This document shows positions 1 through 64,000 of a stretch of DNA of 64,000 bases, in pieces. Below the pieces are notes generated by a model that was given only the letters and a program-made list of their open reading frames with translations, had not been told where the DNA came from and did not search any database. The DNA lies in contig NZ_FWFY01000007.1 of the NCBI RefSeq assembly GCF_900172345.1, positions 62,001 to 126,000 of the forward strand, in the 5' to 3' direction. The stretch is from Limimaricola soesokkakensis (GTDB lineage: Bacteria; Pseudomonadota; Alphaproteobacteria; Rhodobacterales; Rhodobacteraceae). The translations under genes and the position numbers were made by a program. Positions within the stretch are counted from its first letter, which is position 1. Each line of letters opens with the position of its first letter.

Positions 1-323
1 ACCTCTACCAGGGCAACCGCGACACCTATTACCGGATCCATGGCACCAACGACCTCGCCTCGATCGGCAATTCGGGCTCGGCCGGCTGTATCCGCATGTT
101 CAATCACGACGTGATCTTCCTGTTCCCCAAGGTGCCGCTCGGCACCAAGGTGGTGATCCGCGACTACGAGGATTCGGTCGCGATCGAGGGGGCTGCCGTG
201 GCGAACCGGGGTAGCGAGCTGCCGCCGACCTACGTGCCGCCCGAGGAACTCTACACGGCCGCCGCCGAGAGCGGCCCGCCGCAGTTCGGCACCGCCCCGA
301 ACGTCGAGAGCTTCGGCTACTGA
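1..323 (+). CDS. L,D-transpeptidase, C-terminal part (truncated by window edge)
   Basis: The frame is open from base 3, so the gene begins outside the window. The visible ~106 residues carry the YkuD-family active-site signature: an HGTN box followed about 16 residues later by SAGCIRM, with Cys as nucleophile and the conserved Arg two residues after it. The family forms 3-3 peptidoglycan cross-links or anchors lipoprotein in the periplasm. The C-terminal ~40 residues are a proline-rich tail ending in ...ESFGY. The stop is one base upstream of the next gene's ATG, so the two are probably co-transcribed. A second, smaller member of the family lies at 53725-54276. Confidence 0.85.
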
Positions 324-324
324 G

Positions 325-657
325 ATGTGGTGGGGCCTCGTCCTGCCGGCGCTGGGCCTCGGCCTGGCCGGCTGGGCGGTGCCTTTGCTGCTGGCACGGG
401 TCTGGCCCGAGGGGGTGGGTCCTCTGATCTGGCTCGGGCTGACGGCGACGGTCTTGATGCTGGCCCTGTCGATGGCGCTGTTTCTTGGCCTCTACATGGC
501 GCAGGGCGTGCCGCTGGCCACGCTGGCGCGGCCCGGACCCGGTGCGCTGGCGCTGCACCTGCTTCGGCTCGGCATAGGGGCGGCGCTGATCTGGGGACCG
601 GTGCAGGTGCTGACGATCGCGAGCTTGCCACGGCGCTGGCGACGCGCGACATGGTAG
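325..657 (+). CDS. small hypothetical membrane protein
   Basis: This 110-residue protein is very hydrophobic, with about three membrane segments (residues ~5-24, ~32-57 and ~74-98) and a short basic C-terminus ending RRWRRATW. The ATG follows the transpeptidase stop by one base, which suggests translational coupling and possibly an envelope-related role. I do not recognise a named family and no catalytic motif is visible. Confidence 0.6.
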   Translation: MWWGLVLPALGLGLAGWAVPLLLARVWPEGVGPLIWLGLTATVLMLALSMALFLGLYMAQGVPLATLARPGPGALALHLLRLGIGAALIWGPVQVLTIASLPRRWRRATW

Positions 658-703
658 GTCACGGGGCGTGCGGCCGAATGCGCCGGGGCCCCACAGGAAA
701 GGG

Positions 704-1351
704 ATGAACGCGATGCGCTGGGTCGGCTGGATCTTCTGGGGGGTGGTGCTGGCGCTCGTCGCCGCGCTGCTGCACTACAATCTGCCGCGTCGCGAGATCG
801 TCCGCATCACCGGCGTCGAGATCAAGCTCGAGCGGATCGACCCGAACTCGGTGTTCTGGGCCGCCTCCGAGAACGCCGCCACCGCCACCGGACTCGTGGA
901 GCGCGACGTGCGCTTCATCGACACGGTACGCGCCGATGGCGGTGTCATGGTGTTTCGCAACGAGGACACGGGCGGCGGCTGGCCGCCCTATTTCAAGTTC
1001 GACAGCGCCAACTTGCAGGCCGAAGCGCGCAACCTCGTCTCCACCGCCAGCGATCCGCAATGGGTCGCGGTCCGTTATTACGGCTGGCGGCTGCCATTGC
1101 TCTCGGTCTACCCGAACGCGCTGTCGGTCCGGCCGGTCGAGGGGCCCGATACCCGGCTGATCCCCTGGTTCAACATCGTCTTCCTGACGGTGCTGCTCGC
1201 CGTGGTCTGGGCCGTCGGCGTGCGGCTGCGGCGCTGGTCGCGCCGCCATGTCTCGCCATGGCTCGACCGGGGCGACAGGCGTGTCGCGATCTGGACCGAT
1301 GCGATTCGCCGCCGCCGCGATGCCCGCGCCGGACGCCGCGACGACAGCTAG
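704..1351 (+). CDS. DUF1523 family membrane protein
   Basis: This protein resembles DUF1523, a family of unknown function common in Rhodobacteraceae. It has an N-terminal membrane segment, a periplasmic-looking domain of ~130 residues (starting NLPRREIVRITGVE), a second membrane segment near residues 155-175 and an arginine-rich cytoplasmic tail. I chose the ATG at 704 because AGGAAAGGG sits just before it. A GTG at 668 would add 12 unconvincing residues, and an ATG at 713 is also possible. The stop codon lies inside CTAG, shared with the stop of the convergent AraC gene. Confidence 0.75.
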   Translation: MNAMRWVGWIFWGVVLALVAALLHYNLPRREIVRITGVEIKLERIDPNSVFWAASENAATATGLVERDVRFIDTVRADGGVMVFRNEDTGGGWPPYFKFDSANLQAEARNLVSTASDPQWVAVRYYGWRLPLLSVYPNALSVRPVEGPDTRLIPWFNIVFLTVLLAVVWAVGVRLRRWSRRHVSPWLDRGDRRVAIWTDAIRRRRDARAGRRDDS

Positions 1352-2196
1352 CCGGGTTGCACCACGTCGCGCTGGCGGGCGCGGCGAAAGCGCTGCGGCG
1401 TTTCGCCATGCGCCTGGCGGAACAGCTTGTGGAAATGCGACAGGTTCGGCACGCCGCATTCGGCGGCAATCTCGGCGAGGCTGTCGGCGCTCCCTAGGAG
1501 CCGCCGCGCCGCGTAATCCATGCGCTGCGCGTTGATCCAGTCCGAGGGCGACATGTCGAGAAAGCGCCGCATGGAGCGGCTGACATGCGGATGCGCCTTG
1601 CCCGCGACGCGGGCAAAGCCCGAGGCCCCGTCCTGAAACACCTCCGGCGCGCGCGAGGCGGCGCAGGCGCGCGCCAACCAGTCGGGGGCGCCGCCGGGCA
1701 ACGGCGCGGCCTCCTCGGCCAGCCCGCACAGCAGAGGCAGCAGGAAGGCCTCGGCGCCGAGCCGGTTGCGCCGGCCCCGCTCGAGCCGCAGCGCGGCGCG
1801 GTTCAGCTCGGCCATCTGGCGGCTGTCGCGCGACAGCCGCAGCGGCGCCGTGGCGCCGGCCCAGAACAGCCGCCCGGCAAGGTCGGGATGCCGCTCTCCG
1901 AGATCTGCGATCAACTCGGGATGCAGCGTTACCGAGACCAGCAGCGCGTCAGCGCCGCGACCCTGCAGCCCGTGCGAATGACCCGGCGCCACGAAGATCA
2001 CGTCGCCCTCGACCAGATCCTCGCGCCCCTCGGGCAAATGGTGGCGCACCCGCCCGTTCTGCACCCAGGCCAGTTCGAAGAAGTCGTGCCCGTGCAGCAC
2101 CGGCCGTCCCGTGCCGAGCATGGCGCGGGTCAGCGCCGCGCAGGCGCCGGGCGGCAGGATGTCCTCATGCGACAGGATCAGCGGAGCGGGTTGCAT
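1348..2196 (-). CDS. AraC family transcriptional regulator with cupin domain
   Basis: The protein has 282 residues. Its N-terminal half is a cupin-type sensor domain, with HGHDFFELAWV and a downstream GDVIFVAPGHSH motif. The C-terminal ~100 residues form the double helix-turn-helix of AraC/XylS regulators, including LAEIAAECGVPNLSHFHKLFR and the following GETPQRFR. The overall design resembles sugar-responsive AraC proteins, but the ligand cannot be read from sequence. The gene is convergent with the DUF1523 gene and divergent from rpe. Its start is ~110 bp from the rpe start, so regulation of rpe is possible but unproven. Confidence 0.85.
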   Translation of the reverse strand: MQPAPLILSHEDILPPGACAALTRAMLGTGRPVLHGHDFFELAWVQNGRVRHHLPEGREDLVEGDVIFVAPGHSHGLQGRGADALLVSVTLHPELIADLGERHPDLAGRLFWAGATAPLRLSRDSRQMAELNRAALRLERGRRNRLGAEAFLLPLLCGLAEEAAPLPGGAPDWLARACAASRAPEVFQDGASGFARVAGKAHPHVSRSMRRFLDMSPSDWINAQRMDYAARRLLGSADSLAEIAAECGVPNLSHFHKLFRQAHGETPQRFRRARQRDVVQPG

Positions 2197-2309
2197 GACG
2201 CCACGTTAGCAGGAGTTTCTGCGGATGCGAAAGGCCGGTTGCGCACCGCGCGTGACGCGCGCGCGATTTCGCGCTAGGGCATGGCGCGACTGCACAGGGA
2301 GCCCCGCCG

Positions 2310-2996
2310 ATGACCGCCTTCGACCGCAATCTCAAGATCGCCCCCTCGATCCTCTCCGCCGATTTCGCGGCGTTCGGGGCCGAGGTGCGCGCCATCGAGG
2401 CGCAGGGCGCCGACTGGGTCCATGTCGACGTGATGGACGGGCATTTCGTGCCCAACATCACCTTCGGGCCGCAGCTGGTGCGGGCGATCCGGCCGCATGT
2501 GACGACGGTGATGGACGTGCATCTGATGATCGCGCCGGTCGATCCCTATATCGACGCCTTCGCCGATGCGGGTGCCGACATCCTCACCGCCCATGTCGAG
2601 GCGGGACCGCATATCCACCGCACGCTTCAGGCGATCCGTGGCGCCGGGATGAAGGCCGGCGTGGCGCTCAACCCGGGCACGCCGGCCGAGGCGGTGGCGC
2701 CGCTCCTCGACGACGTTGACCTGGTGTTGGCGATGACCGTCAACCCGGGATTCGGCGGGCAGAAATTCCTGCATCCGATGCTCGACAAGATCGCCGCCCT
2801 GCGCGCCATGATCGGCAACCGCGAGATCCATCTCGAGGTCGATGGCGGCGTCGACACCGCCACGGCGCCGCTGGTGGCGCAGGCAGGCGCCGACGCGCTG
2901 GTCGCGGGCTCGGCGGTGTTCCGGGGCGGCTCGGTCGAGACGGCTTCGGTCTATGGTGAAAACATCGCCGCGATTCGCGCCGCGGCGCAGGGCTGA
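2310..2996 (+). CDS. rpe: ribulose-phosphate 3-epimerase
   Basis: This enzyme interconverts D-ribulose 5-phosphate and D-xylulose 5-phosphate in the pentose phosphate pathway. The 228-residue TIM-barrel protein shows the family hallmarks: APSILSADF at the N-terminus, HVDVMDGHFVPN (metal-binding His/Asp), MDVHLM, MTVNPGFGGQ and the late EVDGGV followed by AGSAVF for phosphate binding. Length matches the family norm of 215-230. It appears monocistronic and is followed by a long inverted repeat at 3011-3072. Confidence 0.96.
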   Translation: MTAFDRNLKIAPSILSADFAAFGAEVRAIEAQGADWVHVDVMDGHFVPNITFGPQLVRAIRPHVTTVMDVHLMIAPVDPYIDAFADAGADILTAHVEAGPHIHRTLQAIRGAGMKAGVALNPGTPAEAVAPLLDDVDLVLAMTVNPGFGGQKFLHPMLDKIAALRAMIGNREIHLEVDGGVDTATAPLVAQAGADALVAGSAVFRGGSVETASVYGENIAAIRAAAQG

Positions 2997-3010
2997 GGCG
3001 GAGCGCCATG

Positions 3011-3072
3011 CGTATTTGACGAAAGATGAAGGGGACGGTCGCGCCATCCCCTCCGTCTTTCCTCCAAATACG
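3011..3072. terminator. long imperfect inverted repeat, likely bidirectional terminator
   Basis: Arms at 3011-3035 and 3047-3072 are inverted copies with a few mismatches. The outer ends read CGTATTTG and CAAATACG, and the inner ends read AGGGGA and TCCCCT around an 11-base loop. The repeat lies between the converging rpe and uronate dehydrogenase genes, the expected place for a two-way terminator. Confidence 0.6.
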
Positions 3073-3117
3073 CGGATATCCTCATTTCCTCTGGCACGGA
3101 GGCGGGGGCGTGTGGCC

Positions 3118-3951
3118 TCAGTCGCCCGCGCTCATCCGTCGGATTGCCTCGACCCCGCTTTCTCCCAGCGGCACCACCGCGAAGGGCCCGCCGAGGCAGC
3201 GCTGCGCCCGGTCGGACGGGTCCGGCGTCTTCGCGGGTGGCAGCAGCCGGTCGGCCCAGTCCTCGGCGTTGTCCTGCGGGTGGTAGCCGAGGAACGAGAC
3301 CTTGTGGTTCGATACCGGCGCGCGGCTGTTGGCCGAAACGCCCCAAGCCACGGTGAAGCCGGTAACCGGCGTCGTCACGGAGGCCTCGACCAGTCGCACC
3401 AGGTCGCCATGGCTCAGCCAGGTGTGCAGCGCCCGGGCGTTCTGCGGCTCGGGCGTGCAGGAAAAGATGCGCAGGCAGACCGCCTCGAGACCGCGCTTTT
3501 CCCAGAACATCCGGCCCATATCCTCGGCGAAGCATTTCGACAGGCCGTAGAAGCTGTCGGGCTTGTGCGGCACGTCGGTATCGTGGCCGGCCATCGTCTC
3601 CTGAAGCCCCACCGCATGCACCGAGGAGGCATAGACCACACGCCGCGCACCGGCGCGATGCGCCGCCTCCCAGACCGTGTAGGCGCCGATGTAGTTCGGG
3701 CCGAGCAACTCCTCGAAGGGCCGCTCGTCGGGGATCGCGCCGAAATGCACGACCATTTCGGCGTCCTGCATCAGCGTCTCGATTGCGGTGAGGTCGACGA
3801 GATCGGCCTGCACGAAGCGCTCGTTCGGCAGGAGCTCGGCCGGAGCCTCGGCGATGTCGGTCGAGAGCAGCTCGTCCGCGAGCTTCGAGAGCGGTTCGCG
3901 CAGCTTCGAGCCGAGAGCGCCGCAGGCGCCGGTGAGGACGATCTTCTTCAT
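3118..3951 (-). CDS. udh: uronate dehydrogenase-like NAD-dependent epimerase/dehydratase
   Basis: This 277-residue extended short-chain dehydrogenase has the TGACGALG nucleotide-binding loop, ASSVH with the catalytic Ser, and a YGLSK catalytic Tyr-Lys pair. From memory it matches bacterial uronate dehydrogenases closely in the C-terminal half (FSCTPEP, TWLSH.D, VAWGVSAN, FLGYHPQDNAE). Such enzymes oxidise galacturonate or glucuronate to the aldaro-lactone. The gene follows a FAD oxidoreductase on the same strand, 22 bp downstream of its stop. No other uronate pathway gene is adjacent, so the substrate remains an inference. Confidence 0.75.
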   Translation of the reverse strand: MKKIVLTGACGALGSKLREPLSKLADELLSTDIAEAPAELLPNERFVQADLVDLTAIETLMQDAEMVVHFGAIPDERPFEELLGPNYIGAYTVWEAAHRAGARRVVYASSVHAVGLQETMAGHDTDVPHKPDSFYGLSKCFAEDMGRMFWEKRGLEAVCLRIFSCTPEPQNARALHTWLSHGDLVRLVEASVTTPVTGFTVAWGVSANSRAPVSNHKVSFLGYHPQDNAEDWADRLLPPAKTPDPSDRAQRCLGGPFAVVPLGESGVEAIRRMSAGD

Positions 3952-3973
3952 GGGAGTCTCCTTGGTCGTCGGG

Positions 3974-5161
3974 TCAGATCACCGCCGCTTCGGTGAGCGC
4001 CCGGCCCTCGACGAGGCGCGCCACCGAGAGCGGTGCAAGGTCGAGGCTGCGCCAGCCTCCGTGGATGATGTGCTCGGCGATGCCACGCCCCACCGCCGGG
4101 GCCTGCTGCAGCCCGTGACCGGAAAAGCCGTTGGCGAAGAGCAGGTTCGCGACCGCCGGATGCGGACCCAGCAGCGCGTTCTGGTCGAGCGTGTTGTAGG
4201 CGTAGTGACCGACCCATGAATTGCGCAGCTTCACCCGCTCGAAGGCGGGGATGCGGGCAGCCAGCGCCGGCCAGACGCGGTCCTCCCAGATCGCATGGTC
4301 CATGGCGAAATCGTCGGCGTCGCAGGCGCCGTCCGTCTCGGGCGGGCAGCCCGCCATGTAGAGCGCGCCGTCCGAACGATAGTGGATGCCGCAGGGATCG
4401 ACGGTCAGCGGCAGCTTGCGCGGCAGTCTGTCCTCTGCCTCGAAGATGAAGGTATAGCGCTTGCGCGGCTCGACCGGGATGGCGATGCCGGCCATCGCCG
4501 CCACCCGTGCCGCGCGGGGCCCGGCGGCGTTCACGACATGGCCGCAGGCGACGGCGCTGCCGTCGGACAGCTCGACATGGGTGACGCGATCGCCCTCCAT
4601 CCGCAACCCGGTGGCCTCGGCGCGGATTTCCTCGACGCCCATGCGCCGCGCCCGGCGGCGGAACTCCGAGAACATGGTGCCGCCGTCGAAACAGCCTTCC
4701 TCGCCGGGATTGTGACTGCCGAGCAGGATGTCGTCCCATGCCATGAAGGGAAAGGCCGTGCGAAGCTGCGCCGGTGTCAGCAGCCGCGTGCCCGCGCCCA
4801 TCCGCGCCTGCAGCGCCTGCGCCGCACGCAACCTGTCGGCCGATACCTGGTCGGCGGCGAGATAGAGATAGCCGAAATCGTCTAGGTGAATCTCGGGCGC
4901 GTCCTCGCCCGCGTAATCCCGAAAGGCGCGAATGAACTCCAGCCCGAAGCGGCTGATCGCGACGTTCACCTCGGTACCGAACTGCATGCGGATGCAGGAA
5001 TTGGTGTGGCTGGTCGAGGCGAACTCGAAGGAGGGATCGCGCTCGACCACGAGGATGCGGCCGCCGAAACCCGGATCGCGCGCCAGCCACCATGCCACGG
5101 CGCTGCCGATCATCGCGCCGCCGATGATCACCACGTCATATGAGGAATGCGCCGCTGCCAT
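3974..5161 (-). CDS. FAD-dependent oxidoreductase (DAO family)
   Basis: The 395-residue protein begins with a Rossmann FAD-binding motif (VVIIGGAMIGSAVAWWLA) and ends with NGFSGHGLQQAPAVGR, typical of glycine oxidase and sarcosine or D-amino-acid dehydrogenase relatives (DAO fold). The region NAAGPRAARVAAMAG is also characteristic. The substrate is unknown; FOXRED1-like or amine-oxidising activity is plausible. It stands upstream of the uronate dehydrogenase-like gene and downstream of malG behind a terminator-like hairpin. Confidence 0.8.
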   Translation of the reverse strand: MAAAHSSYDVVIIGGAMIGSAVAWWLARDPGFGGRILVVERDPSFEFASTSHTNSCIRMQFGTEVNVAISRFGLEFIRAFRDYAGEDAPEIHLDDFGYLYLAADQVSADRLRAAQALQARMGAGTRLLTPAQLRTAFPFMAWDDILLGSHNPGEEGCFDGGTMFSEFRRRARRMGVEEIRAEATGLRMEGDRVTHVELSDGSAVACGHVVNAAGPRAARVAAMAGIAIPVEPRKRYTFIFEAEDRLPRKLPLTVDPCGIHYRSDGALYMAGCPPETDGACDADDFAMDHAIWEDRVWPALAARIPAFERVKLRNSWVGHYAYNTLDQNALLGPHPAVANLLFANGFSGHGLQQAPAVGRGIAEHIIHGGWRSLDLAPLSVARLVEGRALTEAAVI

Positions 5162-5190
5162 GGGGAGACGCTAGGCCGCTCGGAAGACAA

Positions 5191-5220
5191 AAGAAAGGGG
5201 CCGCTGCGGGCCCTTTTCTT
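5191..5220 (-). terminator. terminator downstream of malG
   Basis: The arms AAGAAAGGGGCC and GGGCCCTTTTCTT form a hairpin with A-rich and T-rich flanks, about 20 bases after the malG stop on the minus strand. The flanks allow it to work in either direction. It would separate malEFG from the FAD oxidoreductase gene. Confidence 0.6.
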
Positions 5221-5238
5221 CGAAGTTCGGCGAAGGTC

Positions 5239-6129
5239 TCAGCCCTTGACCGCCCCCTCTGAGAGCCCCGAGACGAGGTAGCGCTGGGCGATCAGGAACA
5301 CGATGGTGATCGGCAGGCCCGAGAGGATCGCGGCGGCGGCGAAATCGCCCCAGAGATACTTGAACTCGTTGAGGTAGAGCCGCGAGCCGACCGCCAGAGT
5401 CATCTGGTCCTCGGAGCGGATCAGCACGCTGGCGATGGGATAGTCATTGATCACGCCGATGAAGCTCAGCACGAAGACCACCGCCATGATCGGCACCGCC
5501 AGCGGCAGGAAGATGTAGCGGAAGGTCTGCCATGGGCTCGCGCCGTCGATCTCGGCCGCCTTGTCGAGCGCGGTGTCGACGCTGTCGAAATAGCCCTTGA
5601 TGGTCCAGATATGCAGGGTGATCTGGCTCAGATAGACGAGGATCAGCGCGAGGTGACTGTTGATCCCGAGCGCGGGCGTCACCTCGCCCAGCGCGTCGAA
5701 GATCGCGAAGATCGCCACCAGCGCCAGCGTCGTCGGGAACATCTGGATCAGGAACAGCCCGTCGAGCAGGCCCTGCTTGCCCCGAATGCGTATCCGGCTG
5801 AAGGCATAGGCCGAGATGGTCGAGAGCGCGAGCACGCCCGCGGAGGCGATCAACCCGATCTTGATCGAGTTCCACATCCACAAGAGCACAGGGTAGGGCG
5901 GCGCGACCACGGTGCCGTCGGCGCGGGTGTAGTCGAGCCCGAAGGCGAGGTACCAATGCTCCAGCGTCGGGTTCTCGGGCCAAAGCGATCCGGTGGCGAA
6001 GTTGCCCTCCCGGAAGCTGATCGAGACGATCATGAAGAACGGGAACAGGATCAGCGCCAGAAAGATCAGCATGAAGCCATGCGCGGCGATCTTCTTGAGC
6101 GCCAAGTCGCGCGGGCGTTCGACGATCAT
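5239..6129 (-). CDS. malG: maltose/maltodextrin ABC transporter permease MalG
   Basis: This 296-residue inner-membrane subunit has six predicted membrane segments. It carries the EAA loop that contacts the ATPase, visible as KAAEIDGASPWQTFRYIFLPLA. The N-terminus MIVERPRDLAL is in the right place, and the ATG overlaps the malF stop (ATGA). The frame is open well upstream inside malF, but the MalG start is clear from family length and the overlap. It pairs with MalF to form the translocation pore for alpha-glucosides. Confidence 0.92.
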   Translation of the reverse strand: MIVERPRDLALKKIAAHGFMLIFLALILFPFFMIVSISFREGNFATGSLWPENPTLEHWYLAFGLDYTRADGTVVAPPYPVLLWMWNSIKIGLIASAGVLALSTISAYAFSRIRIRGKQGLLDGLFLIQMFPTTLALVAIFAIFDALGEVTPALGINSHLALILVYLSQITLHIWTIKGYFDSVDTALDKAAEIDGASPWQTFRYIFLPLAVPIMAVVFVLSFIGVINDYPIASVLIRSEDQMTLAVGSRLYLNEFKYLWGDFAAAAILSGLPITIVFLIAQRYLVSGLSEGAVKG

Positions 6130-7670
6130 CGGCCGGACCTCTTGGCTGCGGCGCGGCGCATGGCCACGAAGTTGGCATAGGAAATGGCGGCCACGACGAG
6201 GAAGATCAGCAGCGTGATCGCCCCCGCGAGGCCGAATTGCTGGCCCGAATCCTGAAAGGCGAGGCGGTAGGTGAAGGAGGCGAGGATATCGGTCTCGCCA
6301 GCCGGAATCACCGTGCCGGGGATGTCGGGCCCGCCGCGCGTCAGCAGCAGGATCAGCACGAGGTTGTTGAAGTTGAAGGCGAAGGCCGCGATCAGCAGCG
6401 GCAGGAAGGGCGGGATGATCTGCGGCAGGGTGATGGTGAAGAACACCCGTAGGCTGGAAGCGCCTTCCAGCGCCGCGGCTTTCTTGTGGTCCTGCGGCAC
6501 GGCCTGGAGAAAGCCCATCGCCAGCAGCATCATGTAGGGATAGCCCAGCCAGATATTGACGAAGAGGATCATCGCCCGGGCGAGATTGCCGTCGGTGAAC
6601 CAGTCGGGGCGCAGCCCGAACAGCGCCTCGAGGATCAGGTTGATCTCGCCGAAGTTCTGGTTGAACAGCCCGCGAAACACGAGGATCGAGATGAAGCCCG
6701 GCACCGCGTAGGGCAGGATCAGCAGGATCCGGTACAGCGTCTTGAGGCGCAGATGCTCCCATTGGAGGATCACCGCCAGCAACAGCCCAACGGCGAAGAC
6801 GCCCGCCACCGACAGCGCGGCGAAGGCGAAGGTCCAGGCAAAGATCGACAGCATCGGGCCGCGTACGCCCTTGGATTCGAGGATGCGCTCGAAATTGTCG
6901 AAGCCCACTGCGACGCGCCAGCCCGGCGGCACTGCCTCGCCTTCTGGCGTCTCGAAGAAGCCGGTCTCGTGGTTGGCGGTGAGCTTGAGCCCGTCCGCAC
7001 TGCGGGTCAGCTCGTTCTCGCCGGTACGGACATAGTCGGGCGTGACGCTGGCGAATGTCCGCAGCCCCGCATTGCGCAAGGCGACCTCGTCCGGGGTGGT
7101 CAGCGTCAGGCTCTGCAGCCCTGCGCGCAGCTTGATCGCGTCGCGCGGGCTCAGCAATTTGAGCGGCGCTGTGCCCGGCGCCAGCGTGACCGCTTCCTCA
7201 TCGGCGGCCAGTGTCACCGGCTCCGACAGCAATTCGCTCTCGGGCAGCCAGATGCGGTAGCCATCGCCGTCGGGCGCCACTGCGAAGGGCTGTTCGGTGG
7301 CGGGGTCGACGGTGCCGCGCGAGGTCAGGACCTCGATCGTGCGCTCGTAGGAGAGCAGGTTGAACGAGGAGTAGTTCGTGAAGCCCAGCCAGATCGTGTA
7401 GGCGACCGGAAAGGCGATGAAGACCAGCACCGCCGCGACGCCCGGGAAGATGAAGCGCGCGCCGTAGAAGCGGTTGGCGCCGAAGATCACCACGAAACCG
7501 GTGGCGACCGCCAGCAGGATCGCCCCGAAAAGCGGCTGGGCGATCTGGTAGAGGAAGAAGGCGCCATAGAGCATGGCGAGGCCGATCACGGCCACCACGG
7601 CGAGGCGCGCCCAAGGCCTGCGCGCGCCTGGGCTCTCAAGCGGAGCGGGCCCCGCATCGGCGATGGTCAT
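6126..7670 (-). CDS. malF: maltose/maltodextrin ABC transporter permease MalF
   Basis: The 514-residue permease has the enlarged periplasmic loop (about residues 105-265) found in MalF proteins. The C-terminal half contains the EAA motif KKAAALEGASSLRVFFTITLP, followed by a hydrophobic core. The large loop favours a maltose-type transporter over shorter sugar permeases. It is translationally coupled to malG and separated from malE by ~110 bp that hold a GC hairpin. Confidence 0.93.
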   Translation of the reverse strand: MTIADAGPAPLESPGARRPWARLAVVAVIGLAMLYGAFFLYQIAQPLFGAILLAVATGFVVIFGANRFYGARFIFPGVAAVLVFIAFPVAYTIWLGFTNYSSFNLLSYERTIEVLTSRGTVDPATEQPFAVAPDGDGYRIWLPESELLSEPVTLAADEEAVTLAPGTAPLKLLSPRDAIKLRAGLQSLTLTTPDEVALRNAGLRTFASVTPDYVRTGENELTRSADGLKLTANHETGFFETPEGEAVPPGWRVAVGFDNFERILESKGVRGPMLSIFAWTFAFAALSVAGVFAVGLLLAVILQWEHLRLKTLYRILLILPYAVPGFISILVFRGLFNQNFGEINLILEALFGLRPDWFTDGNLARAMILFVNIWLGYPYMMLLAMGFLQAVPQDHKKAAALEGASSLRVFFTITLPQIIPPFLPLLIAAFAFNFNNLVLILLLTRGGPDIPGTVIPAGETDILASFTYRLAFQDSGQQFGLAGAITLLIFLVVAAISYANFVAMRRAAAKRSGR

Positions 7671-7752
7671 GTCGGTGGTCTCCCCGGTGCCGCGTCGCCC
7701 GTCCCGAGGCTCCCCCGGCGGCGGCGGGGGCGGGGCCGTTTCGGTCGCGTGG

Positions 7753-7774
7753 CCGGGGCGGCGGACCGCCCCGG
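7753..7774 (-). terminator. malE-malF intercistronic hairpin
   Basis: CCGGGGCGG and CCGCCCCGG form a perfect 9-bp stem around a CGGA loop, 9 bases beyond the malE stop. There is no T-tract. In sugar ABC operons such structures usually stabilise the binding-protein message or lower downstream expression; that role is an inference here. Confidence 0.55.
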
Positions 7775-7782
7775 CGCGTCGC

Positions 7783-8949
7783 TCACTCGCCCTTGATGCG
7801 CGCGGCGGCGTCGTCGAGCGCCGCCTGAGGCTCCTGCGCGCCGTTGGTGATGTTGGTCAGCGCCGGCTGCATCGCGGCCCAGAATGCGCCCATCTCGGGG
7901 TTCGAGGGCATCGGGATGCCGTCCTTGGCGACGTCGAGCATGGCGCTCACCTTCTCGTCGTCCTGCGCTTCGGCGGCCGACTGGTCGGCCAGCGCGCCCA
8001 GTGCCCCGGTGCCGTTCCAGGTAGCGAGACCCTCATCGGTGAGCAGGTAGCTCTCGATAAACTCCTGCGCGAGGTCGAGATTCGGCGAGGCGGCGTTGAG
8101 CGCCAGCGCCTGCACGCCGAGGAAGGGCGGGGCCAGCTCGCCATCCACCTTGGGCAGCGGCGCCACGCCGAAATCGATGCCCGAGCTCGCGAGGTTGGCC
8201 CAGGCCCAGGGCCCGTTGATAACCATGGCGACCTCGCCATTGTTCATCGCCCCTTCCATCACGCCGTAATCGACGCCCTTTGGCATAACGCCGTCCTCGA
8301 TCAGCGAGGCCAGCACCTCGGCGCCCTCGACCGCGCCCTCGGTGTTCACGCCCGAGGTCGCACCGTCATAGGAGCCGCCCACCTTCTGGAAGGCGAAGCC
8401 GCCATTGGCCGCGAGCATCGGGAAGGTGAAATAGGTGTTGTTGTAGTCCCAAAGGATCGGCGCCACGCCCTCGGGCAACTCCATGGCCGCGATCTCGGAG
8501 AAATCGGCCGGCGGCGTGTCGACGAATTCCTTGTTGTAGATCAGGTGCGCCGCCTCGACCGCGACCGGGTAGCCCCAGGTGGAGCCGTCGAAAGTCACCG
8601 CCTCCATGGCGGCGGGCAGGATGCCGTCGGTGAAATCGGCGCCGGGGGTCACGGGGGCGATGATGCCGCCCGTGGCCCATTCGCCGAGGCGGTCATGCGC
8701 GTGCATCACGATGTCCGGGCCGTCGCCGGTCGCGGCGGCCTGCTGGAACTTCTCGGGCAGCGGCTCGACCACGGCCACCTCGACCGGCACGCCGAACTCT
8801 TCCTCGAAGGTCTTGCCGATCTCGCGCAGCGCATCGGGGCCGCGGTTGTCGCCGGTCCAGATCAGCAGCTTGCCATCCTCGAAGGCCAGCGCCGGCGCGG
8901 CCGACAGCATCAACAGCGCCACGGCGCCGAGGGTCTTGGTCTTGGTCAT
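7783..8949 (-). CDS. malE: maltose/maltodextrin-binding protein MalE
   Basis: This is the periplasmic solute-binding protein of the adjacent transporter. The 388-residue product starts with a Sec signal (MTKTKTLGAVALLMLSAAPALA) and continues FEDGKLLIWTGDNRG, a MalE-like mature start. I chose the ATG at 8949 because GGGAGGA stands just before it and it opens directly into the signal peptide. Upstream in-frame codons lie within the regulatory region. Motifs such as MAMVINGPWAW-like VAMVINGPWAW near the middle are typical of the family. Confidence 0.92.
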   Translation of the reverse strand: MTKTKTLGAVALLMLSAAPALAFEDGKLLIWTGDNRGPDALREIGKTFEEEFGVPVEVAVVEPLPEKFQQAAATGDGPDIVMHAHDRLGEWATGGIIAPVTPGADFTDGILPAAMEAVTFDGSTWGYPVAVEAAHLIYNKEFVDTPPADFSEIAAMELPEGVAPILWDYNNTYFTFPMLAANGGFAFQKVGGSYDGATSGVNTEGAVEGAEVLASLIEDGVMPKGVDYGVMEGAMNNGEVAMVINGPWAWANLASSGIDFGVAPLPKVDGELAPPFLGVQALALNAASPNLDLAQEFIESYLLTDEGLATWNGTGALGALADQSAAEAQDDEKVSAMLDVAKDGIPMPSNPEMGAFWAAMQPALTNITNGAQEPQAALDDAAARIKGE

Positions 8950-9028
8950 GTCATCCTCCCAGATCGTCCCGCCGCCGGGTCCTCCCCACGGCGCGATTCG
9001 CGGCACGATAGCAAAGCGGCCAGTTTTC

Positions 9029-9042
9029 TCAAACCGCTTTGA
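9029..9042. promoter_or_regulatory. LacI-type operator, malE side
   Basis: TCAAACCGCTTTGA is a near-perfect dyad with TCAAA/TTTGA arms, 80 bp upstream of malE. It shares CGCTTTGA with the second site at 9106-9119. The pair probably binds the LacI-family protein encoded at 9143. Confidence 0.55.
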
Positions 9043-9070
9043 GGCTGACGGCGGGACACCGAGCTTTTCG

Positions 9071-9100
9071 TTGCAATTGCGGAGGTGTGAGGCATAGATT
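9071..9100 (+). promoter_or_regulatory. possible promoter of lacI-type regulator-malK
   Basis: TTGCAA (9071-9076) and TAGATT (9095-9100) are separated by 18 bases and resemble -35 and -10 elements. The operator at 9106-9119 would then cover the start site, which fits repression. Confidence 0.35.
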
Positions 9101-9105
9101 GCCGC

Positions 9106-9119
9106 TGCAAGCGCTTTGA
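9106..9119. promoter_or_regulatory. LacI-type operator, regulator side
   Basis: TGCAAGCGCTTTGA contains the AAGCGCTT palindrome typical of LacI/GalR operators and matches the 9029-9042 site at its CGCTTTGA half. It lies 24 bp before the regulator's ATG. Confidence 0.55.
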
Positions 9120-9142
9120 ACGGCCGGGGGAGGGGTCGCGGC

Positions 9143-10182
9143 ATGGCGACTCTCAAGGACATCTCCGCCGAACTCGGTCTCTCGGTCGCCACGGTGAGTC
9201 GGGCGCTCAACGGCTTTCCCGAGGTCGGCGCCCGGACCCGGGCGCGGGTGCAGGAGGCGGCGTCGCGGCTCGGCTACCGGCCCAACCGATCGGCGCAGCG
9301 GCTGGCCACCGGCCGCTCGGGCGTGGTCGGCATGATCGTCAAGCTGCGCGCCGACATGTCGGCCGACCAGACCTTCTTCGACGTGCTGACCACGCTGACC
9401 GCCGAACTGGCGGCGCGCGATCTCGACCTCGTGCTTTCGGTCGATCAGGGCAGCGACCCGGTCGCGCCCTACGAGCGGATGCTGGAGCGCGACCTGCTCG
9501 ACGGTTTCGTGCTGAACGCGCCGGTGCCGAGCGATCCGCGGCCGGGCTTTCTCCGCGCGCGCGGCGTGCCCTTCGTGATGCACGGCCAGGCCCATGCCGC
9601 GCCGGATTACGCCTTCTTCGGCATCGACAATCGCGCCGTCTGCGTCGACGCGGTGGGGCTGCTTGCCAGCCTTGGCCATGCCCGTATTGCGCTGATCAAC
9701 GGCGAGGCGCGCTTCGCCTTTGCCGAGGATCGCGAGCAGGGCTTTCGTGCTGCCATGGTGGCGGAGGGGCTGGCGGTGCCTGATGGTTTCGTCGCGGGCG
9801 GCGCGCCGACCGAGAGCACCGGCTACACGCAGGCGCTGGCCTGGCTGTCGGGCCGGGTCGGGCCGCGGCCCACCGCGATTCTTTGCGCCACCACCCCCGT
9901 GGCGCAGGGCGTGCTGCGCGCGGCGCGCGATCTCGGGCTTTCGGTACCGGGCGACCTCTCGGTCGTCGCGCATGACGACGCGCTGCCCGGCATCCGGCCT
10001 GCGCATTTCAACCCGGCCCTGACCGTGACCCACGCGCCGCTGCGCGACGCCTGCGCACCGCTGGCGCAGATGCTCGTCGATCATTTGAACGGCGCGCTGC
10101 CCGCGCGCCTGCAAACCGTGAACCGGGCCGGGCTGATCGTCCGGGCCTCGACCGGCCCCGTCCCGAAGGGAGAGGAAAGACC

Positions 10183-10198
<16 letters not shown>
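9143..10198 (+). CDS. LacI family transcriptional regulator of the maltose genes
   Basis: The protein has 351 residues from the ATG at 9143, which follows GGGGGAGGGG. Residues ~1-50 are the LacI helix-turn-helix (TLKDISAELGLSVATVSRALNG) with the hinge helix NRSAQRLATGRS. The rest is a periplasmic-binding-protein-like effector domain. It is divergent from malEFG and its end overlaps the malK start by 16 bp, so it very likely represses both arms and responds to an alpha-glucoside. The two dyads at 9029 and 9106 are the candidate operators. Confidence 0.88.
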
Positions 10199-11269
<1,071 letters not shown>

Positions 11270-11292
<23 letters not shown>

Positions 11293-11746
11293 TCCCGGCG
11301 CGGCGCAGGCCGAGGCCCAGCGCCTCGGCCAGATAGGCGGCCTCCGCCGCAGCCTCCGGGCGCAGGAACGCCATGGCGAGCATCATCGCCTCCTCCCCTG
11401 CGGCTTCGGAGCCATGGCCGATCAGCCGCGCGAACCAGGCCTCGTCGGCGCCGAGACAGGCGCAGTCGGCGGCGTGGCGCATCAGCGGCCGACGACCCGT
11501 CGTGGCGCAGAGCCGCGCCAGCGCGTCGAGCGCGCGCGCCGCCGCACTGGCCGGGCCGGGGTCGAGATCCGGGGCGAGCCGGGCGGCCACGGCCTCGAAG
11601 CCGGCATCGCACCACAGCCTGAGCAGCCGCACGGCGCGCGCCTCGATCGCGCCGAGATCGTCGAGACGCCCTACCGGCGCACCGCCGATGGGACTGCGGG
11701 GACGGGAATCGTCGGAAGGAAAATCCTGGGTAAAGTCGCGGGGCAT
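11270..11746 (-). CDS. hypothetical protein, end of GntR-linked operon
   Basis: This 158-residue, alanine-rich helical protein is not one I recognise by name. It has a Cys-containing stretch, RHAADCACLGADEAWFARLI (residues ~100-119), and ends in a basic RRAGISRRRLH. No signal peptide or membrane segment is evident. It is downstream of the GntR regulator on the same strand, beyond a 92-bp gap holding a strong dyad at 11809-11833. Its 3' end overlaps malK by 23 bp. Confidence 0.6.
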
Positions 11747-11808
11747 GGCGGGCCTCGATGGTCCTGAACGCGTCCGGCTTGCGACGGGTGGTCCGTCGTG
11801 GCTGATTT

Positions 11809-11833
11809 ATACCTGACTATAAATGTCGGGTAT
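11809..11833. promoter_or_regulatory. dyad, candidate GntR operator
   Basis: ATACCTGAC and GTCGGGTAT form 9-base arms (one mismatch) around TATAAAT. The site is AT-rich against a GC-rich background and lies upstream of the 11270-11746 gene, just beyond the GntR stop. Arm length and spacing suit a dimeric regulator. Confidence 0.45.
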
Positions 11834-11838
11834 GTCAA

Positions 11839-12501
11839 TCACCCCTTGAGCAGCCGTAGTCCCTGGGTGACGTCGGTTCGCACCGCCAGCCGCAGCCCCG
11901 GCTCGTCTCCAGCCCGGAGCGCCGCGAGGATCAGCTTGTGATGATAGGGCGGCTCGGTGCGCCGCAGCCGCCCGTAGAGCGCCCGCATGGTGGGGCCGAG
12001 CTGCAGCCAGACGGTTTCGGTCATGGCAAGGATCGCAGGCGACTGGGCCCGCAGGTAGAGCGTGCGATGAAATTCGAGATTCATGCGGATATAGCCGGTG
12101 GCGTCGTGCCGGGCGACCATCTGGCTGACCCCTGCATTGATCGCTTCGAGCCGGTCGATCAGCGCGAAATGCGCCCGTGGCAGCGCCCGCGACGCCAGTT
12201 CCGGCTCGAGCATGGCGCGCAGCGCCGCCAGTTCCTCGATCCGTTCGTTGGTGAGCGCCGGCGTCGCGACACGGCCCGAGGAGGAGAGCGACAGTGCGCC
12301 CTCGGCCACCAGCCGTCGCACCGCTTCGCGGGCGGGGGTCATCGACACCTCGAACAGCTTGCCGATGCCGCGCAGCGTCAACGATTCACCGGGCGCGATC
12401 TCGCCATGCATGATGCGGGTCCTGAGCGACCGGTACACCCGGTCATGCGCGGCCCCGGTGGGGTCGGGGGCGCGGGGAGTAGCGACGGCGGGCGGGATCA
12501 C
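11839..12501 (-). CDS. GntR family regulator, FadR/FCD subfamily
   Basis: The 220-residue protein has an N-terminal winged helix (residues ~18-85: VYRSLRTRIMHGEIAPGE, TPAREAVRRLVAEGAL). The all-helical FCD ligand domain carries the metal-binding pattern of the family (MNLEFHRTLY and the late YHHKLILAALRAGD). FCD regulators usually sense carboxylic acids. Its start overlaps the stop of the YgjP-like gene by 4 bp (ATGA), so the two are translated together. Confidence 0.88.
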   Translation of the reverse strand: MIPPAVATPRAPDPTGAAHDRVYRSLRTRIMHGEIAPGESLTLRGIGKLFEVSMTPAREAVRRLVAEGALSLSSSGRVATPALTNERIEELAALRAMLEPELASRALPRAHFALIDRLEAINAGVSQMVARHDATGYIRMNLEFHRTLYLRAQSPAILAMTETVWLQLGPTMRALYGRLRRTEPPYHHKLILAALRAGDEPGLRLAVRTDVTQGLRLLKG

Positions 12502-13208
12502 GTGGTGGCTCCGGCGGGGGCCGTGAAATCGATCCGCTGCAGCGCGTCACCATGCAGCCGCAGCCAGTCGCGCGCGGCGCGGTGCTGCGGGAACAGTTGC
12601 TCGCACACCGCCCAGAAGGCGGGCGAATGGTTCATCTCGGCCAGATGCGCGACCTCGTGGGCGGCGACGTAATCGCCGATCTCGGGCGGCGCCATGACCA
12701 GCCGCCAGGACAGCATGATGTCGCCCTTCGAACTGCACGATCCCCAGCGCGAGCGGGTGTCGCGAAAGCTCAGCCGCCCGGTGCGGCGGCCCAGCGCGGC
12801 GGCGTGGCGGTCCACGGCAGCCGAGAGGCGATCGCGGGCGCGGGCCTTGAGGAAGGCCATCGCGCGCGCCGGCGCGCGCGCTGCGTCATCGGGCAGGAGC
12901 AGCACCCGGCCCTCGAGCCGCGGGCTGTGCAGGGCGGCGGGACGCAGCGCGATTTCCTCGCCCAGATAGGGCAGCGAGCCGCCCAGCCGCACCGCGCGCG
13001 GCGGCGCCACCCGTTCGAGGTGACCGCGCACCCAGGCCTCGCGTTCGCGCAGGAAGGCCAGCGCTTCACGCTCGGGCGTGCGGCGCGGCAGGGTCAGCGT
13101 CACCCGCCCGTCGCGATGCGAGACCCGCAGCGTGATTCGCCCCGCCCGATCGGAGCGGCGCAGCGCCACCGTCAGGGGCGGGTTGCCTGGCAGCACGTGT
13201 TCACCCAT
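12498..13208 (-). CDS. YgjP/SprT-like zinc metallopeptidase domain protein (DUF45)
   Basis: The 236-residue protein has the DUF45 layout. A beta-rich N-terminal region with VTLTLPRRTPEREALAFL is followed by the strictly conserved RDTRSRWGSCSSKG block and an HEVAHLAEMNHSPAFW zinc motif (HExxH plus downstream His). The family is assumed to be a metal-dependent hydrolase; its physiological substrate is not established. It is first in an operon with the GntR regulator. Confidence 0.85.
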   Translation of the reverse strand: MGEHVLPGNPPLTVALRRSDRAGRITLRVSHRDGRVTLTLPRRTPEREALAFLREREAWVRGHLERVAPPRAVRLGGSLPYLGEEIALRPAALHSPRLEGRVLLLPDDAARAPARAMAFLKARARDRLSAAVDRHAAALGRRTGRLSFRDTRSRWGSCSSKGDIMLSWRLVMAPPEIGDYVAAHEVAHLAEMNHSPAFWAVCEQLFPQHRAARDWLRLHGDALQRIDFTAPAGATT

Positions 13209-13356
13209 ATCCCGCTTGCCTCCCTCCGCCCAAAGGCTTTGACAGCCTGCCGCGCTTATGGCAGGGGAGCGCGATCCGCCGCAAGGCCGAGGCGCGTTTC
13301 GCGCCCGGGCCGGCGCGCCCGCCGATCATCGTCGCACGGAACTGGAAGGACAGCCC

Positions 13357-13689
13357 ATGCCGAAGGAAGAATGGGGAACCAAGCGCATCTGCCCGACCAC
13401 GGGCAAGCGCTTCTATGACCTGAACGCTAACCCGATCATCAGCCCCTATACCGGGCAGGTGGTCACGCTCGACACCGGCAAGCACCGCACCATGGTGGCG
13501 GATGCCGAGGACGCGCAGACCAAGAAGATGAAGAAATCCTCGGAGGATGACGAGGAGCTGCTGCTCGACGACGACGACAGCGACGATGACGACGTCGATC
13601 TGGGCGATGACGTGCTCGACGATGACGACGACAGCGACGACGTGTCGCTCGACGAGCTGGCCGATGTTCCGGCCGAGGACGACGAGTAA
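13357..13689 (+). CDS. TIGR02300 / FYDLN-acid domain protein
   Basis: This 110-residue protein has a compact N-terminus with CPTTGKRFYDLN and NPIISPYTG. A C-terminal tail from about residue 50 is almost entirely Asp, Glu and Ser. That is the hallmark of the alphaproteobacterial FYDLN-acid family, whose function is unknown. The ATG at 13357 is preceded by GGAAGGA. The tail may bind basic partners or cations, but this is speculation. Confidence 0.88.
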   Translation: MPKEEWGTKRICPTTGKRFYDLNANPIISPYTGQVVTLDTGKHRTMVADAEDAQTKKMKKSSEDDEELLLDDDDSDDDDVDLGDDVLDDDDDSDDVSLDELADVPAEDDE

Positions 13690-13719
13690 GATTTTTCGGC
13701 CCGGGCGCGTGTTTTCCGC

Positions 13720-13748
13720 TTGCACCCGCCCGGCCCCACCCTTAGAGA
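13720..13748 (+). promoter_or_regulatory. possible tRNA-Ala promoter
   Basis: TTGCAC (13720-13725) and TAGAGA (13743-13748) are separated by 17 bases and lie about 50 bp upstream of the tRNA. They fit a housekeeping-sigma promoter, but the -10 match is modest. Confidence 0.35.
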
Positions 13749-13800
13749 GCGGCACACGGGCAGCGACGCTGACCGACACGGCGGAAACGCCGGACATGAT

Positions 13801-13876
<76 letters not shown>

Positions 13877-14324
13877 TCATCCTCCAGATGCATTTTGTAT
13901 TGGCCATGTGGATCGGTCGTGGTCCGAACATGCCTCATTTGTCCTGAGCGGTCCTGACGGGCCCCTTGGATGTGCGAATGGCCACTCTTCGCTTCTTAGT
14001 GGCGGCTTCGGCAGGATATTCACACGTTCCGTGCCGCGTTCGTCTGCCCCGGTCTGCAGCAAGCCTGTTGCCGCGTGGTCAGGATCTGCCACCCCATGCG
14101 CAGGTCGTCCCGTTGCGCTTTTACAACCATCAGGCATGTTTTCGCAGCCGGAGGGCATGGCTGCTAAGTGGTACTTGTTCGGCAAAGTTCGGCTAGGTCG
14201 AACATCGTTTCGCGGCGCGAAACCGCCTTTTCTCCCTGGTACCGCCCCACCGGCTTCGCAATTCGAATGATCCTGCATAGGGCAACCGGCGCAAACCGGT
14301 ACCGATCAAGGATCACCACTACAC
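13877..14324. other. gene-poor stretch after tRNA-Ala
   Basis: These 448 bases look lower in G+C than the surroundings and contain short open frames on both strands, none with family features or a convincing ribosome site. The only structure I see near the end is a CCGGCGCAAACCGG inverted repeat (14288-14301) shortly before the CAP-domain gene. It may be the remnant of an insertion beside the tRNA, or simply the CAP gene's upstream region. Confidence 0.4.
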
Positions 14325-15194
14325 ATGTCTATCGCGAACGACCTCGAACGGCAGATGCTGTCGCTGATCAACGAAGAGCGGACTACGCTCGGTCTCAGCC
14401 CCCTCAAGCTCGAACTCAATCTGAACGACTCGAGCGAGGACCACAGCAATTGGATGCTGCAGAGCGATACCTTCTCCCATACCGGCCAAGGCGGCTCGAA
14501 CGCGACCGACCGCATGCGCGCCGCCGATTTCGATTTCTCCGGAAGCTGGGCCTCGGGCGAGAATCTCGCCTGGCAGTCCGAGCGCGGCGCCTCCGGGCTC
14601 TCCGATGACGTCGTCGATCTGCACGAATCGTTGATGAACAGCCCGGGCCACCGCGCCAACATCCTGAACCCCAACTTCGAATATGTCGGCATCGGGATCG
14701 AGCGCGGCGATTTCAAGGGTTGGGATGGTGTCATGGTCACCCAGAACTTTGCCCGCACCGGCGGACAGGTTGATCTGGATAAGGGCACTTCGGCGACCCC
14801 GTCGGAAACCTCGGTGTCCCAGAACACGCCGGTCGCGCAGGACACCGCACCGGTCGTTACCGTGGACGATGTGACGCTCGCCAAGGCGAAGGGCGGCTAT
14901 CGGACCCGTCTCGACAAGCATCTCGAGGTCGCCGACTCCGATGGCGACGCGATCAAGTGGTTCGAACTGCGCGACACCGCGGGGCGCGACAACTTCATCT
15001 TCAAGGGCCAGGGCCGGATCGATGCCGATGACGGGGTTCGGATCGCCGCCGATGATCTCGACATGATCCGACTCCGGGTCAATCGCCGTCTCGGCGAGAC
15101 AGAACTCGAGGTGCGGGCCTCCGACGGGCAGGACACTGGCGATTGGGAGGTTTTCACCCTCACCACGCTGAGCGCCGAGGACTGGCTCGCCTGA
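14325..15194 (+). CDS. CAP-domain (SCP/PR-1) protein, probably exported without a Sec signal
   Basis: Residues ~5-145 of this 289-residue protein match the bacterial CAP domain: ERQMLSLINEERTTLGL, ...DHSNWM..., FSHTG, SGENLAW and SPGHRANILNPNFEYVGIG. A Thr/Ser/Pro linker (residues ~150-185) leads to a ~100-residue C-terminal domain rich in Asp and Gly that ends DGQDTGDWEVFTLTTLSAEDWLA. There is no N-terminal signal peptide. Many rhodobacterial CAP proteins leave by type I secretion using C-terminal signals, so that route is an inference. No transporter is adjacent. Confidence 0.82.
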   Translation: MSIANDLERQMLSLINEERTTLGLSPLKLELNLNDSSEDHSNWMLQSDTFSHTGQGGSNATDRMRAADFDFSGSWASGENLAWQSERGASGLSDDVVDLHESLMNSPGHRANILNPNFEYVGIGIERGDFKGWDGVMVTQNFARTGGQVDLDKGTSATPSETSVSQNTPVAQDTAPVVTVDDVTLAKAKGGYRTRLDKHLEVADSDGDAIKWFELRDTAGRDNFIFKGQGRIDADDGVRIAADDLDMIRLRVNRRLGETELEVRASDGQDTGDWEVFTLTTLSAEDWLA

Positions 15195-15223
15195 CCGAGG
15201 CTGCGCTCAGATCGGAGAGCTTC

Positions 15224-15252
15224 GACGGCCGCCTTCGGGCGGCCGTCTCTTG
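15224..15252 (+). terminator. intrinsic terminator after CAP-domain gene
   Basis: GACGGCCGCC and GGCGGCCGTC form a perfect 10-bp stem with a TTCG tetraloop, followed by the T-rich TCTTGTCTTGT. It lies 30 bp after the CAP gene stop and before the convergent lpdA end. Confidence 0.8.
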
Positions 15253-15272
15253 TCTTGTGGCAGCCGAGGCGA

Positions 15273-16661
15273 TCAGGCGTGGATCGCGCCGTCGCCCAGT
15301 GCCAGGGCCGCCTCGCGCACACCCTCGCTATAGGTGGGGTGGGCGTGGCAGGTGCGGGCCAGGTCCTCGGCCGCTGCTCCGAACTCCATCGCCACGCAGA
15401 CCTCGTGGATCAGGTCGCCGGCCATCGGGCCGATGATATGTGCGCCGAGGATCCGGTCGGTCTCCTTGTCGGCGAGGATCTTCACGAAACCCTCGGCCGA
15501 GAAGTTGGCCTTGGCCCGCGCGTTGCCCATGAACGGGAACTTGCCGACCTTGTAGGCGCGGCCCTCCTCCTTGAGCTGCTCCTCGGTCTTGCCGACGGTC
15601 GCTACCTCGGGGTGGGTGTAGACGACGCCGGGGATCACCTCGTAATTCACGTGGCCCTTCTGGCCGGCGAGGATCTCGGCGATCGCCACGCCCTCGTCCT
15701 CGGCCTTGTGCGCGAGCATCAGGCCCGGCACCGCGTCGCCGATGGCATAGACGCCGTCGACGCTGGTCTTGAAATGATCGTCGATCTTGATCTGGCCGCG
15801 ATCGGTCATCTCGACGCCCAGCTCTTCGAGACCCAGCCCTTCGACATAGGGCTTGCGACCGGTCGCCACGAGCACGCAATCGGCAGTCAGGCTTTCCTCG
15901 CTGTCGTCCTTGCGGCTCTTCCAGGTCACGGTGGCCTGATCGCCTTCGACCGTCACGCCCTGCACCGCCGAGCCCAGCACGAATTTCAGGCCCTGCTTGG
16001 TCAGGATCTTCTGGAAGTTGCGGGCGATCTCGGCATCCATGCCCGGCGTGATCGCGTCGAGATACTCGACCACGGTGACCTCGGTGCCGAGACGGCGATA
16101 GACCGAGCCCAGCTCGAGCCCGATCACGCCGGCGCCGATCACCACCATCTTCTCGGGGATGCGGCCCAGCTCCAGCGCGCCGGTCGAGGTCACGACGATC
16201 TTCTCGTCGATCTCGACATTGGGGATCGAGGAGGGGACGGAGCCGGAGGCGATGACGATGTGCTTGGCCTCGTGGGTCTCGTCGCCGACCTTGACCTTGC
16301 CCGCCTCGGGGATCGAGCCCCAGCCCTTGAGCCAGTCGATCTTGTTCTTCTTGAACAGGAACTCGATGCCGCCGGTGTTCTGACCGATGCTGTCGTTCTT
16401 GTAGGAGAGCATCTGCTCCCAATCGACCGTCGGCGTCTCGGCCTTCAGACCCATCTTGGCGAAGTTGTGCTCGGCCTCGTGCAGCGCGTGGGTGGCGTGC
16501 AGCAGTGCCTTGGAAGGGATGCAGCCCACGTTGAGGCAGGTGCCGCCCAGCGTCTCGCGCCCTTCGACCACCGCGGTCTTGAGGCCGAGCTGGGCCGCCT
16601 TGATGGCGCAGACATAGCCGCCGGGGCCGGCGCCGATGACGATGAGATCGTAGGATGCCAT
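15273..16661 (-). CDS. lpdA: dihydrolipoyl dehydrogenase (E3)
   Basis: This is the FAD flavoenzyme that reoxidises lipoyl groups of 2-oxoacid dehydrogenase complexes using NAD+. The 462-residue protein has [17 protein letters not shown] (FAD), the redox disulfide [13 protein letters not shown], a second nucleotide motif [28 protein letters not shown] and the C-terminal HAHPTYSE catalytic His-Glu pair. It is at the distal end of the sucB/sucA cluster, so it probably serves 2-oxoglutarate dehydrogenase. Confidence 0.97.
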
Positions 16662-16680
16662 GGAAAACTCCTGTGGGGTG

Positions 16681-17094
16681 TCAGACGAGGGCGAGGCCGA
16701 TCATCGCGATGGTGGCGCAGAACCCCACCAGCCAGATCAGCGACCGCCAGGGCCGGAGCCCGAAATAATAGGCGGGGACGTAGAGCACCCGCGCCGCGAG
16801 ATAGGTCCAGGCCAGCAGGCCCGAAAGACCGGTGGTCTTGTCGCCAAGGATCAGCACGACGACGGCGAGGGTGAACAGGATCAACCCCTCGAAATGGTTG
16901 TTCAGCGCCCGGTAGAGCCGCCCGGTGCGCGGGCTGGCCAGCGCCTCTAGCGGTGCGCCGAGCCGCTGCGGATCGCGCGGCCCGAGCGTGCGGCCGAAGC
17001 CCAGCTCGCGGTTGGCGCGCACTGACAGCCAGACATATTGCCCGGCCTGCAGCAGCCCGGCCAAGGCCAGAACCTGGAGCTCGGGGGCCGTCAT
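16681..17094 (-). CDS. MAPEG family membrane protein (second copy)
   Basis: The 137-residue protein has four membrane segments and the MAPEG-family pattern: an Arg-rich N-terminal loop ([13 protein letters not shown]), then [16 protein letters not shown], where the NxxE-type motif interacts with glutathione or lipid in eukaryotic relatives, and [13 protein letters not shown] placed the start at 17094, since earlier in-frame codons overlap the preceding gene. It follows another MAPEG gene by 16 bp, suggesting a tandem duplication between the lpdA and sucB genes. Confidence 0.8.
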
Positions 17095-17110
17095 CGCGGC
17101 CCCGGCGACG

Positions 17111-17497
17111 CTAGAGGGCGGCGGCGTAGAGATAGAGCGTCGCGAAGAAGCCCAGACCCCAGACGGCGGTGCGGGCCCAGGGAATGCCGGCCGGGTAGAG
17201 CAGCGCATAGGCCAGCCGCGCGATCAGGAAGACCTGCGCCGCCAGCAGCGTGCCGCCGCCGAAGCCCTCGCGCACGGCCAAGATTAGCACGGCGGGCGCG
17301 AAGAGCGCCATGGCGGTAACCGAGTTGGCAACGCAGCGCTCCATCCGCCCCGCCACGCCAGTCAGCCGGGGCATGTCGTCGCGCGGCCGCGCCAGCATCG
17401 GCAGGCCGACCTGCGATATGGCGTAGATAACCTGCACCAAGATCAGCACGAGCACCAGCAGCCCGTAGATCGCCAAGATATTGAGTTCGCTGGACAT
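17111..17497 (-). CDS. MAPEG family membrane protein (first copy)
   Basis: The 128-residue, four-helix membrane protein carries the MAPEG core GRMERCVANSVTAMALFAPAVL and ARLAYALLYPAGIPWARTAVWG. The start at 17497 has GGGAGGGG upstream. Bacterial MAPEG proteins are poorly characterised; relatives act on glutathione conjugates and eicosanoids. Placement inside a TCA-cycle cluster is typical neighbourhood for this lineage but gives no functional clue. Confidence 0.8.
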   Translation of the reverse strand: MSSELNILAIYGLLVLVLILVQVIYAISQVGLPMLARPRDDMPRLTGVAGRMERCVANSVTAMALFAPAVLILAVREGFGGGTLLAAQVFLIARLAYALLYPAGIPWARTAVWGLGFFATLYLYAAAL

Positions 17498-17580
17498 GAA
17501 ACCCCTCCCACAACCGATCTGCACGCGGTGAGTGTAGCACGATCACGCGCAGCAAGTGTTTGGAAGGGGCAGGGGCCATG

Positions 17581-17823
17581 TCAGGCGGTCTCGAGAAAGG
17601 TGCAGGTCATCGCGCCGCCAAAGCCCTGCTCCTTGGCGATCCAGGCCTCGGCGCGCTTGCGGTCATTGACCTTGAACAGCACCAGCACGGTGGAGCCGTG
17701 ATCGGCGTCGCGCCAGATCTGCAGCTGGCTCAGGCCGGCTTGCATCCGCTCTTCGTAATCATCGTCGAAGGCGGCCTTCCAAGAGGCGAAATCGGGGGTG
17801 TCGATCTGACAGAGCATCTGCAT
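17581..17823 (-). CDS. small hypothetical protein, possible dimeric alpha-beta barrel
   Basis: This 80-residue soluble protein starts MQMLCQIDTPDFASWKAAFD, continues through VLVLFKVNDRKRAEAWI and ends TCTFLETA. The alternation of strand and helix resembles small ferredoxin-like stress or monooxygenase-type domains, but I see no diagnostic residues. It lies between sucB and the MAPEG pair on the same strand and is probably part of the operon. Confidence 0.6.
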   Translation of the reverse strand: MQMLCQIDTPDFASWKAAFDDDYEERMQAGLSQLQIWRDADHGSTVLVLFKVNDRKRAEAWIAKEQGFGGAMTCTFLETA

Positions 17824-17880
17824 GGCACGGGCCTTCGTTGTGGAATGGGGCCGGGCTCAACGCCCGGCCCCCTCACATGT

Positions 17881-19125
17881 TCACAGATCCATCAGCAGCC
17901 GGCGCGGATCCTCGAGCGCTTCCTTGACGCGCACGAGGAAGGTCACCGCGCCCTTGCCGTCGACGATGCGGTGATCGTAGCTCAGCGCCAGATACATCAT
18001 CGGCCGGATCTCGACCTTGCCGTTGATCGCCATCGGACGGTCCTGGATCTTGTGCATGCCGAGGATGCCCGACTGCGGCGGGTTCAGGATCGGCGAGGAC
18101 ATCAGCGAGCCGTAGACGCCGCCGTTGGAGATGGTGAAGGAGCCGCCCTGCATGTCGGCCATGCTGAGCTTGCCGTCGCGCGCCTTCACGCCCATCTCGG
18201 CGATCGACTTCTCGATTTCGGCAAAGCCCATGCTGTCGGCGTTGCGGATCACCGGCACCACGAGGCCGGTGGGGGTGCCCACCGCGATGCCCATGTGGAC
18301 GTAGTTCTTGTAGACCACGTGATCGCCGTCGATCTCGGCGTTGACGTCCGGGACCTCCTTGAGCGCGTGCACGCAGGCCTTGGTGAAGAAGGACATGAAG
18401 CCGAGCTTCACGCCGTGCTTCTTCTCGAACAGCGCCTTGTACTCGTTGCGCAGCTCCATCACCGCGGTCATGTCCACCTCGTTATAGGTGGTCAGCATCG
18501 CGGCGGTGTTCTGCGCCTCCTTGAGGCGGCGGGCGATGGTCTGGCGCAGACGGGTCATCTTGACCCGCTCCTCGCGGTCGGCGTCGTCCGACGACACCGG
18601 GCCGCGCGCGGCGGGCTTGGAGGTTTCGGCGGCCTTGGGCGCGTTGAGCGCCTTCAGCACGTCTTCCTTCATCACCCGGCCATCCTTGCCGGTGCCCTTG
18701 ACATCGCCTTCCTTGAGGTTGTTCTCGGCCATCAGCTTCTTGGCCGAGGGCGCATCCTCGGTGTCGCCCTTGGCTTCGCCCTTTTCGGCGGGTTCGCCCT
18801 TGGGATCGCCCGAGACGTTGGTCGCCGCCTGCTGCTCCTTGGGGCCGTCCTCGGCCGGCGCCTCGGGCTCGGACTTGGCGGGCGCGTCGCCCTCGCTCAC
18901 CTGGGCGAGCAGCGCGTCGACACCGACGGTGTCGCCTTCGGCTGCGACGATCTCCGACAGCGTGCCGGCGACGGGCGAGGGCACCTCGACCGTGACCTTG
19001 TCGGTTTCCAGCTCGCACAGCATCTCGTCCACCGCGACGGCGTCGCCCGGCTTCTTGAACCAGGTGGCGACGGTCGCCTCGGTGACGCTTTCGCCCAGGG
19101 TGGGGACGCGGACTTCGGTGCTCAT
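17881..19125 (-). CDS. sucB: 2-oxoglutarate dehydrogenase E2 (dihydrolipoyl succinyltransferase)
   Basis: The 414-residue protein has one lipoyl domain with the lipoylated Lys in [11 protein letters not shown]. An acidic Ala/Glu/Pro linker (residues ~80-130) leads to the peripheral-subunit-binding domain ([11 protein letters not shown]). The catalytic domain ends with the active-site block [15 protein letters not shown]. It transfers succinyl groups to CoA. It sits 2 bp downstream of sucA and co-transcription is near certain. Confidence 0.96.
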
Positions 19126-19127
19126 TC

Positions 19128-22091
19128 TCAGTTTCCTTCGATGCTCAGCGCTTCGTTCACCAGCGCTTGCTGTTGGGTCTTGTGCTGGCTGGCGAGGCCG
19201 GTCGCGGGCGAGGCGCTCGCATGGCGGCCGACATAGGTGGGGCGCTTATGCGCGGCGTCGATCCGGCTCAGCACCCATTCGATGTTGGGCTCGATGAAGT
19301 TCCAGGCACCCTGGTTCTTGGGCTCCTCCTGGCACCAGACCATCTCGGCGCCCTTGAACCGCTCCAGCTCCTTCACGAGGCTCAGCGCCGGGAAGGGATA
19401 GAACTGCTCAATCCGCATCAGGTAGACATCGTCCAGCCCGCGCGCGTCGCGCTCCTCGAGCAGGTCGTAATAGACCTTGCCCGAGCACATCACGACGCGC
19501 TTGATCTCGCTGTCGGGCTTGAGCTGGGTATCGCTGTGGCCCTTCTCGGCGTCGTCCCACAGCACACGGTGGAAGGACGAGCCGGTGGTGAAGTCCTCGG
19601 CGTCCGAGATCGCCATCTTGTGGCGCAGCAGCGATTTCGGCGTCATCAGCACCAGCGGCTTGCGGAAGGTCCGGTGCAGCTGCCGGCGCAGGATGTGGAA
19701 GTAGTTCGCCGGGGTCGAGCAGTTGGCGACGATCCAGTTGTCCTGGCCGCACATCTGCAGGAACCGCTCCAGCCGCGCCGAGGAGTGCTCGGGGCCCTGG
19801 CCCTCGTAGCCATGCGGCAGCAGCATCACGAGGCCCGACATGCGCAGCCACTTCGATTCACCCGAGGAGATGAACTGGTCGAACATGATCTGCGCGCCGT
19901 TGGCGAAATCGCCGAACTGCGCTTCCCACATCACCAGCGCGTTGGGTTCGGCCAGCGTGTAGCCGTATTCGAAACCCAGCACCGCGTATTCGGAGAGCAT
20001 CGAGTCGATGACCTCGTAGCGGGCCTGGCCTTCGCGGATGTTGTTGAGCGGGTAGTAGCGCTCCTCGTTCTCCTGGTTGATGAAGGCCGAGTGGCGCTGC
20101 GAGAAGGTGCCGCGGGTGCTGTCCTGGCCCGAGAGCCGGACCGGGTAGCCCTCGGTCAGGAGCGAGCCGAAGGCCAGCGCCTCGGCGGTGGCCCAGTCGA
20201 AGCCCTTGCCGGTCTCGAACATCTGCCCCTTCGCCTCGAGCAGGCGCGAGACGGTGCGGTGCAGCGGGAAACCCTCGGGCGCACGGGTGAGCGCGCGGCC
20301 GATCTCGGTCATCGTCTTTTCGTCGATCGCGGTCTGGCCGCGCTGGTAGCTCTCGTGGTCGCGCCGGTCGAGATGGCTCCAGCGTCCGTCGAGCCAGTCG
20401 GCCTTGTTCGGGCGATAGGCCTTGCCGGCCTCGAACTCCTCGTTGAGCAGCGACTGGAACTGCGCCTTCATGTCCTCGATCTCGCCCTCGGGGATCAGCC
20501 CGTCGCGGACCAGCCGCTCGGTATAGAGGGTAAGCGTGGTCTTCTGGCTCTTGATCTTCTTGTACATCACCGGGTTGGTGAACATGGGCTCGTCGCCCTC
20601 GTTGTGACCGAAGCGTCGGTAGCAGAAGATGTCGATCACCACGTCCTTGTGGAACTTCTGCCGGAACTCGGTCGCCACCTTGGCGGCGTGCACCACCGCC
20701 TCCGGGTCGTCGCCGTTGACGTGGAAGATCGGCGCCTCGACCATCAGTGCGATGTCGGTCGGGTAGGGCGAGGAGCGCGAGAAATGCGGCGCGGTGGTGA
20801 AGCCGATCTGGTTGTTCACCACGATGTGGATCGTGCCGCCGGTGCGGTGGCCGACGAGGCCCGACAGGCCGAAGCCCTCGGCCACGACGCCTTGGCCCGC
20901 GAAGGCCGCATCGCCATGCAGCAGCACCGGGATCACCTGGGTGCGCTCGGTGTCGCCGAGCTGGCTCTGCTTGGCGCGCGCCTTGCCGAGCACGACCGGG
21001 TTCACCGCCTCGAGGTGAGAGGGGTTCGCGGTCAGCGACAGGTGCACCTTGTTGCCGTCGAACTCGCGGTCCGAGGAGGCGCCGAGGTGGTACTTCACAT
21101 CGCCCGATCCATCGACTTCCTCGGGCTTGAAGCTGCCGCCCTGGAATTCGTGGAAGATCGCCCGGTAGGGCTTTTGCATGACGTTGGCGAGCACCGAGAG
21201 GCGGCCGCGATGCGGCATGCCGATCACGATGTCCTTCACGCCGAGGCTGCCGCCGCGCTTGATGATCTGCTCCATCGCCGGGATCAGCGCCTCGCCGCCG
21301 TCGAGGCCGAAGCGCTTGGTGCCCATGTACTTGACGTGAAGGAATTTTTCGAAGCCCTCGGCCTCGACCAGCTTGTTGAGGATCGCCTTGCGGCCTTCCT
21401 TGGTGAACTGGATCTCCTTGCCGTAGCCCTCGATCCGCTCCTTCAGCCAAGCCGACTGCTCGGGGTCGGAGATGTGCATGTATTGCAGCGCGAAGGTGCC
21501 GCAATAGGTGCGCTTCACCAGCGCCAGGATCTCGTTCATCGTCGCGATCTCGAGGCCGAGCACGTTGTCGATGAAGATCGGCCGGTCCATGTCGGCCTTG
21601 GTGAAGCCGTAATTCGCAGGGTCGAGCTCGGGATGCGGCGTCTGCTCGCGCAGGCCCAGCGGATCGAGATCGGCGGCGAGATGGCCGCGGATCCGGTAGG
21701 CGCGGATGATCATCAGCGCGCGGATGCTGTCGAGCACGGCGGCGCGCAGCTGCTGCTCGGACAGGCCCACGCCCTTCTCGGCGGCCTTGGCGGCAATCTT
21801 GTCGCGCGCGCCCTTGGCTTCGGCAGGCGCGGCCCACTGCCCGTCGAGCGCGGCCGTCAGGTCGTCATTGGGCTGCATCGGCCAATCGGCGCGGGCCCAG
21901 GAGGGGCCGGCGGCCTCGGCACGGGCATCCGAGCCGCTGTCGCCGAGGCTGCGGAAGAACTCCTGCCAGGCCTCGTCGACGCTCGACGGGTTCTCGGCAT
22001 AGCGCGCGTGAAGCTGTTCGATGTAGTCGGCGTTCGTGCCCTGCAGGAAGGAAGAGGCGTGGAACACGTCGTTGGGGCTTTGCTCGGTCAT
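19128..22091 (-). CDS. sucA: 2-oxoglutarate dehydrogenase E1 component
   Basis: This is the thiamine-diphosphate decarboxylase subunit of the 2-oxoglutarate dehydrogenase complex. The 987-residue protein starts [20 protein letters not shown] and has the short N-terminal E2-binding helix ([13 protein letters not shown]), DPLGL, the GMPHRGRL active-site motif, [13 protein letters not shown] near the ThDP site, and a C-terminal transketolase-like half with MWEAQFGDF and [15 protein letters not shown]. The start at 22091 was chosen over an upstream in-frame codon because the added ~25 residues fall in intergenic sequence. Confidence 0.97.
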
Positions 22092-22166
22092 GGCAGGATC
22101 CTTGATCCTCGGGGCAAAAACTGGGGATGCGCCGGGCCCAGATAGGGCGCGCGGCGCGGATGTCAT

Positions 22167-22194
22167 GCGAAGGGGGCGGCACGGCCCCCTTCGC
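22167..22194 (-). terminator. sucD-sucA intercistronic hairpin
   Basis: GCGAAGGGGGC and GCCCCCTTCGC form a perfect 11-bp stem with a 6-base loop, about 8 bp after the sucD stop on the minus strand. No T-tract follows, so partial termination or message stabilisation is more likely than a full stop. Confidence 0.5.
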
Positions 22195-22201
22195 GAGGGG
22201 T

Positions 22202-23083
22202 TCAGCCGATCGCCTTGAGCACGGCTTCGCCGAGCGAGGCGGGGCTGTCGGCGACCACGATCCCGGCGGATTTCATCGCCTCGATCTTGCTCTCCGCGTC
22301 ACCCTGACCGCCCGAGACGATCGCGCCCGCGTGGCCCATGCGGCGGCCCGGAGGGGCGGTGCGCCCGGCGATGAAACCGGCGGTCGGCTTCCAGCGGCCG
22401 CGCTTCTTCTCGTCGGCCAGGAACTGCGCCGCCTCTTCCTCGGCGGTGCCGCCGATCTCGCCGATCATGATGATCGACTGGGTCTCGTCATCGGCGAGGA
22501 ACATCTCGAGGATGTCGATATGCTCCGAACCCTTGATCGGGTCGCCGCCGATGCCCACGGCCGTCGACTGGCCAAGGCCCGAATCCGAGGTCTGCTTGAC
22601 CGCCTCGTAGGTCAGCGTGCCCGAGCGGGACACGACGCCCACCGAGCCGCGCTTGTGGATGTGGCCGGGCATGATGCCGATCTTGCAGGCGTCGGGGGTG
22701 ATGACACCGGGGCAGTTCGGCCCGATCAGCCGGGTCTTGGAGTTCAGAAGCGCCCGCTTGACCTTCATCATGTCGAGCACCGGGATGCCCTCGGTGATGC
22801 AGATCACCAGCTCCATCTCGGCGTCGATCGCCTCCATGATGCTGTCGGCCGCGAAGGGCGGCGGCACGTAGATGACCGACGCGTTGGCTTCGGTCTTAGC
22901 CTTGGCCTCGTGCACGCTGTCGAACACGGGCAGGTCGAGATGGGTCTGGCCGCCCTTGCCCGGGGTGACGCCGCCGACCATCTTGGTGCCGTAGGCGATC
23001 GCCTGCTCGGTATGGAACGTGCCCTGCGAGCCGGTCAGGCCCTGACAGATGACCTTGGTGTTTTCGTCGACGAGAATCGCCAT
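22202..23083 (-). CDS. sucD: succinate-CoA ligase, alpha subunit
   Basis: The 293-residue protein begins [24 protein letters not shown], with the CoA-binding Rossmann fold, then GVTPGKGG and GPNCPGVI. It has the phospho-histidine region ending [20 protein letters not shown], where the His in GHAGA is phosphorylated during catalysis. With SucC it converts succinyl-CoA to succinate with nucleotide triphosphate synthesis. It starts 5 bp after the sucC stop. Confidence 0.97.
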
Positions 23084-23088
23084 TGCTG

Positions 23089-24282
23089 TTACCCCTTCAC
23101 CGCTTTGACGATCTTCTCGGCGGCGTCGGACAGGTTGTCCGCCGCGATCACGTCGAGACCGGAATTGTTGATGATCTCCTTGCCCTGATCGACATTCGTC
23201 CCTTCGAGACGCACGACCAGTGGCACTTGCAGACCGACTTCCTTGACGGCCGCGATCACGCCCTCGGCGATGACGTCGCAGCGCATGATGCCGCCGAAGA
23301 TATTGACCAGGATGCCTTTGACGTTCTGGTCGGAGGTGATGATCTTGAAGGCCTCGGTGACCTTCTCCTTGGTCGCGCCGCCGCCCACGTCGAGGAAGTT
23401 GGCCGGTTCCGCGCCCTTGAGCTTGATGATGTCCATCGTCGCCATGGCGAGGCCCGCGCCGTTCACCATGCAGCCGATCTCGCCATCGAGCGCGATGTAG
23501 TTCAGGTCGTATTTCGAGGCGGCCAGCTCCTTGCTGTCCTCCTCGGTTTCGTCGCGCAGGGCGGCGATGTCGTCATGGCGGTAGATCGCGTTGCCGTCGA
23601 AGCCCATCTTGGCGTCGAGGCATTTCAGATCACCCTTGTCGGTGACGATCAGCGGGTTGATCTCCAGCATCTCCATGTCCTTCTCGACGAAGAGACGGTA
23701 GAGCGTGTCCATCAGCTTGACGCACTGCTTGACCTGCTGGCCCTTGAGGCCGAGGGCAAAGGCGATGCGGCGGCCGTGATAGGGCTGGTAGCCGGTGGCC
23801 GGATCGACCGAGAAGCTCAGGATCTTCTCGGGCGTCTTCTCGGCGACCTCCTCGATGTCCATGCCGCCCTCGGTCGAGCAGACGAAGGAGATGCGCGAGG
23901 TGGCGCGGTCGACCAGCAGCGCGAGGTAGAGCTCGGTCTCGATCTCCGAGCCGTCCTCGATGTAGATCCGGTTGACCTGCTTGCCCGCCGGACCGGTCTG
24001 GTGCGTGACCAGCGTGCGGCCGAGCATCTTCTTGGCTTCCTCGGCCGCCTCCTCGACGGAGCGGGCCAGGCGGACGCCGCCCTTCTCGCCGGCATCGGCT
24101 TCCTTGAAGCTGCCCTTGCCGCGGCCGCCGGCGTGGATCTGCGCCTTCACCACCCAAAGCGGGCCGTCGAGTTCGCCAGCCGCGGTTTTCGCCTCTTCGG
24201 CGCGCATGACGGGCCGCCCGTCCGAGACGGGCGCGCCGTAGCTGCGCAGAAGGGCCTTGGCCTGATATTCGTGGATGTTCAT
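23089..24282 (-). CDS. sucC: succinate-CoA ligase, beta subunit
   Basis: The 397-residue protein has the N-terminal [16 protein letters not shown], an ATP-grasp domain with [15 protein letters not shown], and a C-terminal ligase domain with [20 protein letters not shown] and RLEGTNV. The start at 24282 is the family-standard MNIHEYQ; upstream in-frame codons belong to the promoter region. A paired GTGATCAC element lies ~110 bp upstream at 24377-24411. Confidence 0.97.
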
Positions 24283-24604
24283 GGACCGGTCCTCGGTTGC
24301 CGTGATTTGGCCCCTTGAACCATATCGAAACCTACAAAAGAACCGGTTTGTCGGAACGCGGCCCAGAAATGCGACCAACGTGATCACAAGAAAAAATCAT
24401 GTGATCACGTTTGGATCGATCATGATCGTTTTATTCAGGGCGCACCTCCGCGCTGGCAAAAACCCGCCTGCGCAACATCTGGAAAGAACCGAGCTGGGAG
24501 GTCATTTTGCCCCCTTCAACCGCCGAAGATTCGGGGCCCCTGCCGATGCAGGCTACGCCTGCTCTCGCTTCGAAGGATTTCCGGCGGTCCCCGAACCGGA
24601 CCGC
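24283..24604. other. sucC upstream region / end of glycosyltransferase
   Basis: This 322-bp interval holds no gene. It contains the paired GTGATCAC element (24377-24411), AT-rich sequence around it, and two hairpins near the glycosyltransferase end: GCAGGC/GCCTGC at 24548-24562 and GCGGTCC/GGACCGC at 24584-24604. The latter probably terminates the glycosyltransferase transcript, and a sucC promoter would lie between about 24290 and 24400. Confidence 0.5.
24377..24411. promoter_or_regulatory. paired GTGATCAC element upstream of sucC
   Basis: Perfect 12-base arms AACGTGATCACA and TGTGATCACGTT flank an 11-base AT-rich spacer. Each arm contains the palindrome GTGATCAC, and the two palindrome centres are 21 bp apart. 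The element occurs again, with the same 21-bp spacing, upstream of sdhC at 30200-30230. Confidence 0.65.
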
Positions 24605-25450
24605 TCAGATGACCCGGCGCTTGAGATTGCCCAGAAAGCTGCGCCATCCCGTTCGGTGCGGCGTCGGCGCGACCGGCGCGCCGCCGGTGACCGGGGCGTA
24701 GTGGGTCAGGGTCTGATCGTTGTCGAGGAACTCGGCCAGCTTGGCGACCTGCGGCGGGGCCAGAACCTCATCCGGCGAGAAGGGGCGGAGCGGGTCGCCC
24801 GCGGGCTTCTGGTGCAGCTTGGGCTCATGAAGCAGGCGAGGCGCGGTATAGCCATTGCCGTTCAGCATGAAGGGGCGGAAGAACATGACATTGTATTCCA
24901 CCGGCAGCACATGCAGCCGAAGATCGCCCTCGTAGAGCAGCACCCGCAGCGCCGGCTGGTCGAACTTCTGGGTGCCGTCATGCACCATGGCATGCCAGTC
25001 CTCCAGAAAGCGGTCGGTCGCGGCGTTGCGCCGGATCGCCATCACGCCGCCATTCATCTGCGGAAAGGCCGGCGGCACCGGATGGCCCGGATACTGCTCG
25101 CGATTTCGGTAGTCGTTGCGCCGCTGGCTCGCCGTCACGGCGATATCGAAGCGGTCGAGAATGTCGAATACGTCGTCGAGCGGCGCCAGCGTGACGATGT
25201 CGGCATCGAGATAGATGGTCCGCGCGAATCTCGAACGCTGCAGGGATTCCATCTTGGGTCGGCGGGACACCTGTTCGAGAAGGTGAACCCGGTCGAAGAC
25301 CTCGTCTTCGAGGGGCGCGTCGGTGAAGAGGTCGATCTTCACCGAGGGCATGACCCCCCTGAGGTTGCGCGCCGCGCGCCGGGCGAGGGTGACATAGTCC
25401 TTGCCGGTCACCGCGAAAACGAAACCGCGGTCGAGGTCTTGATCCGTCAT
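24605..25450 (-). CDS. glycosyltransferase-like protein with DxD motif
   Basis: The 281-residue protein resembles nucleotide-sugar transferases of the GT-A fold. The N-terminal half reads VFAVTGKDYVTLARRAARNLR and IDLFTDAP, with a TIYLDADIVTL motif whose DxD (Asp-Ala-Asp) would bind metal and nucleotide sugar. A later MNGGVMAIRR and FDQPALRVLLY resemble the acceptor-side loops of GT8-like and GT77-like enzymes. Donor and acceptor are unknown. It is unusual to find it between mdh and sucC; the 57-bp gap to mdh holds a strong hairpin. Confidence 0.7.
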   Translation of the reverse strand: MTDQDLDRGFVFAVTGKDYVTLARRAARNLRGVMPSVKIDLFTDAPLEDEVFDRVHLLEQVSRRPKMESLQRSRFARTIYLDADIVTLAPLDDVFDILDRFDIAVTASQRRNDYRNREQYPGHPVPPAFPQMNGGVMAIRRNAATDRFLEDWHAMVHDGTQKFDQPALRVLLYEGDLRLHVLPVEYNVMFFRPFMLNGNGYTAPRLLHEPKLHQKPAGDPLRPFSPDEVLAPPQVAKLAEFLDNDQTLTHYAPVTGGAPVAPTPHRTGWRSFLGNLKRRVI

Positions 25451-25469
25451 CTGCGCCGGGGTCCTTGCT

Positions 25470-25495
25470 GGGGCGGGCCCGGTATGGCCCGCCCC
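25470..25495 (-). terminator. hairpin after mdh
   Basis: GGGGCGGGCC and GGCCCGCCCC form a perfect 10-bp stem around CGGTAT, 13 bases beyond the mdh stop on the minus strand. There is no T-run, so attenuation between mdh and the glycosyltransferase is the likely effect. Confidence 0.5.
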
Positions 25496-25507
25496 GGAGG
25501 CCTACGA

Positions 25508-27863
<2,356 letters not shown>

Positions 27864-28046
27864 CGTTCCAGAACCTTTCGTCCTTCCGGGTTCCGCGCCG
27901 ATCCGGTTCGGATGCGCTACCCGTTACGAAAGTTGAACACGTGGTGTGGGCACGGGTTGCATGGCAGGAACGAATTTTTTTCACTCTGGGCGCGGGTAGC
28001 TGAAACCGGCGCAACCCCGAGGGCAAAACAAGCTGTTTTCAGCCAC

Positions 28047-28352
28047 TCAGGCATTCGGATCCGTCGGGGCGAGGCGCTCGTCGAGCGGCTCGTATGCCTG
28101 CCCTGCCGCCAGGAGGCAGCTTTGTCCGTCGGCGCGGGTGACCAGCAGCGTCCAGCTTCCCGTGTCGTCCGAGGCGAAGACCTCGACGACCTGATTCGCG
28201 CCGTCGAGCGCGATGGCCTTCCGGCTTTCTCCGTAGCGTTCCGCCAACTGCGCGACGATCGCGTCATGCGCGCCGCAGCGTGGCATCGCGGCCGCGGGCA
28301 GGGCGAGCGCACAGAGCGGCAGCGAGAACAGCATCGTCCGGATCGGGTCCAT
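28047..28352 (-). CDS. small exported hypothetical protein
   Basis: The 101-residue product starts MDPIRTMLFSLPLCALALPAAAMP, a signal peptide with a likely cleavage after the Ala run. The mature part has two Cys (PRCGAHDAIVAQLAERYGES and QSCLLAAG) that may form a disulfide. It reads as a small beta-rich domain with VVEVFASDDTGSWTLLVT. I have the impression that similar proteins are widespread in Rhodobacteraceae, but I know no function. The start at 28352 is preceded by GGAGACACCC; a codon 12 residues upstream is less likely. Confidence 0.65.
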   Translation of the reverse strand: MDPIRTMLFSLPLCALALPAAAMPRCGAHDAIVAQLAERYGESRKAIALDGANQVVEVFASDDTGSWTLLVTRADGQSCLLAAGQAYEPLDERLAPTDPNA

Positions 28353-28493
28353 GGGTGTCTCCTCGGTATCGGGCAGCCTTTCAGTCATCGGACAGCCTGC
28401 CGCTTTCCGGCGAAGATGCGGTTAACGGTGCCACCGTTGCGCCCGAGGTCGCGGCGCTGCACTCTCCGAGTGGTCCATTCCAGGAGGCCTGCC

Positions 28494-29333
28494 TTGCCGA
28501 TCCGCTCCCTTCTCTACGTGCCCGCCTCGAATGCCCGCGCGCTGGAAAAATCTCGCTCCCTGTCATGCGACGGCGTGATCATCGATCTCGAGGATGCGGT
28601 CGCGCCGCAGGCAAAGGCGGCCGCTCGCGCGGCGCTGCCCGCCGCCCTGGAGGGGGGCGCGGGCCGTAACCGGCTGCGGCTGGTGCGGATCAACGCGCTG
28701 TCGAGCCCCTGGGGCCAAGACGATCTCGTCGCGCTGGGCGGTCTCGGTTGTGACGGGGTTGCGGTGCCCAAGGTGTCCGGACCGGCCGATCTCGATGCGG
28801 TGGCCGCGCGCTGCGATCTGCCGCTCTGGGCGATGATCGAGACGGCGCGCGGCGTGCTGTCGGCGCCCGCGATCTGCGGGCATCCCCGCCTCGCCGGGGT
28901 GATCATGGGGACCAACGATCTCGCGCGCGAACTGGGCGCGAGACCGCGCGCCGACCGGATGCCGCTCTGGACCGCGCTACAAGGCGTGCTGCTCGCGGCG
29001 CGTGCCGCCGGGGTGCCGGCGATCGACGGCGTGTGCAACGCGCTCGATGAGCCCGAGCGCTTTGCCGCCGAATGCGTGCAGGGGCGCGACATGGGCTTCG
29101 ATGGCAAGAGCCTGATCCACCCGGCCCAGATCGCCGCCGCCAACGCGGCCTTCGCACCGAGCGCCGACGAGATCGACCTGGCGCGGCGCCGCATCGCCGG
29201 CTTCGAGGCCGCGCAGGCGGCGGGGCAGGGGGTGGCGGTGGTCGATGGCGAGATCGTCGAGGCGCTGCACGTGGAGACCGCCCGCAAGACCTTGGCCCTC
29301 GCCGAGCGGATCGCAGCGGAAGTGGACGCATGA
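28494..29333 (+). CDS. HpcH/HpaI-CitE family CoA-ester lyase or hydrolase
   Basis: The 279-residue TIM-barrel protein is of the citrate lyase beta/malyl-CoA lyase family: RSLLYVPASNARALEKS at the N-terminus, DGVIIDLEDAVAP (metal-binding Glu/Asp), MIETARGVL (catalytic Glu) and GTNDLARELG, then GFDGKSLIHPAQI. I chose the TTG start at 28494 because AGGAGG lies six bases upstream; longer frames run into unrelated sequence. Likely substrates are malyl- or citramalyl-CoA. The stop overlaps the next gene (ATGA). Confidence 0.85.
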   Translation: MPIRSLLYVPASNARALEKSRSLSCDGVIIDLEDAVAPQAKAAARAALPAALEGGAGRNRLRLVRINALSSPWGQDDLVALGGLGCDGVAVPKVSGPADLDAVAARCDLPLWAMIETARGVLSAPAICGHPRLAGVIMGTNDLARELGARPRADRMPLWTALQGVLLAARAAGVPAIDGVCNALDEPERFAAECVQGRDMGFDGKSLIHPAQIAAANAAFAPSADEIDLARRRIAGFEAAQAAGQGVAVVDGEIVEALHVETARKTLALAERIAAEVDA

Positions 29334-29881
29334 CGGCGCTTGTCCTCGGGCTGGCGTTGTGGAGCGCGGCGCATCTGATGCCGCGCCTCGCGCCCAGGCT
29401 GCATGCCCGGCTGGGCAGCTCCGCGCGCGGGGTCGTGGCGGGGCTGGTGCTGCTCGGGCTGCTGTTGATGATCTTCGGCTACGGCGCTTGGGACGCGGCC
29501 CAACATCACGTGCCCGCCCCGTGGACGCGCCACCTCAACAACCTGATGATGCTGGTCGCCGTCTATCTCTTCGCCGCCTCGGGGCTGAAGACCCGCGTCG
29601 CCGCCGCGCTGCGCCATCCACAGCTTTTCGCGGTGACGCTCTGGGCAGGGGCGCATCTGCTGGCCAATGGCGACTGGGCCTCCTTCGTGCTATTCGGAGG
29701 GCTCGGGCTCTGGGCCGTGATCGAGATGGCGCTGCTCGACGTCCGCGCCCCCGTTCCGCACTTCGCGCCCTCTACCAGGGCGCGCGAAGTACGGGCCGTG
29801 ATCGGCGGGGTGGTGGTTTTCATCCTGATCGGGCTGGTGCATGGCTGGATCGGACCCAACCCATTCGGAGCCATGTCATGA
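29330..29881 (+). CDS. NnrU family membrane protein
   Basis: The 183-residue integral membrane protein has about six hydrophobic segments. Its NnrU/isoprenoid-type signature comprises WSAAHLMPRLAP, HLNNLMMLVAVYLFA, RHPQLFAVTLWAGAHLLANGD and ALLDVRAPVPHFAP. NnrU was first linked to denitrification in Rhodobacter, but homologues are widespread and their activity is not settled. It is coupled at both ends by ATGA overlaps to the CoA lyase and to the DUF1737 gene. Confidence 0.85.
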   Translation: MTALVLGLALWSAAHLMPRLAPRLHARLGSSARGVVAGLVLLGLLLMIFGYGAWDAAQHHVPAPWTRHLNNLMMLVAVYLFAASGLKTRVAAALRHPQLFAVTLWAGAHLLANGDWASFVLFGGLGLWAVIEMALLDVRAPVPHFAPSTRAREVRAVIGGVVVFILIGLVHGWIGPNPFGAMS

Positions 29882-30081
29882 AGATCTACCGCTTTCTCAC
29901 CGGGGACGACACCTCGGCATTCTGCCACAAGGTGACCGAGGCCCTGTCGAAGGGCTGGGAGCTTTATGGCGAGCCTAGCTACGCCTATGACGCCGCCAAT
30001 GGCGTGATGCGCTGCGGCCAGGCCGTCACCAAGGAGGCGGATGTCGACTATTCCGCGGATCTCAAGCTCGGCCAGCTCTGA
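29878..30081 (+). CDS. DUF1737 domain protein
   Basis: The 67-residue protein with MKIYRFLTGDDTSAFCHKVTEAL and KGWELYGEPSYAYDAANGVMRCGQAV is typical of DUF1737, a small family of unknown function. It overlaps the NnrU stop by four bases and is probably the last gene of the three-gene unit. Confidence 0.8.
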   Translation: MKIYRFLTGDDTSAFCHKVTEALSKGWELYGEPSYAYDAANGVMRCGQAVTKEADVDYSADLKLGQL

Positions 30082-30199
30082 GCCGGCTTCGAGACCACCT
30101 CGGGACGAGGCGGATCGCCGCAGCGGCTGGGCCGGGGAATCGCCGCCTCTATATGAGGCGCATGTCGGTCACTCGCAGCGCAGCCCGCATGGAAGCTCC

Positions 30200-30230
30200 C
30201 GTGATCACAGTCTTGAGGACTGTGATCACG
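30200..30230. promoter_or_regulatory. paired GTGATCAC element upstream of sdhC
   Basis: Perfect 13-base arms CGTGATCACAGTC and GACTGTGATCACG surround TTGAG. The two GTGATCAC palindromes are centred 21 bp apart, exactly as in the sucC element at 24377-24411. It lies ~140 bp upstream of the sdhC start. Confidence 0.65.
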
Positions 30231-30370
30231 CCCGGCATTTTCCCGCCTGATTTGGCGAATTTCCCACGGCTTTCAGCGAAGGCATGGGTGACAGACGGTC
30301 CAAAATCGCTAGGGATAAGCCAGCCGGGGCCGCCCGAGGGCCGGCCCGCACGCCAGATAAGGACGACGCC

Positions 30371-30754
30371 ATGGCCGATGTGAACCGGGGCAACCGCCCG
30401 CTTTCGCCCCATATCACGATCTACCGACCGCAGCTCACCTCGATCACCTCGATCCTGACGCGGATCACCGGCAACGCGATGATCGTCGCCGCCGCCTTGA
30501 TCGTCTGGTGGTTCGCCGCCGCCGCCGCCGGGCCCGAAAGCTTTGCCACCGCCGACGGTTTCCTGCGCAGCTGGTTCGGCGATCTGGTGCTGTTCTTCTC
30601 GGTTCTGGGCCTGTGGTACCACACGCTCGCGGGCATCCGGCATCTGATCTGGGACGAGGTGAAGATGCTCGAGATCGACAAGGCCGAGTTGCTTGGCCAG
30701 ATCATCCTGATCGTCTCGGTCCTGCTGACCATCTTCACCGTCGTCGTTCTCTGA
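30371..30754 (+). CDS. sdhC: succinate dehydrogenase cytochrome b556 subunit
   Basis: The 127-residue, three-helix membrane anchor of complex II starts MADVNRGNRPLSPHITIYRPQ, with SILTRITGNA (quinone-binding Ser/Arg region) and the haem-ligand motif WYHTLAGIRHLIWD. With SdhD it binds haem b and ubiquinone. It is first in the sdh operon. Confidence 0.95.
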   Translation: MADVNRGNRPLSPHITIYRPQLTSITSILTRITGNAMIVAAALIVWWFAAAAAGPESFATADGFLRSWFGDLVLFFSVLGLWYHTLAGIRHLIWDEVKMLEIDKAELLGQIILIVSVLLTIFTVVVL

Positions 30755-30765
30755 AGGGGCACCCA

Positions 30766-31137
30766 ATGGCTTTTCTGACCGATCGCAAGCGCGCGCACGG
30801 CCTCGGGGCGTCGCATTCCGGAACCCGGCAGCACTGGCGCATGAGCATGTCCTCGGTGGCACTGGCGCTGCTGATCCCGCTCTTCGTCTTTACCTTCGGC
30901 GCCGTGCTGGGCGGCACCTATGAAGAGGTGGTGATCTACTACCAGCGGCCGATCCCGGCGGCCATCGCCGTCCTGACCTTCCTCGTCGGCTTCTGGCACT
31001 TCCGGGCCGGCGCCCAGATCATGATCGAGGATTACGCGCAGGGCCTGACCCGCAAGGCGCTGATTATCGGCGTGACCTGTCTTTCCTATGCTCTGGCCGC
31101 GATCGGCGTTCTCGCCCTGATCCGCCTCGCCCTCTGA
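30766..31137 (+). CDS. sdhD: succinate dehydrogenase membrane anchor subunit
   Basis: The 123-residue protein has three hydrophobic segments and the family start [21 protein letters not shown]. The region [18 protein letters not shown] carries the SdhD haem/quinone-side motif (H..xG...ViEDY). It starts 11 bp after sdhC and 13 bp before sdhA. Confidence 0.94.
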
Positions 31138-31150
31138 TCGGAGACCCCTG

Positions 31151-32956
31151 ATGGCAGCCTACGAATACGAGACCCACGAATACGACGTGGTGGTGGTCGG
31201 CGCCGGTGGCGCGGGCCTGCGCGCCACGCTCGGCATGGCCGAGCAGGGCCTGCGCACCGCCTGCATCTCCAAGGTCTTCCCGACCCGCTCGCATACCGTC
31301 GCGGCGCAGGGCGGCATCGCCGCCTCGCTTGGAAACATGGGCCCCGACAGCTGGCAGTGGCACATGTACGACACGGTGAAGGGCTCCGACTGGCTCGGCG
31401 ATACCGATGCCATGGAATATCTCGCTCGCGAGGCCCCCAAGGCGGTCTACGAGTTGGAGCATTACGGAGTGCCCTTCTCGCGCACCGAGGAGGGCCGGAT
31501 CTACCAGCGCCCCTTCGGTGGCCACACCACCGAGTACGGCGAGGGCCCGCCGGTGCAGCGCACCTGCGCCGCCGCCGACCGCACCGGCCACGCGATTCTG
31601 CACACGCTCTATGGCCAGTCGCTCAAGCAGAAGGCCGAGTTCTACATCGAGTATTTCGCCATCGACCTGCTGATGGACGATGACGGCACCTGCCGCGGCG
31701 TTCTGGCGTGGAAACTCGACGACGGCACGATGCACGTCTTCGCCGCCAAGACCGTGGTTCTGGCGACCGGCGGCTACGGACGGGCCTACTTCTCCGCAAC
31801 CTCGGCCCATACCTGCACCGGTGACGGCGGCGGCATGGTGGCGCGGGCCGGACTGCCGCTGCAGGACATGGAGTTCGTGCAGTTCCACCCGACCGGCATC
31901 TATGGCGCGGGCTGCCTGATCACCGAAGGCGCGCGCGGCGAAGGCGGCTATCTCACCAACTCCGAGGGCGAGCGCTTCATGGAGCGCTACGCGCCGACCT
32001 ACAAGGATCTCGCCTCGCGCGACGTGGTCTCGCGCTGCATGACCATGGAGATCCGCGAGGGCCGCGGCGTCGGCAAGGATGGCGACCACATCCACCTGCA
32101 CCTCAACCATCTGCCGCCCGAGACCCTGGCCGAGCGCCTGCCCGGCATCTCGGAATCGGCGCGCATCTTCGCGGGCGTCGACCTGACGAAAGAGCCGATC
32201 CCGGTGCTGCCGACCGTGCATTACAACATGGGCGGCATCCCCACGAACTACTGGGGCGAGGTGCTCAATCCGACGGCCGAGAACCCCGACGCGGTGACGC
32301 CGGGCCTGATGGCGGTGGGCGAGGCGGGCTGCGCCAGCGTTCACGGCGCCAACCGTCTCGGCTCCAACTCGCTGATCGACCTCGTGGTGTTCGGCCGTGC
32401 CGCGGCGATCCGGGCACGCGAGGTGGTCGATCCGGCGACCTCTGTGAAGGCTCCGGCCAAGGCGTCGATCGAGAAGGCCTTCGATCGTTTCGACGGTCTG
32501 CGCCATGCCAAGGGCGATGTGCCGACCGCCGAGCTGCGACTCGAGATGCAGCGCAACATGCAGGCCGATGCGGCGGTGTTCCGCACCGACAAGACCCTCG
32601 CGGAAGGCATGCAGAAGATGCAGGCCACGGCGGCGAAGATGGACGACATCCATGTCACCGACCGCAGCCTCGTGTGGAACTCGGACCTGATGGAGACGCT
32701 GGAACTCGCCAACCTGATGCCCAACGCGCTGGCTACCATCACCGCCGCGGAGGCGCGCAAGGAAAGCCGCGGCGCTCATGCGCACGAGGATTATCCTGAT
32801 CGGGACGACGAGAACTGGCGCAAGCATTCCCTCGCCTGGATCGAGGGCAACACCGCGCGGCTCGACTATCGCCCGGTGCATCTCGACCCGCTGACCAAGG
32901 CGGAAGAGGGCGGCATCGATCTCAAGAAGATCGCGCCCAAGGCGCGGGTCTACTGA
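31151..32956 (+). CDS. sdhA: succinate dehydrogenase flavoprotein subunit
   Basis: The 601-residue FAD protein oxidises succinate to fumarate. It shows [16 protein letters not shown] (FAD binding), the SHTVAAQGG block with the covalent flavin His, [21 protein letters not shown] (active site), [10 protein letters not shown] and [19 protein letters not shown]. Length and motif order are those of bacterial complex II. Its TGA overlaps the next gene's ATG. Confidence 0.97.
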
Positions 32957-33249
32957 TGCGCCCGGCGCTGTTCCTGGCGCTGGCGCTGCCGCTGCTGGCA
33001 GGGGCCTGTATGCAGGCCCCGCTCTCGCCGCTCGACGCGGCGCGGGTCTGCGAGGAGCGCGCGCGCGCCGCGCAGGGCCCCACCGGCAGCGTCAGCGTCG
33101 GCGCCAGCTCGCGCAGCGGCCTGTCCTCGGGTATCTCGATCGGGGTGACCGACGACTACCTGCGCGGTCGTGACCCCTACGAGGTCTACGAGGACTGCGT
33201 CGTGGCCCGCAGCGGTCAGGCGCCGGTACGGCCACCGCGCCTCAGATGA
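32956..33249 (+). CDS. small putative lipoprotein within the sdh operon
   Basis: The 97-residue protein starts [20 protein letters not shown], a signal peptide with the lipobox LAGAC giving an N-terminal lipidated Cys. The mature part is Ser/Gly-rich ([12 protein letters not shown]) with paired Cys in RVCEERAR and [10 protein letters not shown]. It shares TGATG with sdhA and lies between sdhA and sdhB. I do not know a function; the position hints at a link to complex II or simple co-expression. Confidence 0.7.
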
Positions 33250-33313
33250 TCCAGATCCATGCGACGACGACCGGGGGCACGACCCCCGGCGCTTTCCCCA
33301 AGGAGACCTGACC

Positions 33314-34093
33314 ATGGTCCAGCTCACCCTTCCGAAGAACAGCCGCATCACCCATGGCAAGACCTGGCCCAAGCCCGAGGGCGCGACCAACTTGCGCAAG
33401 GTGCAGATCTATCGCTGGAACCCCGATGACGGGAAGAACCCGCGCGTCGATACCTATTTCGTCGATGTCGACAGCTGCGGGCCGATGATTCTCGACGCTC
33501 TGATCAAGATCAAGAGCGAGATCGACCCGACCCTGACCTTCCGCCGCTCCTGCCGCGAGGGGATCTGCGGCTCCTGCGCAATGAACATCGACGGCATCAA
33601 CACGCTGGCCTGCACCTATGGCCTCGACGAGGTGAAGGGGGACATCAAGATCTATCCGCTGCCGCATATGCCGGTGGTCAAGGACCTGATCCCCGACCTG
33701 ACCCATTTCTACGCCCAGCATGCGAGCATCAAGCCGTGGCTGGAGACCGAGACCAACACCCCAGCCAAGGAGTGGCGCCAGTCGATCGAGGACCGCAAGA
33801 AGCTCGACGGCCTCTATGAATGCATCATGTGCGCGTCCTGCTCGACGGCATGCCCCTCCTACTGGTGGAACGGCGATCGCTATCTCGGGCCGGCCGCGCT
33901 GCTGCATGCCTATCGCTGGATCGTCGACAGCCGCGACGAGGCCACTGGCGAGCGGCTCGACGATCTCGAGGACGAGTTCAAGCTCTACCGCTGCCACACC
34001 ATCATGAACTGCGCCAAGACCTGCCCCAAGGGGCTGAACCCGGCCAAGGCGATCCAGTCGATCAAGCACATGATGGTCGAGCGCGCCGTATGA
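33314..34093 (+). CDS. sdhB: succinate dehydrogenase iron-sulfur subunit
   Basis: The 259-residue protein carries all three clusters: the [2Fe-2S] motif [15 protein letters not shown], the [4Fe-4S] [12 protein letters not shown], and the [3Fe-4S] region [17 protein letters not shown]. It passes electrons from SdhA to the quinone site. The start at 33314 follows AGGAGACC. The stop overlaps the DUF1989 gene (ATGA). Confidence 0.97.
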
Positions 34094-34935
34094 CGCAGCC
34101 GCCGCCCGACGCCGATGCGCGCCGGGCGGCGCCCCCGGTTCTCGTCTATCCGGACGGGAGCCTGAGCCCGCCGCCGATGGGCCTCTACGCCCGCGCCGCC
34201 GCGACGGCGCAGCCGGTGTCGGAGGTGATCGTGCCACCGCGCGACGCGGCCGCAATCGAGGTTCCGGCGGGTTCGATCCTGCGGCTGGGCTGCCCGGAGG
34301 GACCCCAGGTGGGGGATCTGAACCTCTTTGCCCGCGACGACCTCTCCGAGCGGTTCTTCTCCGGCAAGACCCGCGCCCTGCACGGCACCCATGTGAGTAC
34401 CGGCGACCGGCTCTGGTCGTGCTTCCCGTATCTGCGCCCGATAGCTACGATCATCGCCGACAGCCTCGATTGGTACGGCATCGACGCCGATGGCGCCTCG
34501 GTACATGACGTGATCGGCACGCGCTGCGACCCCTATACGCATCACCTGCTCTCAGGCGAGGATTACGACCGCTGCTGCCATTCCAACCTGACCCGCGCCT
34601 TGGCGACGCATGCTGGGCTGTCGCTGGCCGAAGCCGAGCGCCATGTGCATGACGTGCTGAACGTCTTCATGTGTACCGGCTTCACCCGCGATACCGGGCG
34701 CTATTTCATGAAGGCGAGCCCGGTTAGGGCAGGGGATCATCTCGACCTTTTCGCCGAGATCGATCTGTTGGCGGTGATGAGCGCTTGCCCGGGCGGCGAT
34801 TGCGGGGTCGGGCATTCGAGCGACCGCGCAGCCTGCTACCCGCTCTCCATGACCGTGCTACAGCTGGAGCCGGGCGTGCTGAAGGGATGGGAGAGCCCGC
34901 CGCGCAACGGCTATGCGGGCGGGCACGGGGCCTAG
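34090..34935 (+). CDS. DUF1989 / urea carboxylase-associated family protein
   Basis: The 281-residue protein fits the DUF1989 family often annotated as urea carboxylase-associated: [42 protein letters not shown] and VFMCTGF, with a Cys/His-rich C-terminal part ([22 protein letters not shown]). Members may act in urea or amide breakdown, with unclear chemistry. It is translationally coupled to sdhB, which is unexpected. Its stop shares CTAG with the convergent deoD stop. Confidence 0.75.
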
Positions 34936-35636
34936 GCGAAAGCCGCTTCCAACGCGATCTCGACCATGTCGCCGAAGCTCTGTTCGCGCTCGATCGCCGG
35001 CAGGTCCTCGCCGGTGACGAGATGGTCCGAGACGGTCAGCACGGCGAGCGCGCGACGCCCGTGGCGCGCGGCGAGGGTGTAAAGCTCCGCCGCCTCCATC
35101 TCGACCGCGAGGATGCCGTGCCGCACCATCTGCTCGTGCAGGTCGGGGCGCTCGTCATAGAAGGTGTCCGAGGAATAGATCCCGCCCACATGCACCGGCG
35201 TGCCGCGACGCGCGGCCGCGTCATGCGCCGCGCGCAGCAGCGCATAATCGGCATGCGGCGCGTAATGTATTTCGCGCAACATAGCGCGCGACGGATTTCC
35301 CACGCTGGAGGCGGTCATCGCGAGCACTACGTCGCGAACCGCAATATCCGCCTGCATCGCGCCGCAAGAGCCGATGCGAATGAGCGTCCGGGCGTCGTAT
35401 TCCCGGATCAACTCGTTCGCATAGATTGACAGGGAGGGCATTCCCATGCCCGACCCTTGAATCGTGACCTCGTTTCCGCGCCATTTCCCGGTGAATCCGA
35501 GCATGCCGCGAACCTCGTTGATGCAGCGCGGCGCATCGAGAAAGCGCTCCGCGGCCCATTTGGCGCGCAGCGGATCGCCCGGCATCAACACCGTCGATGC
35601 GATGTCCCCCGGTTCCGCTCCGATATGCGTGCTCAT
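34932..35636 (-). CDS. deoD: purine-nucleoside phosphorylase DeoD type
   Basis: The 234-residue enzyme cleaves purine nucleosides to base plus (deoxy)ribose 1-phosphate. It has [26 protein letters not shown] at the start, RGMLGFTG, the phosphate-binding [15 protein letters not shown] (ribose-binding Met-Glu) and VSDHLVTGE. The start at 35636, with GAGG upstream, matches the family; an ATG five codons earlier is possible. A second, unrelated-type phosphorylase lies at 42990. Confidence 0.94.
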
Positions 35637-35693
35637 ATGCGCCTCGCTCATTACGATGGGTCAGGCCGGGTCCCGCGACCCGGTATCGATAAA

Positions 35694-36014
35694 TCAGATC
35701 TCGAAATCCGACAGGGGCCGACCGGCCGCTTCTGCCTCGTTGATCCAGCGCGGCTTGCGGCCACGGCCCGACCAGGTCTGGGTCGGATCTTCGGGGTTGC
35801 GGTACTTCGCAGGATTCTTCGTCTTGGATTTCCGGCCCTTGCCGGCGGCATCGGCCAGCTCGGCCAGCGAAAACCCATGCTCGGCCGCGGCCCGCTCGGC
35901 AGCCTCGAGGGCGGCTTTACGCTCCCGCTGGGAAACGGTCGACAAAGCTTCGTCGATATCCTTCCGAAGCTTCTCGAGTTCTTTGCGGGACATTTCGTGC
36001 AGGTTATGCGCCAT
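35694..36014 (-). CDS. H-NS/HvrA family nucleoid-associated protein
   Basis: The 106-residue protein has an N-terminal coiled coil (HEMSRKELEKLRKDIDEAL through ERKAALEAAERAA) and a C-terminal DNA-binding domain with KYRNPEDPTQTWSGRGRKPRW. The GRGRKPRW core is the AT-hook-like motif of H-NS, and the whole matches alphaproteobacterial HvrA. Its upstream region is unusually AT-rich with a GTGATG/CATCAC dyad (36036-36051), fitting autoregulation. It probably silences foreign or AT-rich DNA. Confidence 0.9.
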   Translation of the reverse strand: MAHNLHEMSRKELEKLRKDIDEALSTVSQRERKAALEAAERAAAEHGFSLAELADAAGKGRKSKTKNPAKYRNPEDPTQTWSGRGRKPRWINEAEAAGRPLSDFEI

Positions 36015-36035
36015 GGTCTCTCTTTCCGTATTTGA

Positions 36036-36051
36036 GTGATGTTTTCATCAC
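36036..36051. promoter_or_regulatory. dyad in the H-NS gene leader
   Basis: GTGATG and CATCAC are perfect 6-base arms around TTTT, 22 bp upstream of the H-NS-type gene start, within an AT-rich stretch. It may be an operator or leader hairpin. Confidence 0.35.
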
Positions 36052-36118
36052 CGCTCATTGTAATGAATATTGGAAAGCTGCGAGATGGCTAAAAGTTCAG
36101 GCGAAGCAATATTTTGTA

Positions 36119-37636
36119 TCAGTATGTACCGGAATTTCGCAACGTCACGAGCTCGGCCAGGTCATTCAGAAAGGTCTGCGCCGATATTTCGCCGGCCGCT
36201 CTGAGGTGAACCTCCGTCTGAAATTCACCTTGCGTTGCGTATTTGCAATCGAAACCCAAGAGGCAGAGCGTCGGGATCATGCCGAAACCGGCTTGTCTCA
36301 ATGCATCGATGCTTTCGATCGCCATTTCGACCGATTGCGACGAATGGATGGCGAAGATCAGCACATGCGGCCGGTCCCGCGACACCGCTGCGGCGATATC
36401 GGCGGGCAAACGGCGCGGACCGGGATCGCGCAATTCGACGCCGCAATCCTGTGCCGCGCGCAGCAGCGGCAGCCCGGCGGGTGGCCGCGCATCGAGGCCG
36501 GGGCGAACCACGAGAACGGTAACCGGACGGGCTAGGCCACGGGCGGCCTGCTCAATCGACGCGCAGGCATCGTCCAGATCGCCAAGGTTCGTGACGGCGG
36601 GGATCTCGTGAACGAGCAGCGGTTCGGCCGCGGGCAGGGCGTCGGCGAGCACGCGGGCCCATTCGCCCGTCGTCACCCCCGCCTTGGCGCAGGCCACCGA
36701 GGGACCCATGATGTTGATGCCGCGCTTGGCCGCCTCGCGCAGGGCCAGGAGCGATTTCTGCACCGCGTTGCCGTCACGCTCTCGCCGCCACCGCGCCAGC
36801 GCCTCTGTCCGGTCCTCCGGCACCGCCGCGGGAGGGGGAGGGGTGTCCGCGAGGGAATGGCAGATCGCCTCGCGCTCGACCCGTTCGAGTGCCTCACGCA
36901 GCTCGGCCGCGCTAATCGCATTCTCGATCCGAGCGGGGGCCACGGCATCGCTTCGATAAAGAACGAGATCATCCCGGCGGGCGAAATCCGGCCCGTGCCG
37001 CTCGACCAGCAGATCGTGCCACAGCGCGGCGAGGATCGCGCCGGCGGCCCGATGCTGCGCGCTGTCGCCGGGCATCACGAACTCGACGCCTTGGGCGGCG
37101 GCACGCAGATGCTCCGGTTTCTCGCGCCGCGACGATGCTGCGAGCAGCGCCAGACCCGATCGCAGGGCCATGGCCATCGCGGTGACCGGATCGCCCTGCG
37201 ACGACACGTGCAGCCGCGCGCCCCGCAGATCAGGAAGAACCCGGCGGGTCCATGACAGGGTGTCCGCCCCAAGGTCCAAGGCAGCGGCGGTCGACCAGCG
37301 CGGGGCCGCCGGGGACTGCGCGTCGGCGATAACGTCGTTGCACAGCGCGCCGCGCAGCGTCTCGCGTGCCACGCCCCGGATCTCTGTCAATGCCACCAGC
37401 ATCGCCAGCATCCACGGCCCGGTCGCGTCGGACATGATCTCGACCGGTCCTGCATCGCCATTCGGCAAGAGCGCCGCGAGGTCACCCAGATGCGAGAGGG
37501 CGGGGCCATCGACCGCTGCCATCCCTTTCGCCAGCGGGTGATCGGAATCGAAACCCGCACGGCTCGGCAAATCGGGCCGCAGCGTCAGGACGGCGGCATC
37601 GGATGGCCGGGGCGGCTGGCGGCGGTGATCGGTCAT
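36119..37636 (-). CDS. degenerate methylmalonyl-CoA mutase family protein
   Basis: The 505-residue frame aligns by eye with mutase barrel segments: RGALCNDVIADAQ (compare GTIQNDILKE), LHVSSQGDPVTAMAMALRSG (compare ISGYHxxEAG...), and VQKSLLALREAAKRG...VTTGEWARVL (compare ARATVGEISDAL). Residues ~370-500 resemble a cobalamin-binding fold, but the expected DxHxxG reads DARPPAG, so the cobalt-ligating His is absent. The substrate-contacting YH pair of the barrel is SQ. It may therefore be a MutA-like non-catalytic subunit or a protein with a new role. The start is uncertain; 37672 and 37714 are also in frame. Confidence 0.6.
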   Translation of the reverse strand: MTDHRRQPPRPSDAAVLTLRPDLPSRAGFDSDHPLAKGMAAVDGPALSHLGDLAALLPNGDAGPVEIMSDATGPWMLAMLVALTEIRGVARETLRGALCNDVIADAQSPAAPRWSTAAALDLGADTLSWTRRVLPDLRGARLHVSSQGDPVTAMAMALRSGLALLAASSRREKPEHLRAAAQGVEFVMPGDSAQHRAAGAILAALWHDLLVERHGPDFARRDDLVLYRSDAVAPARIENAISAAELREALERVEREAICHSLADTPPPPAAVPEDRTEALARWRRERDGNAVQKSLLALREAAKRGINIMGPSVACAKAGVTTGEWARVLADALPAAEPLLVHEIPAVTNLGDLDDACASIEQAARGLARPVTVLVVRPGLDARPPAGLPLLRAAQDCGVELRDPGPRRLPADIAAAVSRDRPHVLIFAIHSSQSVEMAIESIDALRQAGFGMIPTLCLLGFDCKYATQGEFQTEVHLRAAGEISAQTFLNDLAELVTLRNSGTY

Positions 37637-37958
37637 GGCAATCGTCCGGTTCGCGGGGGTGGGGCCAGACATGCCATGCCCGGGAAACCGACGCTTCCGC
37701 CGGTACCCCACCACTGAAATTGGCCCGCATTCTGCGGAGCCTCATGATGGGCTTTCCGCAAGGAGGCGTCCAGACCGGCCCAAAGGAAACGCCCCGAACG
37801 GGCCATCCGGCCACGGTTTCGGTGGTATGCGGGGCGATGGCGAGTGCGGCGCCCAGGCGTGATCGAAACGCATCGCTCCCCCGTCCGAAGGTGTGCCCGC
37901 CCCCCAGGCGCGATCCTGGACGCTACCGTTCCGCGCCGGATTGCGGCAGGGTCGCCCC
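37637..37958. other. divergent spacer between mutase-like and PlsB-like genes
   Basis: This is a 322-bp gap between divergent genes. In-frame upstream codons of both neighbours extend into it, but none has a good ribosome site. I see no RNA gene or convincing promoter pair. Confidence 0.3.
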
Positions 37959-39374
37959 ATGTTCAGATCCGTCGAGATCCCGCTCTGGCTGCTGGTGCTG
38001 ATCGTGCTTTTCGCCACGGTCACCTTTGCCTCGCATTTCCTGTTCCCCTCGGTGCGCTGGTTCTTTCGCAAGCGGATGGAGCGGGCGGTGGCGCGGCTCA
38101 ACACGCGGCTCGCGCGCCCGATCGAACCGTTCAAGCTCGCGCGGCGCCACGACATGATCCAGCGGCTGATCTACGATCCCGCCGTGGCGCAGGCGGTGGT
38201 CGAACATGCGCAAAGCCACGGCGTGCCCGAGAACGTAGCCTTCGAGCTGGCCGGCGATTACGCCCGCGAGATCGTGCCCTCCTTTTCCGCCACCGCCTAT
38301 TTCACCTTCGGCACGCGGCTGGCGAAGTGGCTCAGCCGTGCACTCTACCGGATCCGGCTGGGGGCTTTCGATCGCGATGCGCTCGACGCGATCGATCCGG
38401 GCGCGGCGGTGGTCTTCGTCATGAACCACCGCTCCAACATGGATTACGTCCTCGTCACCTGGCTGGCCGCGCGCACCTCGGCGCTCTCCTACGCGGTGGG
38501 AGAATGGGCGCGGGTCTGGCCGCTATCGCCGGTGATCCGGGCGATGGGGGCCTATTTCATCCGGCGGCGCGACCGCGGCGCGCTTTATCGCCGGGTGCTG
38601 CAGCGCTACGTGCAGATGGCGACCGCCGGGGGCGTCACGCAGGCGATCTTTCCCGAAGGCGGGCTGAGCCTGACCGGCCGCATGGCCACGCCAAAGACCG
38701 GTCTTCTGGGGCATATCGTCGAGGATTTCGACAATCACGGGCGCGACGTGATCTTCGTGCCCGTGGCGCTCAACTACGACCGGGTGCTCGAGGACCGGGT
38801 GCTGATCGGCGCGGCGGCGGCCGGAAACCGGCGCTTCCGCGTGCCGCCCTCGCGGCTCGCGAGCGCGGTGCTGGCGCATCTGGGGCAACGTATTTCCGGC
38901 CAGTTCAAGAGCTTCGGCACCGCCTCGGTGGGCTTCGGCCGTCCGCTTTCGCTGGCCGAGTTCCTGGGCGGCGCGACGCCCGGGCCGCAGGACACGGCGC
39001 GGCTCGCGCACGAGATGAAGACGCGGATCGAGGAGGTGATGCCGGTGCTGCCGGTGCCGCTGGTCGCGGGCATCCTGCTCGACGTCTCGCCGCTGCCCCC
39101 CGAACGGATCGAGATCCGGGTCGCGGCGCGGCTCGGCATGCTGCATGCGCGCGGCGTGGCCCTGCCGCGCCGCGACGCCACGCGGATCACCGCCGATGCG
39201 CTGGAGATCCTGCGAAAGCGGGGGCTGCTGCGCGAGGGGGGCGATGGGCTGCGCCCGGCGCCGGGGGCCGAGCCGCTGCTGCGCTTCTACGCGGATTCGG
39301 TGGCACATCACTTCGCGCCCGCGCGGCTTGCGGCACCGGTGTCGGCCGCTATTCCCCTGCCGCCTGCGCGCTGA
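37959..39374 (+). CDS. PlsB/PlsC-type glycerophosphate acyltransferase
   Basis: The 471-residue protein has an N-terminal membrane helix (residues ~8-30). The acyltransferase core follows: block I NHRSNMD (His157-x4-Asp162), block II GAYFIRRR (197-204), block III FPEGG (231-235) and a later VPVALNYD. This order and the long C-terminal extension suit the PlsB-like glycerol-3-phosphate 1-acyltransferases more than short PlsC enzymes. The start at 37959 follows GGCAGGG. The last 26 bp overlap the convergent helicase gene. Confidence 0.8.
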   Translation: MFRSVEIPLWLLVLIVLFATVTFASHFLFPSVRWFFRKRMERAVARLNTRLARPIEPFKLARRHDMIQRLIYDPAVAQAVVEHAQSHGVPENVAFELAGDYAREIVPSFSATAYFTFGTRLAKWLSRALYRIRLGAFDRDALDAIDPGAAVVFVMNHRSNMDYVLVTWLAARTSALSYAVGEWARVWPLSPVIRAMGAYFIRRRDRGALYRRVLQRYVQMATAGGVTQAIFPEGGLSLTGRMATPKTGLLGHIVEDFDNHGRDVIFVPVALNYDRVLEDRVLIGAAAAGNRRFRVPPSRLASAVLAHLGQRISGQFKSFGTASVGFGRPLSLAEFLGGATPGPQDTARLAHEMKTRIEEVMPVLPVPLVAGILLDVSPLPPERIEIRVAARLGMLHARGVALPRRDATRITADALEILRKRGLLREGGDGLRPAPGAEPLLRFYADSVAHHFAPARLAAPVSAAIPLPPAR

Positions 39375-40881
39375 GCTCGAAGGGCGCGGCTGGGGCCACG
39401 AGGTCGTCGGTGTTCAGGCTGTCGCTCGGTTTGGCCAGCATCGAGCGCACCACCCAGCGCAGCTCGCGCTCGGCGCGGGTGATCGCGACGTAGGCCAGCC
39501 GCTTCCATAGCGGCTGCCCGGCCTCGACCCGGCCCATGCGCGAGGCGATCTCGATGTCGGGGGCAAAGACCTGCACCGTGTCCCACTGGGACCCTTGGGC
39601 CTTGTGGATCGTCACCGCCGCGCCGTGCAGGAAGGTGGCGCCCATCCGCGCAGCATAGGGGATGAAGGGCTCCGCATCGCCCTCCTGCTCGATCCGCACG
39701 ATCGAGGCGGCCGAGAGCTGCGGCTCTGGCGCGCCCATCACGTGCAGTCGCGAGAAGCCCGGCTTGCGACCGGGACCCATATAGACCACCTGCGCCCCCT
39801 TGATCAGGCCGCGCGCCTCCAGATCGAGCCGCTTCTTGCGGTGCTTGAGCGGCAGCTCGATGCCGTCGCAGATCAGCGGCTCGCCAGGCAGCAGGTCGCC
39901 CTCGGGCGCGCCATAGGCGGCGCGGAAGGCGTGGATCAGCCGGATCCGCGTGGCGTTGCGCCACACGAGCACCGGCGAGCGCGCCATCAGTTCGGCCTCG
40001 ACCCGGCGCGCCATCACCACCCGCTCGTCGCGCGCCGCGGCCTCCTGCACCAGCCGCTCGAAGGCGTAGAAATCGACCTGCGGATCGGCCAGCGCGTGGG
40101 CGAGATCGAGGATCGGGTTGTCGGCGTCCTGCCGGTGAATCCGGTGCAGGACGTGCTTGTCCTTGTCGGGCATCGCGTCGAACACCATGCCGCCCGAGGA
40201 CTGGACGGGGGGCAGCTGCGCCGGATCGCCGAACAGCACCAGCGTCGGGAAGATTTCCTTGAGATCCTCGACCTGCTTCTCGTCGAGCATCGAGCTTTCG
40301 TCGATGAAGCCGATGTCGAGCGGCTCCTCGCGGCGCTTCCAGCCGGTGATGAAGTCCGAGCCCCTGAGCCCGGCCGCGGCCAGCGCGGCGGGCACCGAGC
40401 CATGCGTGGCGAAGGCGCTGGCGGCGCGGGCCAGCGCCTCCTCGGTGAGGCCCTCGATGTTGGGCTTCTCTCCGTCGCCGCCGAGCCATTCGGCGATCTT
40501 CTCGTATTCCGGATCATAGACCGGGGTGTAGAGGATGCGGTGGATCGTCGTCGCGGGCACGCCGCGATTGCGCAGCACGCTCGCGGCCTTGTTGGTCGGC
40601 GCGAGGATCGCCAGCGTGCGGCGGTCCTTCTTCTTGCGGCCCTCCCAATCGCCCGAGACGATGTCGACGCCCGCCTTCTTGAGCGCGGCGGTCAGCTCGG
40701 CGAGCAGAAGCGTCTTGCCCGAGCCGGCCTTGCCGATGACGGCGATGGCGCGGCGCGCCTCCGAGGCGGGGGCGCTCAGCAGTTCGTCGTCGAGATCGAT
40801 GCCGGTGAGACGCAGAAGCTGCGTCACGGCATCCCAGGCTTCGGCCTGGTCGGAGGAGAACGTCACGGCGGGAAGTGTCAT
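39349..40881 (-). CDS. RecD/Dda-like superfamily 1 DNA helicase
   Basis: The 510-residue protein has Walker A AVIGKAGSGKTLLLAEL, motif Ia APTNKAAS, motif II GFIDESSMLDE, motif III LVLFGDPAQLPPV and a late motif V/VI TIHKAQGSQWDTVQV...AYVAITRAERELRWV. It lacks the N-terminal RecB-binding part of RecD and fits stand-alone ATP-dependent helicases used in repair or fork restart. It is convergent with the acyltransferase gene. Confidence 0.87.
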   Translation of the reverse strand: MTLPAVTFSSDQAEAWDAVTQLLRLTGIDLDDELLSAPASEARRAIAVIGKAGSGKTLLLAELTAALKKAGVDIVSGDWEGRKKKDRRTLAILAPTNKAASVLRNRGVPATTIHRILYTPVYDPEYEKIAEWLGGDGEKPNIEGLTEEALARAASAFATHGSVPAALAAAGLRGSDFITGWKRREEPLDIGFIDESSMLDEKQVEDLKEIFPTLVLFGDPAQLPPVQSSGGMVFDAMPDKDKHVLHRIHRQDADNPILDLAHALADPQVDFYAFERLVQEAAARDERVVMARRVEAELMARSPVLVWRNATRIRLIHAFRAAYGAPEGDLLPGEPLICDGIELPLKHRKKRLDLEARGLIKGAQVVYMGPGRKPGFSRLHVMGAPEPQLSAASIVRIEQEGDAEPFIPYAARMGATFLHGAAVTIHKAQGSQWDTVQVFAPDIEIASRMGRVEAGQPLWKRLAYVAITRAERELRWVVRSMLAKPSDSLNTDDLVAPAAPFELSAQAAGE

Positions 40882-40931
40882 GGCGCGACCCTATCCCCGC
40901 GCCGCGGCGGGGGCCAGAGGTGGGGCTGCGC

Positions 40932-41114
40932 CTATTCGGCGCGCCGCGACAGCGACAGGGGCGGCTCGCCGCGCTCCGTTCGCTGCGCGGCGGCCAGCTC
41001 ATGCGCGGCCTGACCCGCGGCGAGTGACAACCTATTGGCGAGTTGGGGCAGCCCGTTGCAGCGGGCATAGGTTTCAAGATCGCTCAATACCTCGAACATC
41101 CAGCGATGAGACAT
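40932..41114 (-). CDS. small conserved hypothetical protein
   Basis: The 60-residue soluble, helical protein reads MSHRWMFEVLSDLETYARCNGLPQLANRL. The ATG at 41114 is preceded by AAGAGGAGC. Proteins of this size and start seem common in Rhodobacteraceae, but the function is unknown. It may be a helix-hairpin regulator, with no direct evidence. Confidence 0.65.
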   Translation of the reverse strand: MSHRWMFEVLSDLETYARCNGLPQLANRLSLAAGQAAHELAAAQRTERGEPPLSLSRRAE

Positions 41115-41214
41115 CGGTGCTCCTCTTGGCCTGTGTGCAATTCCCCCAAATGCCAAGCTAGCATGAGGATGCGGTCACCGGGGAGCCGCCGAATAGCCGG
41201 GATTTTAACGGGTC

Positions 41215-41979
41215 TCAGCGCCGCCAGCCGGCGAAGGCGGCCGAGGCCGCCCAACCCGCCATGATTGCCAAGGCCAGCGACATCAGCCCGTAAAGCGCCG
41301 CCCGCTCCTGGGCGAAATTGTAGAGCCAGCGTTCGATGCCGACCTTCTGCACGCCGATCACCGTTTCGTAGCTGTCGACCACCGCGCCCTCGCGCGTCAG
41401 GAAGATCCGCGTGGTGTAGTTGCCCTCGACAAGGTTCGCGGGGAGCGCCAGCGAGGTGCGGAACAGGGTCTCCTCCTCGAGATCGACGGCGCCCTCCTGC
41501 AGCCGGTAGACATCGGCGTCCTCGCGGATCCGCACCAGCGCCGAGACGTAATCCCCGGCACCGGCGATGCGGTTGCCCACGGCGCGGATCGCGCGCGGGA
41601 TCGAGACCGCGTGCCGCAGATCCTCGGTGGCGGTCAGCACCTGCGCCAGCGGCGCGGTGGTGGCCACCGCGTAAAAGGAGGGTGCGGCATCCACCTCGAA
41701 GGCCTCGGTGTTGGTCCAGATCCCGGCGCGGCGTTCCTTGCGCCGTACCATGGCCGGGGCGAGCGGGCCGGAGACCGTCACGATCACCTGCAGCGGCGCC
41801 GCGTTCGGGGGCGGCGGCGCCTCGCGCCGCACCGCGCCGAAGATCAGGATCTCCGAGCCGTCGAAGGTGGCGGTGATCGCCACCTCGTCGCGGCTCAGCC
41901 CGAGCACGATTTCCTCGGCGCGAGCGGGCTGGGCGGCGGGCAGGGCAAGCGCGACGAGCAGGAGGACCAGCCGGATCAT
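41215..41979 (-). CDS. TIGR02186 family membrane-anchored exported protein
   Basis: The 254-residue protein has a signal peptide (MIRLVLLLVALALPAAQPARA), a beta-rich periplasmic domain (IVLGLSRDEVAITATFDGSEILIFG) and a C-terminal membrane helix (residues ~228-250). This is the architecture of TIGR02186, which typically accompanies TauE/SafE transporters. Its start overlaps the sulfite exporter gene by four bases, so the two probably act together in sulfur-compound export. Confidence 0.82.
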   Translation of the reverse strand: MIRLVLLLVALALPAAQPARAEEIVLGLSRDEVAITATFDGSEILIFGAVRREAPPPPNAAPLQVIVTVSGPLAPAMVRRKERRAGIWTNTEAFEVDAAPSFYAVATTAPLAQVLTATEDLRHAVSIPRAIRAVGNRIAGAGDYVSALVRIREDADVYRLQEGAVDLEEETLFRTSLALPANLVEGNYTTRIFLTREGAVVDSYETVIGVQKVGIERWLYNFAQERAALYGLMSLALAIMAGWAASAAFAGWRR

Positions 41980-42893
41980 GCGGCGTCCACCAGCTCGATC
42001 TCGTAGAGCTCGGCGGGCCGCAACACGAGGCCAAGCGCCAGCTGGCCGCAGACCGCGAGCACCAGAAGCGCCAGCAGGATGCGCAGCTGTTCGGCGCGCA
42101 TCCGTGCGCCGATGCGGCTACCGAGCTGCGCGCCGACCACGCCGCCCGCGATCAGCAGCAGCGCCAAGGCGATATCCACCGTCTGGTTGGTGATGGCATG
42201 CAGCATGGTGGTGAAGGCGGTGACGAAGATGATCTGGAACAGCGAGGTGCCGATCACCACCTTGGTCGGCATGCCGAGCAGGTAGATCATCGCCGGCACC
42301 ATGACAAAGCCGCCACCCACGCCCATGATCGCCGCCAGTACCCCGACCGCGAGCCCCACCAGCAGCGGTGGGATCATCGAAATATAGAGCCCCGAGACGC
42401 GGAACTTCATCTTCAGCGGCAAGGCGTGGACCCAGTTGTGCCGGCGCCGCTTGGGCCGGGCGCCGGGACGGCGCGACTTCACCAGCGCGTTCACGCTCTC
42501 GACGAACATCATCGCACCGACGGTGCCGAGGAAGATCACGTAACTCAGCTCGACCAGCAGGTCGACTTGACCGCGCGCCCGCAGCCAGTTGAACACTACC
42601 ATGCCCAGTGCCGACCCGGCGAGTCCGCCCACGAGCAGCACCGAGCCCATCGTGATGTCGACGGTGCGCCGTCGCAGATGCCCCAGCAACGCCGAGAAGG
42701 AGGAGGCGACGATCTGGTTGGGGGAGGTGGCGACCGCGACCGCCGGGGGGATGCCCGCGAAAAACAGCAGCGGCGTGATCAGGAAACCGCCACCGACACC
42801 GAACATGCCCGACAGCACGCCCACCAGCCCACCGAGGCCGAGGATCAGGAAGATATTGACCGAAACCTCGGCGATGGGGAGGTAGAGCTGCAT
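41976..42893 (-). CDS. TauE/SafE family sulfite exporter
   Basis: The 305-residue, eight-helix membrane protein has the duplicated TauE/SafE signature GGLVGVLSGMFGVGGGFLITPLL (first half) and AVGVLAAIMGVGGGFVMVPAMIYLLG (second half). The family exports sulfite, sulfoacetate or related anions. The stop overlaps the TIGR02186 gene by ATGA. Confidence 0.9.
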   Translation of the reverse strand: MQLYLPIAEVSVNIFLILGLGGLVGVLSGMFGVGGGFLITPLLFFAGIPPAVAVATSPNQIVASSFSALLGHLRRRTVDITMGSVLLVGGLAGSALGMVVFNWLRARGQVDLLVELSYVIFLGTVGAMMFVESVNALVKSRRPGARPKRRRHNWVHALPLKMKFRVSGLYISMIPPLLVGLAVGVLAAIMGVGGGFVMVPAMIYLLGMPTKVVIGTSLFQIIFVTAFTTMLHAITNQTVDIALALLLIAGGVVGAQLGSRIGARMRAEQLRILLALLVLAVCGQLALGLVLRPAELYEIELVDAA

Positions 42894-42989
42894 GATCGAC
42901 CCCTTGCGGTAGGTCGATTAAGGCAGCCCCCGCCGGGTTTTCCAAGCCCCGGCAGGGAAGAATGCCGCGATGCGGCGGCGGCGCTTCGC

Positions 42990-43793
42990 TCAGCCCGCGT
43001 CGCGCAGCATCCGTCGGAGAACCTGCTCGAGCTTGGCGGCGCCCAGCGGCGCCATCGCCTTGGTATGCTCGTGGCCGATCGCCTCGTCGGACATGCCGGC
43101 GGCCATGTTGGTGATCGCTGAAACGGCCATCGTCTTGAGCCCGAGGAAGCGGGCGAGGATCACCTCCGGCACGGTCGACATGCCGGTCGCGTCGACGCCC
43201 AGCGTGCGCATCGCGCGGATCTCGGCCGGAGTCTCGAAAGAGGGTCCGGAATACCAGGCATAGACGCCCTCGTGCAGCTCTACCCCCTCGGCCTCGGCCG
43301 CCGCGCGCAGCTTCGCGCGCAGCTCTGGGTCGTGGGCATCGCCCATCGGCACGAAACGGGCATCGGTCTTTTCGCCGATCAGCGGGTTCAGCCCCGAGAA
43401 GTTGACATGATCCGACAGCGCCATGATCGAGCCGGTGGGCATGTCGGCGCGCAGGCTTCCGGCGGCGTTGGTCAGGATCACCGCCTCGGCGCCAAGCGCC
43501 TTGAGCACCTCGAGCGGCAGCCGCATCTCGTTGGGATTGCCGTTCTCGTAATAATGCGCCCGACCCCCGAACACCGCGACGCGCTGCCCCTCGAGGTCGC
43601 CTACGGCGAGCACCGGGTTGTGGCCCGACACGCCCGCATGCGGAAAGCCCGCGAGCTTGTCATAGGGGATGGTGACGCCGTCGACGGCACCGGCGATATG
43701 GCCGAGGCCAGAGCCGAGGATCAGCCCGTATTTGACCGGTTCCTGCCCGGCCTGGGCCCGGATCAGGCCCGCGAGTTCAACGCTCTTTGACAT
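42990..43793 (-). CDS. punA: purine-nucleoside phosphorylase (PNP type)
   Basis: The 267-residue enzyme of the trimeric PNP class has YGLILGSGLGHIA (phosphate), GRAHYYE, TNAAGSL, the purine-binding GPSFETPAEIRAMR and ATGMSTVPEVILAR. It differs in fold length and motifs from DeoD at 34932. The start at 43793 lies inside the end of the upstream permease gene (17-bp overlap), placing it in the nucleoside-uptake operon for direct salvage of imported purine nucleosides. Confidence 0.92.
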   Translation of the reverse strand: MSKSVELAGLIRAQAGQEPVKYGLILGSGLGHIAGAVDGVTIPYDKLAGFPHAGVSGHNPVLAVGDLEGQRVAVFGGRAHYYENGNPNEMRLPLEVLKALGAEAVILTNAAGSLRADMPTGSIMALSDHVNFSGLNPLIGEKTDARFVPMGDAHDPELRAKLRAAAEAEGVELHEGVYAWYSGPSFETPAEIRAMRTLGVDATGMSTVPEVILARFLGLKTMAVSAITNMAAGMSDEAIGHEHTKAMAPLGAAKLEQVLRRMLRDAG

Positions 43794-44748
43794 AGGGTTC
43801 GCCTCCGGCGCGGGGCGGGATCGCGCGGCCGACGAAGCCTGCAAGGATCACCACCGTGAGAATGTAGGGAAGGGCGTCGAGAAGCTGTACGCCCACTTCG
43901 AAGCCGAGCGTGCTCTCGATCACGTCCGGGCGCAGCGCCAGCGCCTGCAGGAAGCCGAACAGCAGGCAGGCGCCGAGCGCGTACCACGGCCGCCACTTGG
44001 CGAAGATCAGGGCGGCGAGCGCGATATAGCCGCGCCCGGCCGTCATGTCCTTGACGAAGCCAGCCTGCAGGCCGGTCGAGAGATAGGCACCGGCGAGGCC
44101 GGTGAGCAGGCCGCAGATCGCCACGGCGGCAAAGCGCAGCCCCACCACCGAGATGCCGGCGGTATCGACCGCGGCGGGGTTCTCGCCCACCGCGCGCAGC
44201 CGCAGTCCGAAGCGGGTCCGGAACAGCACCCACCAGGTCACCGGCACCGCCAGCAGGCCGATATAGACCAGCAGCGAATGTCCGGAGATCAACTCGGCAT
44301 AGATCGGGCCGATGAACGGAATGTCGCCGCGCATCTCGCCGGCAAGCGGCAGGTCGATCGTCTCGAAGCGGGCGCTGCCCGAAAGCTGCGGCGTGCGGCC
44401 GCCTTGGCCGAACCAGCTTTGGGCGATCACCACGGTGAGGCCGGCGGCGAGGAAGTTGATCGCGACGCCGGAGATCAGCTGATTGCCACGGAAGGTGATC
44501 GAGGCAAGGCCGTGGATGCCCGAGAGCATCAGGGCCGCGCCGATGCCCGCCGCGGTGCCGATCAGCACCGAGCCGGTGACGGCGGCGACCGCGGCGGTGA
44601 GGAAGGCCGAGGCCAGCATCTTGCCTTCGAGGCCGATGTCGAAGATGCCCGCGCGCTCGGAGAACAGCCCGGCGAGGCAGGCCAGCAGCAGCGGCGTGGC
44701 AAGCCGGATGGTGGTGTCGAGCACCTGCAGAAGGGTCAGGAAATCCAT
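43777..44748 (-). CDS. BMP-type ABC transporter permease, second subunit
   Basis: The 323-residue, strongly hydrophobic protein is of the RbsC-like nucleoside permease family: LFSERAGIFDIGLEGKMLASAF and AGRGYIALAALIFAKWRPW are typical of NupQ/YufQ. It forms the membrane channel with the protein at 44753. It sits 4 bp downstream of that gene and overlaps the phosphorylase start. Confidence 0.9.
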   Translation of the reverse strand: MDFLTLLQVLDTTIRLATPLLLACLAGLFSERAGIFDIGLEGKMLASAFLTAAVAAVTGSVLIGTAAGIGAALMLSGIHGLASITFRGNQLISGVAINFLAAGLTVVIAQSWFGQGGRTPQLSGSARFETIDLPLAGEMRGDIPFIGPIYAELISGHSLLVYIGLLAVPVTWWVLFRTRFGLRLRAVGENPAAVDTAGISVVGLRFAAVAICGLLTGLAGAYLSTGLQAGFVKDMTAGRGYIALAALIFAKWRPWYALGACLLFGFLQALALRPDVIESTLGFEVGVQLLDALPYILTVVILAGFVGRAIPPRAGGEPYVKER

Positions 44749-44752
44749 GGGC

Positions 44753-45874
44753 TCACTCCGCCGGTTCGGTCTTGCGGGCGGGCTTCGGCGCCGGCCTCAG
44801 CCTCAGGAACATCGCCTCGAGCGGCATCCGCACCATGTTGTCGAGCGCGCCGGTGAAGAGGATCACGAGCGCTTGGATCACCACGATCAGTTCGCGCGGG
44901 ATCGAGGTCCAGAGCGCCAGCTCGGCGCCGCCCTGATAGAGAAATCCGAACAGGAGTGCGGCGAGCAGAACGCCGAAGGGATGGCTGCGGCCCATCAGGG
45001 CCACTGCGATTCCGATGAAACCGGCGCCCTCGACGGCGTTGAGCACCAGACGCTCGGCCTCGCCCATGACGTTGTTGATCGCCATCATGCCCGCCAGTCC
45101 GCCGGACATCAGCATGGTCACGACAATGATCCGGGTGGGCGAGATGCCCGCGTATTTCGCGGCCGATTCAGACTGGCCGAAGGCACGGATCTCGTAGCCG
45201 AGCCGGGTGCGCCAGATCAGCGCCCAGACCGCGACGCAGGCCAGAAGCGCCACGAAGAACGACACGTTGACCGGCGCGCCACGGAACAGCGCCGTCTCGG
45301 CGGTCGAGAACATGTCCTGGAAGGTCGGCAGATGCGTGGCTTCGGGGAAGCGGCCCGTGGCGGGCTCCATCGAGCCCGAGGGCTTGAGTGCGCCGATCAG
45401 CAGGTAGTTCAGAAGCGCCGCGGCGATGAAGTTGAACATGATCGTGGTGATCACGATATGGCTGCCGCGCTTGGCCTGCAGCCAGGCCGGAATCAGCGCC
45501 CAGGCCGCGCCGAACAGCGCCGCGCCGACCGCGCCGCCCAGGAGTGCGAGGCTCCAGTGCGGCCACGGGATGAAGAGCGCGATCAGCGCCACGCCGAGGC
45601 CGCCCAGCATCGCCTGTCCCTCGCCGCCGATGTTGAACAGGCGCGCATGGATGGCGATCGCCACGGCGAGGCCGGTGAAGATGAAATTGGTGGTGTAGTA
45701 GAGCGTGTAGCCCCAGGCATAGGTCGAGCCGAGCGAGCCCTCGACCATCAGCTTCAGCGCGGCCCAGGGGTTCTCGCCGATGGCGAGGATCACCAGGGCC
45801 GAGAGCAGGGCGGCAAGGATCAGGCTGATCAGTGGGATCAGCACGACATCCGCCCATTGCGGCATCTTCTGCAT
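44753..45874 (-). CDS. BMP-type ABC transporter permease, first subunit
   Basis: The 373-residue permease is of the NupP/YufP type. Motifs include IHARLFNIGGEGQAMLGGLG and ISPTRIIVVTMLMSGGLAGM. The start at 45874 has AAGGAGG upstream and trims 13 residues of an alternative earlier start that would overlap the ATPase gene. It pairs with the 43777 permease. Confidence 0.9.
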   Translation of the reverse strand: MQKMPQWADVVLIPLISLILAALLSALVILAIGENPWAALKLMVEGSLGSTYAWGYTLYYTTNFIFTGLAVAIAIHARLFNIGGEGQAMLGGLGVALIALFIPWPHWSLALLGGAVGAALFGAAWALIPAWLQAKRGSHIVITTIMFNFIAAALLNYLLIGALKPSGSMEPATGRFPEATHLPTFQDMFSTAETALFRGAPVNVSFFVALLACVAVWALIWRTRLGYEIRAFGQSESAAKYAGISPTRIIVVTMLMSGGLAGMMAINNVMGEAERLVLNAVEGAGFIGIAVALMGRSHPFGVLLAALLFGFLYQGGAELALWTSIPRELIVVIQALVILFTGALDNMVRMPLEAMFLRLRPAPKPARKTEPAE

Positions 45875-45875
45875 C

Positions 45876-47477
<1,602 letters not shown>

Positions 47478-47504
47478 GTGATGTCCGGTCCTCGGGTGCG
47501 AAAC

Positions 47505-47530
47505 GGGGCCGCGCTTTGCGGCGCGGCCCC
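47505..47530 (-). terminator. hairpin after the BMP-family binding protein gene
   Basis: GGGGCCGCGC and GCGCGGCCCC form a perfect 10-bp stem around TTTGCG, 23 bp after the binding-protein stop on the minus strand. It sits between the binding-protein and ATPase genes, as in the mal operon, and lacks a T-run. Confidence 0.5.
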
Positions 47531-47553
47531 TCGTGTCATGCCCTGAAGGGCGA

Positions 47554-48549
47554 TCAGAAATCGAGCGAGGGGCAGCTCTCGTCGCTCATGTAGTCGTGCA
47601 CCGCGATCTCGCCCGAGGCGATCTTGGTCTTGGCGTCCTCGACGGCCGCGGTCATCTCCTCGGTGACGAGCGCCTCGTTGTGCTCGTCCACGGCGATGCC
47701 GACGCCCTCGTTGTTCACGCCCATGACGTTGATGCCGGTCTCGATCTCGGTGCCCGCCTCGAAGGCGTCGTAGACGGCGTTGTCGACGCGCTTGACCATC
47801 GAGGTCAGCACCTTGCCCGGCTGCAGGTAGTTCTGGTTGCTGTCGACGCCGATCGACAGGATGTCCTGATCGGCGGCGGTCTGCAGCACGCCGATGCCGG
47901 TGCCGCCGGCGGCGGCATAGATCACGTCGGCGCCTTGGGAGATCTGCGCCTGGGTCAGCTCGGAGCCCTTGACGGGATCGTTCCATGCGGCGGGGGTGGT
48001 GCCGGTCATGTTCGACAGCACGGTGATGTCGGGGTTCACCGACTGCGCGCCTTGAGCGTAGCCGCAGGCGAACTTGCGGATCAGCGGGATGTCCATGCCG
48101 CCGATGAAGCCGATGGTACCGCTCTCGGAGGCCATCGCCGCCATCTGGCCGACGAGGTAGGAGCCCTCATGCTCGTTGAAGACGACCGAGCGGACGTTGG
48201 GCTGATCGACCACGCCGTCGATGATCACGAACTTGGTGTCCGGGTAGTCGCCGGCGATCTCCTCGAGCGGGGTCATGAAGGAGAAGCCCACCGTGACGAT
48301 CGGGTTGTTGCCGGCTTCGGCGAAGCGGCGCAGCGCCTGCTCGCGCTGGGCGTCGGACTGCAGCTCGACCTCGGCATAGGAGTTGCCGGTTTCCTCGGCC
48401 CAACGAGTGGCGCCGTTATGGGCGCTTTCGTTGAAGGATTTGTCGAACTTGCCGCCCAGATCGTAGATCAGCGCCGGGTCGGCCAGCGCGGCGCCGGCCG
48501 AGATCGCCAGCGCGGCGGTCGCGCCGAGGAATTTCGCGAGATGAGTCAT
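47554..48549 (-). CDS. BMP family nucleoside-binding protein
   Basis: The 331-residue periplasmic protein starts with signal peptide MTHLAKFLGATAALAISAGAALA. The BMP-family start PALIYDLGGKFDKSFNES follows, then VGFSFMTP, IGFIGGMDIPLIRKFACGY and the later DVIYAAAGGTGIGV. There is no lipobox Cys. The presence of two permeases, a double ATPase and a phosphorylase identifies a purine-nucleoside importer. Confidence 0.9.
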   Translation of the reverse strand: MTHLAKFLGATAALAISAGAALADPALIYDLGGKFDKSFNESAHNGATRWAEETGNSYAEVELQSDAQREQALRRFAEAGNNPIVTVGFSFMTPLEEIAGDYPDTKFVIIDGVVDQPNVRSVVFNEHEGSYLVGQMAAMASESGTIGFIGGMDIPLIRKFACGYAQGAQSVNPDITVLSNMTGTTPAAWNDPVKGSELTQAQISQGADVIYAAAGGTGIGVLQTAADQDILSIGVDSNQNYLQPGKVLTSMVKRVDNAVYDAFEAGTEIETGINVMGVNNEGVGIAVDEHNEALVTEEMTAAVEDAKTKIASGEIAVHDYMSDESCPSLDF

Positions 48550-48741
48550 CTAAAGCTCCCTGTCAGGTCACGGCGCGGTGCCGTCCCGGCGCCGCGCGTC
48601 TGCCGGTCATGCGCCGGCTCATGGCAGGATAAGGCAATGCGCGGCGCTTTCGGGTCAACTGATTTTTCCATGATTTGCGCCAAGTCACCGGGACTTCGCA
48701 GCGTTACGGCCCACCTCTGAGGCGACTGACGCAAGGGTATG

Positions 48742-49158
48742 TTATCGCAATGGGCGGGTCAGGATCAGCGCTGCCGCGGGCGATTGCCCGGCCCGTGGAT
48801 AATAGCCCGGCCGCCGACCGGCCCGCGCGTATCCCATCCGCTCGTAGAGCGCCCGCGCCGGGGCGTTGTCCTCCGCCACCTCGAGAAAGATTGTCACCGC
48901 TCCGGCAGCACGCGCCGCGTCATGAAACGCCTCCAGCGCGGCGCGGGCGCGGCCCTGCCTGCGATGGTCGGGGTGGGTGGCCAGGGTGATGATCTCGGCC
49001 TCGTCCAGGGTCACGCGGCCCAGCACGAAACCCGAGGCGTCGCCCGCGAGGATCGCGCCGGGCGCAGCGAGCAGCGCGGCGAACTCCTCCGCGCTCCAGC
49101 CGCGCTCGTCCGGGAAGGCCGCCGCATAGGTCGCGGCGAGCGCCCGCGGCGCGCTCAT
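48742..49158 (-). CDS. rimI: ribosomal protein-alanine acetyltransferase RimI (GNAT)
   Basis: The 138-residue GNAT protein has the acetyl-CoA motif ATHPDHRRQGRARAALEAF and the C-terminal LEVAEDNAPARALYERMGYARAGRRPGYY. The genes nfuA, tsaB and rimI overlap in that order. RimI acetylates the ribosomal protein S18 N-terminus in E. coli, and RimI genes often sit beside tsaB. Confidence 0.85.
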   Translation of the reverse strand: MSAPRALAATYAAAFPDERGWSAEEFAALLAAPGAILAGDASGFVLGRVTLDEAEIITLATHPDHRRQGRARAALEAFHDAARAAGAVTIFLEVAEDNAPARALYERMGYARAGRRPGYYPRAGQSPAAALILTRPLR

Positions 49159-49733
49159 TCGATCAGGACGGGGGCCGGGTCGCGCGGCGGTGCCGCGTCG
49201 GCGGGGCGGACGTAGAGCGGTGCGGGGCGGGGCTGCGGCGTCCCGGCACGCTCGCGGGCGATCCGCGCGATGGCGCGCACGAGGGCCTCGGGTTCGGGGG
49301 CGTGCAGCACCTCACCGGCCTCGGCGACGGGGGCAAGGCGCGGGGCCTCGGCACCGGCATCGGTCAGCCGTTGCAGCCAGAGATGATCGCGGGGGGCGGG
49401 CAGGGCGACGGTGAGAGGGCGCGGATGATCCAGAGCCGCCGCCTCGAAGCCCGAGACCCCGATGGCCGGGATGCCCAAGCCCAGAGACAGGCCGCGCGCC
49501 GCCGAGACGCCGATCCTCAGTCCGGTGAAATTGCCGGGCCCGGTGCCGACGCCGATCGCCGCGAGATCGCCCCAGGCCAGCCCCTCGTGCTGCAGCAATT
49601 CCTCGAGAAACGGCATCAGCCGCTCGGCCTGGCCCTTGGCCATCGGTTCGACACGGGCGACCATGCGATCACCCAGATGCAGAGCGGCCGCGCAATGCGC
49701 GGCCGAGCTGTCGAATGCCAATAGCGGGCGCAT
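49155..49733 (-). CDS. tsaB: tRNA threonylcarbamoyladenosine biosynthesis protein TsaB
   Basis: The 192-residue protein has the TsaB ASKHA-fold start LLAFDSSAAHCAAAL, followed by the GTGPGNFTGLRIGVSAARGLSLG block. It partners TsaD/TsaE for the t6A modification of ANN-decoding tRNAs. It overlaps rimI by four bases and shares one base with the upstream NifU-like gene. Confidence 0.9.
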   Translation of the reverse strand: MRPLLAFDSSAAHCAAALHLGDRMVARVEPMAKGQAERLMPFLEELLQHEGLAWGDLAAIGVGTGPGNFTGLRIGVSAARGLSLGLGIPAIGVSGFEAAALDHPRPLTVALPAPRDHLWLQRLTDAGAEAPRLAPVAEAGEVLHAPEPEALVRAIARIARERAGTPQPRPAPLYVRPADAAPPRDPAPVLIE

Positions 49734-50302
49734 CAGGCTGCGACGGGCCGGACCTCGACCACTTCGGGGATGTAGTGGCGCAGCAGGTTCTCGATGCCCA
49801 TCTTGAGCGTCAGCGTCGAGGACGGGCAGCCGGCGCAGGCGCCCTGCATGTGCAGATAGACCACGCCACGGTCGAAGCCGTGGAAAGTGATGTCGCCGCC
49901 ATCCTGCGCCACGGCGGGCCGTACGCGGGTGTCGAGCAATTCCTTGATCTGCTCGACGATGGCGCCGTCCTCGCCGGTATGTTCGGCATGGCCGCCCGAG
50001 GCGCTGTTCGAGGTGCCGTCATCGATCGCCGGAGCGCCGGACTGGAAATGCTCCATCACCGCGCCGAGCACGGCGGGCTTGATGTGATCCCACTCGACGG
50101 CTTCGGTCTTGGTCACGGTGACGAAGTCAGAGCCGAGGAACACGCCGGCCACGCCGCCGGTCGCGAAGATGCGCTTGGCCAGCGGGCTCGACTGAGCGGC
50201 TTCCTCGGAGGGGAAATCGGCCGTGCCCATCTCGAGCACGGTCTGCCCCGGCAGGAACTTCAGCGTCGCGGGGTTCGGCGTGGATTCGGTCTGGATGAAC
50301 AT
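49733..50302 (-). CDS. nfuA: NifU-like iron-sulfur scaffold protein (Nfu type)
   Basis: The 189-residue protein has an N-terminal Nfu domain (MFIQTESTPNPATLKFLPG, SPLAKRIFATGGVAGVFLG) and a C-terminal NifU domain with the cluster motif CAGCPSS. This matches NFU1/NfuA proteins of Alphaproteobacteria, which deliver [4Fe-4S] clusters to enzymes such as lipoyl synthase. It fits a genome with active respiratory metabolism. Confidence 0.92.
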   Translation of the reverse strand: MFIQTESTPNPATLKFLPGQTVLEMGTADFPSEEAAQSSPLAKRIFATGGVAGVFLGSDFVTVTKTEAVEWDHIKPAVLGAVMEHFQSGAPAIDDGTSNSASGGHAEHTGEDGAIVEQIKELLDTRVRPAVAQDGGDITFHGFDRGVVYLHMQGACAGCPSSTLTLKMGIENLLRHYIPEVVEVRPVAA

Positions 50303-50394
50303 CGGACCACCTTTCGTTTCAGGTCCCCGATATGCGCCTCGCCGGACCCGAAGTCAAGATTTGGAACGGTTCTAAATCGCCGGACGGAAGCGGT

Positions 50395-50850
50395 TCAGGT
50401 GATCGCTTCGAGCCGCTCCTTGGAGATGTCGCCCGGCACGATGGTGATGGGCACCGGCAGGCTGCCGGCCTCGCGGGTGAGTTGGCTCACCAATGGCCCC
50501 GGCCCCTTGCGGTCGTCGCCCGCGCCGAGCACCAGCACGCCGATCTCCGGATCCTCGCGGATCTGAGCGAGGATCTCGGGCACCGCTTCGCCCTCGCGGA
50601 TCACCAGGTCGGGATGCACGTTCTGGCGGTCGCGCATCCATTTGGCGAAGACCTCGAAATGCACCTCGATGCGCTCGCGCGCCTCGGCCCGCATGATCTC
50701 GCCCACCCCCACCCAGTGGTTGAACTCGTCCGGGGGGATCACCGACAGGATGGTGACACCGCCGCCGGTCTTGCCGGCGCGCATCGCCGCGAAACGCATC
50801 GCGTTGAGGCATTCGCGGGTATCGTCGAGGATCACGAGGAACTTGCGCAT
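50395..50850 (-). CDS. universal stress protein (UspA family)
   Basis: The 151-residue protein has the Usp fold: RKFLVILDDTRECLNAMRFAAMRA at the start, VTILSVIPP, and a C-terminal VLVLGAGDDRKGPGPLVSQLTREAGSLPVPITIV with the Gly-rich nucleotide region. Its stress role is inferred from the family. It lies downstream of the 407-residue membrane protein and upstream of nfuA. Confidence 0.85.
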   Translation of the reverse strand: MRKFLVILDDTRECLNAMRFAAMRAGKTGGGVTILSVIPPDEFNHWVGVGEIMRAEARERIEVHFEVFAKWMRDRQNVHPDLVIREGEAVPEILAQIREDPEIGVLVLGAGDDRKGPGPLVSQLTREAGSLPVPITIVPGDISKERLEAIT

Positions 50851-50867
50851 GGGTCGTCCTGTCGGAG

Positions 50868-52091
50868 CTATTCCGCCGGAGTGTGACCCAGCACCGGACG
50901 CGGGGCAACCGGGCGGTGTATGGCCGGGCGGCGCAGCGGCGGGTCGGGACGCAGCTGCGGCTGTGGCCGGGTCAGCGGCGGCTCGGCGCGCGGGGCGGGG
51001 GCTTCGCGTGCCGCCTGCCGGAGCTGCGCTTGCACCGGCGCGCGGATCAGCGACAGCAGCATCCGGCCGACCCGCTCACCGAGGAAGATCAGCACCTGGC
51101 CCGCCAGCAGCCACAAGAGCGCCGCCGCGCCGATCGCGAGGTCCGACAGCCGCACAAGCGCGCGGAAGGCGCGGCCCTTGCCGAGAATGTCGAGCGTGGC
51201 GCGGGTATCCGGACCGGCGGCGTCCGAGAGCCGGGCCAGTCGCCGCGCATCGGCGGCATTATCGACATGGCGCAGCATTAGCACCGCGTCGGTGAGCGAG
51301 CTATTCGCGGCGACGCGGCCCAGATCCGAGGCCAGCTCGCCCACCCGGGCGAGCTTCACCGGATCGGCCACCTCGTCGAGCCCCACCTTGCCGAGGGCGA
51401 GATCGTCGAGCCGATCCGGGCGGAAGTCGACATCGGACAGCCGCCGCAGATCGTCGGCGAAGCTCGTGCTGACGGTGCCGAGCCGCCGCGCCAACCGCAG
51501 CGAGGTCGCGCCGACCTTCACCGTGGCGCTGGTGCCGCCCGAGGCCAGCACCAGGCCGGTGGCTCCGAGCCCGACGCCCGCGAGCGCCACCTCGATACGG
51601 TCGATCTCCTCGCCGGCGATGCCGGCCTGCGCCGCCCGCCTCAGCGCGTTCAGATCGCCCAGCGGCGTCATCTCGACGGTGACGCCGCACATCGCCAGAA
51701 GCGCCACGCGCGGGCAGGCGGTGATGTCGGCGGCGCAGACCGCGCAGTCGCGTGCCGCCGCCAGCGCCCCGGTCTCTCGCGCCTCCAGCGCCTGCATCCG
51801 GCCCAGAAGCGCCGGCGAAGGCGCGATGCCATGGCGCCCGCCCACCGCCGAAACCATGCGCATCGCGTCGAGATCCTCGGCCAGAAGCGCCCGGTCCATC
51901 TCGGCCATGTACCATTCCGGCGTCACTTCACGCGCCAAGGCGGCGCGCAACTCCAGCGCCACCGCCTCGGTGCTGCGCTCCAGATAGGGCGCGGCGAAGG
52001 GGTTCTGCGACATCAAGAGCGCCAGCGCCACCGTGCTCAGCGCGACGGGCAGGAACGCCAGCAGCCGATCGAGGGCACGCCAGAGCCGCAT
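50868..52091 (-). CDS. large hypothetical membrane protein with Cys cluster
   Basis: The 407-residue protein has an N-terminal hydrophobic helix (residues ~12-28), a long Ala/Leu-rich region and membrane segments near residues ~155-195 and ~320-345. A proline-rich tail follows (residues ~355-407). Residues ~115-134 hold four Cys (CAVCAADITACPRVALLAMC, with the first pair as CxxC). I do not recognise a family and no catalytic motif is clear. It is one base from the ilvE stop, in a likely operon. Confidence 0.6.
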   Translation of the reverse strand: MRLWRALDRLLAFLPVALSTVALALLMSQNPFAAPYLERSTEAVALELRAALAREVTPEWYMAEMDRALLAEDLDAMRMVSAVGGRHGIAPSPALLGRMQALEARETGALAAARDCAVCAADITACPRVALLAMCGVTVEMTPLGDLNALRRAAQAGIAGEEIDRIEVALAGVGLGATGLVLASGGTSATVKVGATSLRLARRLGTVSTSFADDLRRLSDVDFRPDRLDDLALGKVGLDEVADPVKLARVGELASDLGRVAANSSLTDAVLMLRHVDNAADARRLARLSDAAGPDTRATLDILGKGRAFRALVRLSDLAIGAAALLWLLAGQVLIFLGERVGRMLLSLIRAPVQAQLRQAAREAPAPRAEPPLTRPQPQLRPDPPLRRPAIHRPVAPRPVLGHTPAE

Positions 52092-52092
52092 C

Positions 52093-52956
52093 TCAGCCCG
52101 CCGTCGCCGCCCAGTCCCAGTACATCTCGCGCACCCGCTTCGTCACCGGGCCGATCGGATAGGCCGTGTCGTCGAAGGCGGTGACCGGCGTGACCTTGTG
52201 CATGTTGCCCGACAGGAACACCTCGTCGGCGGCGTGCACGTCCTCGAAGGACATGGTGACCTCGTGCACCTTCACGCCATCGGCGCGCAGATTGGCGATG
52301 TGACGCGCCCGGGTGATGCCCGCGAGGAAGGTACCGTTGGGGATCGGCGTGAACACCTCGCCGTCGCGCACGATGAAGACGTTGGAACTGGCACTCTCGG
52401 CAACATTGCCCAGAGCGTCGGCTACCAGCGCGTTGCCGAAGCCCTTCGCGCGCGCCTCGGCGATCATCCGGGCGTTGTTGGGGTAGAGGCAGCCCGCCTT
52501 GGCGTTGACCACCGCATCCTCCATCACGGGGCGGCGGAAGCGGGTGGTGGTGAGCGTGGTCGAAGCGTCGGGCGGCGCCATCGGGATCGTCTCCAGCGCC
52601 ACGGCGAACCCGGTCGTGCCCTCTTTGGGCAGGATGCCCAGATGGCCGCCATCTAGGGCCCAGTACATCGGTCGGATGTAGATCGCGGCATCCTTCGGGC
52701 AGGCCGCCAGCCCCTCGCGGACGATGCCGACCATCTCCTGCGTCGAGACGGTGGGGGTGATCATCAGCGCCTCGGCCGAGGCGTTGGCCCGGGCGCAGTG
52801 GCGGTCGAGATCGGGTGCGAGGCCATGCGCGTAGCGTGCGCCGTCGAACACGGTCGTGCCGAGCCACGCGCCGTGATCCGAGGCACGGATCACGGCGATG
52901 TCGCCCTTGTGCCAACGCCCTTCGAAATAGGTCCGGATATCGGTGCCCGTCGCCAT
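52093..52956 (-). CDS. ilvE: branched-chain amino acid aminotransferase (class IV)
   Basis: The 287-residue PLP enzyme belongs to the fold-type IV class. The lysine in DAVVNAKAGCLYPNN is the likely Schiff base, and ESASSNVFIV and GNMHKVTPVTAFDD are family markers. It transaminates Val, Leu and Ile keto acids, although D-amino-acid transaminases share the fold. The next gene starts one base after its stop. Confidence 0.88.
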   Translation of the reverse strand: MATGTDIRTYFEGRWHKGDIAVIRASDHGAWLGTTVFDGARYAHGLAPDLDRHCARANASAEALMITPTVSTQEMVGIVREGLAACPKDAAIYIRPMYWALDGGHLGILPKEGTTGFAVALETIPMAPPDASTTLTTTRFRRPVMEDAVVNAKAGCLYPNNARMIAEARAKGFGNALVADALGNVAESASSNVFIVRDGEVFTPIPNGTFLAGITRARHIANLRADGVKVHEVTMSFEDVHAADEVFLSGNMHKVTPVTAFDDTAYPIGPVTKRVREMYWDWAATAG

Positions 52957-53052
52957 GCCTGTCCTCCGCTTTGGAGCGCAGGCTAGGCCAGCGGCGCAAA
53001 TCGGTCGAGAGGCGGCGGCGATCCGCCGATCCGCAATGCCCGGGCGTTGCGC

Positions 53053-53538
53053 TCAAGCCTCGGCCAGCAGCGCCTCGAGATCGAGCCGGGCATTGCGCAT
53101 CGAAAGCCCGCCCTTGGCATCGCGCGGCCAGTCGGCCTCGGCGCGGTCGCGGTAGATCTCGACCCCGTTGCCGTCCGGATCGCGGAAATAGATCGCCTCG
53201 CTCACCCCGTGATCCGCGGCGCCCTCGATCTCGACCCCGGCCGCGATGACCCGCTGCAGCGCCTGCGCCAATGACTTGCGGTCCGGGTATAGGATCGCGG
53301 TGTGGTAAAGGCCGGTATGGCCCGGCGGCGGCGGCTCGGCGCCGAGGCTCTCCCAGGTGTTGAGGCCGATATGGTGGTGATAGCCCCCGGCCGAGAGAAA
53401 GGCGGCGCCGGAGCCGTATCGCTGCATCAGCTCGAAACCCAACACCTCGCCATAGAAGGCAATGGCACGGTCGAGATCGGCGACGCGCAGATGCACGTGA
53501 CCGATGCGGGTCGCGGCGGGGGCGATGGTGGTGGTCAT
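53053..53538 (-). CDS. VOC/glyoxalase-fold extradiol-type dioxygenase homologue
   Basis: The 161-residue protein starts MTTTIAPAATRIGHVHLRVADLDRAIAFYGEVLGFE. It has a metal-type pattern: His in HVHLRV, His in GGYHHHIGLNTWE and Glu in DPDGNGVEIYRD. It is a single-module VOC protein, half the length of catechol 2,3-dioxygenases, so it may be a glyoxalase or fosfomycin-like enzyme rather than a ring-cleaving one. The start at 53538 has GGAGAGC upstream. Confidence 0.8.
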   Translation of the reverse strand: MTTTIAPAATRIGHVHLRVADLDRAIAFYGEVLGFELMQRYGSGAAFLSAGGYHHHIGLNTWESLGAEPPPPGHTGLYHTAILYPDRKSLAQALQRVIAAGVEIEGAADHGVSEAIYFRDPDGNGVEIYRDRAEADWPRDAKGGLSMRNARLDLEALLAEA

Positions 53539-53724
53539 TTCAGCTCTCCGGTCCTGACGGGCTCTACCGATCAGATAGGGGCTCCGCCGAAGGCGCGGCA
53601 GTCGCCAGTTTCGCACGGCATCGGTGCAACAGCGCGAAAGCGCGATGCCCCCGCTCGCGCCGACGTGAGTTGATCCTCCCGCGCGGGAAGGGGGAAAGGA
53701 GGCGCAAACAGGCAAGGAGTTCCC

Positions 53725-54276
53725 ATGACCCAGACCCGACGCGGTTTCATCGCCAGCGGCGCCGCCGGCCTCGTCACGCTCGCCGCACCGGCCATCGCCG
53801 CCCAGAGCGCGGTGCAGCGCAACGTCTCTGCGCTGCAGAAGATCGACTGGCGCGACCATTTCGACGCGCTGGGCGTGGGTGTCATCGTCGCCGACACGAG
53901 CGCCCGGGCGGTGCATTTCTGGGGCGGCGACGGCGAAACCTACCGCCTCTACCCCTCGTCGGTGCCGGTCAGCCCGGAGCTGACCAAGCTCGGCTACACC
54001 GAGGTGGTGCGCAAGGTCGACGGGCCGACATGGACCCCGACACCGTCGATGCGAGAGCGCGACCCGTCGCTTCCGGCCGTGGTCCCCGCCGGTCCCGGCA
54101 ACCCGCTCGGCACCCATGCGCTATACCTGTCATGGCAGTACTACCGCATCCACGGCACCCATGACACGCGCAAGATCGGGCGCCCGTCCTCGGACGGCTG
54201 CATCGGGCTCTACAACGAGCACATCGCCAAGCTCTTCGCGCTGGCCGAGGTGGGCACGCAGGTGCGGCTGATCTGA
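53725..54276 (+). CDS. L,D-transpeptidase with Tat-type signal peptide
   Basis: The 183-residue protein starts MTQTRRGFIASGAAGLVTLAAPAIAA, with a twin-arginine (RRGF) export signal. The YkuD catalytic region has YRIHGTHD (His143) and SSDGCIGLYN (Cys159). The Arg usually found two residues after the Cys (SxGCxR) is Gly161, unlike the copy at window start (CIRM). Role: peptidoglycan cross-linking. Upstream it has a good ribosome site (AAGGAG). Confidence 0.85.
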   Translation: MTQTRRGFIASGAAGLVTLAAPAIAAQSAVQRNVSALQKIDWRDHFDALGVGVIVADTSARAVHFWGGDGETYRLYPSSVPVSPELTKLGYTEVVRKVDGPTWTPTPSMRERDPSLPAVVPAGPGNPLGTHALYLSWQYYRIHGTHDTRKIGRPSSDGCIGLYNEHIAKLFALAEVGTQVRLI

Positions 54277-54287
54277 GCCGTTCCGGC

Positions 54288-54311
54288 GGAAGGGGACGAC
54301 GCGCCCCTTCC
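54288..54311 (+). terminator. putative terminator after L,D-transpeptidase
   Basis: GGAAGGGG and CCCCTTCC form a perfect 8-bp stem 11 bases after the transpeptidase stop. A few more pairs are possible outside with a bulge. No clear T-run. Confidence 0.4.
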
Positions 54312-54516
54312 TGCCGTGGTCCGGGACCTAGGTGCGAGCAGCCTGATCGGTGCGCAAACTGCGACCCTTCGGACTGCGTATTTCTGGAACAAAGTGGCCA
54401 TGCAGCGCACTTTTCTTCTTGCCGTATCCACTGAAGGAATACGACTCCAGGCAGGCTAGTGCGGGGATCCTGCTCGTCTTGAAGGGACAGGGCGCATGGC
54501 GCCCCGCCCCGGGGGC

Positions 54517-55533
54517 TCAGCGGATGAGCCCCATGATCTCGGAGGTCTTGGCCACGATCGGATCGGCGATGGCGCGGGCGCGCTCGGCGCCGCGCTCCAT
54601 GATCCGGTCGATCTCGGTCGGGTCGTCCATCAGGCGCGCCATCTCGGACGAGATCGGCGCCAGCTTCTCGACCGCCAGATCCGCGAGCGCCGGCTTGAAC
54701 TGACCCCAGCCCGCGCCGCCATGCTCGGCGATCACCTGCTCGGCCGTCATGCCCGACAGCCCGGCATAGATGTTGACGAGGTTCTTCGCCTCGGGACGGT
54801 CCGCGAGGCCCTCGACGCTCTCGGGCAGGGGGGCGGGGTCGGTGCGGGCCTTCTTGAACTTCTTGGCGATGGCGTCGGCATCATCCGTCATGTTGATGCG
54901 TTCCATGTCGCTCTCGCCCGATTTCGACATCTTCTGGGTGCCGTCGCGCAGGTTCATCACCCGCATCGCTGGCCCCTCGATCACCGGGTTGGTGAGCGGG
55001 AAGAAATCAGTCTTGTAGTCGTGGTTGAACTTGGCCGCGATGTCGCGGGTCAGCTCCACATGCTGCTTCTGGTCCTCGCCCACCGGCACGTGGGTGGCGT
55101 GATAGGCGAGAATATCGGCGGCCATCAGCGACGGGTAGGCGTAGAGGCCCAAGCTCTGCTTCTCGGCGTTCTTGCCCGCCTTTTCCTTGAACTGGGTCAT
55201 CCGGTTCATCCAGCCGACGCGCGCCACGCAGTTGAACAGCCAGCCCAGCTCGGCATGGGCCGAGACGCGGGACTGGTTGAACAGGATCGACTTTTCCGGA
55301 TCGATGCCCGAGGCGAGGTAGCTCGCCGCCACCTCGCGGGTGGCACGGCGCAGCTCCTCCGGATCCTGCCAGACGGTGATCGCGTGCAGGTCGACGACGC
55401 AGTAGATCGTCTCGAATTCGCCGCCCTGCATCTCGACGAAGCGCTTGATGGCCCCCAGATAGTTGCCGAGCGTCAGACCCCCCGAGGGCTTGATGCCGGA
55501 AAAGACGCGGGGGGCGAACGTAGTGTCGGTCAT
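54517..55533 (-). CDS. trpS: tryptophanyl-tRNA synthetase
   Basis: The 338-residue class I synthetase has [19 protein letters not shown] (HIGH-type motif TLGN), the catalytic-lid KMSKS in [13 protein letters not shown], and [18 protein letters not shown]. It charges tRNA-Trp. It is downstream of no close neighbour; the region 54277-54516 holds only hairpins, such as GGGCGC/GCGCCC at 54490-54504, that may end its transcript. Confidence 0.96.
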
Positions 55534-55612
55534 GGCGCGTGTCCTGCTGGAAACCGGGTGGCATTCCGATTAGCCATGCCCCCTGTCGAGGTCAACCGAA
55601 GGGACCCCAAGG

Positions 55613-56326
55613 ATGCGACCGCAAGGCTATTACGAACGGCCCGATCCGAACCACGCGCCCATGGAGGGCCCCTTCGGCACGCTGCCGCCGCTGATCGTTG
55701 TGCTGGCGCTGGCGATGGCGGCGATCGAGGCGGCGCTGTCGCTCGGGGCCACCGGGCTTATCGGCGGGCCGCAGGCGGTGGGCTGGCGCATCGGCGCGAT
55801 CGAGGGATGGGGCTTTGCCCCTGCGGTGCTCGACCGACTGCTGACGGGCTGGGACTGGGGCCTCGCCTCGCGGCTACTGAGCTACCCCTTCGTGCATATG
55901 AGCATGACCCATGCGCTCTTCGCGGTGGCGCTGCTGCTGGCGCTGGGCAAGTTCGTGGGCGAGGTGCTGCATCCGCTCGCCTTGGGCGTGATGCTGGTCG
56001 CCACGACACTGGCGGGCGGGCTGGCCTTCGGGCTGTTCATCAGCACCAACTACCCGCTGATCGGCGCCTTTCCGGCAGTCTACGGGCTGATCGGCGGCTT
56101 CACCTACCTGATGTGGTTGCAGCTCGGACGCACAGGCTCGAACCGGCTTGCCGCCTTCCGGTTGATCGGCGTGCTGCTGGCGCTGCAGCTCGTGTTCGGT
56201 CTGATGTTCGGCGCCGACCCCTCTTGGGTGGCCGACGCCGCCGGCTTCGTGACCGGGCTGGCGCTGTCGCCGCTGCTCGCGCCGGGTGGCACCCGCGCCT
56301 TTCTCGCGCGGATGCGGGCGCGCTAG
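55613..56326 (+). CDS. rhomboid-fold protein lacking the catalytic Ser-His dyad
   Basis: The 237-residue, six-helix protein matches rhomboids in helix order and in the TM2 pattern HMSMTHALFAVALLLALGKFVGE (compare HxxxxHlxxNmxxL). The expected GxSG nucleophile motif reads GAFPAVYG (residues 151-158), with Phe at the Ser position. The last-helix His (AHxxGL) is Phe in GFVTGL (211-216). It is therefore a pseudoprotease by sequence. Its stop shares CTAG with the convergent murJ stop. Confidence 0.8.
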   Translation: MRPQGYYERPDPNHAPMEGPFGTLPPLIVVLALAMAAIEAALSLGATGLIGGPQAVGWRIGAIEGWGFAPAVLDRLLTGWDWGLASRLLSYPFVHMSMTHALFAVALLLALGKFVGEVLHPLALGVMLVATTLAGGLAFGLFISTNYPLIGAFPAVYGLIGGFTYLMWLQLGRTGSNRLAAFRLIGVLLALQLVFGLMFGADPSWVADAAGFVTGLALSPLLAPGGTRAFLARMRAR

Positions 56327-57909
56327 CGCCGCACCGCGCGACGGAATTCGGCGAGACGGAACGCGCCCAGGAGCTGGCCGAAGCCGAAATAGCCGGCCAT
56401 GCCGAGCGCCACGAGCAGGGCCAGCGCGAGGTAGCGCACCGAAGCGGTGGCGAGGAACGGGCCGAGCAGGGCCGCGGTGCCGAGCAGCAGCGCCCCCATC
56501 AGCGCCGAGGCGCCGCAGATTCGCCACAGCCGGTGGCGGAACCGGTCGTCCCACTCGGCGGCGTGACCCATCGAGCGCGAGCCGCGCCACAACAGCCAGA
56601 CCATCGCCCAGCCAGCGAGCGTCGTGCCCAGCGCCGCGGCGATGAAACCGATCACCGGGGCGAGACCCACCGCCACCACCACGTTCACCAGCATCGCAGC
56701 AAGCGCGTAGCGGAACGGGGATCGCGTGTCCTCGCGCGCGAAGAACAGCGGTTGCAGCGCCTTTTGCAGCACGAAGGCGGGCAGGCCGAGACCGTAGACC
56801 GCCACCGCCAGCGCCGTCGCCATGGTGTCGTCGGTGGTGAAGGCGCCACGCTCGAACAGCACCGAGACCAGCGGCACCGGGATCACCACGAGCGCCACTG
56901 CGGCGGGGATGGTCAGGGCAAGGCTCATTTCGGCGGCGCGGTTGAATGCGTCGCGTCCGCCCGCCTCGTCGCCCGCCCGCAACCGCCGCGACAGATCCGG
57001 CAGCAGCACCACGCCTACGGCGATGCCGACCACGCCCAGGGGCAGCTGGTAGAGCCGATCGGCATAGTTGAGCCAGGCCACCGCCCCTTCGAAGAAGCTT
57101 GCCACCTGCCGGCCGACCAGCAGGTTGATCTGCACCACGCCGCCCGCAAGCGCCGCAGGCGCGGCGATCGCGGCGAGCTTCTTCAGCTCCGGCGTCATCC
57201 GCGGCCGCGCGAGCCGCAGGTGGAAGCCCGCGCGCTTGGCGGCGATCCAGACGAGGCCGAGCTGCACGAGGCCGGCCAGAGGCACCGAGGCGGCGAGCGT
57301 GTCGCCGACCCTGAGGCCCAGCGCCCGGTCGATGCCCAGCCCGAGGCTTTCCGAGGGGTCGCGCCCCATCGCCGCGCCGATCAGCACCGCCACGATGAAG
57401 ATGACGTTCAGGAGCACTGGCGCCGCGGCCGCGGCCATGAAGCGCCCTGTGGCGTTCAACACGCCGGAGACCAGCGCCGCGAGAGAGATGAACAGGATGT
57501 AGGGGAAAGCGATCCGGCCGTATTCGACCGCGAGTTCGAACCGCTCGTCTTCGGCAAAGCCCGAGGCCATGGCGAAGACCAGCCCCGGCATGGCGAGGAT
57601 GCCGATCACGGTGAAGATCGTGAGCAGGAAGGCCATGCCCGCGAAGGCCTCCTGCGCGAAACGCTCGGCGTCTTCGCCCGCTTCGACCTTTTTCGAGAAC
57701 ATCGGCACGAAGGCCATGTTGAACGCGCCTTCGGCGAAGAAGCGGCGGAACATGTTGGGCAGGGAGAAGGCCACGAGGAAGGCCTCGGCCACCGGGCCAG
57801 CGCCGAGATAGCCCGCGATCATGATGTCGCGGGCGAATCCGAAGACACGGGAGAGGAGGGTCCAGATGCCGACGGTGAGAAAGCCCTGCACGAGGCGTAT
57901 GGGCTTCAA
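56323..57909 (-). CDS. murJ: lipid II flippase MurJ
   Basis: The 528-residue membrane protein is of the MOP superfamily with about 14 helices. Motifs include RVFGFARDIMIAGYLGAG at the N-terminus, FNMAFVPMFSKKVE and PLGVVGIAVGVVLLPDLSRRL. It moves the peptidoglycan precursor lipid II across the inner membrane. The start overlaps the glnD stop by four bases. Confidence 0.95.
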   Translation of the reverse strand: MKPIRLVQGFLTVGIWTLLSRVFGFARDIMIAGYLGAGPVAEAFLVAFSLPNMFRRFFAEGAFNMAFVPMFSKKVEAGEDAERFAQEAFAGMAFLLTIFTVIGILAMPGLVFAMASGFAEDERFELAVEYGRIAFPYILFISLAALVSGVLNATGRFMAAAAAPVLLNVIFIVAVLIGAAMGRDPSESLGLGIDRALGLRVGDTLAASVPLAGLVQLGLVWIAAKRAGFHLRLARPRMTPELKKLAAIAAPAALAGGVVQINLLVGRQVASFFEGAVAWLNYADRLYQLPLGVVGIAVGVVLLPDLSRRLRAGDEAGGRDAFNRAAEMSLALTIPAAVALVVIPVPLVSVLFERGAFTTDDTMATALAVAVYGLGLPAFVLQKALQPLFFAREDTRSPFRYALAAMLVNVVVAVGLAPVIGFIAAALGTTLAGWAMVWLLWRGSRSMGHAAEWDDRFRHRLWRICGASALMGALLLGTAALLGPFLATASVRYLALALLVALGMAGYFGFGQLLGAFRLAEFRRAVRR

Positions 57910-60725
57910 GACACGGCCCTCCGTGCGCCCGCTTCGATGGCCTCGCGCAGGCGGCGCTCGAGCGCGCGCTGCTTCGACTCAGAATGGTATTTCAATCCGA
58001 ACATGTCCTTGACGTAGAAGGTATCGACCGCCTGCTCCCCATAGGTCGCGATGACGGCGGAGGAAATATAGACGTTTGCGGCGGCCAGCGTCCGGGTCAG
58101 GTCGAACAGCAGGCCGGGGCGGTCGCGGGTGTCGACCTCGATGATGGTGAAGATCTCCGAGCCCTCGTTGTCGAAGGCGATCGAGGTCGGCACCCGGAAG
58201 GCGCGCTCGCGCTTGCGGATCTTGTCGCGGTCCTTGATCGCGTCGCGCGCCACCACCTCGCCCCTGAGCGTCTTGCCGATCATCTGTTCGAGCCGCGGCA
58301 GCCGGGCCTCCTCGTAGGGGTGCCCCTCGGCGTCCTGAATCCAGAACACGGCGGTGCACAGCCCGTCCTTGGCGGTATAGGTGCGCGCGTCGACGATGTT
58401 GGCGCCGACCAGCGCCAGCGCCCCGGTGAGCCGCGAGAACAGCCCCGGGTGGTCGGTGGTGGCGAAGCTGACCCGCGTCGCGTCGCGATCGGCATCGAGC
58501 ATCAGGTCGGTACGAATCTCGTCGACGCCGAGGCCGCGCAGCAGATGCGCAAAGCGGACATGGCTGTCGAGCGGCAGACCCTGCCAGTAGGGGCCGTAAT
58601 GCCGCGTCGTCTCGGCCCGAAGCTCGGCCTGCGGCCAGTCCGACAGCGCCTCGCGCAGCGCCTTCTTGGCCTCGGCCTCGCGGGCGCCGCGGTTGAGATC
58701 CTCCAACCCAGTGGCCAGCGCCTCCTCGGTCGCGGTGTAAAGGCCGCGCAGCAGCATGGCCTTCCAGTTGTTCCAAGTGCCCGGGCCGACGCCGCGGATA
58801 TCGCAGACGGTAAGCACGCAGAGCAGGTCGAGCCGCTCCTTGGTCTTCACCGCACGGGCGAAGTCGCGCACCGTGCGCGGCTCGGCGATGTCGCGCTTCT
58901 GCGCCATATCCGACATCAGCAGGTGGTGGCGGACCAGCCATTCCACCGTCTCGGACTCCTTGCGACTGAGGCCCAGCCGTGGCGCCACGCGGCGGGCGAT
59001 CTGCGCGCCCAGAACCGAATGGTCCTCGTCCCGGCCCTTGCCGATGTCGTGCAGCAGCAGCGCCACGTAGAGCACACGGCGATTCACCCCGGCCTTGAGG
59101 ATGCCCGAGGCCACGGGCAGTTCCTCGACCAGCTCTTCGCGCTCGATCTGCGCCAGTGTCGAGATACATTGGATGGTGTGCTCGTCCACCGTGTAGTGGT
59201 GATACATGTTGAACTGCATCATCGCGACGATCGGCGCGAATTCGGGCAGGAACGCCGCCAGCACGCCGAGCTCGTTCATCCGTCGCAGCGCCCGCTCGGG
59301 GTTGCCGCGCCGGATCATCAGGTCGAGGAAGATGCGGTTGGCCTCCCGGTCCTCGCGCAGCTTCGCGTCGATGAGATGCAGGTTGGCCGAGATCAGCCGC
59401 ATCGCGTCGGGGTGCAGCAGATGGCCGGTACGCAGGCTTTCGTCGAAGATCCTGAGCAGGTTCACCGGTTCGGCGAGGAACGCCGCCTCGTCGGCCACGT
59501 CGAGCCGGTTGTGCACGATGCGGTAGGGCGGGCGGGCGCGTTTGCGGCGCGCCAGCAGCCGGGTCAGCATCGGCTCTGATTTCAGATGCGTGGCCTCCTG
59601 CGCGGTCAGGAAGATCCGCGTCAGCTCTCCGACCCGGGTCGCGTGGCGGAAGTAATCCTGCATGAAATGCTCGACCGCGCGCCGTCCGCCGCCATCGACA
59701 TAGCCCATGCGCTCGGCCACCTCGACCTGCATGTCGAAGGTGAGCTGGTCCATCGCCCGGTTGGTGATCAGGTGCAGGTGGCAGCGCACCGCCCAGAGGA
59801 AATCCTCGGCCCGCACGAACTCGGCGTATTCCTCGTCGGTGAAGACGCCGCGGCCCACCAGCTCGGCCGCGTCCTGCACGCCGTAGACGTATTTGCCGAT
59901 CCAGTAGAGCGACTGCAGGTCGCGTAGTCCGCCCTTGCCCTCCTTGACGTTGGGCTCGACCACGTAGCGCTGACCGCCCTGCTTGAGATGGCGCGCGTCG
60001 CGCTCCGCCAGCTTGGCGGCGATGAATTCGGGCGCGGTATTGCGAAACAGCTCGGTCCACAGCCGCTCCTTGAGACTCGCCGCCAGCGCCGTGTCGCCGG
60101 CGAGGCGGCGGCATTCGACCAGCGAGGTACGGATCGTGAAATCCTCCTTCGCCAGCCGCAGGCAGTCCTTCACGGTACGGCTCGCATGGCCAACCTTCAG
60201 CTTCAGGTCCCACAGCATGTAGAGCATCGATTCGATGACGCTCTCGGCCCAGGGCGTGATCTTCCACGGCGTCAGGAACAGCAGGTCGACGTCGGAATGC
60301 GGCGCCATCTCGCCGCGGCCGTAGCCGCCGACGCCCAGAAGCGACAGGCGCTCGCCCTCGGTGGGATTGTGCAGCGGATGCAGCGCACGCGCCACGTCGA
60401 AGCTCGCGGTGACGATCCGGTCGGTAAGCCAGGCATGGGCCCGTGTCACAGGGCGCGCTGCGAAGGGGCGCGTGGCGAAGGCGTCCGCGAGCGCCTCGCG
60501 GCCTTGGCGCCGGGCCTCTGCCAGCACCGCGACGGCGGCGCGGCGCGCGGCCATCGCGTCCCCGGCCTCGGCCATGGCAGTCTCGAGTTGCCGTGTCACG
60601 GCCTCGGTGTCGAATATGTCGCGCGCCGGAAGGATCAGATCCTCCGGCGCGTCGGTCGTGTCGGGCTTCGCGAGGGACGGCGTCTTAGAAGCCGGCGCCG
60701 CGGAAGCTTGTGGGAGCAGGGTCAA
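57906..60725 (-). CDS. glnD: [protein-PII] uridylyltransferase/uridylyl-removing enzyme
   Basis: The 939-residue bifunctional nitrogen sensor has an N-terminal nucleotidyltransferase domain (GVGGYGRGEMAPHSDVDLLFL), a GlnD-adenylyltransferase linker, an HD hydrolase domain with LLHDIGKGRDEDHS, and two C-terminal ACT domains (DHPGLFSRLTGALA and DRPGLLFDLTRTLA). It modifies PII according to glutamine level. The glnD-murJ pair is typical of this lineage. Confidence 0.95.
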   Translation of the reverse strand: MTLLPQASAAPASKTPSLAKPDTTDAPEDLILPARDIFDTEAVTRQLETAMAEAGDAMAARRAAVAVLAEARRQGREALADAFATRPFAARPVTRAHAWLTDRIVTASFDVARALHPLHNPTEGERLSLLGVGGYGRGEMAPHSDVDLLFLTPWKITPWAESVIESMLYMLWDLKLKVGHASRTVKDCLRLAKEDFTIRTSLVECRRLAGDTALAASLKERLWTELFRNTAPEFIAAKLAERDARHLKQGGQRYVVEPNVKEGKGGLRDLQSLYWIGKYVYGVQDAAELVGRGVFTDEEYAEFVRAEDFLWAVRCHLHLITNRAMDQLTFDMQVEVAERMGYVDGGGRRAVEHFMQDYFRHATRVGELTRIFLTAQEATHLKSEPMLTRLLARRKRARPPYRIVHNRLDVADEAAFLAEPVNLLRIFDESLRTGHLLHPDAMRLISANLHLIDAKLREDREANRIFLDLMIRRGNPERALRRMNELGVLAAFLPEFAPIVAMMQFNMYHHYTVDEHTIQCISTLAQIEREELVEELPVASGILKAGVNRRVLYVALLLHDIGKGRDEDHSVLGAQIARRVAPRLGLSRKESETVEWLVRHHLLMSDMAQKRDIAEPRTVRDFARAVKTKERLDLLCVLTVCDIRGVGPGTWNNWKAMLLRGLYTATEEALATGLEDLNRGAREAEAKKALREALSDWPQAELRAETTRHYGPYWQGLPLDSHVRFAHLLRGLGVDEIRTDLMLDADRDATRVSFATTDHPGLFSRLTGALALVGANIVDARTYTAKDGLCTAVFWIQDAEGHPYEEARLPRLEQMIGKTLRGEVVARDAIKDRDKIRKRERAFRVPTSIAFDNEGSEIFTIIEVDTRDRPGLLFDLTRTLAAANVYISSAVIATYGEQAVDTFYVKDMFGLKYHSESKQRALERRLREAIEAGARRAVS

Positions 60726-61875
60726 GGATAACCACCTGGTTGTTGCGGATCGTGGCCACGGCCAGTCCCCGCTGGTTGGTGCCGTTGGACAGCAGCCGGA
60801 AGATCCCCGACGTGCCCTTGAAGCCCTGGCTCTGGACCAGAGCGCCCTGGGTCAGGGCATCGGCGCGGCCGGTCGCGGCCAGTGCGCCGATGGCGGCGAT
60901 GCCGTCATAGGCGAGACCGGCGAGCGGGTGCGGCTGCGCGCCATAGGTCGCCGAGTAGCGCTGCTCGAAGGCGCGCGTGCGGTTGGTGTCGGGCACGGCG
61001 AAGAGGCCGTTCTGCAGACCCGGGAGCGCCAGCGCCTGCGGCGCCGCGTCCCAACGGGTCAGGCCCAGCATCCGCGCCTGCTGCGGCGTGATTCCGGCCT
61101 CGTTCAGCGCGGTGGCGAGGATCGGCAGATCGGCATTGACGCCCGCCGTGGTGAAGACGCCGGTGGCGCCGGAGCCGCGCACCGTCTCGGCCACGCGCGG
61201 CGCGGCGGATTGCACACCGGCCTGGCTCAGCTCGTAGGGTTGGGTTCCGGCGACGGCGCCGCCCGACCGGTTGACGGCGCTGACGATCGCGTCGCGGCCG
61301 ATCGTGCCCTGCAGGTCGTTGCCATAGGCCACCACGTAACGCTGGATGCCGTTGCGCATGCCGTATTGCACCAGCCGATCGGCGGTGTTGGCGAAGGTCG
61401 GCCCGAGGATGAAGACGTTGCCGCCGGCGATCGTCGGGTTGTTCGAGAAGGCGAGCACGTTAACGCCCTGGTTCGCCACCGCGACGCCGGCGGCGTTGGC
61501 GGCCTCGGCATAGAGCGGCCCGAGGATGATCTGCGCGCCCTCGGACACGGCCGTGGTCGCGGCCTGCGCGGCACGGCCCGGATCGCCAGCGGTCGGGTAG
61601 ACCTTCATGTCGATCTCGACATTGCCGAGATCGGCGATGGCAAGGCGGGCGGCGTTTTCGAGATTGCTGGCGAGCAGTTGGTCGGCCCCGGAGGAGGAGC
61701 CGGCGGGCACGAGAAGCGCCACCTTCACGGGGGCGCCGGGCGTCACGCGCTGCGCATCCGAGACCGGGCCGGTGGCCACGATCGGCTGGCACGCGGCAAG
61801 CCAAACGAGTGAGAACAGGGCGAGAAGTCGGGCCGCGGCCTTGCGAGGCTGCGTCAAACGGGCGAACATGGGCAT
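60685..61875 (-). CDS. LppC-like lipoprotein / penicillin-binding protein activator
   Basis: The 396-residue protein begins with a signal peptide ending in the lipobox LVWLAACQP, giving a lipidated Cys. The rest is a periplasmic-binding-protein type I fold (VKVALLVPAGSSSGADQLLASNLENAARLA; ILGPLYAEAANAAGVAVANQG). This matches the LpoA/LppC family that activates penicillin-binding proteins, though alphaproteobacterial members are shorter. The start at 61875 has GGAGAAA upstream. It is divergent from rsmI and overlaps glnD by 41 bp. Confidence 0.8.
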   Translation of the reverse strand: MPMFARLTQPRKAAARLLALFSLVWLAACQPIVATGPVSDAQRVTPGAPVKVALLVPAGSSSGADQLLASNLENAARLAIADLGNVEIDMKVYPTAGDPGRAAQAATTAVSEGAQIILGPLYAEAANAAGVAVANQGVNVLAFSNNPTIAGGNVFILGPTFANTADRLVQYGMRNGIQRYVVAYGNDLQGTIGRDAIVSAVNRSGGAVAGTQPYELSQAGVQSAAPRVAETVRGSGATGVFTTAGVNADLPILATALNEAGITPQQARMLGLTRWDAAPQALALPGLQNGLFAVPDTNRTRAFEQRYSATYGAQPHPLAGLAYDGIAAIGALAATGRADALTQGALVQSQGFKGTSGIFRLLSNGTNQRGLAVATIRNNQVVILDPAPTSFRGAGF

Positions 61876-61942
61876 CACTTTCTCCGGCACGGGCGCGGGG
61901 CAGGTTCGCAACCAATCATAAACCGGGGCGGGCAGGGGTCCA

Positions 61943-62830
61943 GTGACGAATTTCGAAACACGGCCGGTGGCACCGGGGCTGCACTTCGTGGCGACGCCGA
62001 TCGGCACCGCGCGCGACATCACGCTGCGGGCGCTCGACCTTCTGGCGAATGCCGACGCGCTTGCCGCCGAAGACACGCGGACGCTGCGCAAGCTCATGGA
62101 AATCCATGGCATTCCGCTGAACAGCCGGCCGCTTCTGGCCTATCACGACCATTCCGGCGCCGGCGATCGCAACCGCATTCTCGCCGTGCTCGAGCGTGGC
62201 GGCTCCGTGGCCTATGTCTCCGAAGCCGGAACGCCGCTCGTTGCGGATCCGGGCTATGCGCTGGGCCGAGCCGCGATCGCCGCGGGGTACACGGTTCTGG
62301 CGGCGCCCGGCGCATCGGCGGTGCTGGCGGCGCTGGCGGTCTCCGGGCTGCCCACCGACCGCTTCGCCTTCGCGGGCTTCCTGCCCCCCGCCAAGACCCA
62401 GCGCGAGACCGAGATCGCGGCGCTCAGGTCGCTGCCCTTCACGCTGGTGCTCTATGAGAGCCCCAAACGCGTTCACGAATTGTTGGGAAGTTTGCGCGAC
62501 ATTCTGGGGGCGGACCGGCCGGTGGCGCTGTGCCGCGAACTGACCAAGCGGTTCGAAGAGGTGATCCGCGGCACAGCGGCCGAGGTCTGCGCGGCGATCG
62601 AGGGCCGCACGCTCAAGGGCGAGATCGTCGTGCTCGTCGGTCGGGCCGAGACCGAAGAGGTCACCGGGGCCGATCTGGAAACCGCGCTGCGCGATGCGAT
62701 GCGCACGATGCGCATGAAGGACGCGGCGACGGCGGTGGCCGGTGCGCTGGGGCTGCCGCGCCGCGAGGTCTATCAGGCGGCGCTGGCGCTGGAGAAAGGG
62801 ACCGAGGATGCAGAAGAGGATGAGAGCTGA
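61943..62830 (+). CDS. rsmI: 16S rRNA (cytidine-1402-2'-O)-methyltransferase RsmI
   Basis: The 295-residue tetrapyrrole-methylase-fold protein has HFVATPIGTARDITLRAL at the start, EDTRTLRKLM, the GTPLVADPGY substrate loop, APGASAVLAAL and LYESPKRVHELL. It begins with GTG (position 61943) after GGGGT. RsmI methylates C1402 of 16S rRNA. It is often followed by yraN, as here. Confidence 0.94.
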   Translation: MTNFETRPVAPGLHFVATPIGTARDITLRALDLLANADALAAEDTRTLRKLMEIHGIPLNSRPLLAYHDHSGAGDRNRILAVLERGGSVAYVSEAGTPLVADPGYALGRAAIAAGYTVLAAPGASAVLAALAVSGLPTDRFAFAGFLPPAKTQRETEIAALRSLPFTLVLYESPKRVHELLGSLRDILGADRPVALCRELTKRFEEVIRGTAAEVCAAIEGRTLKGEIVVLVGRAETEEVTGADLETALRDAMRTMRMKDAATAVAGALGLPRREVYQAALALEKGTEDAEEDES

Positions 62831-63031
62831 CAGCGGAAGGGCGGTACGCGCGCCAGCCCGGACGCAGGGCTTAGATGCGCTGACGATGCCGTGGCGGTGG
62901 CTACGAAGTATCGCGTCCCATTCCAGCGATTTTCTTCTGTGGCCCGAACAGACGGGTCGGATCCGATCACCCGCGCTCATCCGTAACCCCGGCCTTCAAC
63001 AGAGGGCGATGAGCCGACCCGAACGACCCAG
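62831..63031. other. rsmI-yraN spacer
   Basis: This 200-bp spacer contains no supportable gene or RNA. Open frames cross it, but they lack motifs and ribosome sites. Confidence 0.3.
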
Positions 63032-63415
63032 ATGACCCATGCCCACCCGCATCGCGTGGAACGCGGCAGCCGCGCCCGGCTGTCGGGGCTTGCTGCCGAG
63101 GAAAGCGTCGCTCGGCATTACGCTCGCAGCGGCCGCGCCGTGCTGGCGTGGCGTTGGCGGGGCCCGGGCGGCGAGATCGACCTGATCGTCCGCGAGGGCG
63201 CGCGGCTTGTCTTCGTCGAGGTCAAGGCAAGCCGCAGTTTCGAAGCGGCTACGGCGCAGCTGGGCCGTCGCCAGATGGACCGCATCTGCCGTTCCGCCGA
63301 GGCCTATTGCGGCGAGATGCCTGACGGGGCGCTCACCGAAATGCGCTTTGATCTGGCGCTGGTGGACGGGCAGGGCGAGGTACGGGTGATCGAGAACGCT
63401 TTCGACGGCGGCTGA
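63032..63415 (+). CDS. YraN/UPF0102 family endonuclease-like protein
   Basis: The 127-residue protein has the restriction-endonuclease-like core [22 protein letters not shown]. Asp (IDL), Glu and Lys (EVK) form the predicted metal-dependent nuclease site. The family is widespread and poorly characterised. It follows rsmI and precedes gshB in the usual order. Confidence 0.87.
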
Positions 63416-63519
63416 AGCGGGACCGGCCCCGTGCAGGGGCGCGCAGGTGCGGCGCATTGCGGAGCGGGCGCGCTTCGGGCATGGATCGGGAACCGCATTC
63501 CCAGCGAAAGATCGTCGCC

Positions 63520-64000
63520 ATGCCCAAGCCCCTTAAGGTCGCCCTCCAGATGGACCCGATCGGCAGCGTCAACATAGACGCCGACACCACCTTTCGCATC
63601 GGCGAGGAGGCACAAGCGCGCGGGCACGAGCTGTTCTACTACACCCCCGACCGCCTCGCCTTTCAGGAAGGGCGGGTGACGGCGCGGGGCTGGCCGCTGG
63701 AACTGCGCCGCGAAAAGGGCAACCATTACAGCCTCGGCGAGGAGCGGGAGGTCGATCTGTCGGAGATGGACGTGGTCTGGCTGCGCCAGGACCCGCCCTT
63801 CGACATGGGCTACATCACCACCACGCATCTTCTGGACATGATTCACCCCGGCACGCTGGTGGTGAACGACCCCTTCTGGGTGCGCAACTACCCCGAGAAG
63901 CTGCTGGTCCTGAGCTTTCCCGACCTGACGCCGCCGACCGCCATCGCCCGCGATCTGGCGACGCTGCGGTCGTTCCGCGACCGGCACGGCGACATCATCC
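63520..64000 (+). CDS. gshB: glutathione synthetase, N-terminal part (truncated by window edge)
   Basis: From the ATG at 63520 the frame reads [25 protein letters not shown], the N-terminal substrate domain of prokaryotic glutathione synthetase. [33 protein letters not shown] and [13 protein letters not shown] follow. GshB joins gamma-glutamylcysteine and glycine using ATP. The ATP-grasp half lies outside the window. An in-frame ATG at 63481 would add 13 residues unlike the family. Confidence 0.93.

Follow-up and report, generated by a model that had tools for sequence, protein, structure and literature searches.

The question raised by this locus is why one and the same paired palindrome precedes two tricarboxylic acid (TCA) cycle operons of Limimaricola soesokkakensis and which protein would recognize it. 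We analyzed a stretch of 64,000 nucleotides of the genome (contig NZ_FWFY01000007.1, positions 62,001 to 126,000), referred to here as the window and numbered from its first base. In the window, GTGATCAC-N13-GTGATCAC, a putative AkgR operator pair, lies upstream of sucC at 24380 to 24408 (minus strand) and upstream of sdhC at 30201 to 30229 (plus strand), as seen in the sequence itself, in a genome scan, and in a comparison of upstream regions. The distance from pair to start codon is 97 bp for sucC (ATG at 24282, minus strand) and 141 bp for sdhC (ATG at 30371). Downstream of sucC, which encodes succinyl-CoA synthetase beta (23089 to 24282, minus strand), are sucD (22202 to 23083), sucA (19128 to 22166), and sucB (17881 to 19125), and downstream of sdhC (30371 to 30754, plus strand) are sdhA (31151 to 32956) and sdhB, the latter inside an open reading frame (ORF) at 33170 to 34093. 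The initial annotation had described an identical element before both genes, with palindrome centers 21 bp apart, and we found both statements to be exact at the two sites. The perfect inverted-repeat arms that it had reported were also recovered, with 12 bp at sucC (AACGTGATCACA, 24377 to 24388 and 24400 to 24411, loop AGAAAAAATCA) and 13 bp at sdhC (CGTGATCACAGTC, 30200 to 30212 and 30218 to 30230, loop TTGAG). Single copies of GTGATCAC stand at 24380 to 24387, 24401 to 24408, 30201 to 30208, and 30222 to 30229, plus one at 45447; 0.91 would be expected in the window, and a count of 5 was reached in 0 of 100 shuffles.

Neither the random placement nor the lack of conservation that would have spoken against the element was seen. 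Exact pairs occur in the 3.94-Mb genome at just the sucC and sdhC sites, where base composition predicts about 0.0003 and a reversed-pattern control gave 0; two further sites match with 2 mismatches, both within long ORFs. Among 198 genomes of the family, 175 keep the exact pair at some spacing from N0 to N30, and 172 have it at N13 with at most one mismatch (reversed control, 0/198). The exact-pair spacings among the matches listed are chiefly N13, with some N12. A few exact pairs at N5, N10, N19, N23, and the like sit elsewhere in genomes, again among the matches listed. The scan of relatives that the initial annotation had proposed found pairs with centers 20 to 21 bp apart upstream of both genes: in the regions first compared, a pair at N13 or N12 precedes 52 of 52 sucC and 33 of 33 sdhC genes, at loci mostly picked because they bear the pair, and the spacing is N13 in 75 and N12 in 10 of these 85 regions. 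The same comparison, which dropped rows with a match starting after residue 25 or with fewer than 150 bases upstream, gave no pair upstream of mdh (0/19) or sucA (0/59). At one locus removed by this filter (L073), the pair does precede sucA. When loci were selected by akgR homology alone (80 loci), the pair was present in 13 of 13 usable sucC regions. Genomes picked for an absent pair were added later and stand outside the 52 and 33; with these, the promoter-phase set contains 23 sucC and 15 sdhC rows without the pair pattern, and one of those rows (G040, locus L248) carries the pair with a single mismatch. Across the class as a whole, matches at N9 to N17 were seen in 9 of 289 genomes, and four of the nine belong to the same family. 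Three palindromes in 21-bp steps are found in genomes G135 and G191 and, with a mismatch, in G197 and G177.

Downstream of the sdhC pair, a GTGACA...TAnnAA promoter is conserved (24 sequences aligned). Its -35-like hexamer, GTGACA, is at 30288 to 30293 of the window (plus strand), 58 nt after the pair (locus L062, scored at 20.5 bits), and the putative -10-like hexamer, TAGGGA, is at 30310 to 30315 (plus strand), as placed by the consensus of the relatives. Plain promoter scans of the elements, including sigma-70, found nothing, nor was there a hit at 30310 to 30315. For scoring the sdhC promoters, we built a weight matrix from 38 promoters in which GTGAC lies at 57 to 60 and left each of these out of its own score. 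Of 53 promoters, 43 scored above 8 bits, a post hoc limit that left 10 out of the phase count, and in 37 of the 43 the -35 sits 57 to 61 nt from the pair. The other six are shifted by +9, +10, +11, +12, +19, and +21 bp, and half-turn positions are occupied in 0 of 43; against simulated random shifts of 4 to 35 bp, drawn in either direction, this phase has a p value of 0.003. The best offsets of the promoters left out are 57 (L034 and L312), 58 (L231), 60 (L081), 48 (L077), 47 (L292), 39 (L314), 9 (L013), 8 (L007), and 160 (L014). Judged from these alignments, the pair apparently keeps a near-integer-turn distance to the sdhC promoter, which is either constant or differs by roughly one or two turns of the helix. 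The sampled motif at sucC, 34 bases long and weaker than that at sdhC, lies at offset 28 (19/65) or 37 to 40 (35/65), with 11 scattered. These two modes are about one turn apart and may reflect a single indel event, and the -10 assignment there is unsure. We therefore do not lean on helical phase at sucC, and we claim no phase across the two genes.

The regulator RSP_0981 of Rhodobacter sphaeroides is presumably AkgR, and AkgR is reported to activate TCA genes directly. In the excerpted text of a 2015 network paper, the GntR-family RSP_0981 is the predicted regulator of RSP_0967-6, 0974-6, and 0965-62, with sucCD (succinyl-CoA synthetase), sdh (succinate dehydrogenase), and sucAB (2-oxoglutarate dehydrogenase) as its predicted targets (PMC4344238). 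The initial annotation had not recognized the motif, which is already in print: excerpts of a 2019 paper identify GTGATCAC among the binding sites of AkgR, an R. sphaeroides activator (PMC6365646), and the motif itself is not new. In the excerpted part of a further paper, AkgR is named just in the reference list (PMC11323563). The window holds a candidate akgR gene at 11842 to 12501 (minus strand), past both sucCDAB and a dihydrolipoamide-dehydrogenase-like ORF. Its product, P0001, is a GntR-family regulator of 220 amino acids with an FCD domain; the gene is 1 of 17 FCD-domain GntR genes in the genome and the one within the window. P0001 is 100% identical to a regulator of Limimaricola sp. G21655-S1, its PDB matches are distant GntR proteins, and NCBIfam gave no match above the cut-off. 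P0001 is likely the AkgR orthologue. In genome G051, an orthologue 80% identical to P0001 is found about 750 bp past sdhB, a placement in keeping with the number 0981 following sdh at 0974-6 in R. sphaeroides. The marks of an AkgR operator, namely, the palindrome, a position upstream of suc and sdh, and a co-occurring GntR/FCD orthologue, are all present in this genome, and genomes G019, G096, and G114 are exceptions to the co-occurrence.

To follow this co-occurrence through the family, we counted as a P0001 orthologue a best E value under 1e-70, with zero genomes falling between 1e-60 and 1e-79. Pair and orthologue are both present in 155 and both absent in 15 of the 174 good genomes (completeness of 90% or more and contamination of 5% or less), with the pair only in 2 and the gene only in 2 (Fisher, 1e-17); the corresponding numbers for all 198 genomes are 171, 19, 4, and 4. 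The exceptions among good genomes are G019 and G114 (pair only) and G040 and G155 (gene only, with one-mismatch pairs). In the 19 genomes with neither, the pair is absent from 16 of 16 readable sucC and 14 of 14 readable sdhC regions, and the best pair match there has 3 to 7 mismatches at sucC and 5 to 7 at sdhC, where shuffles average about 6. G019, G096, and G114 (completeness of 91, 77, and 100%, respectively) carry perfect pairs and a P0001 match of at most 38% identity with all candidates scored, and G033, whose orthologue is 49% identical, keeps the pair at sucC and lacks it at sdhC. These counts come from at most 15 scored candidates per genome for P0001 and at most 12 for the unrelated PdhR-like control P0002, beyond which an orthologue could be missed. 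P0002 also correlates with the pair (p = 3e-7), and thus shared descent inflates the association and accounts for part of the co-occurrence. A sucC tree of 40 rows requires at least 6 changes of pair state, or two if well-supported branches alone are trusted. Two independent contrasts on this tree are well supported, and P0001 agreed in direction with the pair in an average of 1.6 of them and opposed it in none; because there are only 2, a sign test on independent pairs is without power.

A palindrome is also found at the start of akgR itself. Of 112 loci that encode a P0001 orthologue, some of them redundant, 82 have an intact GTGATCAC there. Unlike many relatives, this genome has no intact palindrome at its akgR start; it has the one-mismatch copy GTGATCCC (12494 to 12501, minus strand), and a YgjP-like ORF (12498 to 13208) shares 4 bases with the start of akgR here. 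Among named-record loci, GTGATCAC is within 100 bp of the akgR start in 60 of 80. In 59 of those 60, a same-strand ORF ends shortly before the palindrome and an in-frame ATG follows 0 to 12 nt after it, mostly 8 to 11. Because the site covers the likely ribosome-binding region, its placement suggests autorepression.

The inverted repeats could instead be read as RNA hairpins in the leader, serving as an attenuator or terminator. That the arms are perfect inverted repeats of 12 and 13 bp here is in keeping with such a reading, as is the complementarity of spacer positions 1 and 13 at sucC (31/43, compared with 12/30 at sdhC). However, positions 2 to 4 are complementary to positions 10 to 12 only at the chance rate (34/129 and 22/90), neither element showed a terminator-like site, and at sdhC the promoter motif comes after the pair, which this promoter would thus not transcribe. 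On these grounds we rejected the hairpin, which we consider very improbable. Flank and spacer anatomy, drawn from 50 sucC and 33 sdhC regions, bears on the same choice. The sucC spacer tends to begin with A and end with T and is T-rich in the middle and otherwise variable; since its positions 1 and 13 are nonrandom, each palindrome extends to TGTGATCACA, which we read as the palindrome of a protein site and not as a stem. The outer flanks are T-rich before the pair and A-rich after it, strongly at sucC (A in 98, 88, and 94%) and more weakly at sdhC, and the window's own two pairs lack the TTT and AAA that often flank the pair in relatives. Our sequence tests side with the initial annotation, which had argued from unrelated spacers for a DNA-binding protein on one helix face rather than an RNA hairpin: both genes preserve the N12 or N13 spacing, with spacers that differ in sequence.

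As to the identity of that protein, AkgR and CceR had both been put forward earlier, and of the two it is AkgR that fits, with GTGATCAC among its sites in the 2019 excerpts (PMC6365646). CceR (RSP_1663), a LacI-family carbon regulator, has sdh and mdh among its predicted targets in R. sphaeroides, but its predicted motif, [AGT]GTT-N6-8-AAC[ACT], is another inverted repeat, unlike the pair (excerpts of PMC4344238). Moreover, no strict match to this motif was found in the window from 22 to 36 kb, with one relaxed match at 24346 near sucC, and mdh is without the pair. We rejected CceR for its different operator and the missing strict match, and we give its binding to the element next to no chance. 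The CRP/FNR site is TGTGA-N6-TCACA, and it too was rejected because the half-sites of the palindrome abut with zero spacer. Another of the genome's 17 FCD-domain GntR regulators could recognize the pair, as related proteins seem to share the palindrome: PS417_07240 of Pseudomonas simiae, which shares 32% identity with AkgR, has GTGATCAC as its proposed site in the excerpted text of PMC6365646. Furthermore, a GntR/FCD ORF of G344, a genome of another family, starts 7 bases after a pair, and in the three genomes that have the pair and lack a good P0001 match, a paralogue could take its place. However, of the two paralogues compared, P0001 follows the pair more closely, being absent from 4 pair-bearing genomes versus 34 for P0002, which is weak there (E above 1e-60) and was rejected as the binder for that reason. 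A suc gene also lies within a flank of at most 10 kb in 59 of 80 loci picked by P0001 homology, which are close relatives, and the P0001 gene start is itself palindrome bearing in many relatives. We regard recognition by another GntR/FCD protein as unlikely.

The AkgR reading builds on the observed pair, its spacing, conservation, and targets, its co-occurrence with the gene, and its phase to the sdhC promoter, and we put its probability as a whole at about 0.88. Each element would consist of two operators for the AkgR orthologue, a GntR/FCD-family transcription activator, with one dimer on each palindrome. With centers 20 to 21 bp apart, two dimers would be neighbors on one face of the helix, and the geometry suggests that they probably bind cooperatively and that the AkgR pair may touch RNA polymerase at the downstream promoter in a phase-dependent manner. 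The sucC and sdhC promoters would be activated together, and both TCA cycle operons would rise jointly. Through the single site that precedes the akgR start codon in many relatives, past the end of the upstream gene, AkgR would presumably restrain its own synthesis. A bolder version, to which we give even odds, is that of a rigid two-dimer AkgR activator module some 100 bp before the sdhC start site, with its geometry (20 to 21 bp, whole turns) under selection and insertions surviving only in steps of about one turn. In such a module, the pair would be the activating unit and the single akgR site the brake.

Taken together, the paired-element observation is real and largely explained, with an interesting conserved geometry. 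A likely protein is named for a promoter element conserved across a large bacterial family, and coupled control of sucC and sdhC is suggested across that family. Additionally, the natural series of promoters with whole-turn shifts is a test bed for how a paired GntR regulator activates. In genome G042, fumC is likewise preceded by an N13 pair, with the lyase domain starting about 160 bp past the pair (locus L018), and thus the regulon may extend to more TCA cycle genes. The pairs of G211 and G344, two genomes of another family, lie beside TonB-receptor Plug genes; given these pairs and the adjoining GntR/FCD ORF of G344, a wider branch of GntR regulators may share the palindrome. Among the matches listed in our literature search, no description of paired spacing or promoter phase was found, and the original AkgR paper may hold one. 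What is apparently new here is the 20- to 21-bp lock of the pair together with the sdhC promoter spacing in whole turns.

Among known systems, CceR of Rhodobacter resembles the present one in its predicted control of overlapping central-carbon genes and differs in being of the LacI family with a different operator, as far as the excerpts describe it. The deoxyribonate-cluster regulator PS417_07240 of P. simiae has the same palindrome as its proposed site; however, according to the excerpted text, that palindrome is at -47 to -40 from the regulator's own predicted start codon, the pathway is another one, and the excerpt makes no mention of a pair. The closest likeness is to the AkgR (RSP_0981) regulon of R. 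sphaeroides, which in the excerpts shares GTGATCAC, an activator of the GntR family, and sucCD and sdh as targets. Compared with that regulon as the excerpts give it, the tandem 20- to 21-bp pairing, the family-wide conservation, the promoter phasing, and the akgR-start site were measured here.

A third pair of palindromes with a 13-base spacer was found upstream of fumC in genome G042 (locus L018:1501-1529), the gene being identified by its Pfam Lyase_1 and FumaraseC_C domains. This result adds another TCA-cycle gene to those that follow such pairs. In genome G177, the pair lies upstream of sucA instead of sucC (L073:6933-6961), as if a rearrangement had taken place in which the pair was kept at the operon promoter.

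Single copies of the palindrome were also observed. Five of 20 relatives carry a lone GTGATCAC within about 85 bp of a DUF1737 match in the mdh-sdhC interval (L068:8726, L072:10692, L074:8847, L076:8393, and L082:9281), and this locus is possibly a further target. In the window, a YgjP-like metallopeptidase ORF (12498-13208, minus strand) shares 4 bases with the beginning of the candidate akgR; many relatives have a gap between the two, with the palindrome inside it. The lone GTGATCAC at 45447-45454, within a BPD_transp_2 permease ORF (44753-45913, minus strand), is probably a chance occurrence.

Pairs with N7/N23 spacing occur in G107, from the same genus as the window genome (L229:1501-1523), in G042 (L037:1501-1539), and in G125, within an adenine-deaminase-like ORF (L228:1501-1523). 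These three have the letters CATCGC(T/C)TGTGATCAC in common at unrelated sites. In G344, which belongs to another family, a pair lies 7 bases upstream of a GntR/FCD ORF (L195:992-1028) and also adjoins a TonB-receptor Plug gene; there, the operator form seems to be shared by another, different regulator.
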